DNA of 64,000 nucleotides from Celeribacter neptunius (GTDB taxonomy: Bacteria > Pseudomonadota > Alphaproteobacteria > Rhodobacterales > Rhodobacteraceae). The stretch covers positions 310,001 to 374,000 of the forward strand of contig NZ_FORH01000004.1 in NCBI RefSeq assembly GCF_900113955.1, given 5' to 3'. Shown one piece after another: positions 1-64,000 of this stretch (within the stretch, counting starts at the first letter, position 1; each line of letters begins with the position of its first letter). The position numbers were made by a program, and so were the translations under genes. The notes beneath the pieces were generated by a model. It worked only from the letters and a program-made list of their open reading frames with translations, was not told the origin of the DNA and did no database searches.

Positions 1-1176
1 GAAATGTCGGTGATGGAGGCCCTGGCCGCCAATCCCGAGGCCAACCCGGACGAGATCCGCAAACAGATCGAGGCGCAGCACGCCGAGGAAGAGAAAAAGG
101 TTCTCGAGGCCGGCGGTCTCTATGTGCTCGCCACCGAGCGCCATGAATCGCGCCGGATCGACAACCAGCTGCGCGGCCGCTCGGGCCGTCAGGGCGACCC
201 GGGGCGCTCGTTGTTCTTCCTGTCGCTCGAAGACGATCTGATGCGCATTTTCGGCTCCGAGCGTCTCGACAACATGCTCTCGAAAATGGGCATGAAAGAG
301 GGCGAGGCGATCGTGCACCCCTGGGTCAACAAATCCCTGGAGAAAGCGCAAGCCAAAGTCGAAGGTCGCAACTTCGACATCCGCAAACAGCTTCTGAAAT
401 TCGATGACGTGATGAATGATCAGCGCAAGGTGGTCTTCTCCCAGCGGCGCGAGATCATGGAATCCGAAGATGTGAACGAGATCGTTGCCGATATGCGCCA
501 CGAGGTGATCGACGATCTCGTCGGCGAGACGATTCCGCCGAAATCCTACCCGGATCAATGGGATGTGGATCGGCTTCATGACAGTGTCGTTGAAGCGCTC
601 AACATGGATCTGCCGGTCAAGGACTGGGCCGAGGAAGAGGGGGTCGATGATGAGGCGATCATCGAACGGATTTCCGATGCCTCGGATGCGATGATGGCTG
701 AAAAGGAAGAGGCTTTCGGTGCGGAGCAAATGCGCCAGATCGAAAAGCAATTCCTCCTGAGCACCATCGATTCCAAGTGGCGCGAGCATCTTTTGACGCT
801 TGAACATCTGCGCTCCGTCGTGGGGTTCCGGGGCTATGCCCAGCGGGATCCGCTCAATGAATACAAGAACGAAAGCTTCCAGCTGTTCGAGACCATGCTC
901 GACAGCCTGCGCAGTGAAGTGAGCCAGAAACTTTCCCGTGTGCGCCCGATGACCGAAGAAGAGCGTAACAGCATGCTGGCGCAGCTCGCGGCTCAGCAGG
1001 CTGCGGCGGTCGCAGGGGCGCAACCCAACCCGGTTGGCGAACCGGAAGAGGGGCATCCGAATGCTGTGCCGGGCTTCGATGAAAACGATCCCTCGACCTG
1101 GGGCAATCCGGGACGCAACGATCTTTGCCCCTGTGGCTCCGGCAAGAAATTCAAACATTGCCACGGCGCTGTTTGA
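1..1176 (+). CDS. secA: Preprotein translocase subunit SecA, C-terminal part (5' truncated by window edge)
   Basis: ATPase motor of the Sec export pathway, working at the inner membrane with SecYEG. The frame is open from base 1, so about 391 C-terminal residues of a protein usually near 900 residues are visible. They begin in the second half of the DEAD motor, with the helicase-type stretch [11 protein letters not shown], then the helical wing and scaffold regions ([27 protein letters not shown]). The extreme C-terminus has the SEC-C zinc motif [14 protein letters not shown], which binds zinc and SecB. A strong terminator follows directly. The identity is clear; the true start lies outside the window. 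Confidence 0.98.
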
Positions 1177-1191
1177 TCCGCTTGTGAAAAT

Positions 1192-1226
1192 GGCCCGCAT
1201 CGTCTGAGCGCTGCGGGCCTTTTCTT
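1192..1226 (+). terminator. Rho-independent terminator of secA
   Basis: Perfect 8-bp stem GGCCCGCA / TGCGGGCC (1192-1199 and 1212-1219) with a 12-nt loop, followed by TTTTCTTTCTG. It begins 16 bases after the secA stop codon. Confidence 0.85.
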
Positions 1227-1303
1227 TCTGATTTCAGGTTGAAAAATTTGCGCCCAGGACGGAAAGTCCCGGAAAGCCAATCTGTCACAAAGGCGTGGAG
1301 CCC

Positions 1304-2878
1304 ATGTTGAAAGCCGCTGCGGCCCGTTTCACCGCCTTTGTCCTGTTGATCCTGTTCCCCGCCTCAGTTCTGGCACAGGACGTCAATCTCCTGTCGCGCG
1401 ATGGTTCGATCTCGATCACCGGCAATTTCCTGAGCTTCGACGGTGAATTCTATCGGGTCGAGACCGATCTCGGCGTGTTGACGGTGGATGGTTCGGGGGT
1501 GCGGTGCGAGGGGCCGGGTTGTCCCGATCTCGAGGGCTATTACGCCCAGATCCGCATGTCTGGCGAGGCCAAGGGCATGCGGACGCTGATGCCGGCGCTG
1601 ATCACCGCCTTTGCCATGCGTAATGGCTATGCCGTGGCCACCAATTCGCTGAGCGAAACCATGCGCTCGATGGTTTTGACCGATACGGTCAACGATCTGA
1701 CGGTGGGCGAATTTCTCCTGACCGAGAGCACCAGTGCCGAAGGTTTCGCCGATATGATGGCCGAGGCCACAGATGTCGTGTTGTCCCTGCGCAAGGTGGC
1801 GCCGCGCGAGCTGGCGCTGGCCTTCGAGTCCGGTGTGGGCGATCTTTCCGATCCGCTCAGGGCGCGGGTGGTGGCGCTCGATGCGCTGGTGCCGATGGCG
1901 TCCCGCTCGAACCTGGTGGAGGCCCTGTCGCTCTCCGATCTTGCCGGGATTTACACGGGACAGTTCAGCAATTGGACGGAGCTCGGCGGCGGAGACGCCC
2001 CGATCGTCGCCCATCTGATGCGCGAGGACCTGAATGAGGGCAGCGAGTTTCGCAAATTCATTCTGGGCGCCAAGGTGACCCCGCCGGAGGGGGCAATCAC
2101 CCTGCATGACAGCTATGCTGATGTGGTGCAGGCCATTGAGGAGGACCCCTATGCCATCGGGCTTGGGCGGCTCTCGGAAGGCGGCGCCATCAAATCACTG
2201 GGCCTGCGCGGGGCCTGCGGTTTCGAGGCGCGCGCCATGTCCTCCGATATCAAGACCGAAGATTATCCGCTGACCCGCCCGGTCTTTCTCTACACGCCCG
2301 CTCGCAGACTGCCGAAACTGGCGCGTGAGTTCCTGGGTTTCGTTTTGTCGCCAGCGGCGCAGGTGGTCCTGGCCCGCACCGATTTCGTCGATCAAGGGGT
2401 CGATACCCTGTCCTTTCGCGATCAGGGGCGGCGCTTTGCCAATGCCATTTCCCATGCCGGCGCGGACACCACCTTGGACGATCTGAAGAGTGTCACAGAG
2501 GCGCTTCAGGGCGCCAAACGGCTGACGCTGGGCTTTCGGTTCCAAGGGGGCTCGACCACGCTCGATGCGCAGTCGCGTTCGAATGTGCATCTCCTGGCGG
2601 AATTGGTCGAGGCCGGAGTGTTCGATGGCGACACATTGCTCTTTGCCGGGTTCTCCGACGGGCAGGGCGCCGCGGGCATCAATCGCACCCTGTCGAAACG
2701 CCGGGCGGAAACCGTCTTGCGCGCCGTGCAGCAAAGCCTGGGGGAGGCGTTCGAGGCGGATCGCGTGTCGCTCTCCGTGGCGGGGTTTGGCGAGGCCATG
2801 CCGCTGGCCTGCGATGATATCGCCTGGGGCCGCTCGCTCAACCGTCGTGTCGAGGTCTGGGTGCGCGAGCGGAGATAG
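1304..2878 (+). CDS. Exported phosphate-binding-like / OmpA-like domain protein
   Basis: About 524 residues. A clear signal peptide (hydrophobic FVLLILFPASVLA, cleavage near A-Q at residue 25) is followed by a region resembling PstS-type periplasmic phosphate-binding proteins (about residues 75-360). The last 115 residues resemble an OmpA-family peptidoglycan-binding domain (LLFAGFSDGQG, NRTLSKRRAE and terminal NRRVEVWVRER). This suggests a periplasmic protein held to the cell wall through its C-terminus. I prefer ATG 1304, with GGAG just upstream; an in-frame GTG at 1295 would add three residues. It lies between secA and an FmdE-like gene, and no pst transporter genes are nearby. Substrate unknown. 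Confidence 0.8.
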   Translation: MLKAAAARFTAFVLLILFPASVLAQDVNLLSRDGSISITGNFLSFDGEFYRVETDLGVLTVDGSGVRCEGPGCPDLEGYYAQIRMSGEAKGMRTLMPALITAFAMRNGYAVATNSLSETMRSMVLTDTVNDLTVGEFLLTESTSAEGFADMMAEATDVVLSLRKVAPRELALAFESGVGDLSDPLRARVVALDALVPMASRSNLVEALSLSDLAGIYTGQFSNWTELGGGDAPIVAHLMREDLNEGSEFRKFILGAKVTPPEGAITLHDSYADVVQAIEEDPYAIGLGRLSEGGAIKSLGLRGACGFEARAMSSDIKTEDYPLTRPVFLYTPARRLPKLAREFLGFVLSPAAQVVLARTDFVDQGVDTLSFRDQGRRFANAISHAGADTTLDDLKSVTEALQGAKRLTLGFRFQGGSTTLDAQSRSNVHLLAELVEAGVFDGDTLLFAGFSDGQGAAGINRTLSKRRAETVLRAVQQSLGEAFEADRVSLSVAGFGEAMPLACDDIAWGRSLNRRVEVWVRERR

Positions 2879-3054
2879 ACCTTGCTGATCGCGATCACCT
2901 CGCAAACAAAGTTCGCGAGATCTGCCGCAGATTTGACTCTCATCATAATAAAATACTGAGATGTCTGGTATTCTGGTGGGATGAAACGGCGCTTTTGGCG
3001 ACCGGGATGATGGATTGGCCTGCCCATGAGCGCCTCTGCTGTAGGAGCGATGCT

Positions 3055-3990
3055 ATGGGACAACTTTCTTCAAAGCCCATTCTGCGACACAAGTTCAACG
3101 CTGTCTGGCGCAATACAATTCTCGGCCTGGCTGTCGTGGTCGGCGGCACGGTGATGGCCGGGGCGGAGGCGGGCGATCCGACCTACCGTCAGGGCGAGGA
3201 TATCTTCATCGAAACCGGAGTCGAAGCGCCCGACCGTAGCCCGACCTGGTACGCACCGATGGCGGGTAAACCCTATGCGCCGAGTTTCGAGATGCTGGCG
3301 ACCCGGGGTACGCAAGGCCGGTACTACCCCTATACCTATCCGGCGACGCTCAAGGACATGATCAAGTTCCATGGCCATGATTGCGAGGGGACGATCCATG
3401 CCGCGAATAACGCGCGTATGGCTTTCGATATCCTGTTCCCCGATGGGATCATCGATCGCAGCGTGCTTTGGGGCCTCTCGGGCACCTCGCCCTGTTGGTC
3501 CGATGCCGTCGCTTTCCTGACCGGTGCGCGGCTGCAATATGGCAATCTCGGGTATTTCAAGGATACGCGCTATTCACACGCCATCCTGCTCTATCGCGAG
3601 GATACCGGCGTTGCCGTCCTGGCCACTTGGAAAAAGGGGATCAACAATATCCCGGGCGAACCGGTGATGCTTCCGGGAGTGATCGACTGGCAAACCAAGG
3701 TCGATACCGACGCGGTGATGAAACTCAAGTTGGATGTGAAGACGGCAGGTGGCACACCGACGCCCTATCAGGTCGATCAGCTGCGCTATTTCCAATATCT
3801 GCACGTCAATGACATCCTCGAGCATCCGCTCGAGATGAGCTATCAGGCACAGGTGATCGAGGATTTCCAATGGGACGACTGGATCGATCCTGAAAAGGCC
3901 GTCGCCAAGCCGCATGCCCGCGGGGATATTCGGCTGAAAAACTACCCGTATCGAGACCGACCGATTTCGGGGCCGGAGGCGACGCAATAG
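3055..3990 (+). CDS. Exported FmdE-like domain protein
   Basis: 311 residues. An N-terminal hydrophobic segment (about residues 21-38, ILGLAVVVGGTVMAG) suggests export or a membrane anchor. The core motif FHGHDCEGTIHAANNARMA (from about residue 104) matches the HGHxCxG signature of the FmdE family, named after a subunit of formylmethanofuran dehydrogenase, though stand-alone bacterial members have no settled function. Cys and His residues in the motif and in the later SGTSPCWSDA are candidate metal ligands. Start at ATG 3055 fits GGAG seven bases upstream; longer in-frame starts at 2995 and 3007 lack a good ribosome site. It is followed by a bidirectional terminator. I cannot assign a substrate. 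Confidence 0.7.
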   Translation: MGQLSSKPILRHKFNAVWRNTILGLAVVVGGTVMAGAEAGDPTYRQGEDIFIETGVEAPDRSPTWYAPMAGKPYAPSFEMLATRGTQGRYYPYTYPATLKDMIKFHGHDCEGTIHAANNARMAFDILFPDGIIDRSVLWGLSGTSPCWSDAVAFLTGARLQYGNLGYFKDTRYSHAILLYREDTGVAVLATWKKGINNIPGEPVMLPGVIDWQTKVDTDAVMKLKLDVKTAGGTPTPYQVDQLRYFQYLHVNDILEHPLEMSYQAQVIEDFQWDDWIDPEKAVAKPHARGDIRLKNYPYRDRPISGPEATQ

Positions 3991-4016
3991 GCCTCTGCCG
4001 GCTTGGGTGATACTGA

Positions 4017-4040
4017 AAAAGGGCGCTGAGGCGCCCTTTT
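4017..4040. terminator. Bidirectional terminator between the FmdE-like gene and radC
   Basis: Perfect 10-bp inverted repeat AAAAGGGCGC / GCGCCCTTTT with a TGAG loop. Flanking A and T runs give a U-tract in both directions, which suits the convergent genes on either side. Confidence 0.85.
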
Positions 4041-4072
4041 CTCTCATGCTCGGGTTTGTTCCTCGCTGCGCG

Positions 4073-4843
4073 TCAGAGATAGCCGTCGCTGCGGAAACTG
4101 AGTTCACGGTTTTTCCCGACGATCAGGTGGTCGTGCAGCTGGATGTTCAGCGCCTCGGCCGCGTCGCGGATCTGTTGCGTCATCGAGATATCGGCATCCG
4201 AAGGTGTCGGATCGCCTGAGGGGTGGTTGTGCACGAGAATGAGTGCCGAGGCGTTGAGTTCGAGGGCGCGTTTCACCACCTCGCGCGGATAGACCGGGAC
4301 ATGGTCGACCGTGCCGCGGGATTGTTCCTCATCGGCGATAAGGATGTTCTTGCGATCGAGATAGAGCACACGAAAATGTTCGGTCTCGCGATGCGCCATG
4401 GTGGTGTGGCAATAATCCAGAACGGCATCCCAGCTCGAGATCACCGGACGTTCGAGAATACGGGCCCGGGCCAGACGGTGGGCGGCGGCCTCGACGATCT
4501 TGAGCTCCTGTGCCACGGCGAGATCCACACATTCGACTTCCAGGAGACGCGGGATCGGGGCTGAGATGACCCGGTTGTAATCCCCAAATGTCTTGAGCAG
4601 GGCAGCGGCGATGGGTTTGACATCGGCACGCGGCAGGGCGCGGTAGAGAATGAGCTCGAGCAGCTCGTAATCCGGCATCGCCTGGGCCCCGCCGGCGAAA
4701 AAGCGGTCCTGCAAATCCTTGCGGTGATTGCGCAGATAACTCGGCGGGCGGGACGGCAGGGCGACCGGCCGCGCCTCTTCGAGATCGAAGAGCCAATCGG
4801 GCATTTCCCGAAAGGAACCGGGTGAGGCGGGCGATGTGGTCAT
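4073..4843 (-). CDS. radC: RadC family JAB/MPN-domain protein
   Basis: 256 residues. The N-terminal part holds the helix-hairpin-helix-like UPF0758 region (about residues 40-125: MPDYELLELILYRALP). The C-terminal JAB/MPN domain has the metal-binding motif HNHPSGDPTPSDAD at residues 205-218. The family was once called DNA repair protein RadC, but its activity is not established. Upstream (4844-4956) are its own short promoter region and the dnaJ terminator, so it seems to be a single-gene unit convergent with the FmdE-like gene. Confidence 0.93.
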   Translation of the reverse strand: MTTSPASPGSFREMPDWLFDLEEARPVALPSRPPSYLRNHRKDLQDRFFAGGAQAMPDYELLELILYRALPRADVKPIAAALLKTFGDYNRVISAPIPRLLEVECVDLAVAQELKIVEAAAHRLARARILERPVISSWDAVLDYCHTTMAHRETEHFRVLYLDRKNILIADEEQSRGTVDHVPVYPREVVKRALELNASALILVHNHPSGDPTPSDADISMTQQIRDAAEALNIQLHDHLIVGKNRELSFRSDGYL

Positions 4844-4926
4844 GACCGAGTCATCCCACGATTCGCCGAAAAAGGGGTTAATGAGGGATTAATTCAGGGC
4901 CGGGTCTGATGCGCATCGCGCAGCAA

Positions 4927-4948
4927 AAAGGGCGCCGGAGCGCCCTTT
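4927..4948 (-). terminator. Terminator of the dnaK-dnaJ unit
   Basis: 9-bp stem AAAGGGCGC / GCGCCCTTT with a 4-nt loop. On the minus strand it is followed by a T-rich stretch (complement of AAAAA at 4925-4929), about 10 bases past the dnaJ stop codon. Confidence 0.8.
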
Positions 4949-4956
4949 GGTATTTC

Positions 4957-6120
4957 TTAGCTGGGCTTGACCCCATCCCAGAAGCTTTTGACTTTCTTGA
5001 AGAAAGACGAGCTCTCCGGGTTGTTTTCATCTTCTCCGAGCTTGTCGAATTCTTGCAGAAGCTCTTTTTGCCTGGCGGTCAGATTCACCGGGGTTTCAAC
5101 CGAAAGCTCGATGAACATATCGCCCTGTCCGCCACCGCGGAGCGCCGGCATGCCTTTGGAACGCAGGCGCATCTGGCGGCCGGATTGGCTGCCCGCCGGG
5201 ATTTTTACCCGGCTGCGGCCACCGTCGATGGTCGGCACTTCTATGTCGCCACCCAGCGCCGCCGTGGCCATTGAGACCGGAACCGTGCAATGCAGGTGAA
5301 TGCCGTCGCGTTCAAAGATCGGATGGGCCCGGACCTCTATGAAAATATAGAGATCACCCGTGGGACCGCCGCGCAGCCCGGCCTCACCTTCGCCGGCGAG
5401 GCGAATACGTGTGCCGGTTTCGACACCTGCCGGGATGTTCACCGACAGGGTGCGCTCTTTCTCGATCCGCCCGGCGCCGTGACAATCATTGCACGGATCC
5501 TTGATCGTCTGGCCCAGACCGCCACAGGCGGGACAGGTACGTTCGACGGTAAAGAAGCCCTGTTGCGCGCGCACCTTGCCCATGCCGGAGCACGACGGGC
5601 AGGTTTGCGGTTCGGCACCATTCGCAGCCCCCGTGCCATTACAGCTGGTACAGGCCACGGAGGTCGGGACATTGATGGTCTTCTGCGCGCCGTTATAAGC
5701 CTCTTCCAAGGTGACGCGCATGTCATAGCGCAGGTCGGAGCCGCGTTGCGCGCGCGAGCGTGCGCCGCCGCCCCGGGGGCCACCCATGAAATCGCCGAAC
5801 AGATCGTCGAACACATCGGAGAAGGCCGAGGCGAAATCGCCCTGACCATGCCCGCCGCCGAAACCACCGCCCGGACGACCGCCCATGCCGCCTTGCTCGA
5901 AAGCAGCGTGACCGAAGCGGTCATAGGCGGCTTTCTTGTCGGCATCCTTGAGCGTGTCATAGGCCTCGTTCACTTCCTTGAACTTGGCCTCGGCTTCCGG
6001 GTTGTCCTTGTTGCGGTCGGGGTGAAATTCCATCGCTTTCTTGCGATAGGCTTTCTTCAGCTCCGCGGCATCCGCGCCTTTCTCGACGCCCAGCACCTCG
6101 TAGTAATCGCGTTTTGCCAT
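4957..6120 (-). CDS. dnaJ: Molecular chaperone DnaJ
   Basis: 387-residue class I Hsp40 co-chaperone, which stimulates the DnaK ATPase and delivers unfolded substrates. The J domain (1-70) has HPD at 33-35. A Gly/Phe-rich linker (about 77-116) follows. The zinc-binding region (157-217) has all four CxxCxGxG repeats ([32 protein letters not shown]), and the C-terminal substrate-binding domains are complete. It lies 77 bases after dnaK on the same strand, so it is probably co-transcribed from the heat-shock promoter upstream of dnaK. Length and motifs are typical. Confidence 0.99.
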
Positions 6121-6154
6121 GGATCTATTCCTTCATCAGGACCATATATGCGGA

Positions 6155-6171
6155 CCGGCCCAAAGGGCCGG
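6155..6171 (-). promoter_or_regulatory. GC-rich hairpin in the dnaK-dnaJ spacer
   Basis: Perfect 7-bp inverted repeat CCGGCCC / GGGCCGG with an AAA centre, in the 77-base gap between dnaK and dnaJ. No T-run follows on the minus strand. It therefore looks more like an mRNA-stability or partial-attenuation element than a full terminator. Role inferred. Confidence 0.45.
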
Positions 6172-6197
6172 CCACGTCGGTCCTAGAGACTTGCGAC

Positions 6198-8117
6198 TTA
6201 CGAACGCTTGTCGTTGTCAAGATCCTCGAAATCGGCATCGACGATGTCGTCGTCCACGGAGGACGGACCTTCGTCCATATCGACATCATCGGCGTCACCG
6301 GCAGAGGCCTGTTCGGCCTTGTAGATAGCTTCGCCCAGTTTCATGGCCGCATCGGTCACGTTCTGAATGCCGGAGCGGATTTTGCCCGCGTCCTCGGTTT
6401 CGAGCTGATCCTTGAGCGCGGCGATGGCGAGCTCGATGGCCTCGATCGTGGTCGGGTCAACCTTGTCGCCATGCTCTTCCATCGACTTCTCGGTCGAATG
6501 GATGAGGCTCTCGGCCTGGTTCTTGGCTTCGACGAGCTCTTTGCGCTCCTTGTCCGCCTCGGCATTGGCCTCGGCGTCCTTGACCATCTGTTCGATGTCG
6601 TCGTCGGAGAGACCACCGGAAGCCTGGATCGTGATCCTCTGCTCTTTGCCGGTGCCTTTGTCCTTGGCGCCCACTTCGACGATACCGTCGGCGTTGATGT
6701 CAAAGGTCACTTCGATCTGCGGCATGCCGCGCGGTGCCGGCGGGATGCCTTCGAGGTTGAACTGACCGAGCATCTTGTTGTCGGCAGCCATCTCGCGTTC
6801 GCCCTGGAAGACGCGGAGCGTCACGGCGGACTGGTTGTCTTCGGCAGTGGAGAAGATCTGCGACTTTTTGGTCGGGATCGTCGTGTTGCGGTCGATCAGG
6901 CGGGTGAACACGCCACCCAGGGTCTCGATCCCCAGGGAAAGCGGGGTCACGTCGAGGAGCAGAACGTCTTTCACGTCGCCCTGCAGCACGCCGGCCTGAA
7001 TGGCGGCGCCCATGGCCACGACCTCATCCGGGTTCACACCCTTGTGCGGCTCCTTGCCGAAGAATTTGGTCACCTCTTCGATGACTTTCGGCATACGGGT
7101 CTGACCGCCGACGAGCACGACTTCGTCGATGTCGGAGGTGGAGAGACCGGCGTCTTTCAGAGCCGCCTGACAGGGCTTGATCGAATTCTTGATCAGATCG
7201 GACACGAGGCTCTCGAGCTTGGCACGGGTCAGCTTGACCACGAGGTGCAAGGGCGTGCCGGAGTTCGGATCCATCGAGATGAACGGCTGGTTGATCTCGG
7301 TCTGCGACGAGGACGACAGCTCGATCTTGGCTTTCTCGGCGGCTTCTTTCAGACGCTGCAATGCCATCTTGTCTTTGGTCAGATCGACGTTGTGCTCTTT
7401 TTTGAACTCCTCGGCGAGGTAGTTCACGATGCGCATGTCGAAATCTTCACCGCCCAAGAAGGTGTCACCATTGGTGGCCTGCACTTCGAAGACGCCATCG
7501 CCCAGCTCGAGGATGGTCACGTCGAACGTGCCGCCGCCGAGGTCATAGACGGCGATGGTCTTGGTTTCTTCCTTGTCGAGGCCATAGGCCAGCGCGGCGG
7601 CGGTCGGCTCGTTGATGATGCGCAGCACTTCGAGACCGGCGATCTTGCCAGCGTCCTTGGTGGCCTGGCGCTGAGCGTCGTTGAAGTAGGCCGGAACCGT
7701 GATCACGGCCTGGGTCACTTCCTCACCGAGATAGGACTCGGCGGTCTCTTTCATCTTGCCAAGGATAAAGGCGGAGATTTGCGAGGGCGAATATTTGTCG
7801 CCGCGCACTTCAACCCATGCGTCGCCATTGCCGCCATCGACGATGGCGTAGGGCACGAGTTTCTTATCTTTTTCGACGGCGTCGTCGCCCATGCGACGGC
7901 CGATCAGGCGTTTCACCGCGAAAACCGTGTTTTCGGGGTTGGTCACGGCCTGGCGTTTGGCCGCTTGGCCAACGAGGCGTTCATTGTCGGTGAAACCGAC
8001 GATGGAGGGCGTCGTACGCGCCCCTTCTGCGTTTTCGATAACCCGGGGTTGCGACCCATCCATGATGGCGACGCAGGAGTTGGTGGTCCCGAGGTCGATA
8101 CCGATGACTTTGGCCAT
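6198..8117 (-). CDS. dnaK: Molecular chaperone DnaK (Hsp70)
   Basis: 639 residues. The ATPase domain begins [20 protein letters not shown] and carries the phosphate-2 loop [12 protein letters not shown]. The substrate-binding domain and helical lid follow, ending in the acidic tail [13 protein letters not shown]. It refolds and protects proteins with DnaJ and GrpE. I place the start at ATG 8117, preceded by AGAGAGGA; a TTG two codons upstream is unlikely. It is transcribed before dnaJ. A sigma-32-like promoter lies about 115-145 bases upstream, overlapping the region before divergent alkB. Confidence 0.99.
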
Positions 8118-8230
8118 GCTCAAAATCCTCTCTTAGGCGATGTTGTGACGAAGGGCCCGCTTAGGCACCCGCCGCCGATCCCAGTATTTCCAACCGGTCC
8201 GATTTGCGAGCCGATTGATGCTTCCCGGCG

Positions 8231-8260
8231 TATATAAGGACGGGTTTTGGCCCCTGCAAG
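8231..8260 (-). promoter_or_regulatory. Putative RpoH (sigma-32) heat-shock promoter of dnaK
   Basis: On the minus strand, CTTGCA (8260-8255), a 15-base spacer and CCTTATATA (8239-8231). This is close to the heat-shock consensus CTTGAA-N13..17-CCCCATNT. It lies about 115 bases upstream of the dnaK start codon. The match is by eye. Confidence 0.55.
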
Positions 8261-8328
8261 TTGTGCAAGTGGGGAGAGACGTGGAAAAATGGAGTCATTT
8301 CCGGGGGAAATGCGAAAGGATTGGGAAA

Positions 8329-8940
8329 ATGCAGCTGTCTGAGCCCGAGGATATGCGTGGCATGTCGCTTTACCGCGACCTGCTCTCTGTCGGGGAACAG
8401 GCCGCGCTGGTGGTGGAGCTGCGCGAGATCGTGCGGCAGGCGCCGCTGTTCACCCCGGTGACCCCGTCCGGAAAACCGATGTCGGTGCGCATGACATCGG
8501 CGGGACGCTTTGGTTGGATTTCTGATCGGAAAGGATATCGTTACAGTGCGACCCATCCCGATGGCATGCTCTGGCCGGCGATCCCCGACATGGTGCGACG
8601 GGTTTGGGATCAGGTCGCCGGAATGGCGCGGGAACCGGAATGCTGCCTGATCAATTTCTACGGTGAAGAGGCCAGAATGGGCCTGCATCAGGACCGCGAC
8701 GAGGCGGATTTTTCCCAGCCCGTGGTGTCGATCTCTCTGGGTGACGAGGCGCTGTTCCGGGTCGGCAACAGAACCCGGGGCGGAAGCACGCAAAGCACCT
8801 GGCTCAGATCCGGGGACGTGTTGGTGATGGCGGGCGAGGCACGGCTGCTCCATCACGGAATCGATCGTGTGAAACCGGGGAGCAGCATGCTTTTGCCGAA
8901 GGGAGGGCGGATCAACCTGACTCTGCGTGTGGTCAGCTGA
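8329..8940 (+). CDS. alkB: AlkB-type 2-oxoglutarate/Fe(II) dioxygenase (DNA/RNA alkylation repair)
   Basis: 203 residues. Removes methyl lesions such as 1-methyladenine and 3-methylcytosine by oxidative demethylation. The iron ligands are visible as H120-x-D122 (MGLHQDRDEADF) and H176 (RLLHHGIDRV). The 2-oxoglutarate-binding arginines are in GGRINLTLR (R194 and R200). INFYGEEARMG matches the AlkB nucleotide-recognition lid region. Start ATG 8329 has AAGGA nine bases upstream; the frame stays open to 8215, but those codons overlap the divergent dnaK promoter. Convergent with the ABC permease gene, with a one-base gap. Confidence 0.93.
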   Translation: MQLSEPEDMRGMSLYRDLLSVGEQAALVVELREIVRQAPLFTPVTPSGKPMSVRMTSAGRFGWISDRKGYRYSATHPDGMLWPAIPDMVRRVWDQVAGMAREPECCLINFYGEEARMGLHQDRDEADFSQPVVSISLGDEALFRVGNRTRGGSTQSTWLRSGDVLVMAGEARLLHHGIDRVKPGSSMLLPKGGRINLTLRVVS

Positions 8941-8941
8941 G

Positions 8942-9760
8942 TCAGCGGGCGCCCCAGCTCAGAGAGATGCGTTTGCGGGTGAAGAATTCGGCCAGAAGGC
9001 CAATGGTGATGAAAGTCAGGGTGAAATAGACCGGGTAGGTGATCGAGCTGTTGTGCGGATTGTAGTTCACGAAGGTGAAGCCGCGGGCCTGATCGATGGT
9101 GTGAAACAGCGGGTTCCAGCTGAACATCGCGAGCATGTAGCCGGGGGTCTGGTTCGCCACGAACATCTTGCCGGAGGTAAACATGTTGGCACGCATGTAA
9201 AGCTGCTGGATGATGCCGACAAAGCCTGGCGCCCAGGGTTTGGCGGCCAGAACCACCATTCCGATCGAGGCGCCGGAGGCCCAGGCCAGCAGGAGCATGC
9301 CGAAGGCGCCGACCATGTTTTGAAAGGTCACGCCACCCCATCCCAGCGAATAGCCGACGAGAATGACCGTGACCGAAAGCACCTGAATATAGAGCGAGCT
9401 GAGGGCCGCGGAGGCAATGGCAATGGCGGTATTCATCGGAGCGTGCTGCATCATCGGGGAGCTCGCCCCCTCGGCGCCTGCGACGGCACCCAGAGCCTTG
9501 TTATGGGTCAGAAAGAGGAAGATGCCGGACATGATGTAGAGGATGAAATTGCCGCGGATGGCCGTCCCTCTGACCCCGAGAATCGAATACATGAAGGTGA
9601 AAACCACCACGAGGACCATCGCCTGGGAAATATTGACGATGAGGCCGATGAGGGGATTGCCATTCGATTTACGGACATGGCGCACCGTGTTCACGAAAAT
9701 CAGCCGAAGGATTTGAAACGCTGCAGAGAACCCGTTCTGGCTTCTGGTTTGGTAAAACAT
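8942..9760 (-). CDS. Polysaccharide ABC-transporter permease (KpsM/Wzm type)
   Basis: 272 residues with about six hydrophobic segments (VNISQAMVLVVVFTFMYSILG; NFILYIMSGIFLFLT; VLSVTVILVGYSLG; AFGMLLLAWASGASIGMVVLAA; terminal YPVYFTLTFITIGLLAEFF). This is the ABC-2 permease pattern of capsule and O-antigen exporters. Start ATG 9760 is preceded by CAGGA eight bases upstream. The frame continues open upstream into cysQ, but that part is antisense to cysQ. No ATPase partner gene (kpsT) is in the window, so it must lie elsewhere. Divergent from cysQ and beside sugar-nucleotide genes, consistent with surface glycan export. Confidence 0.85.
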   Translation of the reverse strand: MFYQTRSQNGFSAAFQILRLIFVNTVRHVRKSNGNPLIGLIVNISQAMVLVVVFTFMYSILGVRGTAIRGNFILYIMSGIFLFLTHNKALGAVAGAEGASSPMMQHAPMNTAIAIASAALSSLYIQVLSVTVILVGYSLGWGGVTFQNMVGAFGMLLLAWASGASIGMVVLAAKPWAPGFVGIIQQLYMRANMFTSGKMFVANQTPGYMLAMFSWNPLFHTIDQARGFTFVNYNPHNSSITYPVYFTLTFITIGLLAEFFTRKRISLSWGAR

Positions 9761-9892
9761 CGGTTGAATCCTGATTTGGAGTAACGCCCGCCGTGCAGGG
9801 ACTTCTTGCCGTTCCCATAAGGGCATAGCATAAGGTTGTTGAAGCTTTCTTTCAATGTAAACGCAGTGCTGGTGCGATTTAGGAGTGAACTT

Positions 9893-10690
9893 ATGGATTT
9901 TGACAAACTCATCCCGGTGATGCGCAGCCTGGCGATCGAGGCGGGCGAGAAAATTCTCGAGATCTACAACGCGGATGATTTTGAAGTTAAAACCAAATCC
10001 GACGATAGCCCGGTGACAGAGGCCGACGAGGCGGCCGATGCGCTGATTTCGGCCGGGCTCAAGGCGGCGTTCCCGGATGTCACCCTGATCACCGAGGAGC
10101 AAGCGGCGTCGCATGCATTGAAAGCCGACACATTCCTGATCGTCGATCCGCTCGACGGCACCAAGGAATTCGTCAAGCGCCGGGGCGATTTCACCGTCAA
10201 TATCGCCTATGTCGATAAAGGTGTGCCGGTGCGCGGCGTGGTCTATGCGCCGGCCAGGGACCGTCTGTTCATCACCGACGCGTCCGGCCAGTCCTATGAG
10301 GAAATCGGTCCGTTCAAGGCGGACGCCCAGGGCGAGATGAAGAAAATCTCCGTGTCTACGCCGGACAATGAGGCGTTGATGATCGTGGCCTCCAAGTCTC
10401 ACCGGGATCAGGCGACCGAGGACTACCTCGCCAAATACAAGGCCAAAGATAGCAAATCCGCCGGGTCGTCTCTGAAATTCTGCCTTGTCGCCACGGGTGA
10501 GGCGGATCTCTACCCGCGTGTCGGACGCACCATGGAATGGGACACCGCGGCCGGCCATGCAGTGCTTATGGGGGCGGGCGGCGATGTTGTCCGTTTCGAC
10601 GACCACAGCCCGCTGACCTATGGCAAGGAGGATTACGCCAACCCGTTCTTCATTGCCTATGCGCCCGGGGTCGAGCTGAAGGACGCCTGA
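9893..10690 (+). CDS. cysQ: 3'(2'),5'-bisphosphate nucleotidase CysQ
   Basis: 265 residues of the inositol-monophosphatase fold. Metal-binding motifs are EE at about 68-69 (LITEEQA), DPLDGTKEF at 85-93 and MEWDTAAGHAVL near the C-terminus. The family hydrolyses 3'-phosphoadenosine 5'-phosphate (PAP), the by-product of sulfotransferases and of PAPS reduction, to AMP and phosphate. Start ATG 9893 has AGGAG seven bases upstream. kdsB overlaps its stop (TGATG), so they form one transcript. A sulfotransferase gene lies 7 kb downstream, which makes PAP clearance for glycan sulfation a plausible local role. Confidence 0.93.
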   Translation: MDFDKLIPVMRSLAIEAGEKILEIYNADDFEVKTKSDDSPVTEADEAADALISAGLKAAFPDVTLITEEQAASHALKADTFLIVDPLDGTKEFVKRRGDFTVNIAYVDKGVPVRGVVYAPARDRLFITDASGQSYEEIGPFKADAQGEMKKISVSTPDNEALMIVASKSHRDQATEDYLAKYKAKDSKSAGSSLKFCLVATGEADLYPRVGRTMEWDTAAGHAVLMGAGGDVVRFDDHSPLTYGKEDYANPFFIAYAPGVELKDA

Positions 10691-11490
10691 TGCCTGTCCT
10701 CATCGTTATTCCCGCCCGTTTCGCCTCGACCCGTTATCCCGGAAAGCCGCTTGTCGAGCTGGCTGGGGCGAGTGGGGAGAAAAAGTCCCTGATCCAGCGG
10801 AGCTGGGAAGCGGCCGTCTCGGCCAGTGGCGTGGACCGTGTCGTGGTCGCGACCGATGACGACCGGATTCGCGCGGCAGCCGAAGCCTTCGGGGCAGAGG
10901 TGGTGATGACATCGGAAAGCTGTGCAAACGGCACCGAACGTTGTGCCGAGGCTTTGGAAAACCTCGGTGGCGGCTATGACATCATCGTCAACCTGCAAGG
11001 CGATGCGCCGCTGACCCCCGCCTGGTTTGTCGAAGAATTGGTCGAGGGGCTGCGCGCCCATCCGACGGCCGAGGTCGCGACGCCGGTCCTGCGCTGCGAT
11101 GGCCGGGCATTGAACGGCTTTCTCGAGGATCGTCGCGCCGGACGTGTTGGCGGAACCACCGCCGTGTTCGGCTCCGACCACAAAGGGCTCTATTTTTCCA
11201 AGGAAGTGATTCCCTATACCTCGGAAACCTATGCGGACACGGATCAGACGCCGGTGTTCCACCATGTCGGGGTCTATGCCTATCGTCCCTCGGCGCTGGG
11301 CGCCTATCCGAAATGGCCGATGGGGCCGTTGGAGCGGCTTGAGGGGCTGGAACAGCTCAGGTTCCTGGAACAGGAACGCCCCGTCCTCTGTGTCGAGGTC
11401 GAAGCGCGTGGCCGGCAGTTCTGGGAGTTGAACAATCCCGAAGACGTGCCACGCATCGAGGCGATGCTGAAAGAGATGAATGTCGGTTAA
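10690..11490 (+). CDS. kdsB: 3-deoxy-manno-octulosonate cytidylyltransferase
   Basis: 266 residues. Activates Kdo with CTP to CMP-Kdo, the donor for LPS core and some capsules. The N-terminal nucleotide-binding signature IPARFASTRYPGKPL and the metal-binding NLQGDAPLTP are both present, and the terminal ELNNPEDVPRIEAML is typical of the family. The start overlaps the cysQ stop by one base. One oddity: VGGTTAVFG and KGLYFSKEVIPY differ somewhat from enterobacterial KdsB, so another CMP-ulosonate as product cannot be excluded. Confidence 0.88.
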   Translation: MPVLIVIPARFASTRYPGKPLVELAGASGEKKSLIQRSWEAAVSASGVDRVVVATDDDRIRAAAEAFGAEVVMTSESCANGTERCAEALENLGGGYDIIVNLQGDAPLTPAWFVEELVEGLRAHPTAEVATPVLRCDGRALNGFLEDRRAGRVGGTTAVFGSDHKGLYFSKEVIPYTSETYADTDQTPVFHHVGVYAYRPSALGAYPKWPMGPLERLEGLEQLRFLEQERPVLCVEVEARGRQFWELNNPEDVPRIEAMLKEMNVG

Positions 11491-11561
11491 CGGATAATTT
11501 TCCCCCTGCCCAATTTTTGCTCAATTCATTACGCATTTGTCCGCGGAGTTGCAAAACTGTG

Positions 11562-11579
11562 CCATTCATGTGCGAATGG
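11562..11579. promoter_or_regulatory. Inverted repeat upstream of galU
   Basis: CCATTC-N6-GAATGG, 6-bp perfect arms, in the 183-base space between kdsB and galU and about 95 bases before the galU start. It could be an operator or an RNA hairpin. Low support. Confidence 0.3.
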
Positions 11580-11673
11580 TTGTGGCTGATGCTGACCCGC
11601 TGGGTGTCAAAGCCTATGGTCATGCCGAGCGTTTGAAATTGGCGGCCCGGAGTATGGGCACGAAGGAGTACAG

Positions 11674-12570
11674 ATGACACGTAAAGTGACCAAAGCGATT
11701 TTCCCTGTGGCTGGGCTTGGGACGCGGTTTTTGCCGGCAACCAAATCCATCCCGAAAGAAATCATGACCTTGGTCGACCGCCCGTTGATTCAATACGCGA
11801 TTGATGAGGCGCGCGCGGCTGGGATCAAGGAATTCATCTTTGTCACCTCGCGCGGCAAAGGTGCTCTGGAAGACTATTTCGACCATTCTCCGGTGCTCGA
11901 ACAGGAGCTGCGGAAAAAGGGCAAGGACAAGCTGCTCGAGGTGCTCAAGGGCACGAATATGGACAGCGGCGCGATCGCCTATATCCGTCAACACAAGGCG
12001 CTCGGCCTCGGCCACGCGGTTTGGTGCGCGCGGCGTCTTCTTGACCCGAAAGAACCTTTTGCGGTGATCCTGCCGGATGACGTGATCGCGGCGGATAAAC
12101 CCTGTCTGCAGCAGATGGTCGAAGCCTATGAGGAAACCGGTGGCTCCATGGTTGCGGCGATGGAAGTTCCGGCGGACAAAGTGTCGGCCTATGGTGTTCT
12201 GGACGTCAAAGAGGACATGGGCAGCAGCGTTTCTGTCAAAGGCATGGTCGAGAAACCGGCACCGGGGACCGAGCCGTCGAATCTCGCCGTGATCGGGCGT
12301 TATATCCTCGATCCGAATGTGATGAAGAACCTGAACAAGATGAAGTCCGGCGCCGGCGGGGAAATCCAGCTGACCGATGCGATTGCCGACGAGATCGAGA
12401 CGGATCGCGGCGTCTATGGTTTCCGCTTCGCCGGTCAGCGTTTCGATTGCGGGTCCAAGGCGGGTTTCCTGCAGGCGACGATTTCCTTTGGCCTGTCGCG
12501 CGATGATCTGCGCGATGAGTTGCAGGAATATCTTGACGAACTGTCGGCCATGCGTGCGGCCGCTCAGTAA
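11674..12570 (+). CDS. galU: UTP-glucose-1-phosphate uridylyltransferase
   Basis: 298 residues. Makes UDP-glucose from UTP and glucose-1-phosphate. The N-terminal nucleotide-binding motif FPVAGLGTRFLPATKSIPKE (from about residue 10) and the later GHAVWCAR, VILPDDVI and GGEIQLTDAI segments are standard for GalU. ATG 11674 has AGGAG five bases upstream. galE follows after nine bases, so the pair supplies UDP-glucose and UDP-galactose to the glycosyltransferases just downstream. Confidence 0.97.
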   Translation: MTRKVTKAIFPVAGLGTRFLPATKSIPKEIMTLVDRPLIQYAIDEARAAGIKEFIFVTSRGKGALEDYFDHSPVLEQELRKKGKDKLLEVLKGTNMDSGAIAYIRQHKALGLGHAVWCARRLLDPKEPFAVILPDDVIAADKPCLQQMVEAYEETGGSMVAAMEVPADKVSAYGVLDVKEDMGSSVSVKGMVEKPAPGTEPSNLAVIGRYILDPNVMKNLNKMKSGAGGEIQLTDAIADEIETDRGVYGFRFAGQRFDCGSKAGFLQATISFGLSRDDLRDELQEYLDELSAMRAAAQ

Positions 12571-12579
12571 GGACCTGAA

Positions 12580-13566
12580 ATGAGCAAATCTGTTATTGTG
12601 ACCGGCGGTGCCGGTTATATCGGCTCGCATGCGTGCAAGGCGCTGCGGGCCGCGGGCTATGAGCCGGTGACTTTCGACAACCTGTCCACCGGCTGGGAAG
12701 ATGCGGTGAAATTCGGCCCCTTCGAGAAGGGCGATCTTCTGGATCGCGCGCGGCTCGATGAGGTCTTTGCCAAATACCAGCCCGTTGCCGTCATGCATTT
12801 TGCGGCTTTCTCGCAGGTCGGTGAAAGCATGAAGGACCCGGGGAAATACTGGCACAACAATGTGATCGGGTCACTGACCCTGATCGAGGCGGCGGTCGCT
12901 GCGGGGTGCCCGAACTTCGTTTTCTCCTCAACCTGTGCCACCTATGGCGATCAGGACAATGTGGTGCTGGATGAAGCCTCTGTGCAGTTGCCGATCAATT
13001 CCTATGGTGCCTCGAAACGTGCGATCGAGGATATTCTCGAGAATTTCGGTGCCGCTTACGGGCTGAACCACGTGATTTTCCGCTATTTCAACGTTGCCGG
13101 TGGCGATCCGGAGGCCGAGGTCGGTGAGTTCCATCAGCCGGAGACGCATCTGATCCCGCTGATGCTGGATGCGATTTCGGGCAAGCGCGACGCGCTGACC
13201 ATTTTCGGCACGGATTACGACACGCCGGACGGGACCTGTATTCGCGACTATGTCCATGTCTGCGATCTGGTCGATGCCCATGTTCTGGGCCTGAAATGGC
13301 TCGAAGAGGGCAGGGGCAGCCGGGTCTTCAATCTCGGCACCGGCAAGGGGTTCTCTGTGCGCGAGGTGATCGATCATTCGCGTGCGGTGACCAACAAGGA
13401 TGTGCCCTATGTCGAGGGCGATCGACGTCCCGGCGATTGCACCAAGCTGGTGTCTGGCTCCGAGCGTGCGATCCATGAGCTGGGCTGGACCCCGGATCGC
13501 TCCAATCTGGCGCAGATGATCGGCGATGCCTGGAAATGGCATCAGACTGGCCACTATGACAAATGA
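12580..13566 (+). CDS. galE: UDP-glucose 4-epimerase
   Basis: 328-residue extended short-chain dehydrogenase. Interconverts UDP-glucose and UDP-galactose with bound NAD. GGAGYIG at 9-15 is the NAD motif, SSTCATYG at 116-123 holds the catalytic Ser/Thr, and YGASK at 142-146 holds the Tyr/Lys pair. Co-directional with galU nine bases upstream. The C-terminal substrate region is complete and length is normal. Confidence 0.97.
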   Translation: MSKSVIVTGGAGYIGSHACKALRAAGYEPVTFDNLSTGWEDAVKFGPFEKGDLLDRARLDEVFAKYQPVAVMHFAAFSQVGESMKDPGKYWHNNVIGSLTLIEAAVAAGCPNFVFSSTCATYGDQDNVVLDEASVQLPINSYGASKRAIEDILENFGAAYGLNHVIFRYFNVAGGDPEAEVGEFHQPETHLIPLMLDAISGKRDALTIFGTDYDTPDGTCIRDYVHVCDLVDAHVLGLKWLEEGRGSRVFNLGTGKGFSVREVIDHSRAVTNKDVPYVEGDRRPGDCTKLVSGSERAIHELGWTPDRSNLAQMIGDAWKWHQTGHYDK

Positions 13567-13610
13567 GACATTCGGTCTAATCTGCGCCTAACGTGACGGA
13601 AGGGGTAGGT

Positions 13611-14627
13611 TTGGGCCGGATTTGGCAAAGATACAGGTTGCGCCTGTTGCGGCGGCATCTGCTGTGGCGCGCCATCCGTGCGCGTCATTGCCTGCGTCCC
13701 GTGTCGGATAAAACCGCCGCAATTGGGCGGGATTCGACCCTTTGCGTCAGCTGTGTGCGCAATGAGGCGGTCCGGCTGCCGTTCTTTCTCGCGCATTACC
13801 GTCGTCTGGGTGTGACCCATTTCCTCTTTGTCGACAATGACAGCGACGATGGCACGGCGGCGCTGTTGGCCGCGGAACCGGATGTCTCGCTCTGGTCGAC
13901 GGGTGAGAGCTATAAGGAGTCGCGCTTCGGGCTGGACTGGACCACCTGGTTGCAGATGAAATATGCCCGTGGGAAATGGTGTCTCTCCGTCGATGCTGAT
14001 GAATTGCTGGTCTATCCGGGTCATGAGACCCGAAACCTGCTGGATTTGACCCTGTTTCTGGATCGAAACGGGATCAGGGCCATGGGGGCGCTGATGCTGG
14101 ATCTCTACCCGAAAGGACCGATCGGGGACGTCTCCTACAGGCCTGGTCAGGACCCGGTGGAGGTGCTCCCCTATTTCGACAGTGGCCCTTACCGCGCCAC
14201 GCGTCAGCTTCCGAAGGACAATCTCTGGGTGCAGGGCGGGGTACGCGAGCGGGCCTTTTTTGCGGACACACCGCAACGTGGCCCCACGCTCAACAAATTG
14301 CCGCTGGTGAAATGGCATTGGCGTTATGTCTACGTCAACTCGACTCATGCCATGCTGCCACGCGGGTTGAACCATGCCTATAATGGGCCGGGGGATGCGC
14401 GCCTGTCCGGCGTCTTGCTGCACACCAAGTTCTTGCCTGTGGCGATCGAGAAATCGGCAGAGGAGAAGCTCCGCAAACAGCATTTTGCCGAACCGGAGGC
14501 ATTCGGTGACTATTACGATGCGGTGATCGCCAGCCCGGTGCTCTGGCATCAGGAATCCCGCGCCTATGAGGGCGGGGAGCAGCTTGAAGAACTGGGGCTG
14601 ATGCACCGCGGTGGCTGGGCAGGCTGA
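13611..14627 (+). CDS. Family 2-like glycosyltransferase (first of tandem paralogues)
   Basis: About 338 residues. The first module resembles glycosyltransferase family 2 and related families. FLFVDNDSDDG and SVDADELLVYP are the acidic nucleotide-sugar/metal motifs, and LMLDLYPKGP and LNKLPLVKWHW are shared with the next gene. No signal peptide or membrane segment, so probably cytoplasmic or peripheral. Start chosen at TTG 13611: GGAAGGGG lies just upstream, and from this codon the N-terminus aligns with the paralogue at 14799. An in-frame GTG at 13593 is the alternative. Substrate unknown; the setting points to surface glycan assembly. Confidence 0.82.
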   Translation: MGRIWQRYRLRLLRRHLLWRAIRARHCLRPVSDKTAAIGRDSTLCVSCVRNEAVRLPFFLAHYRRLGVTHFLFVDNDSDDGTAALLAAEPDVSLWSTGESYKESRFGLDWTTWLQMKYARGKWCLSVDADELLVYPGHETRNLLDLTLFLDRNGIRAMGALMLDLYPKGPIGDVSYRPGQDPVEVLPYFDSGPYRATRQLPKDNLWVQGGVRERAFFADTPQRGPTLNKLPLVKWHWRYVYVNSTHAMLPRGLNHAYNGPGDARLSGVLLHTKFLPVAIEKSAEEKLRKQHFAEPEAFGDYYDAVIASPVLWHQESRAYEGGEQLEELGLMHRGGWAG

Positions 14628-14655
14628 TTGGAGGGGAAACGCACCATTGGTAAGG

Positions 14656-14667
14656 CTGTTTAAACAG
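14656..14667. promoter_or_regulatory. 12-bp palindrome upstream of the second glycosyltransferase
   Basis: CTGTTTAAACAG is a perfect 12-bp palindrome in the AT-rich 171-base space between the two paralogous glycosyltransferase genes. It is a candidate operator or part of a promoter. Confidence 0.3.
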
Positions 14668-14688
14668 TTTTGCTATTTAATCTGAATT

Positions 14689-14709
14689 GTTTACGTTTCA
14701 TACGTAAAC
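14689..14709. promoter_or_regulatory. Inverted repeat GTTTACG-N7-CGTAAAC upstream of the second glycosyltransferase
   Basis: Perfect 7-bp arms separated by TTTCATA, with a further CGTAAA copy at 14711-14716. It lies about 100 bases before the GTG start at 14799 in an AT-rich region. The layout fits a dimeric repressor or activator site; no factor can be named. Confidence 0.4.
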
Positions 14710-14798
14710 CCGTAAATTGCACCATAGTTTGCTCTGAAACTTGCAGAACCGTTTGGAACGCTTCACGTTTTAGGGTGCGGGGGATGTAAGGGGATCTG

Positions 14799-15809
14799 GT
14801 GAGCAGGGTCTTGCAATATAGGATGCGGCTGCGGCGCAAACGTGCGCTATGGCAGGCCTTTCGGGCCCGTCATGAGCTGAGCCTTATTCAGGATAACACC
14901 GGTCGTATCCGGCCCGATGATCTCTTGCTGGTCTGCACGCTCAGAAACGAACGCGTGCGGCTGCCGTATTTCCTCCAATATTATCGCGACATGGGGGTGA
15001 GCCATTTCCTGTTCATCGACAATGACAGCGATGACGGATCTCGCGACTTCCTGCTTGGTCAGGATGACGTTTCGATCTGGCACACCACGGCGAGCTATCG
15101 AAAATCGCTTTTCGGCGTGCATTGGATGAACTGGATTGCGCGCAAATATTGTCACGATCATTGGATGCTCACGGTCGATGTCGATGAGTTTCTGGTCTTT
15201 CCCTTCTGCGATACGCGGCCGATCCCGGCGCTCACCGATTGGCTCGACAATTCCGGCATTCGCAGTTTCTCGGCGATGCTGATCGATATGTATCCGAAGG
15301 GACCGGTCGACGGGCAGCCTTATCTCGAAGGTCAGAACCCGTTCGAGATTGCAGAATGGTTCGACAGCGGAAATTACATGATTTCCATCAATCCGGAGTA
15401 TTACAATCTCTGGATTCAGGGCGGGCCGCGGGCCCGGCTGTTCTTCAACGATGACCCGTATAATGCGCCGTCGCTGAACAAGATCCCACTGGTCAAATGG
15501 CATCGCGACTACGCCTATATGCAGTCGACCCATATGTTGCTGCCGCGCGGGCTCAACTATGTCTACGAGACCGAAGGCGGGGAAAAGGCCTCCGGTGCGC
15601 TCCTCCATGCCAAGTTTCTCAGCACTTTCGTGCAGAAGACCGAAGAGGAATTGCAGCGCCGTCAGCATTACGCCGGCTCGCGCGAATATCTCGCCTATCA
15701 CGACCGGCTCAAGGACGATCCGGAGCTTTGGTGCAACTGGTCGGAAAAATACATCAATTGGCGCCAGCTCGAGATATTGGGTCTCATGTCCAAGGGGAAT
15801 TGGGCATGA
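14799..15809 (+). CDS. Family 2-like glycosyltransferase (second of tandem paralogues)
   Basis: 336 residues, clearly related along its whole length to the gene at 13611. Shared blocks include VRLPYFLQYYRDMGVSHF, FIDNDSDDGS, DVDEFLVFP, IDMYPKGPVDG and LNKIPLVKWHRD. It ends in LEILGLMSKGNWA, matching LEELGLMHRGGWAG of the first copy. GTG start at 14799 is preceded by AAGGGGA. The stop overlaps the next gene (ATGA), so it is translationally coupled to the GT14-like gene. The acceptor and donor sugars cannot be told from sequence. Confidence 0.85.
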   Translation: MSRVLQYRMRLRRKRALWQAFRARHELSLIQDNTGRIRPDDLLLVCTLRNERVRLPYFLQYYRDMGVSHFLFIDNDSDDGSRDFLLGQDDVSIWHTTASYRKSLFGVHWMNWIARKYCHDHWMLTVDVDEFLVFPFCDTRPIPALTDWLDNSGIRSFSAMLIDMYPKGPVDGQPYLEGQNPFEIAEWFDSGNYMISINPEYYNLWIQGGPRARLFFNDDPYNAPSLNKIPLVKWHRDYAYMQSTHMLLPRGLNYVYETEGGEKASGALLHAKFLSTFVQKTEEELQRRQHYAGSREYLAYHDRLKDDPELWCNWSEKYINWRQLEILGLMSKGNWA

Positions 15810-17503
15810 CGGTCGGGTTCGTGATGCTGGTGCATACGGCTCTGCATCGGGCGGAGCAGGTGGCGCGGCACTGGGCGACGCATGGCTGCCCTGTGGTGAT
15901 CCATGTCGATCGCCGGGTGAAAAAGGAAAATTACCAGCCCTTCGTCGACAGCCTCTCGGATCTCGACAATGTGGTGTTCTCGAAACGCCACGCCTGCGAC
16001 TGGGGCACCTGGTCCCTGGTGGCGGCCTCTCAGGATGCTTCCGAGCTGATGCTGTCGCGCTTTCCCGAGGCCCGGCATGTCTACCTGTCTTCCGGTTCCT
16101 GCCTGCCGTTGCGACCGGTTGAGGATCTGAAACAATATCTGGCGGCGCGGCCGATGACCAATTTCATCGAGAGCGTGACCACCGAGGACGTGCCCTGGAC
16201 CGTGGGCGGTCTCGATGCCGAGCGCTTCACCCTGCGCTTTCCGTTTTCCTGGAAAAAGCAACGCCGGCTGTTCGACAAATATGTCGCCTTCCAACGCAAG
16301 ATCGGCTACCGGCGGAAGATCCCGGATGGGCTGGTGCCGCATCTCGGGTCGCAATGGTGGTGTCTGACGCGGCAGACGCTTTCCGCCATTCTCGAGGACC
16401 CGGAGCGCAAGACCTATGATGCCTATTTCAAAAGGGTCTGGATCCCTGATGAAAGCTATTATCAGACCCTTGTGCGGATCTATTCCAACAATATCGAAAG
16501 CCGGTCCCTGACCCTGTCGAAATTCGATTATCAGGGCAAACCACATATTTTCTACGACGATCACCTGCAGCTTTTGCGGCGCTCCGACTGTTTCGTGGCG
16601 CGCAAAATGTGGCCGAAGGCAGAGCGGCTTTACGCGACCTTTCTCAACACGGATGTCAATCCGATGAAGGGGGCGGAGCCGAACCCGGGCAAGATCGACC
16701 GGATCTTTTCCAAGGCGGTGGAGCGGCGCGTCATGGGCCGTGAGGGGCTCTATATGCAGAGCCGCTTGCCGAGCCATGGCAAGGGGCATGGCAAGACCTC
16801 GGCCCCCTATTCGATCTTCGAAGGGTTCACCGATCTGTTCGAGGATTTCGATCTCTGGCTGACCCGGGCCGTGGGGGCGCGGGTTCACGGTCACCTCTTT
16901 GCCCCCGAGCGAGCGGAATTCTCTGGCGGACAGAAACTGTTTTCCGGGGCCCAGTCCGATCACGCTGCCTTGCGGGATTACAACCCGCTCGGGTTTCTGA
17001 CCTCGTTGATCTGGAACACCCGTGGCGAGCGCCAATGTTTCATGTTCGGGCCACGTGACAATCAGGCAATCAGCTGGCTGGTGGCCACCGACCCGAATGC
17101 GCAGATCTCTGTGATCACCGGGGCCTGGGCCGTGACCCTGTTCCGCTCGAACCGGTCCTTTACCGAGATCCGCCGGGAGGCCGCACGGCTGCAAAAGATC
17201 GAGGCCGAACATATCGAGATCCTGCGCTCGCAACATGTGAAAGCCCGGGTGCGGATCTGGACCATGGCCGATTTCATCGAGAGCCAGATGGAGCCTTTGC
17301 AGGCCATTATCGACGAGATCGGTCCGCGCAATGTCCGGCGGCTCACCGAGGCGCCCAGAATGCGCGATCTCACCGGGTTCAGCCAGTTTCTACAGAATTT
17401 GAAAAATCAGGGGATGAAGCCGCATCTCATGGGGGATTTCCCCGTGGGAAGCGAGCCGGATACCCATCCTCGCGAGCGCAAACGCCCCTATCTCGTGAAA
17501 TAA
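15806..17503 (+). CDS. GT14-like (Core-2/I-branching type) glycosyltransferase with extra C-terminal domain
   Basis: 565 residues. The N-terminal 300 residues begin GFVMLVHTALHRAEQVARHW and contain VYLSSGSCLPLRPVEDL, GSQWWCLTRQT and WIPDESYYQTL, the layout of the family 14 beta-1,6-N-acetylglucosaminyltransferase domain. The rest (about 310-565) is a second domain that I cannot name (FGPRDNQAISWLVATDP, IDEIGPRNVRRLTEAPRM). ATG 15806 overlaps the preceding stop, so translation is coupled to the GT2-like gene, and the sulfotransferase follows after 15 bases. A role in branching or extending a surface polysaccharide is inferred. Confidence 0.8.
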   Translation: MTVGFVMLVHTALHRAEQVARHWATHGCPVVIHVDRRVKKENYQPFVDSLSDLDNVVFSKRHACDWGTWSLVAASQDASELMLSRFPEARHVYLSSGSCLPLRPVEDLKQYLAARPMTNFIESVTTEDVPWTVGGLDAERFTLRFPFSWKKQRRLFDKYVAFQRKIGYRRKIPDGLVPHLGSQWWCLTRQTLSAILEDPERKTYDAYFKRVWIPDESYYQTLVRIYSNNIESRSLTLSKFDYQGKPHIFYDDHLQLLRRSDCFVARKMWPKAERLYATFLNTDVNPMKGAEPNPGKIDRIFSKAVERRVMGREGLYMQSRLPSHGKGHGKTSAPYSIFEGFTDLFEDFDLWLTRAVGARVHGHLFAPERAEFSGGQKLFSGAQSDHAALRDYNPLGFLTSLIWNTRGERQCFMFGPRDNQAISWLVATDPNAQISVITGAWAVTLFRSNRSFTEIRREAARLQKIEAEHIEILRSQHVKARVRIWTMADFIESQMEPLQAIIDEIGPRNVRRLTEAPRMRDLTGFSQFLQNLKNQGMKPHLMGDFPVGSEPDTHPRERKRPYLVK

Positions 17504-17518
17504 GATTGGTAAACAGAC

Positions 17519-18946
17519 ATGGCCAAGCCCTTTGACTACTTCGTGATTTTCGCCGAGATGCGGACCGGCTCCAATTTTCTGGAGGAGAATGTCAATTCCT
17601 ACCCGGGGCTGAAATGCTGGGGCGAGGTGTTCAACCCGGTCTTTGTCGGAAAATCCAATCAAGAGGAGATGTTCGGCATCTCCATGGTGGAGCGGGAAGC
17701 AGATCCGCTTCCCTTGCTCAAGGCTTTGCAGGGTGCCACCGATGGGCTCGCCGGATTTCGGTTCTTTCACGATCACGATCCGCGCATTCTGGCAAAGGTG
17801 CTGGACGATCCACGCTGTGCCAAGATCATCCTGACCCGCAACCCGCTCGACAGCTACGTTTCGCTCAAGATTGCGGGGGCGACCGGGCAATGGCGTCTGG
17901 GGGATTTCAAGGATGCGAAATCGGCGAAGGTGCGGTTCGAGCCGCGGGAATTCCGGGAAATGCTCGACGCCCTGAAGGGATTTCAGTTCAAAATCCAGAG
18001 GCGGCTACAGACGACCGGGCAGACCGCCTTTTACATCAACTACGAGGACATTCAGGATATCGAGGTGCTCAATGGTCTGGCGCGCTATCTCGGGGTGACC
18101 GAGGAGCGCAACAAGGCCAGTCAGAAGACCAAGGTACAGAACCCGGCGCGGCTCGAGGACAAGGTACTGAACTACGCGGAAATGGTAGCGGATCTGGCCA
18201 GTGTCGATCATTTCAACCTGTCCAGCACGCCGAATTTCGAACCGCGCCGCGGGCCGGCCGTGCCGACCTATCTCGCCGCCGATTCTGCCCGGCTGCTCTA
18301 CATGCCGGTGCGCAGCGGGCCAGAAGAGGGGGTGCGAAGCTGGATGGCAGCGCTGGAACAGGGCGGGCAGGAGGCACTGTCGCAGGGCTTTACCCAGAAG
18401 ACCCTCAGGCAATGGAAGCGCAAACACAAAGGCCATCGCAGCTTCACGGTGATTTCCCACCCAGTGCAGCGCCTGCATCGCGCCTTTTGCCAGCATATTC
18501 TGAACATCTCCGGCCAGACCTTTAGCGAGATCCGCGACAGCCTGCGCGCAACCTACAAGCTGCCACTGCCAAGCGGCGCCCCGGGCGACAGCTACACGGC
18601 AGAGCAGCATCGCGAGGCTTTCATCAAATTTGCGGATTTCGTGCGTGGCAACCTGAATGGCCAGACCTCGATCCGGGTCGATGGCGCCTGGGCCTCGCAA
18701 TCCGAGGTGATCAAGGGATTTGCCGATTTCTCTTTGCCCGATCTGATCATTCGCGAGGAAAGCCTGGCGGCGGATATGGCGTATCTGTCCAAGGGGCTCG
18801 GGCTCAAGTCACCGAAGCTCGCGGCCGAGGCGCCAGAGACGCCTGTTGCGCTTGCCGAGATCTACGACGCAGAGGTCGAAGAGGCCGTGAAAGCGGCCTA
18901 TCAGCGTGATTACATGATGTTCGGGTTCAAGCCCTGGGGCAAGTGA
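17519..18946 (+). CDS. Two-module sulfotransferase-like protein
   Basis: 475 residues. Module 1 (1-200) has a PAPS 5'-phosphosulfate loop at 13-24 (EMRTGSNFLEEN, in place of the PKSGTT motif) and the 3'-phosphate motif ILTRNPLDSYVSLK at 104-117. Module 2 (about 258-470) resembles carbohydrate sulfotransferases. HPVQRLHRAFCQHI at 314-327 matches the DPVERFVSAY motif, and YQRDYMMFGF near the end matches the usual YxxDxxxFGY. Its own PAPS loop (YMPVRSGPEEGVRSW) appears degenerate. It follows the GT14-like gene by 15 bases. It probably sulfates the glycan made by this cluster; the two-module layout is inference. Confidence 0.75.
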   Translation: MAKPFDYFVIFAEMRTGSNFLEENVNSYPGLKCWGEVFNPVFVGKSNQEEMFGISMVEREADPLPLLKALQGATDGLAGFRFFHDHDPRILAKVLDDPRCAKIILTRNPLDSYVSLKIAGATGQWRLGDFKDAKSAKVRFEPREFREMLDALKGFQFKIQRRLQTTGQTAFYINYEDIQDIEVLNGLARYLGVTEERNKASQKTKVQNPARLEDKVLNYAEMVADLASVDHFNLSSTPNFEPRRGPAVPTYLAADSARLLYMPVRSGPEEGVRSWMAALEQGGQEALSQGFTQKTLRQWKRKHKGHRSFTVISHPVQRLHRAFCQHILNISGQTFSEIRDSLRATYKLPLPSGAPGDSYTAEQHREAFIKFADFVRGNLNGQTSIRVDGAWASQSEVIKGFADFSLPDLIIREESLAADMAYLSKGLGLKSPKLAAEAPETPVALAEIYDAEVEEAVKAAYQRDYMMFGFKPWGK

Positions 18947-19010
18947 CGGGCGCAGGGGACACAAGGGATACATGCCGCCGAGACCGGCTGCCGTGATCAG
19001 GTGGCTTTGA

Positions 19011-19475
19011 TCAGGCGGCTTTAATCGCCGGGCTTTCCGTCAGAATGGCGTGCAGCGTCGCCGGATCATTGTTCGAGCGCAGCTTGGCACAGATGTCGGC
19101 ATCCCGCATGGTGCGCGAGACGAGCGCCAGCGCCTTGAGATGATCCACACCGGATTCGGCGGGGGCGAATAGGGCAAAGACCAGATCGACCGGCTGACGG
19201 TCGACAGCGTCGAATTCCATCGGGCTTTCCAGACGCATGAAGGCGCCGACCACACGGCTCAGCCCTTCGATGCGGGCATGCGGCAGCGCGACGCCATGGC
19301 CCACACCGGTGGGGCCAAGGCTTTCGCGTTCCTGCAGGGCGTCGAACGTGTCTTCGAGACACAATTCATAGGCGCCTGCAGCGATCTCGGCGAGATCCTG
19401 AAACAGACGTTTTTTGCTCGTCATTTTGCCCACAACCTTGATGGCCTGTGGTTCCAAGATCTTCGAGATATCCAT
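19011..19475 (-). CDS. ptsN: Nitrogen-type PTS EIIA protein
   Basis: 154 residues. EIIA-Ntr receives phosphate from NPr and acts as a regulator rather than a sugar carrier. The phosphorylated histidine lies in GVALPHARI (about residues 61-69). It is last in the minus-strand series lptB-hpf-ptsN, 43 bases after hpf with a terminator-like hairpin between them. Confidence 0.96.
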   Translation of the reverse strand: MDISKILEPQAIKVVGKMTSKKRLFQDLAEIAAGAYELCLEDTFDALQERESLGPTGVGHGVALPHARIEGLSRVVGAFMRLESPMEFDAVDRQPVDLVFALFAPAESGVDHLKALALVSRTMRDADICAKLRSNNDPATLHAILTESPAIKAA

Positions 19476-19485
19476 AAGAAAACTA

Positions 19486-19509
19486 CCCGCCCCGACCCGT
19501 CGAGGCGGG
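19486..19509 (-). terminator. Hairpin in the hpf-ptsN spacer
   Basis: On the minus strand CCCGCCTCGA-CGGG-TCGGGGCGGG with one mismatch, followed by TAGTTTTCTT. It lies just after hpf and just before the ptsN start, so it may end most hpf transcripts or attenuate ptsN. Confidence 0.6.
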
Positions 19510-19518
19510 CCGGTTCCA

Positions 19519-20094
19519 TTAAGTCGCGTTGCTAGGGTCGATCCAGCCGATATTCCCGTCCGGGCGGCGGTAGACCACGTTTACACCGTTCTTTCCTTCC
19601 ATGTGGAACACCTGGACCGGAGCCCCGGCAAGTTCCATCTGCATCACGGCTTCACCCACCGTCAGCGTCGGGATCGACGCTTCCATTTCGGCGATGATCA
19701 TCGGCTGCAGGCTGTCAGGTTCCTGATCCTCGTCATGTTCAGACGCGGCGAGGATATACTGGGAAGCGCCGAAGAGTTCAACCGGCTCCGAACGTTCCTT
19801 GTGGTGATCTTTCAGCCGGCGTTTGTAGCGACGAAGCTGTTTGTCCATTTTCTCGGCGCAGGTGTCGAATGCGCCGTAAATGTCATGGGCGTGTGCGCTG
19901 GCCTGTGCCGTCAGCCCGGTGGACAGGTGTACCACGGACTCGCAATTGTATTCAGCCCCACTTTTGGAAAAGACGACATTCGCATCTGTCGGGCGTTGCG
20001 CATATTTTTCAAGGACGGAGCCAAGCTCGGTTTTCACATGCGTCTGAAGCGCTGCACCGATGTCGATTTGTTTTCCGCTGATTTGGTACCGCAT
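19519..20094 (-). CDS. hpf: Ribosome hibernation promoting factor (long form)
   Basis: 191 residues. The N-terminal 95 residues form the S30AE/YfiA domain (MRYQISGKQIDIGAALQTHV, NCESVVHLSTGLTAQASAHA). A C-terminal extension of about 60 residues (TLTVGEAVMQMELAGAPVQVF, NVVYRRPDGNIGWID) marks the long form that can dimerise 70S ribosomes to 100S on its own. A strong GGAGG precedes the ATG. The gene sits between lptB and ptsN, the usual proteobacterial site, but without rpoN upstream. Confidence 0.96.
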   Translation of the reverse strand: MRYQISGKQIDIGAALQTHVKTELGSVLEKYAQRPTDANVVFSKSGAEYNCESVVHLSTGLTAQASAHAHDIYGAFDTCAEKMDKQLRRYKRRLKDHHKERSEPVELFGASQYILAASEHDEDQEPDSLQPMIIAEMEASIPTLTVGEAVMQMELAGAPVQVFHMEGKNGVNVVYRRPDGNIGWIDPSNAT

Positions 20095-20295
20095 AGATAC
20101 CTCCTTCTTTCTTCAGACCTCTTTGTTCTCGCCTCCTCCGGCGAAGATCCTGGGTCTTGGGTTCTTGTTTGAAGCGGGATTTTGATGCATGCGCTTTTGA
20201 GTGAACCCGGACTGGGTGTCGGGGTGTTGCACAGGCGCCCGGTGGCTTTTTCGTGCCTTGGCGCAGAGTGTCATTCGCACGTCATGCATCACCTG

Positions 20296-20326
20296 TATTT
20301 GGCGCCAGAATCCGGTCGATTGTCAA
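20296..20326 (-). promoter_or_regulatory. Possible sigma-70 promoter of hpf
   Basis: On the minus strand TTGACA (20326-20321), a 19-base spacer and CAAATA (20301-20296), about 200 bases upstream of hpf. The -35 is perfect, but the spacing is long and the -10 is weak. It overlaps the palindrome at 20316-20330. Confidence 0.35.
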
Positions 20327-20330
20327 TCGA
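20316..20330. promoter_or_regulatory. 15-bp palindrome overlapping a -35 element upstream of hpf
   Basis: TCGATTG-T-CAATCGA is a perfect 7-bp inverted repeat around one central base. It contains the TTGACA of the candidate hpf promoter, a common place for a repressor operator. No regulator can be named. Confidence 0.4.
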
Positions 20331-20339
20331 AACCCGCGT

Positions 20340-21071
20340 TTAAATCCGGAAATTGTCACCAAGGTAAACACGGCGCACGGTTTCGTCGGCGACGATGTCT
20401 TCCTTGCTGCCCGACATCAGCACATGGCCGTCGTGCAGAATATAGGCGCGATCGATAATTCCCAATGTTTCCTGAACGTTATGGTCGGTGATCAAAACTC
20501 CTATGCCGCGTTTCTTGAGATCGGACACAAGTCCGCGAATTTCTGCGACTGCAATGGGATCGACGCCAGCGAAGGGCTCGTCGAGGAGCACATAGGCCGG
20601 ATCCGAGGCCAGACAGCGGGCAATTTCGACTCGCCTGCGTTCGCCGCCCGAAAGTGACAGGGCCGGCGCCCGGCGCAGATGCGCAATCGAGAATTCAGAG
20701 AGCAGATCCTCGAGCTTCTCGCGCCGCAGCAGCGGGTCGTGTTCCGAGACCTCGAGGATGGCGAGAATGTTGTCCTCGACACAGAGGCCGCGAAACACCG
20801 AGGCCTCCTGAGGCAGGTAGCCGATGCCCAATTTGGCGCGGCGATACATCGGCAAAAGCGTGATGTCACGCCCGTCGACAATGACCTCGCCGCCCTCGGG
20901 CATGACGAGCCCGGCGATGGAGTAGAAACATGTTGTCTTGCCGGAGCCGTTGGGGCCCAGGAGCGCCACGACCTCACCGCGCTCGAGATCGAGCGAGACG
21001 TCGCGGATCACGGTGCGCTTGCGATAGCCTTTGCGCAGATTGCGGATTCTGAGCCCGGTGGTGTCGCTCAT
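20340..21071 (-). CDS. lptB: LPS export ABC transporter ATP-binding protein
   Basis: About 243 residues. ATPase of the LptB2FGC complex that extracts LPS from the inner membrane. Walker A GPNGSGKTT, signature LSGGERRRVEIAR and Walker B YVLLDEPFAGVDP are complete, and the C-terminal DHNVQETLGI histidine switch is present. ATG 21071 overlaps the lptA stop (TGATG), so translation is coupled. Confidence 0.98.
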   Translation of the reverse strand: MSDTTGLRIRNLRKGYRKRTVIRDVSLDLERGEVVALLGPNGSGKTTCFYSIAGLVMPEGGEVIVDGRDITLLPMYRRAKLGIGYLPQEASVFRGLCVEDNILAILEVSEHDPLLRREKLEDLLSEFSIAHLRRAPALSLSGGERRRVEIARCLASDPAYVLLDEPFAGVDPIAVAEIRGLVSDLKKRGIGVLITDHNVQETLGIIDRAYILHDGHVLMSGSKEDIVADETVRRVYLGDNFRI

Positions 21072-21574
21072 CACTCTTTCCCGGATTGCAGGATCGTTTT
21101 CACCCGTCCGTCCATCCGCCCGGTGCCGGTGTTGAGATCGATCACCATGCGATCGCCCGAGAGCGCGCTGTTTGTCTGGGTCAGAAGCACATTGCCGGTG
21201 AGCACGACCGTGCCTGATTCGAGGTCATATTCGGCCTGGGAGGCTTCGGCCGCTTCGCCGGCATTGACCAAGGTGACGCCGCCACTGGCCATGAGGCGGG
21301 AAATATCGCTGCTCTCCTCGGCATAGACCACTTCGACGGTCCTGGCGGTCAGCCGCATCGTGCCCTGGCCGATGATGACATTGCCGGTAAAGACGGCCTT
21401 GCCGGTGGCTTGATCGACGCTGAGCTGATCGGAGGTCACCTCGATCGGCAGGGAGCTGTCGTGTTTCAGCCCGCCAAAGGCGACCTGGGTGCCTTGTGCC
21501 GTTGCCGGAACGCCATGAAAGCTCAGCGCCAGAAAAAGCGCGAGAGTGATAGAAAAGATCCGGATACTGGGCAC
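21071..21574 (-). CDS. lptA: Periplasmic LPS transport protein
   Basis: 167 residues. Forms the beta-jellyroll bridge that carries LPS across the periplasm. An N-terminal signal peptide (IFSITLALFLALSFHG, cleavage near ATAQ) is followed by an OstA-type domain (PIEVTSDQLSVDQATGKAVF, GNVIIGQGTMRLTARTVEV). GTG start with AGGA seven bases upstream. Lies between lptC (17-base gap) and lptB (one-base overlap). Confidence 0.95.
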   Translation of the reverse strand: MPSIRIFSITLALFLALSFHGVPATAQGTQVAFGGLKHDSSLPIEVTSDQLSVDQATGKAVFTGNVIIGQGTMRLTARTVEVVYAEESSDISRLMASGGVTLVNAGEAAEASQAEYDLESGTVVLTGNVLLTQTNSALSGDRMVIDLNTGTGRMDGRVKTILQSGKE

Positions 21575-21591
21575 GTGTCTGTCCTCGAAAG

Positions 21592-22191
21592 TCAGGGCTG
21601 ATATATCAGAGATACACCGCCCTTGAAAACCAGAAGGTAGCTCTCGTTCGTCGGGTCCTGAGAGATTTCCATCGACCCGGCGGTCAGGTGGCCCGCAGGA
21701 CCATCTGCCTCGACCGTCCCGGGGCTTTCGATCTTCGAAATATCGAGCTGGGTCGCAATCCTCTCCGAGGTGATCGTGTAGCCGGTTGAGGTGGTGACTT
21801 CGACATGGCCGGACAGTTCCGCGATCTGGCTTGGCCCATCGATGACCGCGTCATCGGCGACCAGTGACACCGTCCCATTTCCGGGAATGCGCAGGGTGCC
21901 GTCGACCTGTGAGGAGTTGATCACGTCAGGGGTGGACAGGTCGGGACGGACCAGATCCGCGGAAAGCTCCAGCTCGGCCCCGTCCCTGGTCACCGTGGCA
22001 TAGGACGGACCTTCGACGCGCTGTTCCCGGGCGAGCGTTTCGATGTCGACCTCGGCATAGGGGATCGACATGCCGATCTCACGGCCACGGGCGAACAGAA
22101 ACAGCGTGGCCAAAACCGCGAGGCTGGCCAGGGGCAATGCGATTTTCGCGAATGCCACGAATTTGGAATAGCTGTTGTCGAAGCGCGCCAT
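21592..22191 (-). CDS. lptC: LPS export system protein LptC
   Basis: 199 residues. One N-terminal membrane helix (about 14-32, FAKIALPLASLAVLATLFLF) is followed by a periplasmic beta-jellyroll (NGTVSLVADDAVIDGPSQIA, ATQLDISKIESPGTVEADGP). LptC links the LptBFG transporter to the LptA bridge. Sequence conservation in this family is low, but position directly before lptA-lptB and topology support the call. Confidence 0.92.
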   Translation of the reverse strand: MARFDNSYSKFVAFAKIALPLASLAVLATLFLFARGREIGMSIPYAEVDIETLAREQRVEGPSYATVTRDGAELELSADLVRPDLSTPDVINSSQVDGTLRIPGNGTVSLVADDAVIDGPSQIAELSGHVEVTTSTGYTITSERIATQLDISKIESPGTVEADGPAGHLTAGSMEISQDPTNESYLLVFKGGVSLIYQP

Positions 22192-22200
22192 GAGCCCGTC

Positions 22201-23163
22201 TTACACGACCCCGGCGCGAAGACAGTCCTGAATTTTCAAAATTCCGCAGGGCCGCCCGTCCTCGGCAGAATCCCGCACAAAAAGACAGGTGATCGCGCGC
22301 TCGTCCATCTGGGCGACCGCCTTTTCCGCCAGGGCGTCCGAGGCGATGGTCAGCGGAGATGCGGTCATGATGTCACCGGCATTCTTCTCAAGCAGCCCGT
22401 CGATATGGCGGCGCAGGTCGCCATCGGTGATGATGCCGACGAGCTGGCCTTTCGGATCGATCACGCCGGCGACACCGAATCCCTTGTCTGAAATGACGCC
22501 CAGAGTGTCGCGCATCGGCGTCTCGGCCGAGACCAGCGGCATGTCCTCATGCATCAGATCACGCACTTTGGTGAGGCGCGAACCGAGTTTTCCGCCCGGA
22601 TGCAGCACCCGGAAACTGTCGGCGTTGAACGCATGATGCTCCATCAGCGCCACGGCCAGAGCATCGCCCAGCGCCAGGGTCATCGTGGTCGAGGTGGTCG
22701 GCACGATGCCATGGCCACAGGCCTCGGCGGCTTTCGGCAGGATCAGTGCCACATCGCTGGCGCGAATGAGCGAGCTGTCCGGGTTCGAGGCCACGCCGAT
22801 CATCGGGATCTTGAAGCGCCGGGTATAGGCGATGAGATCGGCCAATTCCGGTGTCTCACCCGAGTTCGACAGGACGAGACAGACATCCGTGCTGCCGATC
22901 ATGCCGAGATCACCGTGGCTGGCTTCTGCCGGATGCACGAAATGCGCCGGCGTGCCGGTCGAGGCCAGTGTCGCCGCGATCTTGCGGGCGATATGGCCGG
23001 ATTTGCCCATGCCGGTGACGATGGTGCGGCCGGTGGCGCCGAGGATCAGATCAATGGCCTGATCGAAATTCTCGCCAATGCTCTCGGCCAGAAGCTCCAG
23101 CGCTTCGGCTTCCTGACGGATGACGCGTTGCGCGGTGGTGCGGAAATCGCCTGTTTGGGTCAT
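22201..23163 (-). CDS. kdsD: Arabinose-5-phosphate isomerase (KdsD/KpsF)
   Basis: 320 residues. Converts ribulose-5-phosphate to arabinose-5-phosphate, the first step toward Kdo. The SIS domain (about 35-180) contains GMGKSGHIARKIAATLASTG, HPAEASHGDLGM and LSNSGETPEL. Two CBS domains follow (about 205-320, ending CLFVRDSAEDGRPCGILKIQ). It lies ten bases upstream of lptC, so Kdo supply and LPS transport are probably co-transcribed. kdsB for the later CMP-Kdo step is at 10690. Confidence 0.95.
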   Translation of the reverse strand: MTQTGDFRTTAQRVIRQEAEALELLAESIGENFDQAIDLILGATGRTIVTGMGKSGHIARKIAATLASTGTPAHFVHPAEASHGDLGMIGSTDVCLVLSNSGETPELADLIAYTRRFKIPMIGVASNPDSSLIRASDVALILPKAAEACGHGIVPTTSTTMTLALGDALAVALMEHHAFNADSFRVLHPGGKLGSRLTKVRDLMHEDMPLVSAETPMRDTLGVISDKGFGVAGVIDPKGQLVGIITDGDLRRHIDGLLEKNAGDIMTASPLTIASDALAEKAVAQMDERAITCLFVRDSAEDGRPCGILKIQDCLRAGVV

Positions 23164-23199
23164 GAATGTCCTCTCAACGCCCGGCTTTCGGGCTGGGTC

Positions 23200-23811
23200 T
23201 CAGTGGGCGAAAATGTCGATCTCCGGCCAGCCTTCGAGATCGAGTTTGGCGCGTGTCGGCAGGAAGGTGAAACAGGATTGCGCGATCTCCATCCGGCCTT
23301 CGCGCTCCAGCATCATGTTGAGCTTGTCCCGGAGCTTGTGCAGATGCAGCACATCGGAGGCGGCATAGTCGAGCTGGGCATCGGTCAATGTCTCGGCACC
23401 CCAGTCGCTCATTTGCTGATATTTCGAGATGTCCACCTTCAGCAGCTGATCGAGCAGATTTCGCAGCCCGTGGCGATCGGTGAAAGTGCGCACCAGTTTC
23501 GAGGCGATCTTGGTGCAATAGACCGGTTCGGCCAGAGTGCCGAAGGTGTTGTACATGGCAGCAATGTCGAAGCGCCCGAAATGGAAGAGTTTGAGGACCT
23601 CGGGGTCGGCAAGCATCTTGCAGAGGTTCGGGGCTTCGGTCTGGCCGCGCGCCACCTGAACCATATGGGCATTGCCGTCACCGCCCGACATCTGAATCAG
23701 GCAGAGCCGGTCACGATGCGGGTTCAACCCCATGGTCTCGCAATCGATGGCGACGATGGGACCGAGATCGAGGTCGTCGGGGAGATCGTTCTGATACAGA
23801 AAATTCGCCAT
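23200..23811 (-). CDS. rnd: Ribonuclease D (short form)
   Basis: 203 residues, a 3'-5' exonuclease domain of the DEDDy family that trims structured RNAs. Catalytic residues visible are D23 and E25 (AIDCETMGL), D82 (HFGRFDIA) and Y149/D153 (QLDYAASDVLHL). It lacks the C-terminal HRDC domains of the roughly 375-residue E. coli enzyme, which is usual for alphaproteobacterial members. ATG 23811 chosen because conservation begins there, although the frame is open to 24054. It precedes kdsD by 36 bases. Confidence 0.9.
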   Translation of the reverse strand: MANFLYQNDLPDDLDLGPIVAIDCETMGLNPHRDRLCLIQMSGGDGNAHMVQVARGQTEAPNLCKMLADPEVLKLFHFGRFDIAAMYNTFGTLAEPVYCTKIASKLVRTFTDRHGLRNLLDQLLKVDISKYQQMSDWGAETLTDAQLDYAASDVLHLHKLRDKLNMMLEREGRMEIAQSCFTFLPTRAKLDLEGWPEIDIFAH

Positions 23812-23963
23812 GGGTCCCTCGCTGTCCTGTCCCTTTGAGTGCAATCCGGCTGTTGAATGCGGTCCGATGATGCAGAAAGTCCATAAGCCTTCGCCCCGGT
23901 CTGGGCAAGAGAGGCGAGGGAATGTCCTGGGTTGATGCCTGTTTCGGGCTATGGTTGTAGGGC

Positions 23964-25349
23964 CTAGTGCAGACGATCCATCTCCGGCGTCAGGGGCTGG
24001 ATCGGTGTTGCCGGATCGTAGAGCGTCTGTGGCAGGCTCGGCCCGCCGGCCCATACGGCCCGGTTGCGCCCGCGTTCCTTGGCCTTGTAGAGCGCCTTGT
24101 CGACCCGCGTCAGCACGTTGAAAAAGCTTTCGGTCGCAGGATCATAGGCACAGACCCCCATGGACGAGGTGATATGAATCTCGAAGGGCGCATGCGTGCG
24201 CACCGGCAGATTGGAAATGGCGTCACAGAGGCTTTGCGCCAGCTGCATCAATTCCGTGCGTTGCGAGGCCTGGGTCAGGATGATGAATTCCTCGCCGCCC
24301 CAGCGCCCCAAAAGCTCGTTCGGAGTGAGCCGGTTCTGCAGCATCGCGGTCATTTCCTTGAGCACGAGATCGCCGGTGGTGTGGCCGAAGCGGTCATTCA
24401 CGGTCTTGAAGTGATCGAGGTCGAGAAACAGGATGCCAATCGGCTCCTGGCAATATTTGATCGATTTCTCGATGCCGAACCGGTTCAGAACGCCGGTGAG
24501 CGGGTCAAAATAGGCGGCGGATTCGAGTTCTTTGTGGAGCCGGGACTGGATCACGCCAATGGTGAGGATACAGGCGGTCAACAGGATGCCGATGACGCCG
24601 AAAGTGATATCCAGCGCGTAGACCTGATCCGGGAAAAGTGCGGTCATCGACGAGAGGCGCAGGCCGATCAGCCAGGGTGCAATCTGTACAGCCAAGAGCA
24701 GGCTGCGCACGATCAGGCTCACCTTGCCGTTCACGAAAAGCGGATGAAATGGCGGCAGGTTCCAATAGCGCATCGACAGGCCAATGACGCTGAGGATCAT
24801 CAGGGAGATTGAAAAGAAGGAAAGATCCAGATCGAGCAGGAAAAGGTGTAGCACGAATTGGTAGGTTGTGAACGTGGCGACGGCGAGGGCAAAGAGTGCA
24901 AACCCCACGGCGAGCCGTTGGTTGTGCCGTTCTGCCAGAAGCGCACCATGCAGCCCGAGCAGACCAAGCGCGGTCTGGGCCGAAAAGCGCCCGTTGAAAC
25001 TGACGTCAAACCCATGTCGGGTGAAGATTTCCGAGGTCACGAGCTGTGGCCATTGCGGCATGATACATTCGAGACTGCGCTGCAGCGAGACGATCACGAT
25101 CACGCTGGAAATTGCCGCCGCGGCATTGGCCGCGCCCACCGTGTAATACTGCGCATAGAGAAACACCGCAAAACTGGCGTAGCCGATCGCGGAGATCGGA
25201 TGCAGGGAGGCGCTGCCGAAGAGATTGGGGCGTTGCGAGAACAGGAGGTTATGGGTCTCTCCAAGGAGAGCGATCAGAAGCAGGACGACCACCAGAGCGC
25301 TGCTGCGCTGCGTGAAACGTGTTGTGGCGGAGGAGACGCTTTTGAGCAT
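23964..25349 (-). CDS. Membrane diguanylate cyclase (GGDEF)
   Basis: 461 residues. Roughly the first 270 residues contain about seven hydrophobic segments (for example SALVVVLLLIALLG, AVGFALFALAVATFTTY, ITFGVIGILLTACILTIGVI), an apparent membrane sensor module I cannot name. Residues 275-440 form the GGDEF domain, with FLDLDHFKTVND and the active-site loop GGEEF at 351-355. The position of the inhibitory I-site (RxxD) reads TPNE, so product inhibition is probably absent. No EAL domain. It lies divergent from motB with a 386-base regulatory gap, so a link between c-di-GMP and motility is plausible. Confidence 0.9.
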   Translation of the reverse strand: MLKSVSSATTRFTQRSSALVVVLLLIALLGETHNLLFSQRPNLFGSASLHPISAIGYASFAVFLYAQYYTVGAANAAAAISSVIVIVSLQRSLECIMPQWPQLVTSEIFTRHGFDVSFNGRFSAQTALGLLGLHGALLAERHNQRLAVGFALFALAVATFTTYQFVLHLFLLDLDLSFFSISLMILSVIGLSMRYWNLPPFHPLFVNGKVSLIVRSLLLAVQIAPWLIGLRLSSMTALFPDQVYALDITFGVIGILLTACILTIGVIQSRLHKELESAAYFDPLTGVLNRFGIEKSIKYCQEPIGILFLDLDHFKTVNDRFGHTTGDLVLKEMTAMLQNRLTPNELLGRWGGEEFIILTQASQRTELMQLAQSLCDAISNLPVRTHAPFEIHITSSMGVCAYDPATESFFNVLTRVDKALYKAKERGRNRAVWAGGPSLPQTLYDPATPIQPLTPEMDRLH

Positions 25350-25735
25350 TTGCCCTTGTTTCGAACCATTAAGATTGGTTAACCATAAATCAAACGAGAC
25401 ATGCTTTCCGCAAAAAAGTTTCTCAAATTATCATATAAGACTACTTTTATGGAATGTTAGCGCGCACAGTGCGACAACTCACCACCCCTTTTGGGCCTCA
25501 GCGACAGATCTGTGGTCGGGTTGCGCTCAGCCAGTCTCGTTCAACCTGTCTCGTTCCGCCTGCCGCGGAAAAGCGCTTCTGCGGAGGTCGGATTGGCGTG
25601 GGGGCTTCGGTCTTCCTGTCCGGTTCCGTGCCGAGCGCCTGTGATGCCCGTGTGAATGCCCTCAATTTTAGGGGTTAAGCTGGCGTTCATCCCTCTTTGA
25701 TAGGCCTGAGTTCGGGTGAAAAATGAGGTGGTGGT
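25350..25735. other. 386-bp non-coding space between the diguanylate cyclase and motB
   Basis: Holds the start-proximal region of two divergent genes. An AT-rich part (about 25365-25460) contains TTAA-N6-TTAACCAT at 25369-25386, listed separately. The more GC-rich remainder contains open frames of 70-140 codons without recognisable features; I do not regard them as genes. No clear terminator. motB is preceded by GAGGTGGTGGT as its ribosome site region. Confidence 0.5.
25369..25386. promoter_or_regulatory. CtrA-like motif upstream of the diguanylate cyclase gene
   Basis: TTAA-N6-TTAACCAT. TTAACCAT is the full CtrA half-site known from alphaproteobacteria, but the spacing to the other TTAA is six rather than seven. 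It lies 20-37 bases upstream of the cyclase start codon. Confidence 0.4.
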
Positions 25736-26584
25736 ATGAGCGGCAAAGGCAACGCTCCGATTATCATCAAGAAGAAGAAAGTCATTCAGGGTGGCGGCCA
25801 TCACGGCGGTGCCTGGAAGGTGGCTTATGCCGACTTCGTGACCGCGATGATGGCGTTCTTTCTCTTGATGTGGTTGTTGAACGCGACGACGGAAAAACAG
25901 CGCAAGGGTCTGGCGGATTATTTCAATCCGACCATTCCGGTGAACCGTATTTCCGGTGGCGGAGACGGTGCCTTCGGTGGCGATTCCGTCTTTACCGAGG
26001 AAACCCTGTCGCAAAACGGCACGGGGGCGTCGAGCGAACATACCGCAAGCGACAGCGGCTCTGCCAAATCCGACAGTTCCACGGATGAGGATACGGCAAA
26101 GGCGCTCGAGGCCAAGGCCTTCTCCGAAGTTCAGGAACTCCTCACGGCGTTCAGCGGCGAAAGCATGGCGGCGGACAAGGCGATGCGCCATATCGTGACC
26201 CGGGTCACCGACGAAGGTCTGATCATCGAGCTTTACGATGTCGGGGATGAATCCCTGTTCTCATCGCGTTCGGACGAGCCGAATGAGGTTCTGGACCTGC
26301 TGGTGCAGATGCTCGCCGAAGTCATCAAGATCGTCCGCAACGATATTGCCGTGAATGGCTATGTCCGGTCACAGCCCCTGGTCGTCGCGGACAATCCGGT
26401 CTGGGACCTGTCGACGAAACGGGCGGACCGGGTGCGGTTGCTCCTGGAAACCAACGGGACGCCGGCCAAGCGCATTCAACGGGTGACGGGGTACGCGGAT
26501 CGCAAGCCTGCCATCGGCAATCCGATGTCCACGCGGAACAACCGCGTCGAGGTGATCCTGTTGCGCAACCAGATCAAGAAATAG
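25736..26584 (+). CDS. motB: Flagellar motor protein MotB
   Basis: 282 residues. Stator subunit that anchors the MotA/MotB proton channel to peptidoglycan. A basic N-terminus is followed by one membrane helix with YADFVTAMMAFFLLMWLL, in which D33 is the proton-carrying aspartate. A Gly/Ser-rich plug/linker (about 65-125) follows, then the OmpA-like domain (VNGYVRSQPLVV; STKRADRVRLLL; terminal NNRVEVILLRN). motA is not adjacent but lies 11 kb away at 37114. flgE follows after a 92-base gap. Confidence 0.96.
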   Translation: MSGKGNAPIIIKKKKVIQGGGHHGGAWKVAYADFVTAMMAFFLLMWLLNATTEKQRKGLADYFNPTIPVNRISGGGDGAFGGDSVFTEETLSQNGTGASSEHTASDSGSAKSDSSTDEDTAKALEAKAFSEVQELLTAFSGESMAADKAMRHIVTRVTDEGLIIELYDVGDESLFSSRSDEPNEVLDLLVQMLAEVIKIVRNDIAVNGYVRSQPLVVADNPVWDLSTKRADRVRLLLETNGTPAKRIQRVTGYADRKPAIGNPMSTRNNRVEVILLRNQIKK

Positions 26585-26599
26585 ACAGCATTTTAGGCG

Positions 26600-26614
26600 T
26601 TAGGCCGCCGTTAA
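26600..26614 (+). promoter_or_regulatory. CtrA-like site upstream of flgE
   Basis: TTAG-N7-TTAA, one base from the TTAA-N7-TTAA CtrA consensus, 63 bases before the flgE start codon. It suggests that flgE-flgK-flgL-flgI has its own promoter. Confidence 0.5.
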
Positions 26615-26676
26615 GTCTCTTTGTGCATGCTGAGTCCAGATCCCTCGGGTCTCAGCAGCAGAAAGGCGCTACCCCT

Positions 26677-27975
26677 ATGTCTATTTCTTCCTCGCTTAAT
26701 GCTGGCGTGGCTGGTCTTGCGGCCAACTCCACCCGCCTTGCGACCATTTCCGACAACATCGCAAACTCTGGTACCTACGGTTACAAACGTGCTTCGACCG
26801 ACTTCGAATCATTTGTGATTTCGAACTCGGCCAATACCGGCACCTACACCGCCGGTGGTGTGCGTGCGACGACAACGCGTTTGATCAGCGAACAGGGCCC
26901 CCTGATCTCGACATCGAACGCAACAGATATCGCCGTGGCCGATGGCGGTTTTCTCCCGGTGACGACCGAAGTGTCTCTCGACAACATGGGTGATCAACCC
27001 TTGATGATGACCACCACCGGCTCGTTCCATACCGATGCCGATGGTATCCTGAAGACATCTTCCGGTCTCGTGCTTCTCGGTTGGCCTGCCGAGGCAGATG
27101 GTTCGATCGCCACTTACGCGCGTGACACGATGACGGGGCTGGAACCCGTCGTTATAAATTCCAACCAGACGGCAGGTGACCCGACCACCAAGATCAACTT
27201 GGGGGTGAACCTGCCGGCGGAAGGCGACGCCGCAGCCACCACATTGCCGGCCTCGGTTGAATATTTCGGCAACCTCGGGACCTCCGAAGCGCTGGACATC
27301 ACCTTCACGCCGGATCTGGCCAATGACAACACCTGGACCATGTCGATCACCGACACGGCTTCCGGCGGTGCGATCATTGGTGAATATGTTCTGGTGTTCG
27401 ATGATACCCGTGGCGCGGGCGGGACCTTGTCGACGGTGACGCCGACGGTGAACAACCCGGTCGGTGCGACCTATGATTCGGCGGCCGGCACCCTGGCCCT
27501 GACCGTGGATGGCGGCCCGATCGAGATGACGATCGGCAAACCCGGCGACACCAACGGCCTGACCCAGCTGTCCGACCAATATGCCCCGACGTCAATCACC
27601 AAGGACGGTTCACCTGTTGGTAACCTTACCTCGGTAGAAATCGACAAAGGTGGCTATATCACGGCAACCTATGACACCGGTTTCACGCGGCGAATCTATC
27701 AGATTCCGCTCGTGGACGTACCGAATGCCAATGGTCTGAGCTCTCTGGGCAACCAGACCTATCAGGTCTCGCCGGACTCGGGTTCCTTCTTCCTCTGGGA
27801 TGCGGGTGACGGTCCGACCGGCACGGTCGAAGGGTTTGCTCGTGAAGGCTCGGCAACGGATGTGGCTGCGGAATTGACAGACCTCATCCAGACACAGCGG
27901 GCCTATTCGTCGAACGCGAAGGTCATCCAGACGGTCGATGAAATGCTTCAGGAGACCACGAATATCAAACGGTAA
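26677..27975 (+). CDS. flgE: Flagellar hook protein FlgE
   Basis: 432 residues. N-terminal rod/hook motif SLNAGVAGLAANSTRLATIS followed by DNIANSGTYGYKRA. The C-terminal conserved helix ends AELTDLIQTQRAYSSNAKVIQTVDEMLQ. The middle is a longer, variable, Thr/Ala-rich surface region. Polymerises to the hook outside the cell after export by the flagellar type III apparatus. Start ATG 26677 with GAAAGG about 10 bases upstream; an upstream in-frame start adds 18 residues without conservation. First gene of flgE-flgK-flgL-flgI. Confidence 0.95.
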   Translation: MSISSSLNAGVAGLAANSTRLATISDNIANSGTYGYKRASTDFESFVISNSANTGTYTAGGVRATTTRLISEQGPLISTSNATDIAVADGGFLPVTTEVSLDNMGDQPLMMTTTGSFHTDADGILKTSSGLVLLGWPAEADGSIATYARDTMTGLEPVVINSNQTAGDPTTKINLGVNLPAEGDAAATTLPASVEYFGNLGTSEALDITFTPDLANDNTWTMSITDTASGGAIIGEYVLVFDDTRGAGGTLSTVTPTVNNPVGATYDSAAGTLALTVDGGPIEMTIGKPGDTNGLTQLSDQYAPTSITKDGSPVGNLTSVEIDKGGYITATYDTGFTRRIYQIPLVDVPNANGLSSLGNQTYQVSPDSGSFFLWDAGDGPTGTVEGFAREGSATDVAAELTDLIQTQRAYSSNAKVIQTVDEMLQETTNIKR

Positions 27976-28010
27976 CGGCTAGAATGGCCTTGGGGGCAGG
28001 AGAATAGACT

Positions 28011-29468
28011 ATGAGTATCTCGAATGCTCTGGCGAACGCGTTGACGGGGTTGAATGCCGTCTCTCGCGCGGCCGACGTCGTGTCGTCCAATGTCGCCAAT
28101 GCTATGACCGAAGGCTATGGACGGCGCGATATCGAATTGACATCGCAACAATTGGGACGGACCGGCTCAGGTGTATCTGTTGTCGGTACGACCCGCTACT
28201 ACGACCCGGTGACGACCGGAGAACGCCGCGACGCAGATGCCGGGGTGGCGCTCGAAAATACGCGCGCAGATTTCTACGACACCTATGCCTCGGCCATGGG
28301 GCAAGCCGATGAGGCCTCCTCGATTGCGGGGCAGATCACCGGCTTGGAAACCGCGTTGATCGAGGCGGCGAGCCGTCCCGATTCCGATGCGCGGTTGAGT
28401 TCGGTCCTGACCTCTGCGCAGAACCTGAGCGAGCGGATCAATTCCGCTTCCGACAAGATTTCGGACACGCGCATGGCCGCCGATGCCGAGATTGCGACGA
28501 CGGTCGATTATCTGAACAAGTCTCTGCAACAGGTTGTGGATCTGAACGTCGCCATTCAGGCGCAGGTCACCCAAGGCTATGATGCCAATGCGTTGAAAGA
28601 CCAGCGTCAGGTTCTTGTCGACAATATTGCGAAGCTCGTTCCGATCAACGAGGTCCCGCAAAAAAACGGGATGATCTCGCTCTATACCTCCGGCGGCGTG
28701 TTCTTGGTGGATTCCAAGGCGGCGACGCTGGAATTCAACCGGACGCCGACCATTACCCCGGACATGACCGTCGAGAGCGGCGCATTGTCCGGGCTCTCGA
28801 TCAATGGCCATCCGGTGACGACCGACGCGGAACGCGGTCAGATCGCCGGTGGCGAACTCGCCGGGCTGTTCGAGGTCCGCGATGAGCTGGCACCACAGGC
28901 ACAGGTCGAACTGGATGCTCTGGCCCGTGATCTCATCGAACGTTTCCAGACCACCGATGCTGACCCGACCCTTCCGGCCGGTGCGGCGGGCCTCTTCGCC
29001 GACGGCGGTGCCGCTTTCGATCCTGCGAATGAGGCGTCACTGGCCGGTCGTATTTCCGTCAACACGCTCGTCGACCCGTCCCAGGGCGGCGACCTGTGGA
29101 AATTGCGCGATGGTCTCGGCGCGACTGTGGAGGGGGATCAGGGCGACGCCACGATTCTCAATTCTCTGACCGAAGCGCTGCAGGCGACACGGGTCGCCGC
29201 GTCCGGTGGCATGACCTCGGTCGAGCGTTCGGCGCTCGGCTTTGCGTCAGAAGTCTATTCGCTCGCGCAGACCAGTCAGCTCAATGCGGAGGCGAATCTC
29301 AGCTATGTGTCCGCGCAGCAGGAGACCCTTGTGGGGATCGAACAGGCCCATGGCGTCGATACCGATTACGAGATGCAACAACTGCTGATCATCGAGCAAA
29401 GCTATGCCGCGAATGCCAAGGTGATTCAAACGATCCAGACTCTCATGGATCAGTTGATGGGGATCTAA
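28011..29468 (+). CDS. flgK: Flagellar hook-associated protein 1 (FlgK)
   Basis: 485 residues. Begins SISNALANALTGLNAVSRAADVVSSNVANAMTEGY, the FlgK/rod-type N-terminus, and ends with a helix containing YEMQQLLIIEQSYAANAKVIQTIQTLM. Forms the junction between hook and filament. AGGAG lies about nine bases before the ATG. flgL starts one base after its stop codon. Confidence 0.94.
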   Translation: MSISNALANALTGLNAVSRAADVVSSNVANAMTEGYGRRDIELTSQQLGRTGSGVSVVGTTRYYDPVTTGERRDADAGVALENTRADFYDTYASAMGQADEASSIAGQITGLETALIEAASRPDSDARLSSVLTSAQNLSERINSASDKISDTRMAADAEIATTVDYLNKSLQQVVDLNVAIQAQVTQGYDANALKDQRQVLVDNIAKLVPINEVPQKNGMISLYTSGGVFLVDSKAATLEFNRTPTITPDMTVESGALSGLSINGHPVTTDAERGQIAGGELAGLFEVRDELAPQAQVELDALARDLIERFQTTDADPTLPAGAAGLFADGGAAFDPANEASLAGRISVNTLVDPSQGGDLWKLRDGLGATVEGDQGDATILNSLTEALQATRVAASGGMTSVERSALGFASEVYSLAQTSQLNAEANLSYVSAQQETLVGIEQAHGVDTDYEMQQLLIIEQSYAANAKVIQTIQTLMDQLMGI

Positions 29469-29469
29469 A

Positions 29470-30486
29470 ATGACTTCAATTTTCTTCGGAGATATGGCAG
29501 CGGCCACCCGCAACATGCGGATGACGACGCAGGTCAAACAGAATCTCGATCAATACACCTATGAGGTGGCCAGTGGACAGAAATACGATCTGGCCGCCGC
29601 GGTTTCCGGTGACTTTTCACCCTTGGCGTCGATCGAAAGATCTCTGCGCACGCTGGAATCCTACGATCTCAGCATCCGTGAGGCGGGGCTTTTTGCAACT
29701 TCGATGCAGTCCGCTCTGGAGACCGTGTCGGGCCATGTCGAAGAGGCCTCGACCGATCTTGTCGTCGCGGCGGACCGCGGGGACGCGACGAGCCTCTCGG
29801 TGGCCGCCACCGATGCGCATACCCGTTTCGACTCCGTCGTTGCGACGCTCAATACCCGGATCGGGGATCGTTCCCTGTTCAGCGGGGCCGCGACGGGCAA
29901 GACATCGCTGATGTCCTCAGATGAGATGATCACCGAATTGCAGACGGCCCTGGTCGCTGCCGGTGCGTCCAGCGTGGCCGATGTCGAGGCGGTGGTGGAT
30001 GACTGGTTCATGTCCGCCGGTGGCGGGTTTGAAACCGTCGGGTATCGTGGCTCGGATACGCCCCTGTCTGCCTTCAGCCTCGGGGATCAGGATTCGGTGC
30101 AGGTCAAGCTCACCGGCGACGATGACGTTCTGCGCAAGACCCTCAAAGGGCTGGCCATGGCGTCCCTGGTTGACGAGGGTCTTTTCAGCGATGATGTGAC
30201 CGCGCGGGCGCAGGTCCTGCACAATTCGGGCGAAGCCCTGATGGGCGCGCGCGCCGGCGTCGCCGACCTGCAATCGCAAGTGGGCAGCATCGAATCCCGC
30301 ATTGAAGAGGCGAAGGTCGGCAACAGCACCATGACCTTTTCTTATGAAACGGCGAAATCCGAAATTGTCGCAGCAGATCCCTACGAGGCCGCCTCGTTGC
30401 TGCAGCAAACCGAAACCCAACTCCAACTGATTTACACGCTCACAGCGCGTATGTCGCAACTCAGCCTTGCGGATTACATTAGATGA
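29470..30486 (+). CDS. flgL: Flagellar hook-associated protein 3 (FlgL), flagellin-like
   Basis: 338 residues of the flagellin fold. N-terminal helix SIFFGDMAAATRNMRMTTQVKQNLDQYTYEVASGQ; C-terminal TETQLQLIYTLTARMSQLSLADYIR. Second junction protein between hook and filament. Placement directly after flgK supports FlgL over flagellin. Its stop overlaps the flgI start (ATGA). Confidence 0.88.
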   Translation: MTSIFFGDMAAATRNMRMTTQVKQNLDQYTYEVASGQKYDLAAAVSGDFSPLASIERSLRTLESYDLSIREAGLFATSMQSALETVSGHVEEASTDLVVAADRGDATSLSVAATDAHTRFDSVVATLNTRIGDRSLFSGAATGKTSLMSSDEMITELQTALVAAGASSVADVEAVVDDWFMSAGGGFETVGYRGSDTPLSAFSLGDQDSVQVKLTGDDDVLRKTLKGLAMASLVDEGLFSDDVTARAQVLHNSGEALMGARAGVADLQSQVGSIESRIEEAKVGNSTMTFSYETAKSEIVAADPYEAASLLQQTETQLQLIYTLTARMSQLSLADYIR

Positions 30487-31586
30487 TCAGAACTTTCATC
30501 GCTCTACTCCTCGCAATTTGCCTGACCGGTGCAGCCTCGGCGAATCCCATTCGAATCAAAGATTTGGTGGAATTCGACGGGGTGCGCGGCAACGATCTCG
30601 TGGGCTACGGCCTCGTGGTCGGTCTGAATGGCACGGGGGACGGTTTGCGGAATGCACCGTTCACCGAAGAAATCATGTCCAACATTCTCGAACGCCTCGG
30701 CGTGAACGTGACCGGCGAGCAATTCCGGCCGAAGAACGTGGCCGCCGTCTTCGTGACCGCGACCCTGCCGCCGTTCTCGCGCGCAGGCGGCCAGATCGAC
30801 GTGACCGTGTCGGCTATTGGCGATGCCAAGAGCCTCTTGGGCGGCACGCTGGTGATGACGCCGCTGAATGCGCCCGATGGCGAAATCTATGCGGTGGCCC
30901 AGGGCACGGTGATCGCCGGTGGCGCCTCGGCCCAGGGCAATGGCGCCTCGGTGGTGCAAGGGGTGCCGACCGCCGGGGTGATCCCCTCGGGCGCGCGCGT
31001 CGAACGCGAGATCGATTTCGATTTCACCAAGCTGAAATCCGTCCGGCTCGCCCTCCGGAACCCGGATTTCACCACCGCCGAACGGATCGAAAATGCGATC
31101 AATGCCGATTTCGGTCGGGTGGTGTCGCGCATGCTCGATGCCGGCACGGTCATTCTCGACGTCAAGGCAACGAAAGAACTGTCGCCAGCCCACGCGCTGG
31201 GCCGGGTTGAAAACATCTCGGTCCAGCCCGAGATCAAGGCCCGCGTGGTGGTGGATCAACGTTCCGGCACAATCGTGATGGGGCAGGATGTCCGGATTTC
31301 CAATGTCGCGGTCAGTCAGGGCAATCTGACGCTCAGGATCGAGGAAGAGCCGCTGGTGGTGCAACCCAATCCCTTCTCGGATGGTGGCACGGTGGTCGTC
31401 CCGCGGACCCGCGCCTCGATTCAGGAAGAGCCGGGGATCGGGCTGGCCGAGATTCAGGAGGGGACCTCGCTCTCCGAGGTGATCGCCGGGCTCAACGCGC
31501 TGGGTGTCGCGCCGCGCGACATGATCGACATTCTCAAAAGCATCAAGGCCGCCGGTGCGCTGCATGCGGAGTTCCTGGTGCGCTGA
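30483..31586 (+). CDS. flgI: Flagellar P-ring protein FlgI
   Basis: 367 residues with a Sec signal peptide (FIALLLAICLTGAASA). Begins the mature chain NPIRIKDLVEFDGVRGNDLVGYGLVVGLNGTGDG, the highly conserved FlgI block. Forms the periplasmic P ring around the rod. ATG overlaps the flgL stop, so translation is coupled. A terminator follows at 31671. Confidence 0.98.
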   Translation: MIRTFIALLLAICLTGAASANPIRIKDLVEFDGVRGNDLVGYGLVVGLNGTGDGLRNAPFTEEIMSNILERLGVNVTGEQFRPKNVAAVFVTATLPPFSRAGGQIDVTVSAIGDAKSLLGGTLVMTPLNAPDGEIYAVAQGTVIAGGASAQGNGASVVQGVPTAGVIPSGARVEREIDFDFTKLKSVRLALRNPDFTTAERIENAINADFGRVVSRMLDAGTVILDVKATKELSPAHALGRVENISVQPEIKARVVVDQRSGTIVMGQDVRISNVAVSQGNLTLRIEEEPLVVQPNPFSDGGTVVVPRTRASIQEEPGIGLAEIQEGTSLSEVIAGLNALGVAPRDMIDILKSIKAAGALHAEFLVR

Positions 31587-31670
31587 TCGCGAAAGGGGGC
31601 CTTCCGTTCAGGGGCCACCGAAGCGCAAAGCGCACGAAGTCAGGCAAGATAAATCAGGCAAGATTCTGAG

Positions 31671-31704
31671 AGGCACGTTGGGGGACCCCAGCGTGCCTTT
31701 TCTT
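31671..31704 (+). terminator. Terminator of the flgE-flgI operon
   Basis: Long stem AGGCACG(T)TGGG / CCCA(G)CGTGCCT at 31671-31698 with a T-G mismatch, followed by TTTTCTTTT. It begins 85 bases after flgI stops. Confidence 0.85.
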
Positions 31705-31966
31705 TTGCCGCCTTCTGTGGAGGGGGCAGGGAAGGTGGCATCTGTCTTGGCCACGCCGCGCATATGGCTTTGCGAGCTTGGCGGCTGCCTCCGGGACGTG
31801 TCTTGCCGGGTGGATCGACACCGCCGTGGAACGGTACCGCCCTGAGACGGGGTCCATCTCTCCGTCAGAATCGTCTGGATGAGCGCTCTGAAGCGCTGAA
31901 CCGATCGGCTGCGCCTGATCTGGGAGCTCTCAGAGGGAGGTCGAGTGCGATGTATACGCAAAGGAA
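31705..31966. other. Intergenic stretch between two terminators, no gene seen
   Basis: Between the flgI terminator and the fliP terminator. Short open frames occur on both strands (for example 31764-32042 plus and 31608-31961 minus), but their products are Arg/Pro/Ser-rich and lack ribosome sites or recognisable domains. I see nothing I can support here. Confidence 0.5.
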
Positions 31967-31992
31967 AACCGCAGGGAAGGCCCCCTGCGGTT
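31967..31992 (-). terminator. Terminator of the fliF-fliP operon
   Basis: Perfect 10-bp stem AACCGCAGGG / CCCTGCGGTT with a 6-nt loop. On the minus strand it is followed by TTCCTTTGC, about 40 bases after the fliP stop. Confidence 0.85.
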
Positions 31993-32032
31993 CATCGATC
32001 TGTGCCTGTTCGATCTGGAGAGAGTTGAAAAT

Positions 32033-32770
32033 TCAGAAGTAACTTCGCACGAGCGCGCTCGAAATCAGGGCCCAGCCATCCGCGACCACGAAAAACGCCA
32101 GTTTGAAGGGCAGAGAGACGATCGCCGGCGGCACCATCATCATCCCCATCGACATCAGGATCGCCGAGACCACCAGATCGATGATCAGGAAGGGCAGGAA
32201 GATCAGGAAGCCGATCTGAAACGCCCGGGCCACTTCCGACAACAGGAAGGAGGGAATGAGCAGCGACAGCGGTGCATCGCGGGTCACGCCCTGGACATCG
32301 GCGAAATCGGTTCGCAGATCCTGAAGTTCGGCAAACGTGTCCGGGTCGATCCGGTTGGCCATGAAGCCACGGAAAGGGTCGACAACCAGCGGAAAGGCTT
32401 CCTCGAGCGTCACCTCATTGTTGACATAGGGCTGAACGCCGGTGTCCCAGCTCTGCATGAACACCGGTTCCATGACGAAATAGGTGAGGAACATGGCGAG
32501 GCTGACCATCAACATGTTCGGTGGCGATTGCTGTAACCCGATCGCCTGTCGCAGGATCGACAGCACCGTCACGATGAACGGGAAACAGGTGAGCGTCACC
32601 GCGATGCCGGGCACGATGCTCAGGACCGTGACCAGGATCAGGATCTGTACCGAGCGGGTGGCGAGAGAACCGTCATCACCCAGGTTCAGGGTGACATCCT
32701 GCGCCAGGGCAGCCTCACTCAGGCCCAGAACAAGGAGGGCCGCCGTGAGGAGCAGAAGGAAAGGTCGCAT
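32033..32770 (-). CDS. fliP: Flagellar export apparatus protein FliP
   Basis: 245 residues. A cleavable signal peptide (FLLLLTAALLVLGLSEAALA) is followed by the four-helix export-gate core with LVTVLSIVPGIAVTLTCFPF and RQAIGLQQSPPNMLMVSLAM, both highly conserved. Forms the entry pore of the flagellar type III apparatus with FliQ, FliR and FlhB. Last gene of fliF-fliH-fliN-fliP, six bases after fliN. Confidence 0.97.
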   Translation of the reverse strand: MRPFLLLLTAALLVLGLSEAALAQDVTLNLGDDGSLATRSVQILILVTVLSIVPGIAVTLTCFPFIVTVLSILRQAIGLQQSPPNMLMVSLAMFLTYFVMEPVFMQSWDTGVQPYVNNEVTLEEAFPLVVDPFRGFMANRIDPDTFAELQDLRTDFADVQGVTRDAPLSLLIPSFLLSEVARAFQIGFLIFLPFLIIDLVVSAILMSMGMMMVPPAIVSLPFKLAFFVVADGWALISSALVRSYF

Positions 32771-32776
32771 GACGCC

Positions 32777-33055
32777 TCACAAGCCGTTTTTGAGATCGGC
32801 AACCTCGGTCAGGCGCACGGCCAGCTGACCGGCCTGTCCACCTTCCATTTCCTGCAATTCGCCGCGGGCGATGAGCTTGTCCCCGACATAGAGCTCGACC
32901 GGGTCCTCGACATTGCGATCGAGGGGCAGAATGCTGTCGTTCTGCAGCTTCAGCAGATCCTTGACCAGAGGACGGGCCTTGCCCACCGAGATGGTGATTT
33001 CGATCGGCACCTGGGAAAAGGGATTCGCGTTGCCGTCGTCAGTATGCTCAACCAT
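32777..33055 (-). CDS. fliN: Flagellar motor switch protein FliN
   Basis: 92 residues, essentially one SpoA domain: VPIEITISVGKARPLVKDLL, LPLDRNVEDPVELYVGDKLIARGEL and a terminal VRLTEV. C-ring component below the MS ring that also docks FliH. Its start overlaps the end of fliH by eight bases. The expected C-ring partners fliM and fliG are not in this window. Confidence 0.93.
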   Translation of the reverse strand: MVEHTDDGNANPFSQVPIEITISVGKARPLVKDLLKLQNDSILPLDRNVEDPVELYVGDKLIARGELQEMEGGQAGQLAVRLTEVADLKNGL

Positions 33056-33686
33056 GTTTCATGGCCTCCTCATTCAAGGCATAGACCGCATTGATGGCCT
33101 GACCGATCTTTTCCACGGCGGCATCCATATCGATCTTTTTCTCCAGCTCGCCCATCCGCAGATAGACCTGACCTTCTGCCAGGCTGGGTTCTTCGACAAT
33201 TTCCAATGGTATGGTTAACGAGTCGTCAATGAGACGCTGAATTGCTGGGCGCGAGGCCGGCGCGAGTACGATTTGGATCGGCGCGTCGGAAACCTCTTCG
33301 GCCAGAGGCAGCAATTCCTCGATGATCGTCTGGCCCAGAGTGTCCGAGACCAGCTGCGGCAGGACCTTGGTCACCATTTCCGACAAAAGCGGCTCAAGCG
33401 CTTTCATGATATGAGAGCGCGCCTCGTGAAATGTGAATCCGAGATCCTGAAGATTGCGGGCAAACTCCGCGCCGATTCGCGACTGGTCTTCGCCCTCTGC
33501 GCGGGTGGCGTCGTCCCAGCCGGCCTTGTAGCCCTGTTCATAGGCCGCCATGCGATTGGCTTCGATTTCTTCCGGCGTCGGACCTGCGGGCACTTGCGGT
33601 GCGCCCACTGGCGCCGATTGACGGTGGCTCCGCGGATCCTTGCGGGGCGCGGCCCCGAAATCTTCAAGGGAAAAGCGCGCGGTCAT
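33048..33686 (-). CDS. fliH: FliH-like flagellar assembly protein
   Basis: 212 residues. Regulator of the FliI ATPase that ferries it to the C ring. The N-terminal part is Pro/Ala-rich and hydrophilic. The centre is helical (EANRMAAYEQGYKAGWDDA, typical of FliH), and the C-terminal region has IQIVLAPASRPAIQRLID and IVEEPSLAEGQVYLRM. Position between fliF and fliN supports the call, since FliH sequences diverge widely. ATG 33686 overlaps the fliF stop. Confidence 0.85.
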   Translation of the reverse strand: MTARFSLEDFGAAPRKDPRSHRQSAPVGAPQVPAGPTPEEIEANRMAAYEQGYKAGWDDATRAEGEDQSRIGAEFARNLQDLGFTFHEARSHIMKALEPLLSEMVTKVLPQLVSDTLGQTIIEELLPLAEEVSDAPIQIVLAPASRPAIQRLIDDSLTIPLEIVEEPSLAEGQVYLRMGELEKKIDMDAAVEKIGQAINAVYALNEEAMKHG

Positions 33687-35326
33687 CAAACATTTTCCTC
33701 CGTGTCTTCCATCCAGCTGCGTAGGATTTCAACGGTTTCATCCTGGCGGTCCTCGATCATCTTTTTCAGACGCTTGACCGGATCGTTGGAGATGCCGATC
33801 TCGTCATCCCCGAGGTCGAAATCGGAGACCACCCCCATGGTCGGCAGTTCAAAGCCGCCATTGGAAACCTCCCCATTCAGAGCAGGCAGCGACGATTGCG
33901 GCAGATCGGGAACCGGGATCGTGGCAGGCAGGTTTTGTGCCTCGCCCTGTGGAGCAGGCGCCGGGGCGGGCAGGGCGGTGGCTGGTTTCGACAGAATCGG
34001 GCGCAGCACGAAAAGACCCAAAACCAGCGTCACCACGGCCAAAACGGCCAGTTGAATGATCGACATGAGGTCGAGGTTGATCGCAGAGATCAGAGAGCTT
34101 TGCACCGCGGTGCCTTCGACCGGAACCGGTTGGAATTCCATGGTCTTGAGCGTGATCTGGTCGCCGCGCGCCTCGTCGTACCCGATTGCCGAGGCGACAA
34201 GATCGCGCAGCGCGTCAAGTTCTTCCGGGCTTCGGGGCGCCCAGCTGGCGGTCTGGGTTGTCGGGTCCACGGTGGTGATGCCATCGACCAGGACCGCGAC
34301 GGTCAGGCGTTTGATCGCGCCGGGGCCGCGCTGGATCTCGCGACGGGTCTCGGAGACCTCATAGTTGAAGCGTTCGCGGGTCTCGCTGTTGTTCGAGCTC
34401 GAATCGCTGCCACCGGCCCCGGCCCCATTGGGCAGATTCGAGGCGACGGTGACCGAACCGCCGCCGCTGTCTTGTGAGGAGTTCGTGCGGGATTCCGTTT
34501 CCGAGCTGATCGCCACGCGGCTGTCGGGATCGAACTTGCGCTCGACGATCGATTCCTGATCGGTCATGGTTTCGAGCGAAACCTCGACGACGGCCTTTCC
34601 GGGACCGACACGCGCTTCGAGAAGCCGTTCGACATTCTTGCGCAGCTCTTCGCTCCGGTCGGAATTGGTGGTGGCCCCGGTTTCAGCCTCGTCTCCCGAC
34701 ACGACGACACCGGTCCGGCCATCGATCACGGCCACCTCTTCGGGGGTCAGCCCTGCGACGGCGGAGGCGACGAGATAGCGAAATGCCTTGGCCTGTTCCG
34801 AGGAAATCGGGCCACTGATCGCGGTCACCGTGACAGAGGCGGAGGCGGCGATCTGACGTTTGAACGGTTGTGAAGACGGGTTGGCAATATGCACACGGGC
34901 GGAACGGATCTGTTGCGACGAGACGATGGTGCGGGCGATCTCACCTTCTTTGGCGCGCCAATAGGCTGCATCGAACATCTGGGAGGTGGTGCCGAAGCCG
35001 GAAAGCGAATCGAGCAGCTCATACCCGCCGGTGGAATTGGCCGGCAGACCTTCGGAGGCGAGCGTCATGCGCAGCTCATCGCGCTGGTTGCCGGGAACGA
35101 AAATGGCACCGCCGCGAATCTCATAGTTGACGCCCTGGGCCTCGAGCGATTGCACAACTTCGCCGGCTGGGCCGCTCTCCAAACCCGAATAAAGCAAGGC
35201 CATGGAGGGTTTGGTCGCCAGACGCGACAGTCCGAGAATGGCCGCGAACATAAGGACAGTCGCGCCCAGCACGATAATGCGGCGTTTGGGGTCGAGATTA
35301 GACCAAACCGAAAAGATCTGTTGCAA
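33686..35326 (-). CDS. fliF: Flagellar M-ring protein FliF
   Basis: 546 residues, forming the MS ring in the inner membrane. Two membrane helices: near the N-terminus (RIIVLGATVLMFAAILGLSRL) and near residue 430 (IIQLAVLAVVTLVLGLFVL). The ring-building motifs include PSMALLYSGLESGPAGEVVQ and ARVHIANPSSQPFKRQ, with a periplasmic Ser/Asn-rich loop at about 280-310. The C-terminal tail (KRLKKMIEDRQDETVEILRSW) is the FliG-binding segment, although fliG is not seen nearby. First gene of its operon, divergent from fliL. Confidence 0.97.
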   Translation of the reverse strand: MQQIFSVWSNLDPKRRIIVLGATVLMFAAILGLSRLATKPSMALLYSGLESGPAGEVVQSLEAQGVNYEIRGGAIFVPGNQRDELRMTLASEGLPANSTGGYELLDSLSGFGTTSQMFDAAYWRAKEGEIARTIVSSQQIRSARVHIANPSSQPFKRQIAASASVTVTAISGPISSEQAKAFRYLVASAVAGLTPEEVAVIDGRTGVVVSGDEAETGATTNSDRSEELRKNVERLLEARVGPGKAVVEVSLETMTDQESIVERKFDPDSRVAISSETESRTNSSQDSGGGSVTVASNLPNGAGAGGSDSSSNNSETRERFNYEVSETRREIQRGPGAIKRLTVAVLVDGITTVDPTTQTASWAPRSPEELDALRDLVASAIGYDEARGDQITLKTMEFQPVPVEGTAVQSSLISAINLDLMSIIQLAVLAVVTLVLGLFVLRPILSKPATALPAPAPAPQGEAQNLPATIPVPDLPQSSLPALNGEVSNGGFELPTMGVVSDFDLGDDEIGISNDPVKRLKKMIEDRQDETVEILRSWMEDTEENV

Positions 35327-35388
35327 GACGACACTCCTTGGATGTGCGGGCTTCTGCCCCCGTCCGTATTAGAAATGTCTGATCAGCC

Positions 35389-35403
35389 TTAACAATCGGT
35401 TAG
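35389..35403. promoter_or_regulatory. CtrA-like site between fliF and fliL
   Basis: TTAA-N7-TTAG in the 126-base divergent space, 50 bases before the fliL start and 63 bases before the fliF start. It could serve both operons. Confidence 0.5.
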
Positions 35404-35452
35404 CTACCTTGCGGATAAAAGGGATTCGGAAAGAATTTTTCTGGATGGACCC

Positions 35453-35953
35453 ATGGCTGAAGAAGAACAGCTGGAAGAAGAACCAAAGAAGAAGTCGAAA
35501 TTGCCCCTGATCCTCGGGGTGGTCTTGATGTTGGTTTTGGGCGGCGGCGGATTTTTCGCTGTCTACTCGGGCATGTTGTTTGCCCCAGCAGAAGTACATG
35601 AGGAGACGGATCTGGCCACCATGGCCGAGGAACCTGTGGCGCCGCTGCCCAGTGTGGCTTTCGTCTCCGTGGAACCTTTGATCGTCAATCTCATTGATAC
35701 GACCGGGCGCGGGCGCCACCTGAGGTTTCAGGCCCAGCTCGAGGTTCCGATGCAATATGAACAGGAAGTCATCACACTTCTGCCACGTGTGGTCGATGTT
35801 CTGAACGGGTACCTGCGTGCGGTCGATGTGGCCGAGCTGGAAAATCCCTCCGCTCTGGTGCGTTTGCGCGCACAGATATTGAGACGTCTTCAAATTGTGG
35901 CCGGTGAAGGCCGGGTGAAAGACGTGCTCATCATGGAATTCGTGATCAATTGA
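35453..35953 (+). CDS. fliL: Flagellar basal body-associated protein FliL
   Basis: 166 residues. A short charged cytoplasmic tail (EEEQLEEEPKKKSK) is followed by one membrane helix (LPLILGVVLMLVLGGGGFFAVY, about 19-40) and the periplasmic FliL domain (VSVEPLIVNLIDTTGRGRHL; PRVVDVLNGYLRAVDVAEL; VKDVLIMEFVIN). FliL encircles and supports the stator. First gene of fliL-(coiled-coil protein)-motE-like-motA-(repeat protein). A second FliL-domain gene lies at 45158. Confidence 0.94.
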   Translation: MAEEEQLEEEPKKKSKLPLILGVVLMLVLGGGGFFAVYSGMLFAPAEVHEETDLATMAEEPVAPLPSVAFVSVEPLIVNLIDTTGRGRHLRFQAQLEVPMQYEQEVITLLPRVVDVLNGYLRAVDVAELENPSALVRLRAQILRRLQIVAGEGRVKDVLIMEFVIN

Positions 35954-35963
35954 GGAGACGGAC

Positions 35964-36395
35964 ATGGAAATGATTGCAGATATCCTCATGATTGCCGGGA
36001 CGATTTCGGTGGCCATCTATTGTGTGGTTCTGGCCCGGCGGTTGAGCCGTTTCACCGATCTTGAAAAGGGCGTCGGCGGTGCGATCGCGGTCCTGTCGGT
36101 CCAGGTGGATGATATGACCAAGACCCTGACCCAGGCTCAGAAAACCGCGGGCGGTTCGGCCGTGAAGCTGGAAGAGCTCACCCAGCGTGCCGAAGACGTG
36201 TCGCGGCGTTTGGAGTTGTTGATCGCATCGATGCACGATCTGCCGGAAGCGTCTGCACCGAAAGCGCCCTCTGCCTCCGCGCAAGCGGCGGCCCAGGCGA
36301 CAGCGGACCGCGCCGCCGAAGAGGCGCTCGACCGTGCCTTTGAAGCTGAGACCGTGTTTCTGAGCAAAAGAAACCGTGTGGAGGCCGCAGAATGA
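35964..36395 (+). CDS. Small membrane protein with coiled coil, flagellar operon
   Basis: 143 residues, not recognised. One N-terminal membrane helix (about 3-23, MIADILMIAGTISVAIYCVVL) is followed by a positively charged turn, then a helical region rich in Glu, Gln, Lys and Leu (VDDMTKTLTQAQ, KLEELTQRAEDVSRRLELL) that should form a coiled coil. The tail is Ala/Glu-rich. It lies 10 bases after fliL and overlaps the motE-like gene by four bases, so it is translated with motility proteins. A stator- or MotE-associated role is inference. Confidence 0.7.
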   Translation: MEMIADILMIAGTISVAIYCVVLARRLSRFTDLEKGVGGAIAVLSVQVDDMTKTLTQAQKTAGGSAVKLEELTQRAEDVSRRLELLIASMHDLPEASAPKAPSASAQAAAQATADRAAEEALDRAFEAETVFLSKRNRVEAAE

Positions 36396-37036
36396 CCAAA
36401 GCCGCTGCCCAATCCAAAGAGGCGAAAGCCAAATCGAAACCGAAAGTGAAGCGGAAGCTGCGGTCCGGGCGTGGCGCGCTCTGGATCATCGCGCTTGTAC
36501 TGGGTTCCTCGGCGGTCATTCGCCTGGCCTCGGGGACCGGCGCGGCAATTGCGCGTGAAATGTCGGAATTGTCGCATGGGGATATGCCCCAGGAACAGGT
36601 GGCAACCGCGGCCTTGTGCAAAACCGATGAGGAAACCGCGGCCCTGCTCGAGTCGCTGATGAGGCGCGAGCGCGATGTCGAGGACAAAGAGCTTCTGATC
36701 GCGCAAAAGATGAAAGCGATCGAAGTGGCGCGTGCCGAGGTGCTCTCGAACATGAACGCGCTGAAAGAGGCCGAAGCGAAGCTCGAATCGACGATGGCGC
36801 GGTCGCAAAATGCTGCCGAAGACGATCTGGCCAAGCTGACCTCGGTCTACGAATCGATGAAGCCGAAAGACGCGGCAGCCCTGTTCGAGGCGATGTCGCC
36901 GGATTTCGCCGCCGGCTTCCTCGGCCGGATGCGTTCGGATGCGGCAGGGGCGATCATGGCAGGTCTGAAGCCTGAAACAGCCTATACCATTTCCGTCATT
37001 CTGGCTGGCAGAAATGCCAAGGCCCCGACCGAATAA
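36392..37036 (+). CDS. motE: MotE-like motility protein (MgtE-N-like domain)
   Basis: 214 residues. A very basic N-terminus is followed by one membrane helix (about 30-46, ALWIIALVLGSSAVIRLA) and a long helical region (about 80-135) fit for a coiled coil. The C-terminal domain (LTSVYESMKPKDAAALFEAM and DFAAGFLGRMRSDAAGAIM) matches the MgtE N-terminal repeat found in MotE. In Sinorhizobium, MotE is a periplasmic chaperone for MotC. Start overlaps the preceding gene by four bases, and motA follows. Confidence 0.83.
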   Translation: MTKAAAQSKEAKAKSKPKVKRKLRSGRGALWIIALVLGSSAVIRLASGTGAAIAREMSELSHGDMPQEQVATAALCKTDEETAALLESLMRRERDVEDKELLIAQKMKAIEVARAEVLSNMNALKEAEAKLESTMARSQNAAEDDLAKLTSVYESMKPKDAAALFEAMSPDFAAGFLGRMRSDAAGAIMAGLKPETAYTISVILAGRNAKAPTE

Positions 37037-37043
37037 TGGTTAA
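37036..37043 (-). promoter_or_regulatory. CtrA-type half-site upstream of motA
   Basis: ATGGTTAA, the reverse complement of the TTAACCAT CtrA half-site, with another TTAA at 37058-37061. Located 70 bases before the motA start in a 77-base space. It suggests that motA can also be transcribed separately from fliL. Confidence 0.35.
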
Positions 37044-37113
37044 TGTGGCAAACTTTCTTAAGATTTTCATGGCAGGTTGACGCTGTTTGCAGCCAGATAT
37101 TGAGGACTAAAAC

Positions 37114-37983
37114 ATGATCGGTATCGTCGGTATTCTACTGATCTTCATCATGGTGTTTGGCGGCTATATCGCGGCCGGCGGGAAGCTCGGAATCATCCTT
37201 AAGTCCCTGCCTTTCGAATTCATGATGATCGGCGGCGCGGCGGCCGGGGCTTTCGTGATTTCCAACGATATGTCCGGCATCAAGCATACGCTCAAGGACA
37301 TCGGCAAAGTCTTCAAAGGGCCGAAATGGAAGCCGGAGGATTACAAGGATCTTCTGTGCCTTCTGTTCGAGCTCATCCGGCTGGCGCGTCAGAACCCCGT
37401 CGGTCTCGAAGAGCATATCGAGGCGCCGGAAAATTCGTCGATCTTCACCAAATATCCGAAGATTCTCAGCGACAAGGAAGCGGTTGCGCTGATCTGTGAC
37501 ACGCTGCGTTCCGCCTCGATGAACTATGACGATCCGCATCAGGTCGAGGAAGTGCTCGAAAAGCGGCTCGAGGCCAACCTGCATCATGCGCTGCATAGCT
37601 CGCATGCGATGGCGGCGATTGGCGACGGTCTGCCGGCACTCGGTATCGTGGCCGCCGTGTTGGGCGTGATCAAGACCATGGCCTCGATCGACCAGCCACC
37701 CGAGATCCTTGGTAAAATGATCGGTGGTGCCCTTGTCGGGACCTTCCTCGGGGTGTTCCTCGCCTATGGCATCGTTGGTCCTTTCGCCGGCAAGATGCAG
37801 ACGGTGATCGAAGAAGACGGGCATTTCTACCAGCTGATCCGTGAGGTGCTGATCGCCAATCTGCACAATCATGCGACGAATATCTGTATCGAAGTGGGTC
37901 GCCAGAACACGCCGGGCCATTGCCGTCCGAGCTTCTCCGAACTCGAAGACGCTCTGAAAGAGGTCAAGTCGGAGGCAGCATGA
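37114..37983 (+). CDS. motA: Flagellar motor stator protein MotA
   Basis: 289 residues. Four membrane segments: IVGILLIFIMVFGGYIAAGG, PFEFMMIGGAAAGAFVI, GDGLPALGIVAAVLGVIKTM and IGGALVGTFLGVFLAYGIVG. The conserved cytoplasmic loop carries LIRLARQNPVGLEEHIEAPE with the charged residues that touch FliG. The stator drives rotation with MotB, encoded 11 kb away. The stop overlaps the start of the next gene (ATGA), so the secreted repeat protein is translationally coupled to MotA. Confidence 0.97.
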   Translation: MIGIVGILLIFIMVFGGYIAAGGKLGIILKSLPFEFMMIGGAAAGAFVISNDMSGIKHTLKDIGKVFKGPKWKPEDYKDLLCLLFELIRLARQNPVGLEEHIEAPENSSIFTKYPKILSDKEAVALICDTLRSASMNYDDPHQVEEVLEKRLEANLHHALHSSHAMAAIGDGLPALGIVAAVLGVIKTMASIDQPPEILGKMIGGALVGTFLGVFLAYGIVGPFAGKMQTVIEEDGHFYQLIREVLIANLHNHATNICIEVGRQNTPGHCRPSFSELEDALKEVKSEAA

Positions 37984-40460
37984 TCAGGCTCTTAACTCTT
38001 CTTCTCGCCCTCAGTCTGACGCCCTTTGCGTCAGCGCGCGCGGAAGTGGTCGACGTTCTCTCCGGAGAACATGTCGACTTTTCGCGTTTGGTGATGCAAT
38101 TCCCGACGGCAGTCGACTGGCAATTCGGTCGCACCGCTGATGGCAGCTATGCGTTGCGTGTGGACGCGCCCGACGTGAGTTTCAACACCACCGGGGTGTT
38201 CAACAAAATCCCGCGCAGCCGGGTCGAAACCCTGTCCTCGGGCGCTTCGGAACTGATCGTGACGGTTCCGGGAAATGTCCATGCCGACGCGTTCGAACTG
38301 CGTGCGGGCCGGATCGTCATTGATATCAAGGATGGGCAACCGCAGGCGAATGCGGCCTTTGAAAAGATCCTGGATGCGACGGCGCGGAATGCTCCGACGC
38401 CCGTGATGAGGACGCCGCTGGCCAGGCCGGTCGACCCGGAGGCCGGGCAGGAGACTGTCGTTGCCGACATGGCGCCACAGACGGTCACGGCACCCGATCC
38501 GGTGACGGAAGAGGTCATGCCGAGTGCAACCACCGAGGACCCTGGCAGCGACGTGCTGATGTCCGGCGCAGGACAAGAGCATGTTGGTACAGTGGTGCGC
38601 GAGGGGCTGGACCCGCTCGACCGGGTCGAGTTCCCGATCATTATGCCCGGGAGCATGCCGAATGGCGGTGCGGAGACGGCTCCGATTTCGGTTGGCAATG
38701 CCGCGCTGGACGAGGAATTGGTACAGCGGTCCGAACATGTCGAGGAGTTGCAGAAACAGCTTCTCGAACAAATCGGTCGTGCCGTGTCTCAGGGTCTTCT
38801 GGATGCGGATATCACCAAGACGGAGCAGGCCGTTGAAGAGACACAGGCCTATCAGTCTGAACAGGAGGCAGGTGCAGCAGCCGCGGCGCAGCAAGCGGCG
38901 GTGGAAGAGCCGCTCTCCGCAGAGGACCGAAGCCATATTCGCATCCAATCCTCGATCGATCGGGAACAGAAGAATCGCGATGAAGAGAGCCGGGTCGATG
39001 ATCGCGGCACCCAATGCCTGAGCAGCGGGATGATCGATGTTGCCGCTTGGGGCGGGGCTCTGGAAGACGGTTTGGAGTTGCCCGCCCTGCGCGCGGCGAC
39101 GATCGGTGAGTTCGACCTGCCGAACCCGGACGGGGTCAAGCAACTTGCCCGTTACTACATCTACCTGACCTTCGGGGCCGAAGCGAAATCCGTTCTGAAG
39201 GATTTCGGCGTGACGGTCGAAGGTCATGACATTCTTTGGACACTCGCCGACATCATGGACAAGGGCTATGCCGAGAAGCCGGGTCGCCTGGCCAATCAGT
39301 TCCGCTGTGATGGCGCCGTGGCCTTCTGGTCGGTGATGGCCAAGGAAAAGCTGAACGACTGGGAAGAGTATAATATGGACAGTGTCCTGGGGACCTTCTC
39401 CGCCCTTCCCATTCATCTGCGCCGGTTCCTCGGCCCGAAACTGTCGGAGCGTTTTCTGGCGATCGGTGACGAAGACAGCGCCAAGAATATCCAAAGTGCC
39501 ATCGCCCGGGTCGAAGGTGACCACGGGGATGCATTCGCCCTTCTGGATGCGGAGCTCAAACTCGCGGACGGTGATGTGCCGAGCGGGGTGGGCCAGCTCG
39601 AGCTCATCGTCGGGGAAAACGGCCCCAAAGCGCCTGAAGCGCTGGTCAAACTGATCGCGACCCAGGCGGCGGAAGGCGGTCCCATCGATCGCAGGACGGC
39701 CGAGAATGCCGAAGCCATGTCGGTCGAATTCCGTGGCAGCGATTATGAGGCGACATTGCGCAAGGCCGCCATCGTCGCCCGGATCTATTCCGGCGATGTG
39801 GATATGGCACTGCGTCAGGTTCTGTCGCTGCGCGCCGATGAGATCGGGGATGCCGGCGATGTTTCTGCGCTTCTGTCGCAATCTCTGGAAGTGCTGGCCG
39901 GCGATGCGGATGATCCGACCTTTTCGAAACTGGCGCTGGGGCATCTCGATGAGATTTCCCATGCCGCGATCACCGATGACGCGCGTCTGAAGGTTGCGGA
40001 ACGGCTTGTCGACATGGGATTCTTTGATGCCGCCCTGTCGCTCATGTCCAGATATTCCGATCAGGATGACGCGGCTGCCAAGATGACCCTGGCGCGTGCC
40101 TTCTACGGCGAAGGGGAAATGGAGGCGGCCATCCGTTACGCCGGTCAGGTCACATCTGATGATGCGAAACGGCTGATGTCGAAGGCCTATTTCCAGCTCG
40201 ACGATCCGAAAAAGGCGGTGGAGGCGCTCGACGGGCTTTCCGCCGATGCGCAAAGCGATGCCCTGTCTCTGGTTGCCGAGGACTGGGGCCGCCTGGAACG
40301 CTCCACCGAGCCGAGCCTCGCCGGTCTGGCCGATGTGGTGACCAAGGACACAGCGGCGCCGCAGACCGATGAGAATGGCGTTCCGAGCCTGTCGAGCGTC
40401 GAAGATCTCCTGTCGAACAGCCGCGAGATGCGCGATGCGCTGGAAGCGGTGCTTAACTAA
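37980..40460 (+). CDS. Large exported repeat-rich protein coupled to motA (possible MotC counterpart)
   Basis: 826 residues. N-terminal signal peptide (LLTLLLALSLTPFASARA). The first 130 residues contain a beta-rich region (VDWQFGRTADGSYALRVDAP, VHADAFELRAGRIVIDIKDG) that resembles an AMIN-like domain. A long acidic linker follows (about 140-370). The C-terminal half (about 390-800) is all-helical and looks like TPR-type repeats (AEAKSVLKDFGV, EGEMEAAIRYAGQVTSDDAK, DDPKKAVEALDGL). Coupling to motA and a nearby MotE-like gene suggest a periplasmic motility protein like MotC. Unrecognised; function is inference. Confidence 0.75.
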   Translation: MIRLLTLLLALSLTPFASARAEVVDVLSGEHVDFSRLVMQFPTAVDWQFGRTADGSYALRVDAPDVSFNTTGVFNKIPRSRVETLSSGASELIVTVPGNVHADAFELRAGRIVIDIKDGQPQANAAFEKILDATARNAPTPVMRTPLARPVDPEAGQETVVADMAPQTVTAPDPVTEEVMPSATTEDPGSDVLMSGAGQEHVGTVVREGLDPLDRVEFPIIMPGSMPNGGAETAPISVGNAALDEELVQRSEHVEELQKQLLEQIGRAVSQGLLDADITKTEQAVEETQAYQSEQEAGAAAAAQQAAVEEPLSAEDRSHIRIQSSIDREQKNRDEESRVDDRGTQCLSSGMIDVAAWGGALEDGLELPALRAATIGEFDLPNPDGVKQLARYYIYLTFGAEAKSVLKDFGVTVEGHDILWTLADIMDKGYAEKPGRLANQFRCDGAVAFWSVMAKEKLNDWEEYNMDSVLGTFSALPIHLRRFLGPKLSERFLAIGDEDSAKNIQSAIARVEGDHGDAFALLDAELKLADGDVPSGVGQLELIVGENGPKAPEALVKLIATQAAEGGPIDRRTAENAEAMSVEFRGSDYEATLRKAAIVARIYSGDVDMALRQVLSLRADEIGDAGDVSALLSQSLEVLAGDADDPTFSKLALGHLDEISHAAITDDARLKVAERLVDMGFFDAALSLMSRYSDQDDAAAKMTLARAFYGEGEMEAAIRYAGQVTSDDAKRLMSKAYFQLDDPKKAVEALDGLSADAQSDALSLVAEDWGRLERSTEPSLAGLADVVTKDTAAPQTDENGVPSLSSVEDLLSNSREMRDALEAVLN

Positions 40461-40503
40461 ATTTACGTTTCCTCAAGGACCTGTATACACTTTGTAAACC
40501 ACG

Positions 40504-40546
40504 CCCGTCGTATTCTGGACTCCATAGGAGCAAGAATTGCGACGGG
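40504..40546. promoter_or_regulatory. Long imperfect hairpin before flhA
   Basis: Nested inverted repeats: CCCGTCG / CGACGGG (40504-40510, 40540-40546), then ATTCT / AGAAT, then CTCC / GGAG around ATA. No T-run follows. It could be an RNA fold, processing site or regulator site. Role unknown. Confidence 0.45.
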
Positions 40547-40578
40547 TGATGGAAATGCGAAGTGATTCCATGATGTTG

Positions 40579-40621
40579 ATCCGCTGTCTCATCCCATTGG
40601 GATTGGAGCGCGGATTTTTTT
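40579..40621 (+). terminator. Terminator-like structure before flhA
   Basis: Outer stem ATCCGC / GCGGAT (40579-40584, 40610-40615) enclosing ATCCC / GGGAT, followed directly by a run of six T. It would separate the fliL-motA unit from the flhA unit. Confidence 0.6.
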
Positions 40622-40709
40622 CGGATCGGTCGGAAGGCTGTGATCCGTCCCGCCGCGAAAGCGTCATCGCCCCTATGACCGGGGTGCATCATGACCAGGT
40701 GCAGCTGCG

Positions 40710-42800
40710 ATGAAATTCAACATTTCCGATATTTTCAAACCGACGATCATGCTGGCGCTGGCGCTGATGGTGGTGATTGTCATGATGGTGCTTCCGGTGC
40801 CGTCATGGATTCTCGATCTGGGTCTTGCCACCAGTTTTGCCCTCGCCATCCTGATCTTCACGGTGACGCTGTTCATCGAGCGGCCTTTGGATTTCTCGGC
40901 TTTTCCGACCATCCTTCTGGCGAGCCTCATGCTGCGCCTCTCGCTCAACGTATCCTCGACCAAGCTGATCATCGGCCAGGGGCATACGGGCACGGCGGCG
41001 GCGGGTCACGTGATCGAAGGCTTCGCCAATTTCGTGATGAGCGGCTCGGTGCTCCTGGGCGTCGTGGTCTTCACCGTGCTTCTGATCGTGAACTTCATGG
41101 TGATCACCAAGGGTGCCGGGCGCATGGCCGAAGTCGGCGCGCGCTTTGCCTTGGACGGGATGCCGGGTCGCCAGCTTGCCATCGACGCGGACCTCTCCGC
41201 CGGCGCGATCACCCATGAACAGGCCAAGGCCCGCCGGGAAATGGAACTGGCCGAGACCACCTTCTTCGGCTCGCTCGACGGTGCCTCGAAATTCGTCAAA
41301 GGCGACGCGGTCGCGGGCCTTCTCATTACCATGCTCAACATCGTCATGGGGCTGGTGATCGGCATCGCCGTCCATGGCATGCCGCTGGGCAAGGCCTTCG
41401 AGACCTATTCGATCCTGACTGTCGGCGACGGGCTGGTCAGCCAGATCCCCTCTGTGATCATCTCGATTGCCGCCGCCTTGCTTCTGGCCAAGGGCGGCAC
41501 CAGTGGCTCTGCGGATCTGGCACTGTTCCGCCAGCTCGGGAAATACCCGCCGGCGCTCTACACCGTGTCCGTCCTGATGGCGCTGTTCGCCTTCGTGCCC
41601 GGGCTTCCCTTCCTGCCCTTTATCGGCGGTGCGATCGGGCTGGCCACGGCCGCCTATTTCGTCAGCAAGAAAATGCAGGAGGAAGAACAGCAACAGGCCA
41701 AGATAGAGGCCGCAAAACCCGCTGTTGCCGAGGAAAAGGAATCCATGGGGGATATTCTCGATCTCGACGATATCCATGTGGAGTTTGCCCCCGATCTCGT
41801 CTCTATGGTGCTCGACCAACAGACCGGCCTGGACGCGCGCATCATCAATATGCGCAATCACGTGGCCTCGGTCTTTGGCATCATCCTGCCGGAGATTCGC
41901 CTGACCGACGATCCGAGCCTGTTGCCCGGCACCTATGTGGTGCGCATCCAGGGCGTGGAACAGGCCCGCGACCGGTTGCGTCAGGACAAGGTGCTGGCGC
42001 TCGTCTCGGGCGACACCTCGGGCCTGCCGCTGGGCGAGGACGTGTCCGAACCGGTCTATGGCGCCCCGGCGCGCTGGATCGATCCCTCCCAGAAAGAGGA
42101 TGCGGCGCTGATGGGATGCACGGTGGTCGGCGCCACCGAAGTGCTGGCCACCCATTTGCTCGAAGTGATCAAGCGTAACTTCCCGCGGCTTCTGACCATG
42201 AAATCCCTGCGCCGGCTGCTCGACGAGATGACCAATCTCACCGACAAGGCCCGCGCGGAAGCCAACCAGAAACTGTTGAACGAGCTGATCCCGGATCGCG
42301 TGCCCTTGGATCTGCTGCTTTCCGTGTTGCGCCTCTTGCTCGAAGAGCGTGTTTCGATCCGCAATATGTCGCTGATCCTCGAATCCATTTCGGAAGCGCG
42401 CGGGGCCCATGCCACGGCCGAGTCGATTTGCGAACATGTGCGTCAGCGGTTGGGATTCCAGCTGATTTCGGAGATCAAACGCGAGGATGGCACGCTGCCG
42501 CTTCTGCAACTGTCGCCGGAATGGGAAGAGCGGTTCACCACCTATCAGGTCGACGGAGAACGCGGAAATTCCGATATCGCCCTGCCGCCGGATCAATTCA
42601 ACAAGCTTGCCAAGACCATGGCGGACAAGATCGCCAAGGCCGGCGAAAGCGGCATCTATCCGGGGATCGTCACCTCGACCCGGCGACGGCGTTTCCTGCG
42701 CACCGTGCTCTCGGCCCAGGGTATTCAAAACCCGGTCTATTCCTTCGAGGAAATCGGAACCGACGGCAAACCCTCTCTGGTCGGGCTGGTGACGGCATGA
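40710..42800 (+). CDS. flhA: Flagellar export protein FlhA
   Basis: 696 residues. The N-terminal half has about eight membrane helices and the conserved FHIPEP-type loop (VVLPVPSWILDLGLATSFALAI-like start, FVMSGSVLLGVVVFTVLLIVNFMVITKGAGRMAEVGARFALDGMPGR, ITHEQAKARREMELAETTFFGSLDGASKFVKGDAVAG) (shown here as key segments: SWILDLGLATS, KGAGRMAEVGARF, DGASKFVKGDA). The C-terminal cytoplasmic half forms the nonameric export ring. Start ATG 40710. Stop overlaps fliR (ATGA). Confidence 0.98.
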   Translation: MKFNISDIFKPTIMLALALMVVIVMMVLPVPSWILDLGLATSFALAILIFTVTLFIERPLDFSAFPTILLASLMLRLSLNVSSTKLIIGQGHTGTAAAGHVIEGFANFVMSGSVLLGVVVFTVLLIVNFMVITKGAGRMAEVGARFALDGMPGRQLAIDADLSAGAITHEQAKARREMELAETTFFGSLDGASKFVKGDAVAGLLITMLNIVMGLVIGIAVHGMPLGKAFETYSILTVGDGLVSQIPSVIISIAAALLLAKGGTSGSADLALFRQLGKYPPALYTVSVLMALFAFVPGLPFLPFIGGAIGLATAAYFVSKKMQEEEQQQAKIEAAKPAVAEEKESMGDILDLDDIHVEFAPDLVSMVLDQQTGLDARIINMRNHVASVFGIILPEIRLTDDPSLLPGTYVVRIQGVEQARDRLRQDKVLALVSGDTSGLPLGEDVSEPVYGAPARWIDPSQKEDAALMGCTVVGATEVLATHLLEVIKRNFPRLLTMKSLRRLLDEMTNLTDKARAEANQKLLNELIPDRVPLDLLLSVLRLLLEERVSIRNMSLILESISEARGAHATAESICEHVRQRLGFQLISEIKREDGTLPLLQLSPEWEERFTTYQVDGERGNSDIALPPDQFNKLAKTMADKIAKAGESGIYPGIVTSTRRRRFLRTVLSAQGIQNPVYSFEEIGTDGKPSLVGLVTA

Positions 42801-43573
42801 CCGAGGGGCTCGCCGAGTTGATGGGGATGAGCCAACGCGGCTTCGCGGTCGCGTTTCTCGTCTTTCTCAGGGTCGGCGCGATGATGGCCGTGGTGCCGGC
42901 TTTCGGCGAACAATCCATCCCTCAACGTGTACGGCTTGTGCTGGCGCTGTGTTTTACCGTGGTCGTCTTCCCGGCGGTCGCACCGCAGCTCGACGGGCTG
43001 GCGACGGATTTTTCCGGGATTGCACGCGGGCTGCTCACCGAGGTGCTCGCCGGGCTGATGCTCGGGCTTGTCCTGCGTCTCTTCATCATGGTGTTGCAGA
43101 TTGCCGGGTCCATGGTGGCGCAATCCACATCGCTGTCGCAGATTTTCGGCGGCGGATCGGTCGAGGCGCAGCCGGCCATCGGTCATGTGTTCTTCGTCTC
43201 CGGTCTCGCGCTGGCGGTGATGATGGGGCTGCATGTGCGGATTGCCGAGCTGATCATCCTGTCCTACAGCTATTTCCCGGCCGGGGTGTTCATCCCGCCG
43301 CAGGACGCGATGGTCTGGGGCGTCGATCATATTTCAAAGGCCTTTGCGCTGTCCTTCAGCCTGGCCGCACCCTTTGTCATCGCCTCGCTGATCTATAACG
43401 TCGCGCTTGGCGTGATCAACCGCGCCATGCCGTCGCTCATGGTCGCCTTCGTCGGCGCGCCGGCGATCACCATGGGCGGGCTGTTGTTGATGTTCGCCGC
43501 CACCCCACTGTTGCTTGAACTTTGGCGCGCCGGTTTCGCCAAGCTGTTGCTCGATCCGTTCGGAGGTCCGTGA
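42797..43573 (+). CDS. fliR: Flagellar export gate protein FliR
   Basis: 258 residues with about six membrane helices (FAVAFLVFLRVGAMMAVVPA, LVLALCFTVVVFPAV, LTEVLAGLMLGLVLRLF, FFVSGLALAVMMGLHVRI, PFVIASLIYNVALGVINRAM, ITMGGLLLMFAATPLLLELW). The conserved FRVGAM-type N-terminus (FLRVGAMMAVVPAFGE) is present. Start ATG 42797 overlaps the flhA stop, and its stop overlaps flhB (TGATG), so flhA-fliR-flhB is a tightly coupled set. Confidence 0.95.
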   Translation: MTEGLAELMGMSQRGFAVAFLVFLRVGAMMAVVPAFGEQSIPQRVRLVLALCFTVVVFPAVAPQLDGLATDFSGIARGLLTEVLAGLMLGLVLRLFIMVLQIAGSMVAQSTSLSQIFGGGSVEAQPAIGHVFFVSGLALAVMMGLHVRIAELIILSYSYFPAGVFIPPQDAMVWGVDHISKAFALSFSLAAPFVIASLIYNVALGVINRAMPSLMVAFVGAPAITMGGLLLMFAATPLLLELWRAGFAKLLLDPFGGP

Positions 43574-44664
43574 TGGCCGAGGGTGACGACGACGATGACA
43601 AGCAATATGAGCCATCACAGAAACGGCTCGATGATGCCCGCAAGAAGGGCGAAATTCCGCGATCGAACGATCTGACCACGGCGGCGGCCTATTTCGGATT
43701 CATCGCGACGGCGACGGCGCTTGGCGCGGCCAGTCTGCAAAGGATGGCCACCGCGCTTCAGTCCCTGTTGGCCAATGCCGATCTGAATGCCGAGGCCTGG
43801 TTCGAGGGCTCCGGTCGGCCCTGGACCATGGGGGTGATGCAGGCGATCGGTGGCGGGCTTTTGCCCTGGTTCATGATCCCCGCGCTGCTGGCGCTGCTGG
43901 TGATCTTCGCGACGCGTTCTCTGGTCTTCGCGCCGAGCAAGCTCGAGCCGAAACTGTCGAAAATCTCGCCGATCTCCAATGCCAAGAACAAGTTCGGTCG
44001 ATCCGGCCTGTTTGAATTCGGCAAGAGCTTTTTCAAACTGTCGATCTATTCCATCGTTCTTGGCGTTTATCTTTACACCAAATTGCCGATGATCATGTCG
44101 ACCATGTCGCTGAGCCCGGGGATCGTTGCGGCGACACTCGTCAAGCTCACGGTCGGGTTCATGGTCATCGTGTTGATGATCTCTCTGGTGATCGGTGGGG
44201 TGGACTACCTGTTCCAATACAATGAGCACATGCGCAAGCACCGGATGTCGCGCAAGGAAATGGTGGATGAATCCAAGGAGCAGGAAGGCGATCCGCATTT
44301 CAAACACAAGCGTCGCCAGAAGGGCTACGACATCGTCATGAACCAGATGCTCAACGACGTGAAAGAGGCGGATGTCGTCATCGTCAACCCGACCCATTAC
44401 GCGGTCGCGCTGAAATGGGACCGTATGAATGGCGGGGCACCGATCTGTGTTGCCAAGGGGGTCGATGAGATTGCTGCGCGTATCCGCGAAGTGGCGAATG
44501 AAAACAACGTGCCGATTCATCGCGATCCGCCGACGGCGCGGGCGCTCTATGCCGCGATCGAGATCGGCGAGGAGGTCTTGCCTGAACATTATCGTGCGGT
44601 TGCGGCCTCCATCCGCTTTGCCGAGCAGATGCGCAGCAAGATGAAACAGCAGTTCGGGAAGTGA
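43573..44664 (+). CDS. flhB: Flagellar export substrate-specificity switch FlhB
   Basis: 363 residues. Hydrophilic N-terminus (KQYEPSQKRLDDARKKGEI), four membrane helices (about 37-215), then the cytoplasmic domain with the autocleavage motif NPTH at 272-275 (VVIVNPTHYAVALKW). Cleavage there switches export from rod/hook to filament proteins, with FliK measuring hook length. Start overlaps the fliR stop by one base. Confidence 0.98.
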   Translation: MAEGDDDDDKQYEPSQKRLDDARKKGEIPRSNDLTTAAAYFGFIATATALGAASLQRMATALQSLLANADLNAEAWFEGSGRPWTMGVMQAIGGGLLPWFMIPALLALLVIFATRSLVFAPSKLEPKLSKISPISNAKNKFGRSGLFEFGKSFFKLSIYSIVLGVYLYTKLPMIMSTMSLSPGIVAATLVKLTVGFMVIVLMISLVIGGVDYLFQYNEHMRKHRMSRKEMVDESKEQEGDPHFKHKRRQKGYDIVMNQMLNDVKEADVVIVNPTHYAVALKWDRMNGGAPICVAKGVDEIAARIREVANENNVPIHRDPPTARALYAAIEIGEEVLPEHYRAVAASIRFAEQMRSKMKQQFGK

Positions 44665-44666
44665 GC

Positions 44667-45026
44667 ATGACGAAGAGGTTTGCACAGCTCAAACGGTTGC
44701 AGGAGGTGGCGGAGCTCGCCCTGAATTCCGAATTGGCGAAGCTCGCGGACATCAAACGCGAGGAAGAAGGCCCGCGTGCCCGCTTGCGACAGATCGAAGA
44801 GGCCCGTGCCGAACGTGCGGCGGCGTTGAGCGCAGCCGACGGTTTTGACATGGCGAGCCTGATGGGGGTCGATCGGGCCTGGGACAAATGGGCGGACCAG
44901 GAAAAACGTCAGGCGCTGCGCGATTTGGCGCGGGTCGCGGAACGGCGCGAGGCGCAACTGGAACTGACCCGCAAGGCATTCGGTAAAAAAGATGCGCTGA
45001 GCCGCCTGGCCGAACGCGATCACTAG
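44667..45026 (+). CDS. FliJ-like coiled-coil protein
   Basis: 119 residues, very rich in Glu, Arg, Ala and Leu, almost entirely helical (LKRLQEVAELALNSELAKLA, RARLRQIEEARAERAAAL, ARVAERREAQLELTRKAF). No membrane segment. It starts two bases after flhB stops; GTG at 44661 is an alternative start overlapping flhB. Size, composition and flagellar export setting fit FliJ, the central stalk of the FliI ATPase, which is otherwise missing here. Sequence alone cannot prove it. Confidence 0.6.
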   Translation: MTKRFAQLKRLQEVAELALNSELAKLADIKREEEGPRARLRQIEEARAERAAALSAADGFDMASLMGVDRAWDKWADQEKRQALRDLARVAERREAQLELTRKAFGKKDALSRLAERDH

Positions 45027-45093
45027 AGCGCTGGTGACACCACAGGTGCATCACGCTCCGGGCTGGAAACGGCGCTGCAGCAGAATGTAAAAC

Positions 45094-45122
45094 GCCCTTG
45101 GCAGGTCTTCGCTGCCAAGGGC
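45094..45122. terminator. Bidirectional terminator between the flhA and flgB-fliL operons
   Basis: Perfect 11-bp stem GCCCTTGGCAG / CTGCCAAGGGC with a 7-nt loop. A T-containing tail (CGTTCGCTTTTC) follows on the plus strand and GTTTTAC on the minus strand, matching the convergent genes. Confidence 0.85.
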
Positions 45123-45157
45123 CGTTCGCTTTTCTCGGTTGTGGATCTGTGAAGACT

Positions 45158-45694
45158 TTAACCGATGTCCTGCCGCACGATATCGATCACCAGCACATCG
45201 TTGATCTCCGGGCCGAGGATCTTCTGCGCCACTTCCAGAAGGGCCTGACGCAGCGAGTTCATCGTGCTGCTGTCGGTAAAGGCGCCTTTGAAACCACCGG
45301 TGTTGGCGTGATCGAACAGAACCTGCAGGAAGGCGTCGCGCAGCTTCGGTTCCCGGGCATAGATGTTCTCACGGCTGCCGGTCTTGGCCTCGAGACTCAG
45401 GGAGAGCACGATCATCGAGATCACCCGACCGCCTTCCAGATCGGGGATCACGAACTGGTTGTTGAGTTTGACATATTCATAGGCCGAGGCGGCGGGGGCG
45501 CCCTCGCCATGTCCGTCCTCGCCATGCGCATCGGCCGTGGCGATCACATGGGCATCGCCGGTCTCCGCCGTGCCGGTGTCGCCGCAGGGATCGATGGAGA
45601 CGACTTCTGGGGCGGGGCGTAGCATCAGCCCGCCGCCGACGCCGGCGCCGAGACCGACAACGGCCAGCAGGATCGGGAGAAGTTTCTTGATCAC
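45158..45694 (-). CDS. Second FliL-domain protein
   Basis: 178 residues. One N-terminal membrane helix (KLLPILLAVVGLGAGVGGGLML) is followed by a His/Gly/Asp-rich linker (about 38-70) and a FliL-type domain (YVKLNNQFVIPDLEGGRVISMIVLSLSLE; REPKLRDAFLQVLFDHANTG; INDVLVIDIVRQDIG) (key segments: YVKLNNQFVIPDL, REPKLRDAFLQVLF, DVLVIDIVRQ). It ends the flgB-to-flgH operon, 12 bases after flgH. It differs clearly from fliL at 35453, so the two are not a recent duplication. Confidence 0.85.
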   Translation of the reverse strand: MIKKLLPILLAVVGLGAGVGGGLMLRPAPEVVSIDPCGDTGTAETGDAHVIATADAHGEDGHGEGAPAASAYEYVKLNNQFVIPDLEGGRVISMIVLSLSLEAKTGSRENIYAREPKLRDAFLQVLFDHANTGGFKGAFTDSSTMNSLRQALLEVAQKILGPEINDVLVIDIVRQDIG

Positions 45695-45706
45695 GAGAGC
45701 CTCCTA

Positions 45707-46441
45707 TCAGAATGGCAGAACGATATCGGCGATCTGCTGACCGTAGCGGGGCTGTTGCACCTGGGTGATCTGCCCGCGCCCGCCGTAGGAAATCCGCGCC
45801 GAGGCGATCTTGTCATAAGTGATTTCATTCTGGCGCGAGATGTCTTCGGGGCGGACATAGCCCTCGACCAGAAGCTCGCGAATCTCGTAATTCACGCGGA
45901 CCTCCTGCGAGCCCTGAATATGCAGCACCCCGTTGGGCAGCACGTCAACGATGGTCGCGGCGACCATGAGTTGCAGCTTCTCATTGCGCTTCACGCTGCC
46001 ATTGCCGGACGAGGAGGACGAGGAATTCGTCGACACCGCCGAGTCCATCGTCGCCCCGTCCGGCAGGGCCTTGTTGAGCTGCTGCGGGATGCCGAGCAGG
46101 GACGGGATGCCCATGCTCTCGGAGCCGGAGCGGCCGCGGGCCGAGGTGTTCGACATTTCCGCGCTGTCATCGATCTCGATCACCACGGTCAGGATGTCGC
46201 CCCGCTCAACCGCGCGGCGGTCGCCCAGAAGCGATTGCCGTGACGAGGTCCAGAGCGAAGCCCCGTCCGCCGGGCTGCGGACATCCGATTGCACCGGCAA
46301 TGACGGATTCTCCATCGCGGTGGTTTCCGACGAGCTGGTGATCGGCGTGAACTCCGGCAGGCGTCCGACCTCTTTGAGATCGGTGCAGGCCGACATGGCG
46401 GTCAGGGCGATGAGGCCGGGGAAAAGGAGATGAATACGCAT
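45707..46441 (-). CDS. flgH: Flagellar L-ring lipoprotein FlgH
   Basis: 244 residues. Lipoprotein signal peptide with lipobox LTAMSAC (Cys about 18). Conserved FlgH blocks: GASLWTSSRQSLLGDRRAVE, GDILTVVIEIDD, LHIQGSQEVRVNYEIRELLV and GYVRPEDISRQNEI. Forms the outer-membrane L ring. ATG 46441 has AGGA six bases upstream; a TTG two codons earlier is less likely. Lies between flgA and fliL2. Confidence 0.97.
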   Translation of the reverse strand: MRIHLLFPGLIALTAMSACTDLKEVGRLPEFTPITSSSETTAMENPSLPVQSDVRSPADGASLWTSSRQSLLGDRRAVERGDILTVVIEIDDSAEMSNTSARGRSGSESMGIPSLLGIPQQLNKALPDGATMDSAVSTNSSSSSSGNGSVKRNEKLQLMVAATIVDVLPNGVLHIQGSQEVRVNYEIRELLVEGYVRPEDISRQNEITYDKIASARISYGGRGQITQVQQPRYGQQIADIVLPF

Positions 46442-46453
46442 GGTCAATCCTGA

Positions 46454-46891
46454 TTAATGAGTGGCGAGACCGCCGACATGAATGGTTCCGTCCGCGGCGA
46501 CGACGCCGGACACCGTTGTTTTGGAAGAGAGGTTCATGACCCGAACGACATCGCCGACGCTGGCGCGGTCGAGCGCACGGCCATCGGCCGCAATCCTCAG
46601 CCCGCCGTGGCTGTAGATCAGCGGTACGATCTGATTGCGTTCGATGATGGCGGCAGGACCGATATCGTTGATCGAAACCGGGCGACCGGAATAGAGCATG
46701 ACGCGCGCTTCCTGGCCGATTGCCTCCTCGATCGATGACAGCGTACCGGGGAGGTCCTCCTCGATGGTGCTGAGATCGCCGGCTGTGAGCACGGTCTGGG
46801 CGCGAATCGTCCGGGCGGCCACCACGGTCTCCGCCAGGGCCGGTTGCGCCATGAGCACGATGGCACAGCTTATGAGAAGGTGCTTGATCAT
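46454..46891 (-). CDS. flgA: Flagellar P-ring chaperone FlgA
   Basis: 145 residues, the short form usual in alphaproteobacteria. Signal peptide (LLISCAIVLMAQPALA), then an SAF-type domain (ARTIRAQTVLTAGDLSTIEE, RPVSINDIGPAAIIERNQIV, GDVVRVMNLSSKTTVSGVVA). Periplasmic chaperone for FlgI assembly. Its start overlaps the end of flgG by four bases. Confidence 0.93.
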   Translation of the reverse strand: MIKHLLISCAIVLMAQPALAETVVAARTIRAQTVLTAGDLSTIEEDLPGTLSSIEEAIGQEARVMLYSGRPVSINDIGPAAIIERNQIVPLIYSHGGLRIAADGRALDRASVGDVVRVMNLSSKTTVSGVVAADGTIHVGGLATH

Positions 46892-47673
46892 CTGATTTGT
46901 GTCGTGGCCGAGAGCATCTGGTCCGCCGCCGTGATGACTTTGGCGTTCATTTCATAGCCGCGCTGGGCCTGGATCAGCTCCGTGATCTCGCGGACCGCAT
47001 CGACGGAGCTTTCCTCGAGATAGCCCTGACGCACCGTGCCGAGACCATCGACGCCGGGGGTGGAGACGGTCGAGGGACCGGAGGCTTCGGTCTCGAGGAA
47101 CAGGTTGGAACCAATCGCCTCGAGCCCTTTCGGGTTGGTGAAATTGGCCAGGGTGAACTGGCCCAGGAGCTGCGGTTCGACCTGATCGTTGAAATAGGCA
47201 TAGACCTCGCCATCGCCGCTGATCGAGACCGAACGGGCATCGTCGGGAATGGTGATGTCCGGGGCGACGGGATAGCCGTCGGAAGTGACGATCTGGCCAT
47301 CGGCGCTGCGTTTCAGGCCGCCGTCACGGGTATAGGCCGACTGGCCGGAGGGCAGGGTCACTTCGAGAAATCCGAGCCCTTCGATTGCAAGATCGAGATC
47401 GCCGCCGGTTTGCGACAAGGTACCTTGCGCCATTTCCATGGTCACCGAAGAGGGCCGCACGCCGAGGCCAAGCTGTACGCCGGTGGGCAGGACGGTGCCA
47501 TCGGCAGAGTTGATCGTGCCGGGGCGCGAGGCCTGTTGATAATGCAGGTCGGCAAATTCGGCGCGGCGGGCGTTGTAGCCGGTGGTGCTCATGTTCGCGA
47601 GGTTTTGCGAGATGGTTTCCACCCGCATCTGCTGAGCACTCATGCCCGTGGCTGCAATCTTGAGAGCGCGCAT
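46888..47673 (-). CDS. flgG: Flagellar distal rod protein FlgG
   Basis: 261 residues. N-terminal rod motif MRALKIAATGMSAQQMRVET followed by SQNLANMSTTGYNARRAEFA. C-terminal helix VDAVREITELIQAQRGYEMN and KVITAADQMLSATTQIR. Length matches the distal rod FlgG. Follows flgF by 14 bases. Confidence 0.96.
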   Translation of the reverse strand: MRALKIAATGMSAQQMRVETISQNLANMSTTGYNARRAEFADLHYQQASRPGTINSADGTVLPTGVQLGLGVRPSSVTMEMAQGTLSQTGGDLDLAIEGLGFLEVTLPSGQSAYTRDGGLKRSADGQIVTSDGYPVAPDITIPDDARSVSISGDGEVYAYFNDQVEPQLLGQFTLANFTNPKGLEAIGSNLFLETEASGPSTVSTPGVDGLGTVRQGYLEESSVDAVREITELIQAQRGYEMNAKVITAADQMLSATTQIR

Positions 47674-47687
47674 ATCAGGCTCCTTCC

Positions 47688-48404
47688 TTAGCGTCCGAGG
47701 GTTGAGATGACGGATTTGATCCGCTCATCTTCTTGTTCAACGAATTTCACGCCCATCGTGTAGGCATGTTGCACCTCGATCATCCGGGAGACTTCGGTGA
47801 TCGGGTTGACGTTCGAGTTTTCGACATAGCCCTGCAGGATGACGGCATCTTCCTGCGGCACGACACCGCCTTCGGTGAAGAAGCGCACGCCATCGCTGCG
47901 GCTCATGCTGTTGGGATCATCCGGCAGGTACAGGCCGATCTGGGTCAGCGGCTGACCGTCCGCGGAAATCGTGCCATCGGCCGCGACCGAGACATTCTGT
48001 GCATCGGAGGGCACAAAGATCGGTGCGCCGCCATTGTCGAGCAGCCGGTAACCGTCATGCGTGGTCAATTCGCCCTGCTCGTTGGGGGTAAAGGCACCGG
48101 CGCGGGTCAGGGCCTGGCCATTCGGCGTGTCGATCAGAAAGAACCCATCGCCTTCGATGGCGAAATCGAACGTGCCGCCCGTGGGGGTCAGCGGGCCCTG
48201 CGCGTCATTGGTCACGCGGACATTGCCATCGGCCATCGACAGGCTGTCCTCGCCCTTGCCGAGCGCGGTGATATATTCGGAGAACAACATGCCTTCCTTG
48301 CGGAACCCGGTGGTCGAGGCGTTGGCGATATTGTTCGCAATGGTCTGCATCTCGCGATTGAGACCGACCGAGCGGGTCAGGGCGGTATAGCCGGCATTGT
48401 CCAT
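47688..48404 (-). CDS. flgF: Flagellar proximal rod protein FlgF
   Basis: 238 residues. Begins MDNAGYTALTRSVGLNREMQ and TIANNIANASTTGFRKEGML, typical of FlgF. C-terminal helix VNPITEVSRMIEVQHAYTMG. ATG 48404 has GGAGG six bases upstream and overlaps the fliQ stop. Placed between fliQ and flgG. Confidence 0.95.
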   Translation of the reverse strand: MDNAGYTALTRSVGLNREMQTIANNIANASTTGFRKEGMLFSEYITALGKGEDSLSMADGNVRVTNDAQGPLTPTGGTFDFAIEGDGFFLIDTPNGQALTRAGAFTPNEQGELTTHDGYRLLDNGGAPIFVPSDAQNVSVAADGTISADGQPLTQIGLYLPDDPNSMSRSDGVRFFTEGGVVPQEDAVILQGYVENSNVNPITEVSRMIEVQHAYTMGVKFVEQEDERIKSVISTLGR

Positions 48405-48670
48405 CACAAACCTCCGATCAAGGGAATGATGCGGTCACGGAAAAAGCTGGTCAGGGTTTCGGTCATGAACCCCATCGACATCCAGAACACGATCAGGATC
48501 GCGACCAGTTTCGGCACGAAGGTCAGGGTCATTTCCTGAATGCTCGTGAGCGCCTGAAACAGGCCGACGGTGACACCGGCGACAAGCGCGACCAGCAGGA
48601 TCGGCGTCGAAATCATCGTCGCGATCCAGAGCGCCTGTCTCAGAGTGTCGTAAAAAACCAGCTCATCCAT
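48404..48670 (-). CDS. fliQ: Flagellar export gate protein FliQ
   Basis: 88 residues with two membrane helices (ALWIATMISTPILLVALVAG; LVAILIVFWMSMGFMTETL) and the conserved VGLFQALTSIQEMTLTFVPK loop. Part of the FliPQR export gate. Lies three bases after fliE and overlaps flgF. Confidence 0.97.
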   Translation of the reverse strand: MDELVFYDTLRQALWIATMISTPILLVALVAGVTVGLFQALTSIQEMTLTFVPKLVAILIVFWMSMGFMTETLTSFFRDRIIPLIGGL

Positions 48671-48673
48671 GGC

Positions 48674-48970
48674 TTACACCGGCATCCTGAGGATTTCCTG
48701 ATAGGCCTCGACAACCTTGTCACGCACGGTGACGGCGGTCTCGACCGCCAGCTCGGTTTGCGCCAGCGCCTGCACCAGCGATTGGCTGTCGGCCTTGCCG
48801 GACATGGCGGCCTGCGCCACCTCTTCGCCCTGCTGCAGCGTTTCGGCAAAGCTCGCGGCGGCCTTGCCAAAGGCGCTCTGGCCGGCCTGTTCGGAATTTT
48901 CCGGCTTCGGGGCCGTGGCCGGGCGGGTGGCGGCATAGCCCTGAGCGGCGAATGTTGATCGGATATCCAT
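48674..48970 (-). CDS. fliE: Flagellar hook-basal body complex protein FliE
   Basis: 98 residues. The Ala/Gln-rich N-terminus is variable; the C-terminal half has the FliE pattern SLVQALAQTELAVETAVTVR and DKVVEAYQEILRMPV. Joins the rod to the MS ring and export gate. Located between flgC and fliQ. Confidence 0.94.
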   Translation of the reverse strand: MDIRSTFAAQGYAATRPATAPKPENSEQAGQSAFGKAAASFAETLQQGEEVAQAAMSGKADSQSLVQALAQTELAVETAVTVRDKVVEAYQEILRMPV

Positions 48971-48999
48971 TCTGGTCTCCTAGTGAAATGCGCGGCGTT

Positions 49000-49392
49000 C
49001 TACCGGCGCAGAAGGTCAAGTACTGACGAGGACATTTGACGGGCCTGGTCGAACATTTTGAGGTTGGCTTCGTAGCTGCGCTGCGCCTCGCGCGCGTCGG
49101 CGATCTCGATCATCAGCTCGACATTCGAGCCGTCGTAAAACCCGTTCTCGCCGGCCAGCGGATGGCCCGGGTCATAGATTTCGGTGAGCGGGGATTGATC
49201 CAGCTCCACCTTGCCGGTGGTCACGGCACCGGTTTTGACGCCCTGATCCATGACGGCTTCGAATGAAACGGTCTTGCGGTGGTAGCCGGGCGTATCGGCA
49301 TTGGCGATGTTCTCGGAGACATGGCGCAGGCGCGTGGCTTGCGCATTCATGCCCGAGGCCGAGAGATTGAGGATGTTTTGCAGATCAGCCAT
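49000..49392 (-). CDS. flgC: Flagellar proximal rod protein FlgC
   Basis: 130 residues. ILNLSASGMNAQATRLRHVS and ENIANADTPGYHRKTVSFE at the N-terminus, and SNVELMIEIADAREAQRSYE with a final helix at the C-terminus. Eleven bases after flgB. Confidence 0.96.
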   Translation of the reverse strand: MADLQNILNLSASGMNAQATRLRHVSENIANADTPGYHRKTVSFEAVMDQGVKTGAVTTGKVELDQSPLTEIYDPGHPLAGENGFYDGSNVELMIEIADAREAQRSYEANLKMFDQARQMSSSVLDLLRR

Positions 49393-49403
49393 TCAGTTCT
49401 CCC

Positions 49404-49793
49404 TTATTTCCGACCGAGCGAGGTGCGCAGGATGTTCATGGAGCTCTTGTAGACGGCCAGCGCCATATCGTGCTCATGACGCACCTGCGCCGATTTCATC
49501 ATCTCGCCCTCGAGCGAAACCGTGTTGCCATTGGGCGAGCTGGCGCCTGGCGTGTCGATCAATCTGTAGTCAGAGGTGTTTTGCTGAGACTCGAGAACAT
49601 GGCCCGCACGCGTCGCGCGCAGGGAGGTGTTGGAAGTGTCGGCGCGATATGTGTCTTCGAAAGACGCAATATCCTTGGCCCGATACTCGGGGGTATCGGC
49701 ATTCGCGATATTCTTCGCGACCACTTCCTGGCGTGAGATGGCATGACGTGCCATGCCACTGGCCATTTTGAAAATATCCAAGTTCTGGAACAT
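49404..49793 (-). CDS. flgB: Flagellar proximal rod protein FlgB
   Basis: 129 residues. LDIFKMASGMARHAISRQEV and VAKNIANADTPEYRAKDIAS at the N-terminus, and VSLEGEMMKSAQVRHEHDMA near the C-terminus, both standard for FlgB. First gene of the long minus-strand rod/ring operon, divergent from fliI with 80 bases between start codons. Confidence 0.95.
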   Translation of the reverse strand: MFQNLDIFKMASGMARHAISRQEVVAKNIANADTPEYRAKDIASFEDTYRADTSNTSLRATRAGHVLESQQNTSDYRLIDTPGASSPNGNTVSLEGEMMKSAQVRHEHDMALAVYKSSMNILRTSLGRK

Positions 49794-49816
49794 CGGGGTT
49801 TCTCCTCCGAGTTATC

Positions 49817-49831
49817 TCAACCAAGACTTAA
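49817..49831. promoter_or_regulatory. CtrA-like site between flgB and fliI
   Basis: On the minus strand TTAA-N7-TTGA (plus-strand TCAA-N7-TTAACC), in the 80-base divergent space, 24 bases before flgB and 43 before fliI. One mismatch from TTAA-N7-TTAA. Confidence 0.5.
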
Positions 49832-49873
49832 CCCTGATTCCTTACGAAAGAGTTGAACGACACGGAGGACCCG

Positions 49874-51199
49874 ATGAGCGGCGTAGGATTCGAATTGCTT
49901 TTGGCTGAGGTTGCAGCGGTGAAACCGGTGCAATCTGTCGGACGCGTGATCGAAGTTTCCCGCGGGGTCCTGACCGTGTCGGGGCTGAGCGGCATCGCGG
50001 CGCTGGGCGATCTCGTCGAGATCGGCCATGGCGATCAGATCCGTCGCGGCGAGGTGCTTCAGCTCGACAAGAAAACGGTGACGGTTCTGCCGGATGGCGG
50101 TCCGGACGGGCTATCGATTGGTGATGCCGTCGCGCATGTTGGCAAAAACCATATTGCGCCGGACGACAGCTGGATCGGACGGGTCATCGATCCGTTTGGG
50201 AAATCCCTGGACGGAAAGCCTATTCTTCAAGGAAATCAATCACGTGCCCTTCGAGGTGAGCCGCTGAACCCGACCGAGCGCCGGGCTCTGGGCGGGCGTT
50301 TGGAAAGCGGTCTGGCGGTGTTCAACACGCTTCTGCCGATCGTGCGCGGTCAGCGGGTCGGCCTGTTCGCGGGCTCCGGCGTCGGCAAGTCCACGCTTCT
50401 GGCCAAGCTCGCCACCGGGTTGCAGGCCGATGTCGTGGTCATTGCCATGGTCGGGGAGCGTGGCCGCGAGGTGCGCGAATTCATCGATCGCGTGCTCGGT
50501 CCGGCGGGGATGAAACGCTCCGTCATCGTCGCGGCCACTTCGGATCAGTCGCCGATGGTGCGCCGCCGCTGTGCCTGGACGGCAATGTCCGTGGCCGAAC
50601 ATTTCCGCGACAAAGGCAAGCAAGTGTTGTTCCTCGCCGATTCGGTGACGCGTTTTGCCGAGGCGCATCGCGAGGTGGCGCTGGCGACGGGGGAGTCGAG
50701 TTCGCTGCGCGGCTTTCCGCCCTCGACTTCGCATCTGATCACCACGCTCTGCGAACGTGCGGGGCCGGGCATCGGCGATATGGGCGATATCACCGCGGTC
50801 TTCTCGGTGCTCGTCGCCGGCTCCGACATGGAAGAACCGATCGCGGATATTCTGCGCGGGGTGCTCGATGGCCATATCGTGCTGGATCGTCAGATTGCCG
50901 AACGCGGGCGTTTCCCGGCCATCGATCTGTTGCGATCCGTGTCGCGCGCTTTGCCCTTTGCGGCGACGGATGAAGAGAATGCGCTGATTTCCAGGGCGCG
51001 GCGGCTCTTGGGGATTTTCGATCGCTCGGAAATGATGATTCAGGCCGGGCTCTATTCGAGAGGAACGGACCCTTCGATTGATGAGGCGATCGAGACCTGG
51101 CCGAGACTGGACCAATTCCTGGCGCAATCCGAGCCGGATGGCACACAAGAAAGTTTCAACCGCCTCGCAGCCTGTTTCGTGCCGGACAAACCGTCGTAA
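49874..51199 (+). CDS. fliI: Flagellar export ATPase FliI
   Basis: 441 residues. F1-beta-like ATPase that energises export together with FliH and FliJ. Walker A GSGVGKST at about 167-174, then GERGREVREFIDR, SVTRFAEAHREVALATGE and the Walker B-containing QVLFLADSVTRF. ATG 49874 has GGAGG five bases upstream; an in-frame TTG at 49853 is unlikely. It is a single-gene unit convergent with the DUF1217 gene, with a 55-base gap. Confidence 0.97.
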   Translation: MSGVGFELLLAEVAAVKPVQSVGRVIEVSRGVLTVSGLSGIAALGDLVEIGHGDQIRRGEVLQLDKKTVTVLPDGGPDGLSIGDAVAHVGKNHIAPDDSWIGRVIDPFGKSLDGKPILQGNQSRALRGEPLNPTERRALGGRLESGLAVFNTLLPIVRGQRVGLFAGSGVGKSTLLAKLATGLQADVVVIAMVGERGREVREFIDRVLGPAGMKRSVIVAATSDQSPMVRRRCAWTAMSVAEHFRDKGKQVLFLADSVTRFAEAHREVALATGESSSLRGFPPSTSHLITTLCERAGPGIGDMGDITAVFSVLVAGSDMEEPIADILRGVLDGHIVLDRQIAERGRFPAIDLLRSVSRALPFAATDEENALISRARRLLGIFDRSEMMIQAGLYSRGTDPSIDEAIETWPRLDQFLAQSEPDGTQESFNRLAACFVPDKPS

Positions 51200-51254
51200 G
51201 ACGGGGCCTCAGGGTAATGATCCGACCACAGTTTGTATCGGGCAGCGCCTTGTA

Positions 51255-52055
51255 TCAGCCAGCGCCACTGAGCAGGGTCAGTGCGTTGGAGGCGGCGGAA
51301 TAGCTGTTCGTGGTGCCATTCGCCAATTCCGACCGGATCAGAAAGAGTTTTACCAACTTGTCCTGTTTTTCCGGATCAGAGAATTGCGAGATTTCGGAAT
51401 CGCCAAGATATTGATCTGCCTTGTCCCGGAACATCGACAGCTGTTGATCGAGATCGAGGGTGCCGAAAGAACTGGGCAGGCCCAGAGCGGTTTCGAACAC
51501 GGTGCGGAGCGCCGGGTTGCCCATGACAGAGTACCAACGTCCATTGTCGGACGTGTCCTTGTTCACGAGGCTGGTCAGCTCTTCGTCGAGGTTGAGGGCG
51601 AGGCGCATGTCCTCATTCTGTTCACCGACAGCCACCTGGAACTGCTTTTCCTGATAGGCGGAAATGATCTTGTCGGGAAAATCGCTGATTACGGTGCTCG
51701 GGACACTGAAATTGCCGAATCCGAATGCCTCGGCCAGTTTGAAATACCGTTTGTCGGACAGTTTGTTGGCCAGAGCATCGCTATTCAACGTCCCCTCATC
51801 GAGCACTTTTTCGATGAAGAACTTGTTGTTGATGTCGTCGTCCAGACCAAAAGCCCCCAAGGCGACCTTGAGCATGCGGTAATCAGACACAAGATCCTCT
51901 GCCGTGGTGATCTTGCTGATGTTCTCACGGAAATAATCCGTTTCACGCTGCATCTCGGCCGACTGGTTGAAGGCCTCTTGCTGATTGTCTTTGGTTCTTT
52001 GCAGGACGACCCATCCGGCGTAACCGCCGAATGGGACAACAGGTTGATAGCTCAT
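51255..52055 (-). CDS. DUF1217-family flagellar-region protein
   Basis: 266 residues, helix-rich, no signal peptide or membrane segment. Recurrent blocks such as YFRENISKITTAEDLVSDYR, LMKVALGAFGLDDDINNKFF-like (KVALGAFGLDDDINNKFF), KLSDKRYFKLAEAFGFG and GNPALRTVFETALGLP match the DUF1217 family, which is encoded among flagellar genes of alphaproteobacteria; function unknown. ATG 52055 overlaps the flbT stop. Last gene of flaA-flaF-flbT-DUF1217. Could be an export-substrate or assembly protein (inference). Confidence 0.8.
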   Translation of the reverse strand: MSYQPVVPFGGYAGWVVLQRTKDNQQEAFNQSAEMQRETDYFRENISKITTAEDLVSDYRMLKVALGAFGLDDDINNKFFIEKVLDEGTLNSDALANKLSDKRYFKLAEAFGFGNFSVPSTVISDFPDKIISAYQEKQFQVAVGEQNEDMRLALNLDEELTSLVNKDTSDNGRWYSVMGNPALRTVFETALGLPSSFGTLDLDQQLSMFRDKADQYLGDSEISQFSDPEKQDKLVKLFLIRSELANGTTNSYSAASNALTLLSGAG

Positions 52056-52459
52056 TGGACCTGTGCGGCCGACAGCAGCCGCTCTTCTCTTGGCAGCAGC
52101 GCTCTCAGGGCCTTGAGGGCCTGATAGTACTGACCGTTTTGGATTTCGCTGGTGGCGTTGTTGAGAATCTTGCGGCTGTCGGAGTCGGTGAGGACCTGAC
52201 TGAGCTGTTCGATGCCACGCATCAGCTGGAGTTTCGCCTCTGCCGGGTCGGCATCGCCGGACAGGACGAGCTGGGCGATGTAGCACACACGGCGAACAGG
52301 GGTGTTGACCTCTTCCGGGTGAATGGCATCGCGCAGACGCAGGATATTGGCATTCGGTGTCACGATGGAGAGACGAGAACGACGATCTCCGTTTTCGATG
52401 ACGGCACCGTTGATGAGAACCCGTTCTTTCGGGCCGAGCTTGAGAACCAGACCGCTCAT
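52052..52459 (-). CDS. flbT: Flagellin synthesis repressor protein FlbT
   Basis: 135 residues. LVLKLGPKERVLINGAVIEN at the N-terminus and RRVCYIAQLVLSGDADPAE in the middle are the FlbT signature. In Caulobacter FlbT binds the 5' untranslated region of flagellin mRNA and lowers its stability. Here it lies just downstream of flaA and flaF, and flaA has a long structured leader (54193-54357). Confidence 0.95.
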   Translation of the reverse strand: MSGLVLKLGPKERVLINGAVIENGDRRSRLSIVTPNANILRLRDAIHPEEVNTPVRRVCYIAQLVLSGDADPAEAKLQLMRGIEQLSQVLTDSDSRKILNNATSEIQNGQYYQALKALRALLPREERLLSAAQVQ

Positions 52460-52831
52460 TTATTTGCCCTCCCGGTGGAGGCCACGCATGATGGCGGTGT
52501 TGATTTCGATCAGGGCCGTTTCGTCGGCTTTCTTGGCGAGAATATCGGCGGTGTGCTTTTCGGTGAACTCGGCCAGGTAAAAAATCTGGGCGCGTAGTTC
52601 TTTCGGGAGCTGGTTGTCTTTGTCGGCGACATTGGCCGCGAGCAAGGTCCAGAGGCGGCGGTTGTCGTAGAGCGCTTTGACATAAGCAGCGTAGCCAAGC
52701 TTTTTGTCTTGGGCTGCTTGACGAAGGCGATGCGTAATTCTTGCAAAAGCTTCGTACTCTGTGCCGCGTGGGGTCATGATCGGTGCGGCGGTATTGGAAT
52801 AGGCCGTTCGGGCCATATGAAGAGCGTTCAC
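52460..52831 (-). CDS. flaF: Flagellin biosynthesis regulator FlaF
   Basis: 123 residues. MNALHMARTAYSN at the N-terminus and LWTLLAANVADKDNQLPKEL, FYLAEFTEKHTADIL and LIEINTAIMRGL later match FlaF, which promotes flagellin translation and opposes FlbT. GTG 52831 chosen, with AAGGA six bases upstream; TTG 52852 would add seven non-conserved residues. flbT begins at its stop codon. Confidence 0.92.
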   Translation of the reverse strand: MNALHMARTAYSNTAAPIMTPRGTEYEAFARITHRLRQAAQDKKLGYAAYVKALYDNRRLWTLLAANVADKDNQLPKELRAQIFYLAEFTEKHTADILAKKADETALIEINTAIMRGLHREGK

Positions 52832-52886
52832 GTCGTATCCTTCCGGTGACAATGAATTTCAACGCGCGGTTTTTTACCGCGGGGAA

Positions 52887-52912
52887 ATCCGGGCGCCGAA
52901 AGGCGCCCGGAT
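52887..52912 (-). terminator. Hairpin terminator after flagellin
   Basis: Perfect 11-bp stem ATCCGGGCGCC / GGCGCCCGGAT with a 4-nt loop, nine bases after the flagellin stop. On the minus strand only a short TTT tract follows, so read-through to flaF-flbT is likely. Such a structure would make flagellin mRNA the main product. Confidence 0.7.
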
Positions 52913-52920
52913 CAAAGCTC

Positions 52921-54192
52921 TTAGCGGAAGAGCGACAGGACCGTTTGCGGCGCCTGGTTGGCAATCGAGAGCGACTGCACACCGAGCTGCTGCTGCACCT
53001 GAAGGGCCTGAAGTTTGGCCGAGGTTTCTTCCATGTCGGCGTCGACCATCGAACCGATGCCGGATTTCAGCGAGTCGGTCAGGCTGGAGACGAAGTCGGC
53101 CTGCGATTCGAGACGACCAGCAGCGGAACCGAAGCTCGCAGCGGCGTTCACGGCGGTGTCGATGAGACCGCTCATTTTCGCCAGAGCGCCGGAAGCGTCC
53201 GAGGTCACGTCGATCGAGGACAGGGCACCAAGGCCACCGGAACCAACATTGGTGAAGGAGGCGGTGATGGCCGTATCCTTGCCAATGGAGCTAACGCTGT
53301 CACCGTCGGTATCCGCAACGCGGAAGTCGAGAGTCGAGGCGCTGGTGCCGGAGACGCCAGCGGTGAATTCGACTTCGAGATCGGTAATCCCGAGCGCATC
53401 GATTGCGGATTTCAGGCCAGCTGCGATCTGGTCGGTCTGTTGCGTACCGGACAGAGCGGCAACATCTGCCGAGATCTGATACGAAACGGTTTGATCACCG
53501 ATCGAAACGCTGACTTTGTCGCCGGCCGCGAAACCAGCATCGATACCGTCGGCAGTCCCGGTCGCATCGTCGAATTCGAGCGTCACGCCGGTCGTGTCGC
53601 CAGCCGCGAGGCTGGTGGTGAAGACGTCACCGGCAGTGGATGCGCCGGAAGCGTTGCCGCCGAAGACGTCCTGAGCCGTGTAGCCACCGACGTTCAGGTC
53701 AGCACCCGAAACATTGATGGATTTCGCGGTCACGTTGCCGGAGGCATCGCGGTCCAGAGAGGACAGGATGGAAATGTCGCCCGAACCATCAACCAGGTTT
53801 TGACCGTTGAACTGAGCGGCGGAGACCACAGATTTGATCTGTTCGGTCAGACCGTCGATGTCAGCCTGGATTTTGGTCGTGTCGGCGCCCGGGACGTTCG
53901 CGTTGACCACTTTTTCCTGCACTTGCGTCAGAAGATCAGTGACGGTCTCAGCGGCGTTCGAGGCAACAGACAGGGTCGACTGACCGACGGCGATCGAGTC
54001 GGAGATTTGCTCAAACCCTTTCACGTCGGCTTCCATCACTTTCGAAATCGCCCACACGGAAGCGTTGTCCTTGGCGGACGCAACTTTCTTGCCGGTCGAG
54101 ATCATCGACTGGGTATCGGCCAGGTCGGAGTTGATGGATTTCAGGGTTTGCAGCGCAACCATTGCGCCGTTGTTGGTCAGAATGCTGGACAT
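52921..54192 (-). CDS. Flagellin
   Basis: 423 residues. N-terminal D0/D1 region SSILTNNGAMVALQTLKSIN, SMISTGKKVASAKDNASVWA; C-terminal region ETSAKLQALQVQQQLGVQSL and SIANQAPQTVLSLFR. The middle (about 160-310) is a Gly/Ala/Asp/Thr-rich outer domain without recognisable repeats. Only one flagellin gene is visible. Start ATG 54192 with AAGGA nine bases upstream. The leader of up to 165 bases before it is likely the target of FlbT/FlaF control. Confidence 0.96.
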   Translation of the reverse strand: MSSILTNNGAMVALQTLKSINSDLADTQSMISTGKKVASAKDNASVWAISKVMEADVKGFEQISDSIAVGQSTLSVASNAAETVTDLLTQVQEKVVNANVPGADTTKIQADIDGLTEQIKSVVSAAQFNGQNLVDGSGDISILSSLDRDASGNVTAKSINVSGADLNVGGYTAQDVFGGNASGASTAGDVFTTSLAAGDTTGVTLEFDDATGTADGIDAGFAAGDKVSVSIGDQTVSYQISADVAALSGTQQTDQIAAGLKSAIDALGITDLEVEFTAGVSGTSASTLDFRVADTDGDSVSSIGKDTAITASFTNVGSGGLGALSSIDVTSDASGALAKMSGLIDTAVNAAASFGSAAGRLESQADFVSSLTDSLKSGIGSMVDADMEETSAKLQALQVQQQLGVQSLSIANQAPQTVLSLFR

Positions 54193-54246
54193 AGCATTGT
54201 TTCCTTTGATCTTGGGACGCGTTTTGCGCCACATGAGTTTCGAGAT

Positions 54247-54262
54247 CCGCCCCAAGGGGCGG
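54247..54262 (-). promoter_or_regulatory. Leader hairpin of flagellin mRNA
   Basis: CCGCCCC-AA-GGGGCGG, a perfect inverted repeat within the flagellin 5' untranslated region, about 55-70 bases upstream of the start codon. It is a candidate FlbT- or FlaF-sensitive element. Confidence 0.5.
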
Positions 54263-54357
54263 TTTCAGGATCGTCATTCTGACTGATTACGGATGACCGC
54301 TTCCCGGCCGACCGTGCCACCCTCTCGGGATGCACTCTGATCTTTGGAGCTTAAAGG

Positions 54358-54372
54358 CTAAAAGTTTCCTAA
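54358..54372 (-). promoter_or_regulatory. CtrA-like site upstream of flagellin
   Basis: TTAG-N7-TTAG on the minus strand, about 166-180 bases upstream of the flagellin start. Two mismatches from TTAA-N7-TTAA, but the spacing is exact. Confidence 0.4.
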
Positions 54373-54421
54373 GCTGCGTTTGGAAGATGCTTTCAATTTG
54401 AGGCAAAAATTGGGCAGATCC

Positions 54422-54775
54422 TCAGGCTTTTCTCTTCATGGTTAACGACTTACGAGCAATCGAGGTGGTCGCACCCGCCGGCCCGTAAGCCGTGAACTCC
54501 TTGGTCTCCTTGTTGAGATTCAACAATCTTTCCCGTGCTGTGCGAATGCCTTTTGCCGAGGCCAGAAGCAGGCGTCGATTGTGATCCGCGCGACGTTGCA
54601 GATCTTTCAGAGAGCGCTCGGGGAGTTGCGCACGCGCGACTTGTCCCATGAGAGATTCTTTCGATTTTGCGAGTGTCTCGAGGGTGGAGAAATCGCTTTT
54701 GAGGATCGCCTCCTTTTCCCGGTCGAGCAGTTTCGAGAGCGCGGCGGCGGGACGGAATGCATCAAGAAATGCCAT
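54422..54775 (-). CDS. FlgN-like flagellar chaperone candidate
   Basis: 117 residues, hydrophilic and helical: FLDAFRPAAALSKLLDREKEA, SDFSTLETLAKSKESLMG, LQRRADHNRRLLLASAKGIR, ARERLLNLNKETKEFTAYGP (key segments shown separately). The shape and flagellar setting resemble FlgN, the export chaperone for FlgK/FlgL, but similarity is weak. It overlaps the end of flgJ by 14 bases, so the two are co-translated. Very basic C-terminus (LTMKRKA). Confidence 0.6.
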   Translation of the reverse strand: MAFLDAFRPAAALSKLLDREKEAILKSDFSTLETLAKSKESLMGQVARAQLPERSLKDLQRRADHNRRLLLASAKGIRTARERLLNLNKETKEFTAYGPAGATTSIARKSLTMKRKA

Positions 54776-55073
54776 CGGCTTTCTCCTTCAGGGCGTTGAA
54801 AATCTGTTCGGAGAGGCCGATTCCGCCGGCTTTCACCATGTTTTCGGCCTGGGCTTGCACCAGAAAGGAAGAGAACTGGTCTTCGCCTTCCCCACCGCCA
54901 AAGGCTTCCGGAGCTTTGCCGAAACCGGCGGATTTCAGCATTTCCGCGAGAAAGGTCGCCTCCAGGCTGTCGGCGGCTTCGCGCAGCTTCTCGTCCTGCG
55001 AGGGTTTCGCAGGCAGAGAGGTCTGCGGGGTGCTTTGCGAACTCAGCGCCGCGTTGATCGCTGACATGGACAT
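54762..55073 (-). CDS. flgJ: Rod-binding protein FlgJ (N-terminal domain only)
   Basis: 103 residues. KLREAADSLEATFLAEMLKSAG and GEGEDQFSSFLVQAQAENMV are the rod-binding (FlgJ N-terminal) signature (shown in parts). The peptidoglycan hydrolase domain of the enterobacterial protein is missing, as is usual in alphaproteobacteria, so cell-wall opening for the rod needs another enzyme. Divergent from fliK with about 107 bases between starts. Confidence 0.88.
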   Translation of the reverse strand: MSMSAINAALSSQSTPQTSLPAKPSQDEKLREAADSLEATFLAEMLKSAGFGKAPEAFGGGEGEDQFSSFLVQAQAENMVKAGGIGLSEQIFNALKEKADGIS

Positions 55074-55123
55074 GGAACGGTCCCTCCAATTGGAAGTATT
55101 TTTCCTGTCATAAATGCAATCAG

Positions 55124-55138
55124 GTAAAGAACCGGTAA
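55124..55138. promoter_or_regulatory. Spaced repeat GTAA-N7-GTAA between flgJ and fliK
   Basis: On the minus strand TTAC-N7-TTAC, same 11-base phase as the CtrA-like sites elsewhere but with C at the fourth position in both halves. 51 bases before flgJ and 43 before fliK. Weak support. Confidence 0.25.
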
Positions 55139-55180
55139 CTCTCTCGGATCATATTGGCATCACGGCGAAAGAAATCCCGG

Positions 55181-57496
55181 ATGCAAGAAATGCAATTACA
55201 GATGTTAGACTTCGCGGTTGCGACGACAACCGATACACAGGCCCGCTCCAAAGGCATGGGGCCTGTGGCGCCGAGTTATTCAGAGGCGGCCGGCACCGCT
55301 CCCCAAATTCCTGGCAAAACACCTGGGGCGTCACCGGCGCAGGGAGCCGAGAAGACGCCGAGCGGGGCGGAAAAACATCCTTTTGCACAGCTGTTTAGCC
55401 AACAAGATGGGGCAAGCAAGGCGTCGCAATCCGGCGCCGCAGGAGAAGGGGGTGCCCAGGTTGCCGAAGGCGCCGGAAACATCGCGCAAACAATGGCCGG
55501 TGCTCAGACGAAATCTGCTGCGAAATCGGCCGTGAAATCGGCTGGACCCATGGCGCAGGGATCGGCCCAAGCCGCCATCGAAAACGCCTTGGGCGAGGGC
55601 AAAGCAGCTGATTCTGTCGAGCCCCTCACGGGGGACAGTTTTGTCGGTGTGACGACCGAAACTCCGGAAACTCCCGAAAACAGAGACAGCACCGTGACAG
55701 CCGATTCGGAACAGGATCAGGCCGAAACGGATCAGATCGATGCGACATCTCAACTGCCTTCGGAAGAGGCGCAGACCGCTTCGAAACAGATCGCGCCGGA
55801 TGCGCAGGCGATGCCAAATCTCGTCAAAGCTGAGCTGTCGTCGGCTGAAAACACCGCATCTGACACGGCCGAGACGCCGGAGGGGCAGGTCGCAACCGAA
55901 CGCATGCCTTCGAACAAAACCGGGGCACAGTTTCAGGTGGCTCAGGCCTTGCAAGGTGAGAAGACGGTCGGGAAAGTGGCCGTGGCCGTGGCCCGTGGCG
56001 AGGCCGGCCCGGAAACGGGGGCGGTCGGGCGTGACAGGCCCGTTCTTCCCGGCCAGAACGGTACGACCGCAGCCCCGGCGGGGGATGCAAGCGCAGGGGA
56101 TACCGAGATTGCCCAAGAGGGGCAGGATGGCGCGGCTGTTTTGCAAGGGCGCAGCGCCGGGGATGTCCTGGGCCTTTCCGGCCTCTCCGGTTCCTCCGGC
56201 CAACCGGGGCTTGGTCAGTTCTCTGATGGCAAACTCACCGGCAACAAGGCGGTCGGGGCAGACGCGGTGCAACAGGCCGTCGCACAGGTCGCCGTACAGG
56301 CCAGTTCTCAGGCCGGCTCTCCGGCAAAACCTGCAATGGAGACCCTTCGAGGATCAGCGACACACCCCGCCGAACACGCTTTGGCGGAAGGCTTGATTGC
56401 CACTGAGACGGCGACGGCGCAAGGGGCCGGAACCTCTGGCCCGAAAACAGATGACGCCGGCGCGACGAAGACTGTCGCGTCTCCCGCCGGGGCGGCGGCA
56501 GGCCGGGATACGAATGCGGCGCTGTTGTTCCAGATGGGGCGCAACTTCACCTCGGCAGAACAGGGGCCGGACACGGCAGATGTGCCGATCGAGGGCGATG
56601 ATGCGCAGGCTACGGATGTGACATCGCCCGATCCGGTGATGCGCGCTGAGCCAAACGCGACGCGCGCAAAGGTTTCCGCAGATGTTGCGGCGGCCGTGAC
56701 GGAACAGGGCAAGGTCGCCAACTCTGTTGCGGGTAAACCGGAGCTGACCGGTCCGGCGGGCACCAGTGAGGTATCGGGTCAGGTGGATGGCAACGATGCG
56801 ACGGCAGCGGTGGAACCGCCTGTCGATCTTCAGCCAAGCCCCACCGTGCAACAGAACCAAACCCAACCGCAGCCCCAAACCGCGGCCCTCACCGGGGCCA
56901 TGACCGGTGTCGTGGCTGGCGCGGGGCCGCTGGCGACATCGCAGGGCGAGGTGGGCAAAGAGGAGGCACTGGACCCGCTGGCCGGTCTCGATGATTTGCC
57001 GCCGGGGGTCACGTCCCGTGCAGAACATGAGGCCGCGAAGGCCGCCGCCTCGCCGACCAGCGCGGCAAGCCGGGGCGAGCTTCCGACACGAGTGGCGATG
57101 CAGATCGCCGATGCCGCGCGGCAGCTTCCCGACCGACCGATGGAGATCACGCTGAGCCCGGAGGAACTCGGTAAGGTGAGGCTGTCTTTCCACGTCTCGG
57201 AGACCGGTGCGATGCATGTCGTGGTCGCCGCCGAACGCGTAGATACGCTCGATCTCATGCGCCGGAATATCGACAGCTTGATCGGCGAATTCCGCGATCT
57301 CGGGTATTCCGAGAGCGGGTTCAGCTTCGAGAGTTTCGACCAGGGTGGTCAGGAACATCAGGACGACAAGCGCTCGGGCTTCGGTGGCTTCGGGGCGGGG
57401 GGCGTTTCTGGCCCCGGTGACATAGAGGCCCCTGCTTCGCCGACACCCGTGCGTCTGTCTCTCGGCAATTCTTCCAGTATGGATCTCAGGCTTTAA
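55181..57496 (+). CDS. fliK: Flagellar hook-length control protein FliK
   Basis: About 771 residues. The first 600 or so are low-complexity, rich in Ala, Gly, Thr, Glu and Gln and without fixed structure. The C-terminal Flg_hook domain (about 630-725) has DRPMEITLSPEELGKVRLSF and VVVAAERVDTLDLMRRNIDS. FliK is secreted during hook growth and triggers the FlhB switch. Start uncertain: ATG 55181 (or 55190) preferred to TTG 55154, and the ribosome site is poor. flgD follows after 12 bases. Confidence 0.88.
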   Translation: MQEMQLQMLDFAVATTTDTQARSKGMGPVAPSYSEAAGTAPQIPGKTPGASPAQGAEKTPSGAEKHPFAQLFSQQDGASKASQSGAAGEGGAQVAEGAGNIAQTMAGAQTKSAAKSAVKSAGPMAQGSAQAAIENALGEGKAADSVEPLTGDSFVGVTTETPETPENRDSTVTADSEQDQAETDQIDATSQLPSEEAQTASKQIAPDAQAMPNLVKAELSSAENTASDTAETPEGQVATERMPSNKTGAQFQVAQALQGEKTVGKVAVAVARGEAGPETGAVGRDRPVLPGQNGTTAAPAGDASAGDTEIAQEGQDGAAVLQGRSAGDVLGLSGLSGSSGQPGLGQFSDGKLTGNKAVGADAVQQAVAQVAVQASSQAGSPAKPAMETLRGSATHPAEHALAEGLIATETATAQGAGTSGPKTDDAGATKTVASPAGAAAGRDTNAALLFQMGRNFTSAEQGPDTADVPIEGDDAQATDVTSPDPVMRAEPNATRAKVSADVAAAVTEQGKVANSVAGKPELTGPAGTSEVSGQVDGNDATAAVEPPVDLQPSPTVQQNQTQPQPQTAALTGAMTGVVAGAGPLATSQGEVGKEEALDPLAGLDDLPPGVTSRAEHEAAKAAASPTSAASRGELPTRVAMQIADAARQLPDRPMEITLSPEELGKVRLSFHVSETGAMHVVVAAERVDTLDLMRRNIDSLIGEFRDLGYSESGFSFESFDQGGQEHQDDKRSGFGGFGAGGVSGPGDIEAPASPTPVRLSLGNSSSMDLRL

Positions 57497-57508
57497 AAGG
57501 AGCAAACG

Positions 57509-58198
57509 ATGGTAGATTCAGTCACGGCTTCGACGGCCGCAACGACGACGACCAGCAGCAGCACAAGCAGCAGCAGTTCGACCAGCGAGGAGGCGAGCAG
57601 CGGAATCAGCTCTGATTTCGAGACCTTCCTGAAAATGCTGACGGTGCAAATGCAGAACCAGGATCCGCTCAATCCCATCGAATCGTCGGATTATGCGACC
57701 CAGCTCGCCACCTTCTCCGGGGTGGAACAGGCGGTTCAGACCAATGACCTGCTCAAGGATCTCTCCTCGCAACTCGGCCTTATGGGCTTTTCCCAGCTTT
57801 CGGGCTGGGTCGGGATGGAGGCGCGCAGCGAATCGGCCGCCTATTTCGACGGAGCTTCGCCGGTGACGTTGACGGGTGAATTCGCCAGTGCTGCGGACAA
57901 TGCCAAACTGATCGTGCGCGATGCCAGCGGGACCGTGGTGCAAGAGCGCAGCATGGAGCCGACCGAAGGCAGTTTCGAATGGGATGGCCTCGATGACGAT
58001 GGCGAGCCGTTCGAGGCCGGGAATTACAGTTTCGAGATCGAAAACTATTATGGAACGGATCTTCTCTCGACCACCTCGGTCGAAAGCTATTCGCGGATCG
58101 TCGAGGCGCGTTCGGATAGCGGAAATATCGTTCTGGTGCTCGAAGGCGGCAACGAGATCGCTTCCGAAGATGTCACGGCGCTGCGCGATCCGGCCTGA
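57509..58198 (+). CDS. flgD: Flagellar hook assembly scaffold FlgD
   Basis: 229 residues. Ser/Thr-rich N-terminus (residues 5-35), then the conserved FLKMLTVQMQNQDPLNPIES and YATQLATFSGVEQAVQTNDL, and a beta-rich hook-cap region including VQERSMEPTEGSFEWDGLDD with the FlgD Ig-like fold. Acts as the scaffold for hook polymerisation. AAGGAG is just upstream of the ATG. Paired with fliK, ending the flagellar region. Confidence 0.96.
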   Translation: MVDSVTASTAATTTTSSSTSSSSSTSEEASSGISSDFETFLKMLTVQMQNQDPLNPIESSDYATQLATFSGVEQAVQTNDLLKDLSSQLGLMGFSQLSGWVGMEARSESAAYFDGASPVTLTGEFASAADNAKLIVRDASGTVVQERSMEPTEGSFEWDGLDDDGEPFEAGNYSFEIENYYGTDLLSTTSVESYSRIVEARSDSGNIVLVLEGGNEIASEDVTALRDPA

Positions 58199-58342
58199 TC
58201 GCCTTCTGCGAGACAGGCTTCGGTTCTTTTCGAGCGTCGGACGCTTTCGGATCGGCTCGCAACAGTGTTGCACCCCAATTCTGTGTTTCAGCTTTGGGGT
58301 CGAAGGCTTTAAACTCGGGTGATCCAAACCCAAGGCCCAGCC

Positions 58343-59203
58343 ATGTCCCGTGTTTCTCCGCAATCTGTGCCACAAGAGGTGCAGAGCTATTCCGAGCGAG
58401 ACGCTCCGGGTCCGCAGCAATGGACAGAGTTGCCCGGCGGGCGCAGCAACCGCATCTGGCACGTGCACGACGGGCTGGGCGAGCGGATTTTCAAACTGTT
58501 CGACGCGACGCGGGCCAATCCGCTTTTCCCCAATGAGCCCGAGGCCGAGGCCCGGGTTCTCGCCGCCTTGCGCGGTCAGGGGCTCGCGCCCGAGCTGCTC
58601 GCGGCCTTCGAGACAGGAAACGGGCCCTGTCTTGTCTATGACTATCTTCCGGGACAGGCTCTGGAGCATGTCGATCCGGACACGATCCTGGCGCTCGGTC
58701 GGGTTCATGCGTTGCGCCCCCAGATCGCGCTGCGCAGGATCGAGAGCACACCGGGGGCCCTGTTGCGCTCGGGGATGTGGTTTCTTTCGCAGGTGCCATT
58801 GGCGCAGGCGGAGCCGCTGATCGCACGTGCCCCTTCGGAACGGGAGATCGCGCCGGGCCCAAACGTTCTGCTGCACGGTGATCCGGTGCCGGCGAATGTG
58901 ATTGCGGCGGGGGCGACACGGCGTTTCATCGATTGGCAATGCCCGGCGTGGGGCGATGCCACGGCCGATCTGGCGATTGCGCTGTCGTCCGCCATGCATC
59001 ATGTCTATGGCCGCGTGCCCCTGAGCCGGGCCCGTGCCGAAGAGGCGCTTCTGGCCTATCCCGCCCCGGAGGTGAGAGACCGCTACCGCGCCTTGGCGCC
59101 CTATTATCATTGGCGAATGGCGGCCTATTGCGTCTGGAAAGCGGCGCATGGTGAAACCATTTATGAAGCGGCCGGCGCTTTGGAGCTTGCCCGGCTCAGC
59201 TGA
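58343..59203 (+). CDS. Choline-kinase/APH-fold phosphotransferase
   Basis: 286 residues. Kinase-like fold with K51 in ERIFKLFDATRANPLFPNEP as the ATP-binding lysine candidate, the catalytic loop LLHGDPVPANV (HGDxxxxN at 178-185) and the metal site FIDWQCP (D197), followed by GDATADLAIAL. Such proteins phosphorylate small alcohols or sugars; the substrate cannot be read here. Start ATG 58343 chosen with AAGG upstream over GTG 58319. Follows flgD after 144 bases and converges with ubiB (8-base overlap). Confidence 0.8.
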   Translation: MSRVSPQSVPQEVQSYSERDAPGPQQWTELPGGRSNRIWHVHDGLGERIFKLFDATRANPLFPNEPEAEARVLAALRGQGLAPELLAAFETGNGPCLVYDYLPGQALEHVDPDTILALGRVHALRPQIALRRIESTPGALLRSGMWFLSQVPLAQAEPLIARAPSEREIAPGPNVLLHGDPVPANVIAAGATRRFIDWQCPAWGDATADLAIALSSAMHHVYGRVPLSRARAEEALLAYPAPEVRDRYRALAPYYHWRMAAYCVWKAAHGETIYEAAGALELARLS

Positions 59204-60731
59204 GCAGCAGCACGACCAGAGCCCCGATCGCCGCGGAGCCCGCCCCGCCGAGCAGGAGCCAGAGCGCATGCCAACGTCGCCCGGCATCATCCTGTGCCTG
59301 TGCACCCTGGGTCTGGGAGATGAGCAGGCTCTCGGCAATCTGCGGCAGGCGCGGACCGAAGCGCGACAGCACCATGGCGGTGCGCCACAGGTCGCGGGTC
59401 AGGGCCTTCGGCCCGATGCTGGATTTGATGTAATCCTCGACCACCGGCTTGGAGACTTCCCAGATGTTGATATGCGGATCGAGCGAGCGCGACACGCCCT
59501 CGACCACCACCATGGTGCGCTGCAACAGGATCAGCTCGGTGCGGGTCTGCATGCCGAATCTCTCGGTCACCTCGAACAGGTAGGACAGGAGCCGCGCCAT
59601 GGAGATCCGGCTGGCGTCCATGCCAAAGATCGGGTCGCCGACGGCGCGGAGTGCGCGGGCAAACTCATCGACATCGCGGTCGGCGGGCACATAGCCCGCT
59701 TCGAAATGCACCTCGGCGACGCGTTTATAGTCTTTCTTGATGAAACCGTAGAGAATCTCGGCGTAGACGCGTCGTGTATATTCATCGAGCGCGCCCATGA
59801 TGCCGAAATCCAGCGCGATGATATCGCCATTCGGGGCAATCTTCAGATTGCCGTGATGCATGTCGGCGTGGAAATATCCGTCACGCAGCGCGTGGCTGAG
59901 GAACATGCGCAACACCCGCTGACCCAGCAGCGCGCGATCATGCCCGGCGGCGATGATCTGATCGATGTCGGAGGCGGTGATCCCCTCGACCCATTCGAGT
60001 GTCATCACCCGGCGCGAAGAGAGCGCCCAGTCGACGGCAGGCACATTGAAACCTTCGTCATTCGCAGTGTTGGCGGCAAATTCGGAGGCCGAGGCGCTTT
60101 CCAGCCGCAGGTCCAGCTCGCCCTGCACCACGCCTTCGAAATGCGCGACGACATCGCTCGGCCGCAGGCGCCGCGAGGCGGGGGAGAGTTTCTCGATCAT
60201 CCAGGCGATGAAATAAAACGCATCGATATCGGTGCGGAAGGCGCGTTCGATACCGGGGCGCAGCACCTTGACCGCGACCGGCTGGCCGGTGTCAGACCGC
60301 ACGGCCTTATGCACCTGGGCGATCGAGGCGGCAGCGACCGGTTCGGAAAACTCGGAGAAAAGCTCCGCCATCGGTTGGCCCAGCTCGCTCTCGACCGTTT
60401 TGATCGCAACATCGCGCGGGAAGGGCGGCAGCTTGTCCTGCAGGATCTGCAGTTGCGTCGCCAGATCGGCCCCGACCACATCGGGACGGGTCGATAGAAT
60501 CTGGCCGAATTTGATATAGGCCGGGCCCAGGGCGGTCAGAGCGCGGGTCACCGGCGGCTGGCTGGCGTCGCCCTTGTAGCCCAGCCATTGAAACGGCCAC
60601 AGGAGCGTGCGGGCCAGAATGCGCAGGCCGCGCGGGGCCTCCATCGCATCCATCGCCTGTTTCATCGCCCCGGTGCGCTCCATCGTCGCCCCGGTGCGCA
60701 TGAGCCGCCAGATATTGTGAGGTCCGCGCAT
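59196..60731 (-). CDS. ubiB: Ubiquinone biosynthesis protein UbiB
   Basis: 511 residues. Atypical kinase/ATPase (ABC1/ADCK family) needed for coenzyme Q synthesis. KxGQ motif at 74-77 (IKFGQILSTRPD), Ala-rich loop AAAS at 133-136, invariant Lys at 155 (VAVKVLRPG), catalytic DMHHGNLKIAPNGDIIALDFG. A C-terminal membrane hairpin (ALWLLLGGAGSAAIGALVVLLLS shown in part: LLGGAGSAAIGALVV). ATG 60731 overlaps the ubiE stop, so the pair is coupled. Confidence 0.97.
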   Translation of the reverse strand: MRGPHNIWRLMRTGATMERTGAMKQAMDAMEAPRGLRILARTLLWPFQWLGYKGDASQPPVTRALTALGPAYIKFGQILSTRPDVVGADLATQLQILQDKLPPFPRDVAIKTVESELGQPMAELFSEFSEPVAAASIAQVHKAVRSDTGQPVAVKVLRPGIERAFRTDIDAFYFIAWMIEKLSPASRRLRPSDVVAHFEGVVQGELDLRLESASASEFAANTANDEGFNVPAVDWALSSRRVMTLEWVEGITASDIDQIIAAGHDRALLGQRVLRMFLSHALRDGYFHADMHHGNLKIAPNGDIIALDFGIMGALDEYTRRVYAEILYGFIKKDYKRVAEVHFEAGYVPADRDVDEFARALRAVGDPIFGMDASRISMARLLSYLFEVTERFGMQTRTELILLQRTMVVVEGVSRSLDPHINIWEVSKPVVEDYIKSSIGPKALTRDLWRTAMVLSRFGPRLPQIAESLLISQTQGAQAQDDAGRRWHALWLLLGGAGSAAIGALVVLLLS

Positions 60732-61483
60732 CAGATTTTCCACCCGGAATGCAGTGCGGCGATGCCGAGGCTCAGGTTGCGGTAAGAGACATTGGCAAAA
60801 CCGGCCTCGCGGATCATCCGGGCAAATGTCTCCTGATCGGGGAATTTGCGGATGCTCTCGACGAGGTACTGATAGCTGTCGCGGTCGCCGGCGATCAACT
60901 GCCCCATTTGCGGAATGACGTTGAAGGAGTAAAGGTCATAGGCCTTTTGCATCATCGGGTTCGGCAGTTGCGAAAACTCGAGCACCATCAGCCGCCCGCC
61001 GGGTTTCAGCACCCGGTAGGCTTCGCAGAGCGCGTCCTGGATGCGGGTGACGTTCCGGATGCCGAAAGAAATGGTGTAGACATCGAACTGGTTGTCTTCG
61101 AAGGGCAGGGACATGGCGTCGCCAGTGACCCAGTCGAGATGATCGGCCATCTGTTCGGCTTCGGCGCGTTTGCGGCCCTCGACCAGCATCGACTCGGTCA
61201 TGTCGAGCACCACCGAGGAGGCGCCGGGGGCGCGTTTCAGGAAGCGGAATGAAATATCGCCGGTGCCGCCGGCAACGTCCAGAAGCCGCTGACCGGGGCG
61301 CGGGGCCAGCCAGTCCATCATCGCGTCTTTCCAGACCCGGTGGATGCCCATCGACATGACGTCGTTCATGATGTCGTATTTCGAGGCCACCGAGGTGAAG
61401 ACCCCGTGCACCATCCCCGCCTTTTGATCCTCGGCGACATCCTTGAAACCGAAATGCGTGGTCTTTTGGTCCGGGTTGCTCAT
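60731..61483 (-). CDS. ubiE: Ubiquinone/menaquinone methyltransferase UbiE
   Basis: 250 residues. SAM-dependent C-methyltransferase of the ubiquinone path. SAM motif [15 protein letters not shown] (67-81), plus [20 protein letters not shown] and the family signatures [20 protein letters not shown] and [17 protein letters not shown] 61483; the frame open upstream is antisense to mutM. Divergent from mutM by 87 bases and translationally coupled to ubiB. Confidence 0.98.
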
Positions 61484-61570
61484 TGCTCTTGCACCTTTGT
61501 CGAAACTCACCCTTCTTATAGGCCTCACGCCGGGCGTGACAATCGCATGTCGCCACAGCAGGGGGGTAAA

Positions 61571-62422
61571 ATGCCGGAATTGCCAGAGGTCGAGACGGTT
61601 CGTCGCGGGCTGGAGCCGTCGATGGCGGGGGGGCGGATTGCGCGGGCCGAGGTCAACCGGCCGGATTTGCGTTGGCCCTTTCCAGAGCGGATGGCAGAGC
61701 GGCTCACCGGGGCGGAAGTGTTGCGGCTCCGGCGGCGCTCGAAATACATCCTGGCCGATCTCGACACATCCGAGACGCTGCTCATTCATCTGGGCATGTC
61801 CGGGCGGATGACCGTGTCGGGCGATCCCCTGGGGCAATTCGTGCATGACCACCCGGCGGCGCAGAAACACGACCATGTGGTGTTTCACATGGAAAACGGC
61901 GCGCGGGTGACCTTCAACGATCCGCGGCGCTTCGGGGCGATGGATCTGATGGCGACGGGGACGGAGGAGACCCATCCGCTTCTCGCCAAGCTCGGGCCGG
62001 AGCCGTTGGGCAATGGCTTTAGCGAAGATCATCTGGTTGCTGCGCTCAAATCCCGCAACACGCCGATCAAGACGGCGCTTCTGGATCAGCATGTGGTGGC
62101 GGGGCTGGGCAATATCTATGTCTGCGAAGTGTTGTTCCGGGCCGGCATTCATCCGGCGCGCAAGGCGGCGCGTATTTCGGAGGCGCGCATCGCTGCATTG
62201 GTGCCGATCATTCGCGCGGTGCTTGCAGAGGCCATCGAGGCCGGGGGCTCCTCTCTCAAGGATTTTCGGCAGGCCGATGGCGAGCTTGGCTATTTTCAGC
62301 ACAGTTTCCGGGTCTATGGGCGCGAAGGCGATCCCTGTGTGACGCCCGATTGTGCATCCGTAGTCAAAAGGATCACCCAGTCCGGGCGCTCCAGCTTCTT
62401 TTGTCCAAGCTGTCAAAGATGA
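61571..62422 (+). CDS. mutM: Formamidopyrimidine-DNA glycosylase
   Basis: 283 residues. Removes 8-oxoguanine and formamidopyrimidines. N-terminal [13 protein letters not shown] (catalytic Pro2 and Glu3 after Met removal), the Lys in [13 protein letters not shown]2TH region [18 protein letters not shown] and the C-terminal zinc finger with four Cys ([16 protein letters not shown]). ATG 61571 follows AGGGGGGTAAA. Confidence 0.98.
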
Positions 62423-62485
62423 CTTGATCCCTTTGGGGCAAATGTTAGGACTCCGGGGAACCAACGCCCGGACCCGGAGATGGAC

Positions 62486-63262
62486 ATGGCCTATAAGACG
62501 CTTCTCATCGAGATCAAAGACAATGTCGAGCTGGTCCGGTTGAACCGCCCCGAGGCGCTCAATGCGCTCAATTCCGAGCTGCTGGCCGAATTGGCCGACG
62601 CGCTGACCAAGGCCGATGCCGATCCGAAAGTCCGGGCGATCGTCCTCACCGGGTCCGACAAGGCCTTTGCCGCCGGCGCCGATATCAAGGAGATGTCGGA
62701 CAAGAGCTATGCCGACATCGTCACGGAAAACCTGTTTGCCGACGATGCCGACCGGATCACCGCCACCCGCAAACCGGTGATCGCCGCCGTGGCGGGCTAT
62801 GCACTGGGCGGTGGCTGTGAGCTGGCCATGCTCTGCGATTTCATCCTTGCCGCCGACAATGTGAAATTCGGCCAGCCGGAGATCAACCTCGGTATCATTC
62901 CCGGAATTGGCGGCACCCAGCGGCTGACGCGGTTCGTCGGCAAGTCGAAAGCCATGGAAATGACTCTCACCGGGCGGTTCATGGAGGCGGAGGAGGCCGA
63001 GCGCATCGGGTTGGTCTCGCGCATTGTGCCGTCGAAAAAGCTGATCGAGGAAGCGTTGAGTGTCGCCGGTAAGATCGCCGAGAAAAGCATGATTTCCGTG
63101 GCGGCGGCGAAGGAAGCGGTGAACCGGTCCTACGAGACGACGCTCTCCGAAGGGGTTCGATTCGAGCGCCGGACATTTCAGGCGCTGTTTGCGACCGATG
63201 ACCAGAAAGAGGGCATGGCGGCCTTTCTCGAGAAGCGCGAACCGCAGTTCCGCGATAAGTGA
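62486..63262 (+). CDS. Enoyl-CoA hydratase
   Basis: 258-residue crotonase, which hydrates enoyl-CoA in fatty-acid breakdown. Conserved [12 protein letters not shown] and [20 protein letters not shown] oxyanion-hole motifs are followed by [20 protein letters not shown], with catalytic Glu in the PEINLG segment and in GGTQRL context. ATG 62486 has GGAG six bases upstream; ATG 62480 touches the ribosome site. It precedes rpsT in the order mutM-hydratase-rpsT-dnaA typical of the group. Confidence 0.95.
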
Positions 63263-63296
63263 GATGAAATTCGGGCTTTCCTTTTGTCCGATTCTC

Positions 63297-63339
63297 GCCT
63301 AAAGGGACGCCTTACATGCGCGTGGAGCCCGCTTTAGGC
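63297..63339. promoter_or_regulatory. Inverted repeat and -10-like element upstream of rpsT
   Basis: GCCTAAAG (63297-63304) and CTTTAGGC (63332-63339), perfect 8-bp arms with 27 bases between. TATGAT follows directly at 63340-63345 as a candidate -10. It could be an rpsT operator or a hairpin ending the hydratase transcript. Confidence 0.4.
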
Positions 63340-63419
63340 TATGATGATCCTCCCCGAAAGGGTGGCGAGGCCGTTCGTGCAAGCGAAATTGAAACACGAC
63401 CTCGAAGAGGAAAAAGATC

Positions 63420-63683
63420 ATGGCAAATTCGCCCCAGTCCAAGAAGCGCGCCCGTCAGGCCGTCCGTCGCAACGACGTCAACAAAGCCCGTCGTTCCCGC
63501 ATCCGCACTTACCTGCGCAAAGTCGAGGAAGCCATTGCTTCCGGTGACAAAGCCGTTGCTCAGGACGCTCTGAAAAACGCTCAGCCGGAGCTGATGCGCG
63601 GCGTCACCAAAGGTGTGGTTCACAAGAACACCGCAGCGCGCAAAATCTCCCGTCTGGCGGCACGCGTCAAAGCCCTCGGCTAA
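63420..63683 (+). CDS. rpsT: 30S ribosomal protein S20
   Basis: 87 residues, highly basic and helical: [38 protein letters not shown] and [20 protein letters not shown]. Primary binder of 16S rRNA. AGAGGAA lies upstream of the ATG. A strong terminator follows. Confidence 0.99.
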
Positions 63684-63706
63684 GACCAAGATTTTGAATT
63701 GAAAAG

Positions 63707-63733
63707 AAAACGCGCCTTCGGGCGCGTTTTTTT
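63707..63733 (+). terminator. Terminator of rpsT
   Basis: Stem AAAACGCGCC-TTCG-GGCGCGTTTT with a UUCG tetraloop and a run of seven T in total. Confidence 0.95.
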
Positions 63734-64000
63734 ATTGTCTGGATTTCGGGCGTTTCGGCGCAAATTTTCGCGGCTCTGCAGCGAATCTCACAGGGGGGCC
63801 GCGGCTAGCAAATCTCGCGCAGATCTGACAATTCCCGAGATCAAAAAAATCCCGGATGTCCTGTCGATTGAGACAAAATCGCCACGTCTCATACAGAGTC
63901 ATTGAGCTTTTCGGATTCGGTTTTGGGAAAGACAGAGTCAAGCGCGAAGATCGATTGCGACTCTGCTCTCAGGGTTGCTAGCTTACATGTGCGATTCACG
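63734..64000. other. Non-coding region before presumed dnaA, rich in GANTC sites
   Basis: 267 bases without a supportable gene. GANTC, the target of the alphaproteobacterial CcrM methylase, occurs at 63783, 63896, 63914, 63935, 63959 and 63993. By gene order the next gene should be dnaA, outside the window, so this should hold its promoter. I see no clear DnaA box (TTATCCACA-type). Confidence 0.6.

Follow-up and report, generated by a model that had tools for sequence, protein, structure and literature searches.

The fliL-pflI-motE-motA-motK flagellar-motor operon of Celeribacter neptunius and its occurrence in Rhodobacterales

The window analyzed here, a 64,000-nucleotide stretch of Celeribacter neptunius DNA, was found to carry the usual Rhodobacterales flagellar-motor operon, fliL-pflI-motE-motA-motK. 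The observation is genuine and is largely explained already, as the system itself has been described and is not new. We consider it very likely that the block is a CtrA-type operon of the archetypal Rhodobacterales flagellum, in which a MotE ring and a MotK spoke would serve the stators.

Gene content of the operon and anatomy of its products

All genes of the operon lie on the forward strand. The first, fliL (35453..35953; Pfam FliL, 1.3e-15), is followed after 10 bp by pflI (35964..36395), motE (36392..37036), motA (37114..37983) and motK (37980..40460). The four open reading frames from pflI to motK named in the original prediction were all found in place and are a genuine unit; the short spacing adds fliL to the same run, making this a five-gene rather than a four-gene block. 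ATGA overlaps join pflI to motE (36392-36395) and motA to motK (37980-37983), as expected from the coupling that had been claimed for the 143- and 826-residue proteins. The assignment of the 289-residue MotA, the stator ion-channel subunit, is certain (TIGR03818, 2.1e-108, exceeding the cut-off). The original reading of the block as a motility module is correct. Among the best 80 named loci by MotA similarity, the closest MotA proteins were those of Celeribacter, at 95-97%. The gene for the predicted partner of MotE and MotK, motB (25736..26584, + strand; MotB_plug 4.1e-20, OmpA 2.5e-7), lies about 9 kb upstream and is followed by a rod/hook-type gene. Families recognized near the block were MotB, rod/hook (flgE-type), FlgK, flagellin-type (flgL-like), FlgI, FliP, a second FliL and FlgH. 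The genes beside the block are, we presume, fliF and flhA; a plasmid record annotates fliF at the equivalent place.

A CtrA-like box, TTAACAATCGGTTAG (35389..35403, + strand), lies upstream of fliL and is the presumed control site of the operon. The CtrA pattern is TTAA-N7-TTAA, from which TTAACAATCGGTTAG differs at one position. The box was the sole match in the window to the family box TTAANAATCGGTTAG at up to one mismatch, and 100 shuffles gave none. We obtained fliF-fliL gaps from 76 of the best 80 named loci, added 60 bp per side, and found at least 7 of the 8 half-site letters matched in 70/76, as compared with control rates, for matches of 7-8/8, of 3.0% in random segments and 5.5% in shuffled gaps (1520 of each). 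By analogy with Cereibacter sphaeroides, in which fliL2 is reported to have a CtrA site upstream and both MotE and MotK to depend on CtrA (PMC10954123), CtrA probably binds at TTAACAATCGGTTAG.

The 826-residue protein, starting from the ATG at 37980, is MotK, as evident from its place in the operon and a domain anatomy that matches the published one (PMC10954123). Residues 1-21 are hydrophobic, end in A-R-A and read as a signal peptide, so that the protein is a predicted exported stator scaffold. Residues 22-119 (38043..38336) form an AMIN-like β-sandwich, a putative peptidoglycan binder that resembles AmiC in fold matches, and residues 340-826 (38997..40457) form a TPR-type α-superhelix with the invariant cysteines C346 and C443. 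The number of cysteines past residue 25 in the named MotKs was always even (four in 67/76, two in 9/76), and the C346/C443 pair suggests a disulfide. The MotK set (A4) comprised the window's protein and 58 of the 76 named MotKs. It omits L092, which begins with TTG and is apparently frameshifted, and L099, which begins with GTG, as well as 16 others dropped by eye for space, namely L040, L047, L054, L067, L072, L075, L079, L084, L087, L089, L095, L096, L100, L103, L105 and L108. A PDB sequence search with MotK, MotE and PflI revealed no meaningful relatives. A fold search with MotK gave no PflA or FlcB chain among the 50 matches listed, a result that excludes nothing.

MotE (214 residues) is FlgY/FlbB-like: as in the MotE/FlgY/FlbB E-ring proteins, an export signal is followed by a coiled coil and a C-terminal MgtE_N domain. 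Its sequence and alignment revealed a hydrophobic segment before about residue 54 and then a charged helical stretch. MgtE_N scored 27.0 bits in the window's protein, just over the Pfam cut-off of 25.9, and was found in 28/28 MotE homologues (E ≤ 0.01). The spirochaete FlbB model matched 24/28 homologues and gave the window's MotE 26 bits against a cut-off of 110, far under it. Counted from the start of the presumed mature protein, Cys76 is at about residue 22, a position close to that of C20 in C. sphaeroides MotE (PMC10954123). This cysteine, comparable to the dimer cysteine of Sinorhizobium meliloti and C. sphaeroides MotE, was also present in 20/28 homologues; the other 8/28 had no cysteine anywhere in the presumed mature part, and therefore a disulfide in MotE is not general.

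The 143-residue protein, which sits between fliL and motE, has one N-terminal membrane helix followed by a predicted coiled coil, in keeping with its original description as a membrane coiled-coil protein. It had been left unassigned; its operon place identifies it as PflI, since pflI of C. sphaeroides, a homologue of which has been studied in Caulobacter, occupies the equivalent position (PMC10954123). DUF6468 was found in 20/24 PflI homologues (E ≤ 0.01), and the window's own protein (P0001) scored below the cut-off.

The reference system is the putative operon fliL2-pflI-motE-motA2-motK of the relative C. sphaeroides, for which others have demonstrated, as reported in PMC10954123, that MotK and MotE reside in the periplasm at the flagellated pole and bind one another as well as MotB2. 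The motE and motK mutants had paralyzed flagella, with filaments present and hook release normal, and MotK localization required MotA2/MotB2. The same report describes an AMIN-like N-terminus and a TPR-like remainder in MotK, and proposes that Dinoroseobacter shibae and Caulobacter (CC_2058) have distantly related proteins.

The original prediction offered the 826-residue protein as a counterpart of MotC or a new stator scaffold. It is properly seen as a functional counterpart and as a scaffold, but not as a new one, being MotK (PMC10954123). That it is instead the orthologue of Sinorhizobium MotC, with MotE as its dedicated chaperone, we judge quite unlikely. MotE is present, and S. meliloti MotC is likewise a periplasmic, TPR-rich partner of MotE; MotC and MotK are called homologues despite great divergence (PMC13023049). 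However, MotC is encoded after motB (PMC10954123) and is described as having no AMIN domain (PMC13023049), whereas the gene here follows motA and its product carries an AMIN-like domain. The gene position and this domain led us to reject MotK as a MotC orthologue, and the two are set apart by description. Additionally, MotE depends on MotK for stability in C. sphaeroides, not the reverse (PMC10954123). The term "chaperone" used for MotE in the original prediction is thus dated; a 2026 review makes the case for MotE as a structural component of the E-ring, homologous to FlgY/FlbB (PMC13023049). MotE is grouped there and in PMC11870540 with FlgY/FlbB, and MotK/MotC with PflA/FlcB as the TPR partner.

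Conservation and distribution in Rhodobacterales

Conservation of the block in Rhodobacterales had been proposed as a check, and it was evident in the named loci (best 80 by MotA similarity). The complete order fliL-pflI-motE-motA-motK was present in 76/80. In the remaining four, the contig stops 125-1821 bp past motA, and the leftover piece scores as MotK (1.5e-16 to 3.7e-182); one of them, L069, lacks the upstream end as well. MotK thus begins after motA in 80/80. When motK was taken to begin at whichever start codon lies closest to the motA stop, it overlapped that stop by 4 bases in 59/76 loci and by 1 base in 16/76. This conservation is far above chance expectation.

We also searched a set of 196 genomes of the same order. 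The window's 826-residue protein (P0004) had a match in 140, and FlhA was found in 171, of which 31 were among the 56 genomes without a P0004 match; FlhA therefore accompanied P0004 in 140/140. A MotK profile added G013, G053, G084 and G110, in which FlhA is 58-68% identical. In G082, the profile matched a 572-residue open reading frame adjoining motA, and no FlhA was detected; G160 contained interrupted MotK remnants and a fragmented FlhA; G101 gave a borderline match (9.9e-4) that is probably due to chance. With G160 and G101 excluded from the counts, MotK matches were present in 144/171 genomes with FlhA versus 1/25 without. Homologues were thus not found mostly in non-flagellated genomes, the outcome named beforehand as speaking against the original prediction.

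Two genomes with fla1-like FlhA, G172 (72%) and G140 (70% over part), had neither MotK nor a motA close to flhA; MotE was kept in G140 and absent from G172. In the other 24 MotK-negative FlhA genomes, including G101, FlhA was merely 36-48% identical, which marks other or very divergent flagella. MotK therefore co-occurs with one flagellum type, that with the fla1-type FlhA. The block is not obligate, because G053 and G082, which belong to one genus, carry motA-motK and motE on different contigs, and because ten genomes of another group, a single genus, have MotE without detectable MotK.

That the co-transcribed proteins merely ride along in the operon, outside the motor, is extremely improbable: the gene order is near-strict, MotK tracks the fla1-type FlhA, and mutants contradict it, as the genes are needed for motility in two relatives (PMC12363192, PMC10954123).

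Phaeobacter CP2-CP4 and a genus without MotK

Tomasch et al. (2025, PMC12363192) reported the order fliF, fliL, CP2, CP3, motA, CP4, sltF, flhA in Phaeobacter inhibens and found CP2, CP3, motA and CP4 each to be required for motility. The order in Phaeobacter italicus (L086) is FliF, FliL, PflI, MotE, MotA, MotK, FlhA. Because this order is equivalent, we infer that CP2 is PflI, CP3 is MotE and CP4 is MotK. The words MotE, MotK and PflI are absent from the main text of PMC12363192, and none of the papers in the collection searched linked Phaeobacter with MotE and the flagellum. In PMC12363192, CP2-CP4 are called uncharacterized and exclusive to fla1-type clusters. These claims need qualification because of two plasmids. 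That of Paroceanicella profunda carries PflI (assigned by position), MotE, MotA and MotK in order, with the PflI, MotE and MotK genes annotated as hypothetical. That of Marinovum algicola DG898, the fla2 reference strain of PMC12363192, carries a MotE relative annotated as FlbB.

The P. inhibens mutants bear on whether MotK and MotE work mainly on the envelope or peptidoglycan while the flagellum is being assembled, clearing space for the rod and the P/L rings, with loss of rotation being secondary. We regard this as unlikely. The AMIN-like domain of MotK would fit such a role, and the CP2 and CP3 mutants released FlgH alone and had no detected flagella, with release of flagellar proteins reduced in the CP4 mutant (PMC12363192). 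In contrast, mutation of motE in C. sphaeroides leaves the flagella present but paralyzed, and neither motE nor motK mutants there lose filaments or normal hook release; the binding of both proteins to MotB2 and the dependence of MotK localization on the stator also argue against it (PMC10954123). We retain a role at the stators as the main one. Since the P. inhibens CP2/CP3 mutants showed no flagella and released only FlgH, MotE may matter for assembly too in roseobacters.

The genus with MotE and without MotK (g7; 10/196 genomes, FlhA 46-48%) provides a natural test of the purpose of the spoke. In 7/7 regions read, fliL-pflI-motE-motA were in order and flhA came next without motK. The motA-flhA gap was 253-283 bp in 5/6 measured regions and 700 bp in one, and the seventh region has a transposase-like open reading frame (by eye) in this gap. 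The MotE profile matched 10/10 of these genomes and the MotK profile 0/10; separate profiles of the MotK N- and C-terminal parts, applied to loci from seven of the ten, gave no hit with an E value under 0.03. Around motB in three genomes (G006, G054 and G048), where open reading frames of at least 250 residues with high GC3 were listed, no MotC candidate was recognized, which excludes little, as it was judged by eye without a MotC query; flgE-, flgK-, flgL- and flgI-like starts were seen by eye near motB in two of the three.

We also compared MotE itself. In 28 MotK-type sequences, 47 columns were conserved at ≥90%, and the commonest letter differed at 25 of these among seven g7 sequences, one of the 25 being a trimming artefact. 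In particular, g7 MotE differs at 6/9 conserved columns of the C-terminal tail (about residues 197-212, consensus AYTISVILAGRNA..P). This tail is a possible docking site for MotK. It is only a lead, as g7 has diverged overall and the tail does not clearly stand out. The wider idea that the MotE ring is the more ancient part and MotK an optional spoke on it, with g7 as a natural motor that has the E-ring without the spoke and with the tail as docking site, is doubtful at present.

Proposed mechanism and comparison with known systems

In the proposed mechanism, MotE would be exported and most likely form dimers that encircle the MS-ring as the E-ring. MotK, exported as well, would act as a spoke, with its TPR superhelix binding both MotE and the periplasmic portion of MotB, and its AMIN-like domain may anchor it to peptidoglycan. 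Together, they would recruit MotA/MotB stator units, or hold them open, at the rotor. The small membrane protein PflI is predicted from the positive-inside rule to have its coiled coil on the cytoplasmic side, and so it should act beside the periplasmic scaffold, not within it. By analogy with C. sphaeroides (PMC10954123), MotK would be required for rotation and would bind both MotE and MotB.

Among the closest known systems is the C. sphaeroides fla2 MotK, described in 2024 by Vélez-González and colleagues (PMC10954123), which likewise is encoded after motA, has a signal peptide, an AMIN-like domain and a TPR-like region, and is linked to a flagellum. The two proteins differ in length (826 residues here versus 652 in C. 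sphaeroides), and the stretch between the domains is longer here (about 120-340 versus 120-260 in the numbering of PMC10954123). CP4 of P. inhibens, with CP2 and CP3, is alike in the gene order seen in Phaeobacter italicus (PMC12363192). The identification of CP2-CP4 and the genus without MotK are small additions to a described system, and they provide a ready hypothesis for roseobacter genes still labeled hypothetical in the Paroceanicella profunda plasmid record. The PflA/PflB spokes of Campylobacterota and the FlcA/FlcB spokes of Borrelia are alike, by the claims of the respective papers, in combining a β-sandwich with TPR repeats and in having an E-ring protein as partner (PMC13023049, PMC11870540). 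Three separate gene sets are thereby tied together: MotE/MotK of C. sphaeroides, CP2-CP4 of Phaeobacter, and the E-ring and spoke proteins of Campylobacter and Borrelia.

Conserved residues and cysteines of MotK

In the alignment of MotK, the 826-residue exported stator scaffold encoded at 37980-40460 (+), seven residues (G29, H31, R36, C346, G399, E401 and C443) were invariant across all 59 rows, which comprised 58 of the 76 named MotK proteins and the protein of the window. The CxC motif of the alignment consensus, located in the AMIN-like domain, was missing from the window's MotK. Because the number of cysteines past residue 25 was either four or two in 76/76 named MotK proteins, the sequences suggest that MotK may contain disulfides.

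Loci with motK absent, separated or interrupted

In one genus of the Rhodobacterales (g7), the loci L120-L123, L130, L131 and L135 showed the order fliL-pflI-motE-motA followed by flhA, with motK absent between motA and flhA; in L122, a transposase-like ORF was present inside this gap. Profile searches of the g7 genomes revealed a MotE match in 10/10 and a MotK match in 0/10.

In L136 (genome G053) and L138 (G082), motA-motK was present and fliL, pflI and motE were absent from the fetched stretch; in each genome, motE was found on a different contig. In L139 (G160), motK was found in interrupted pieces, and FlhA was represented only by fragments elsewhere in the genome; the flagellar cluster of G160 is decaying.

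The flanks of motK and a plasmid-borne block

The distance from motK to flhA was only 249 bp in the window (40461-40709). Among the 72 named loci in which both genes were visible, the gap was ≤300 bp in 27, 301-599 bp in 8 and ≥600 bp in 37. In Phaeobacter inhibens, this place is occupied by the lytic transglycosylase gene sltF, according to PMC12363192. A second FliL-family gene (PF03748, 1.5e-5) adjoined flgH at 45158-45694 (-), and two fliL genes are likewise given for the P. inhibens cluster in the same paper.

The flagellar block of L156, which includes MotK, was located on plasmid pD4M1D of Paroceanicella profunda, where MotE, MotK and the gene at the PflI place were all annotated as hypothetical. 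In contrast, the fla1-type clusters covered by PMC12363192 are all given there as chromosomal.
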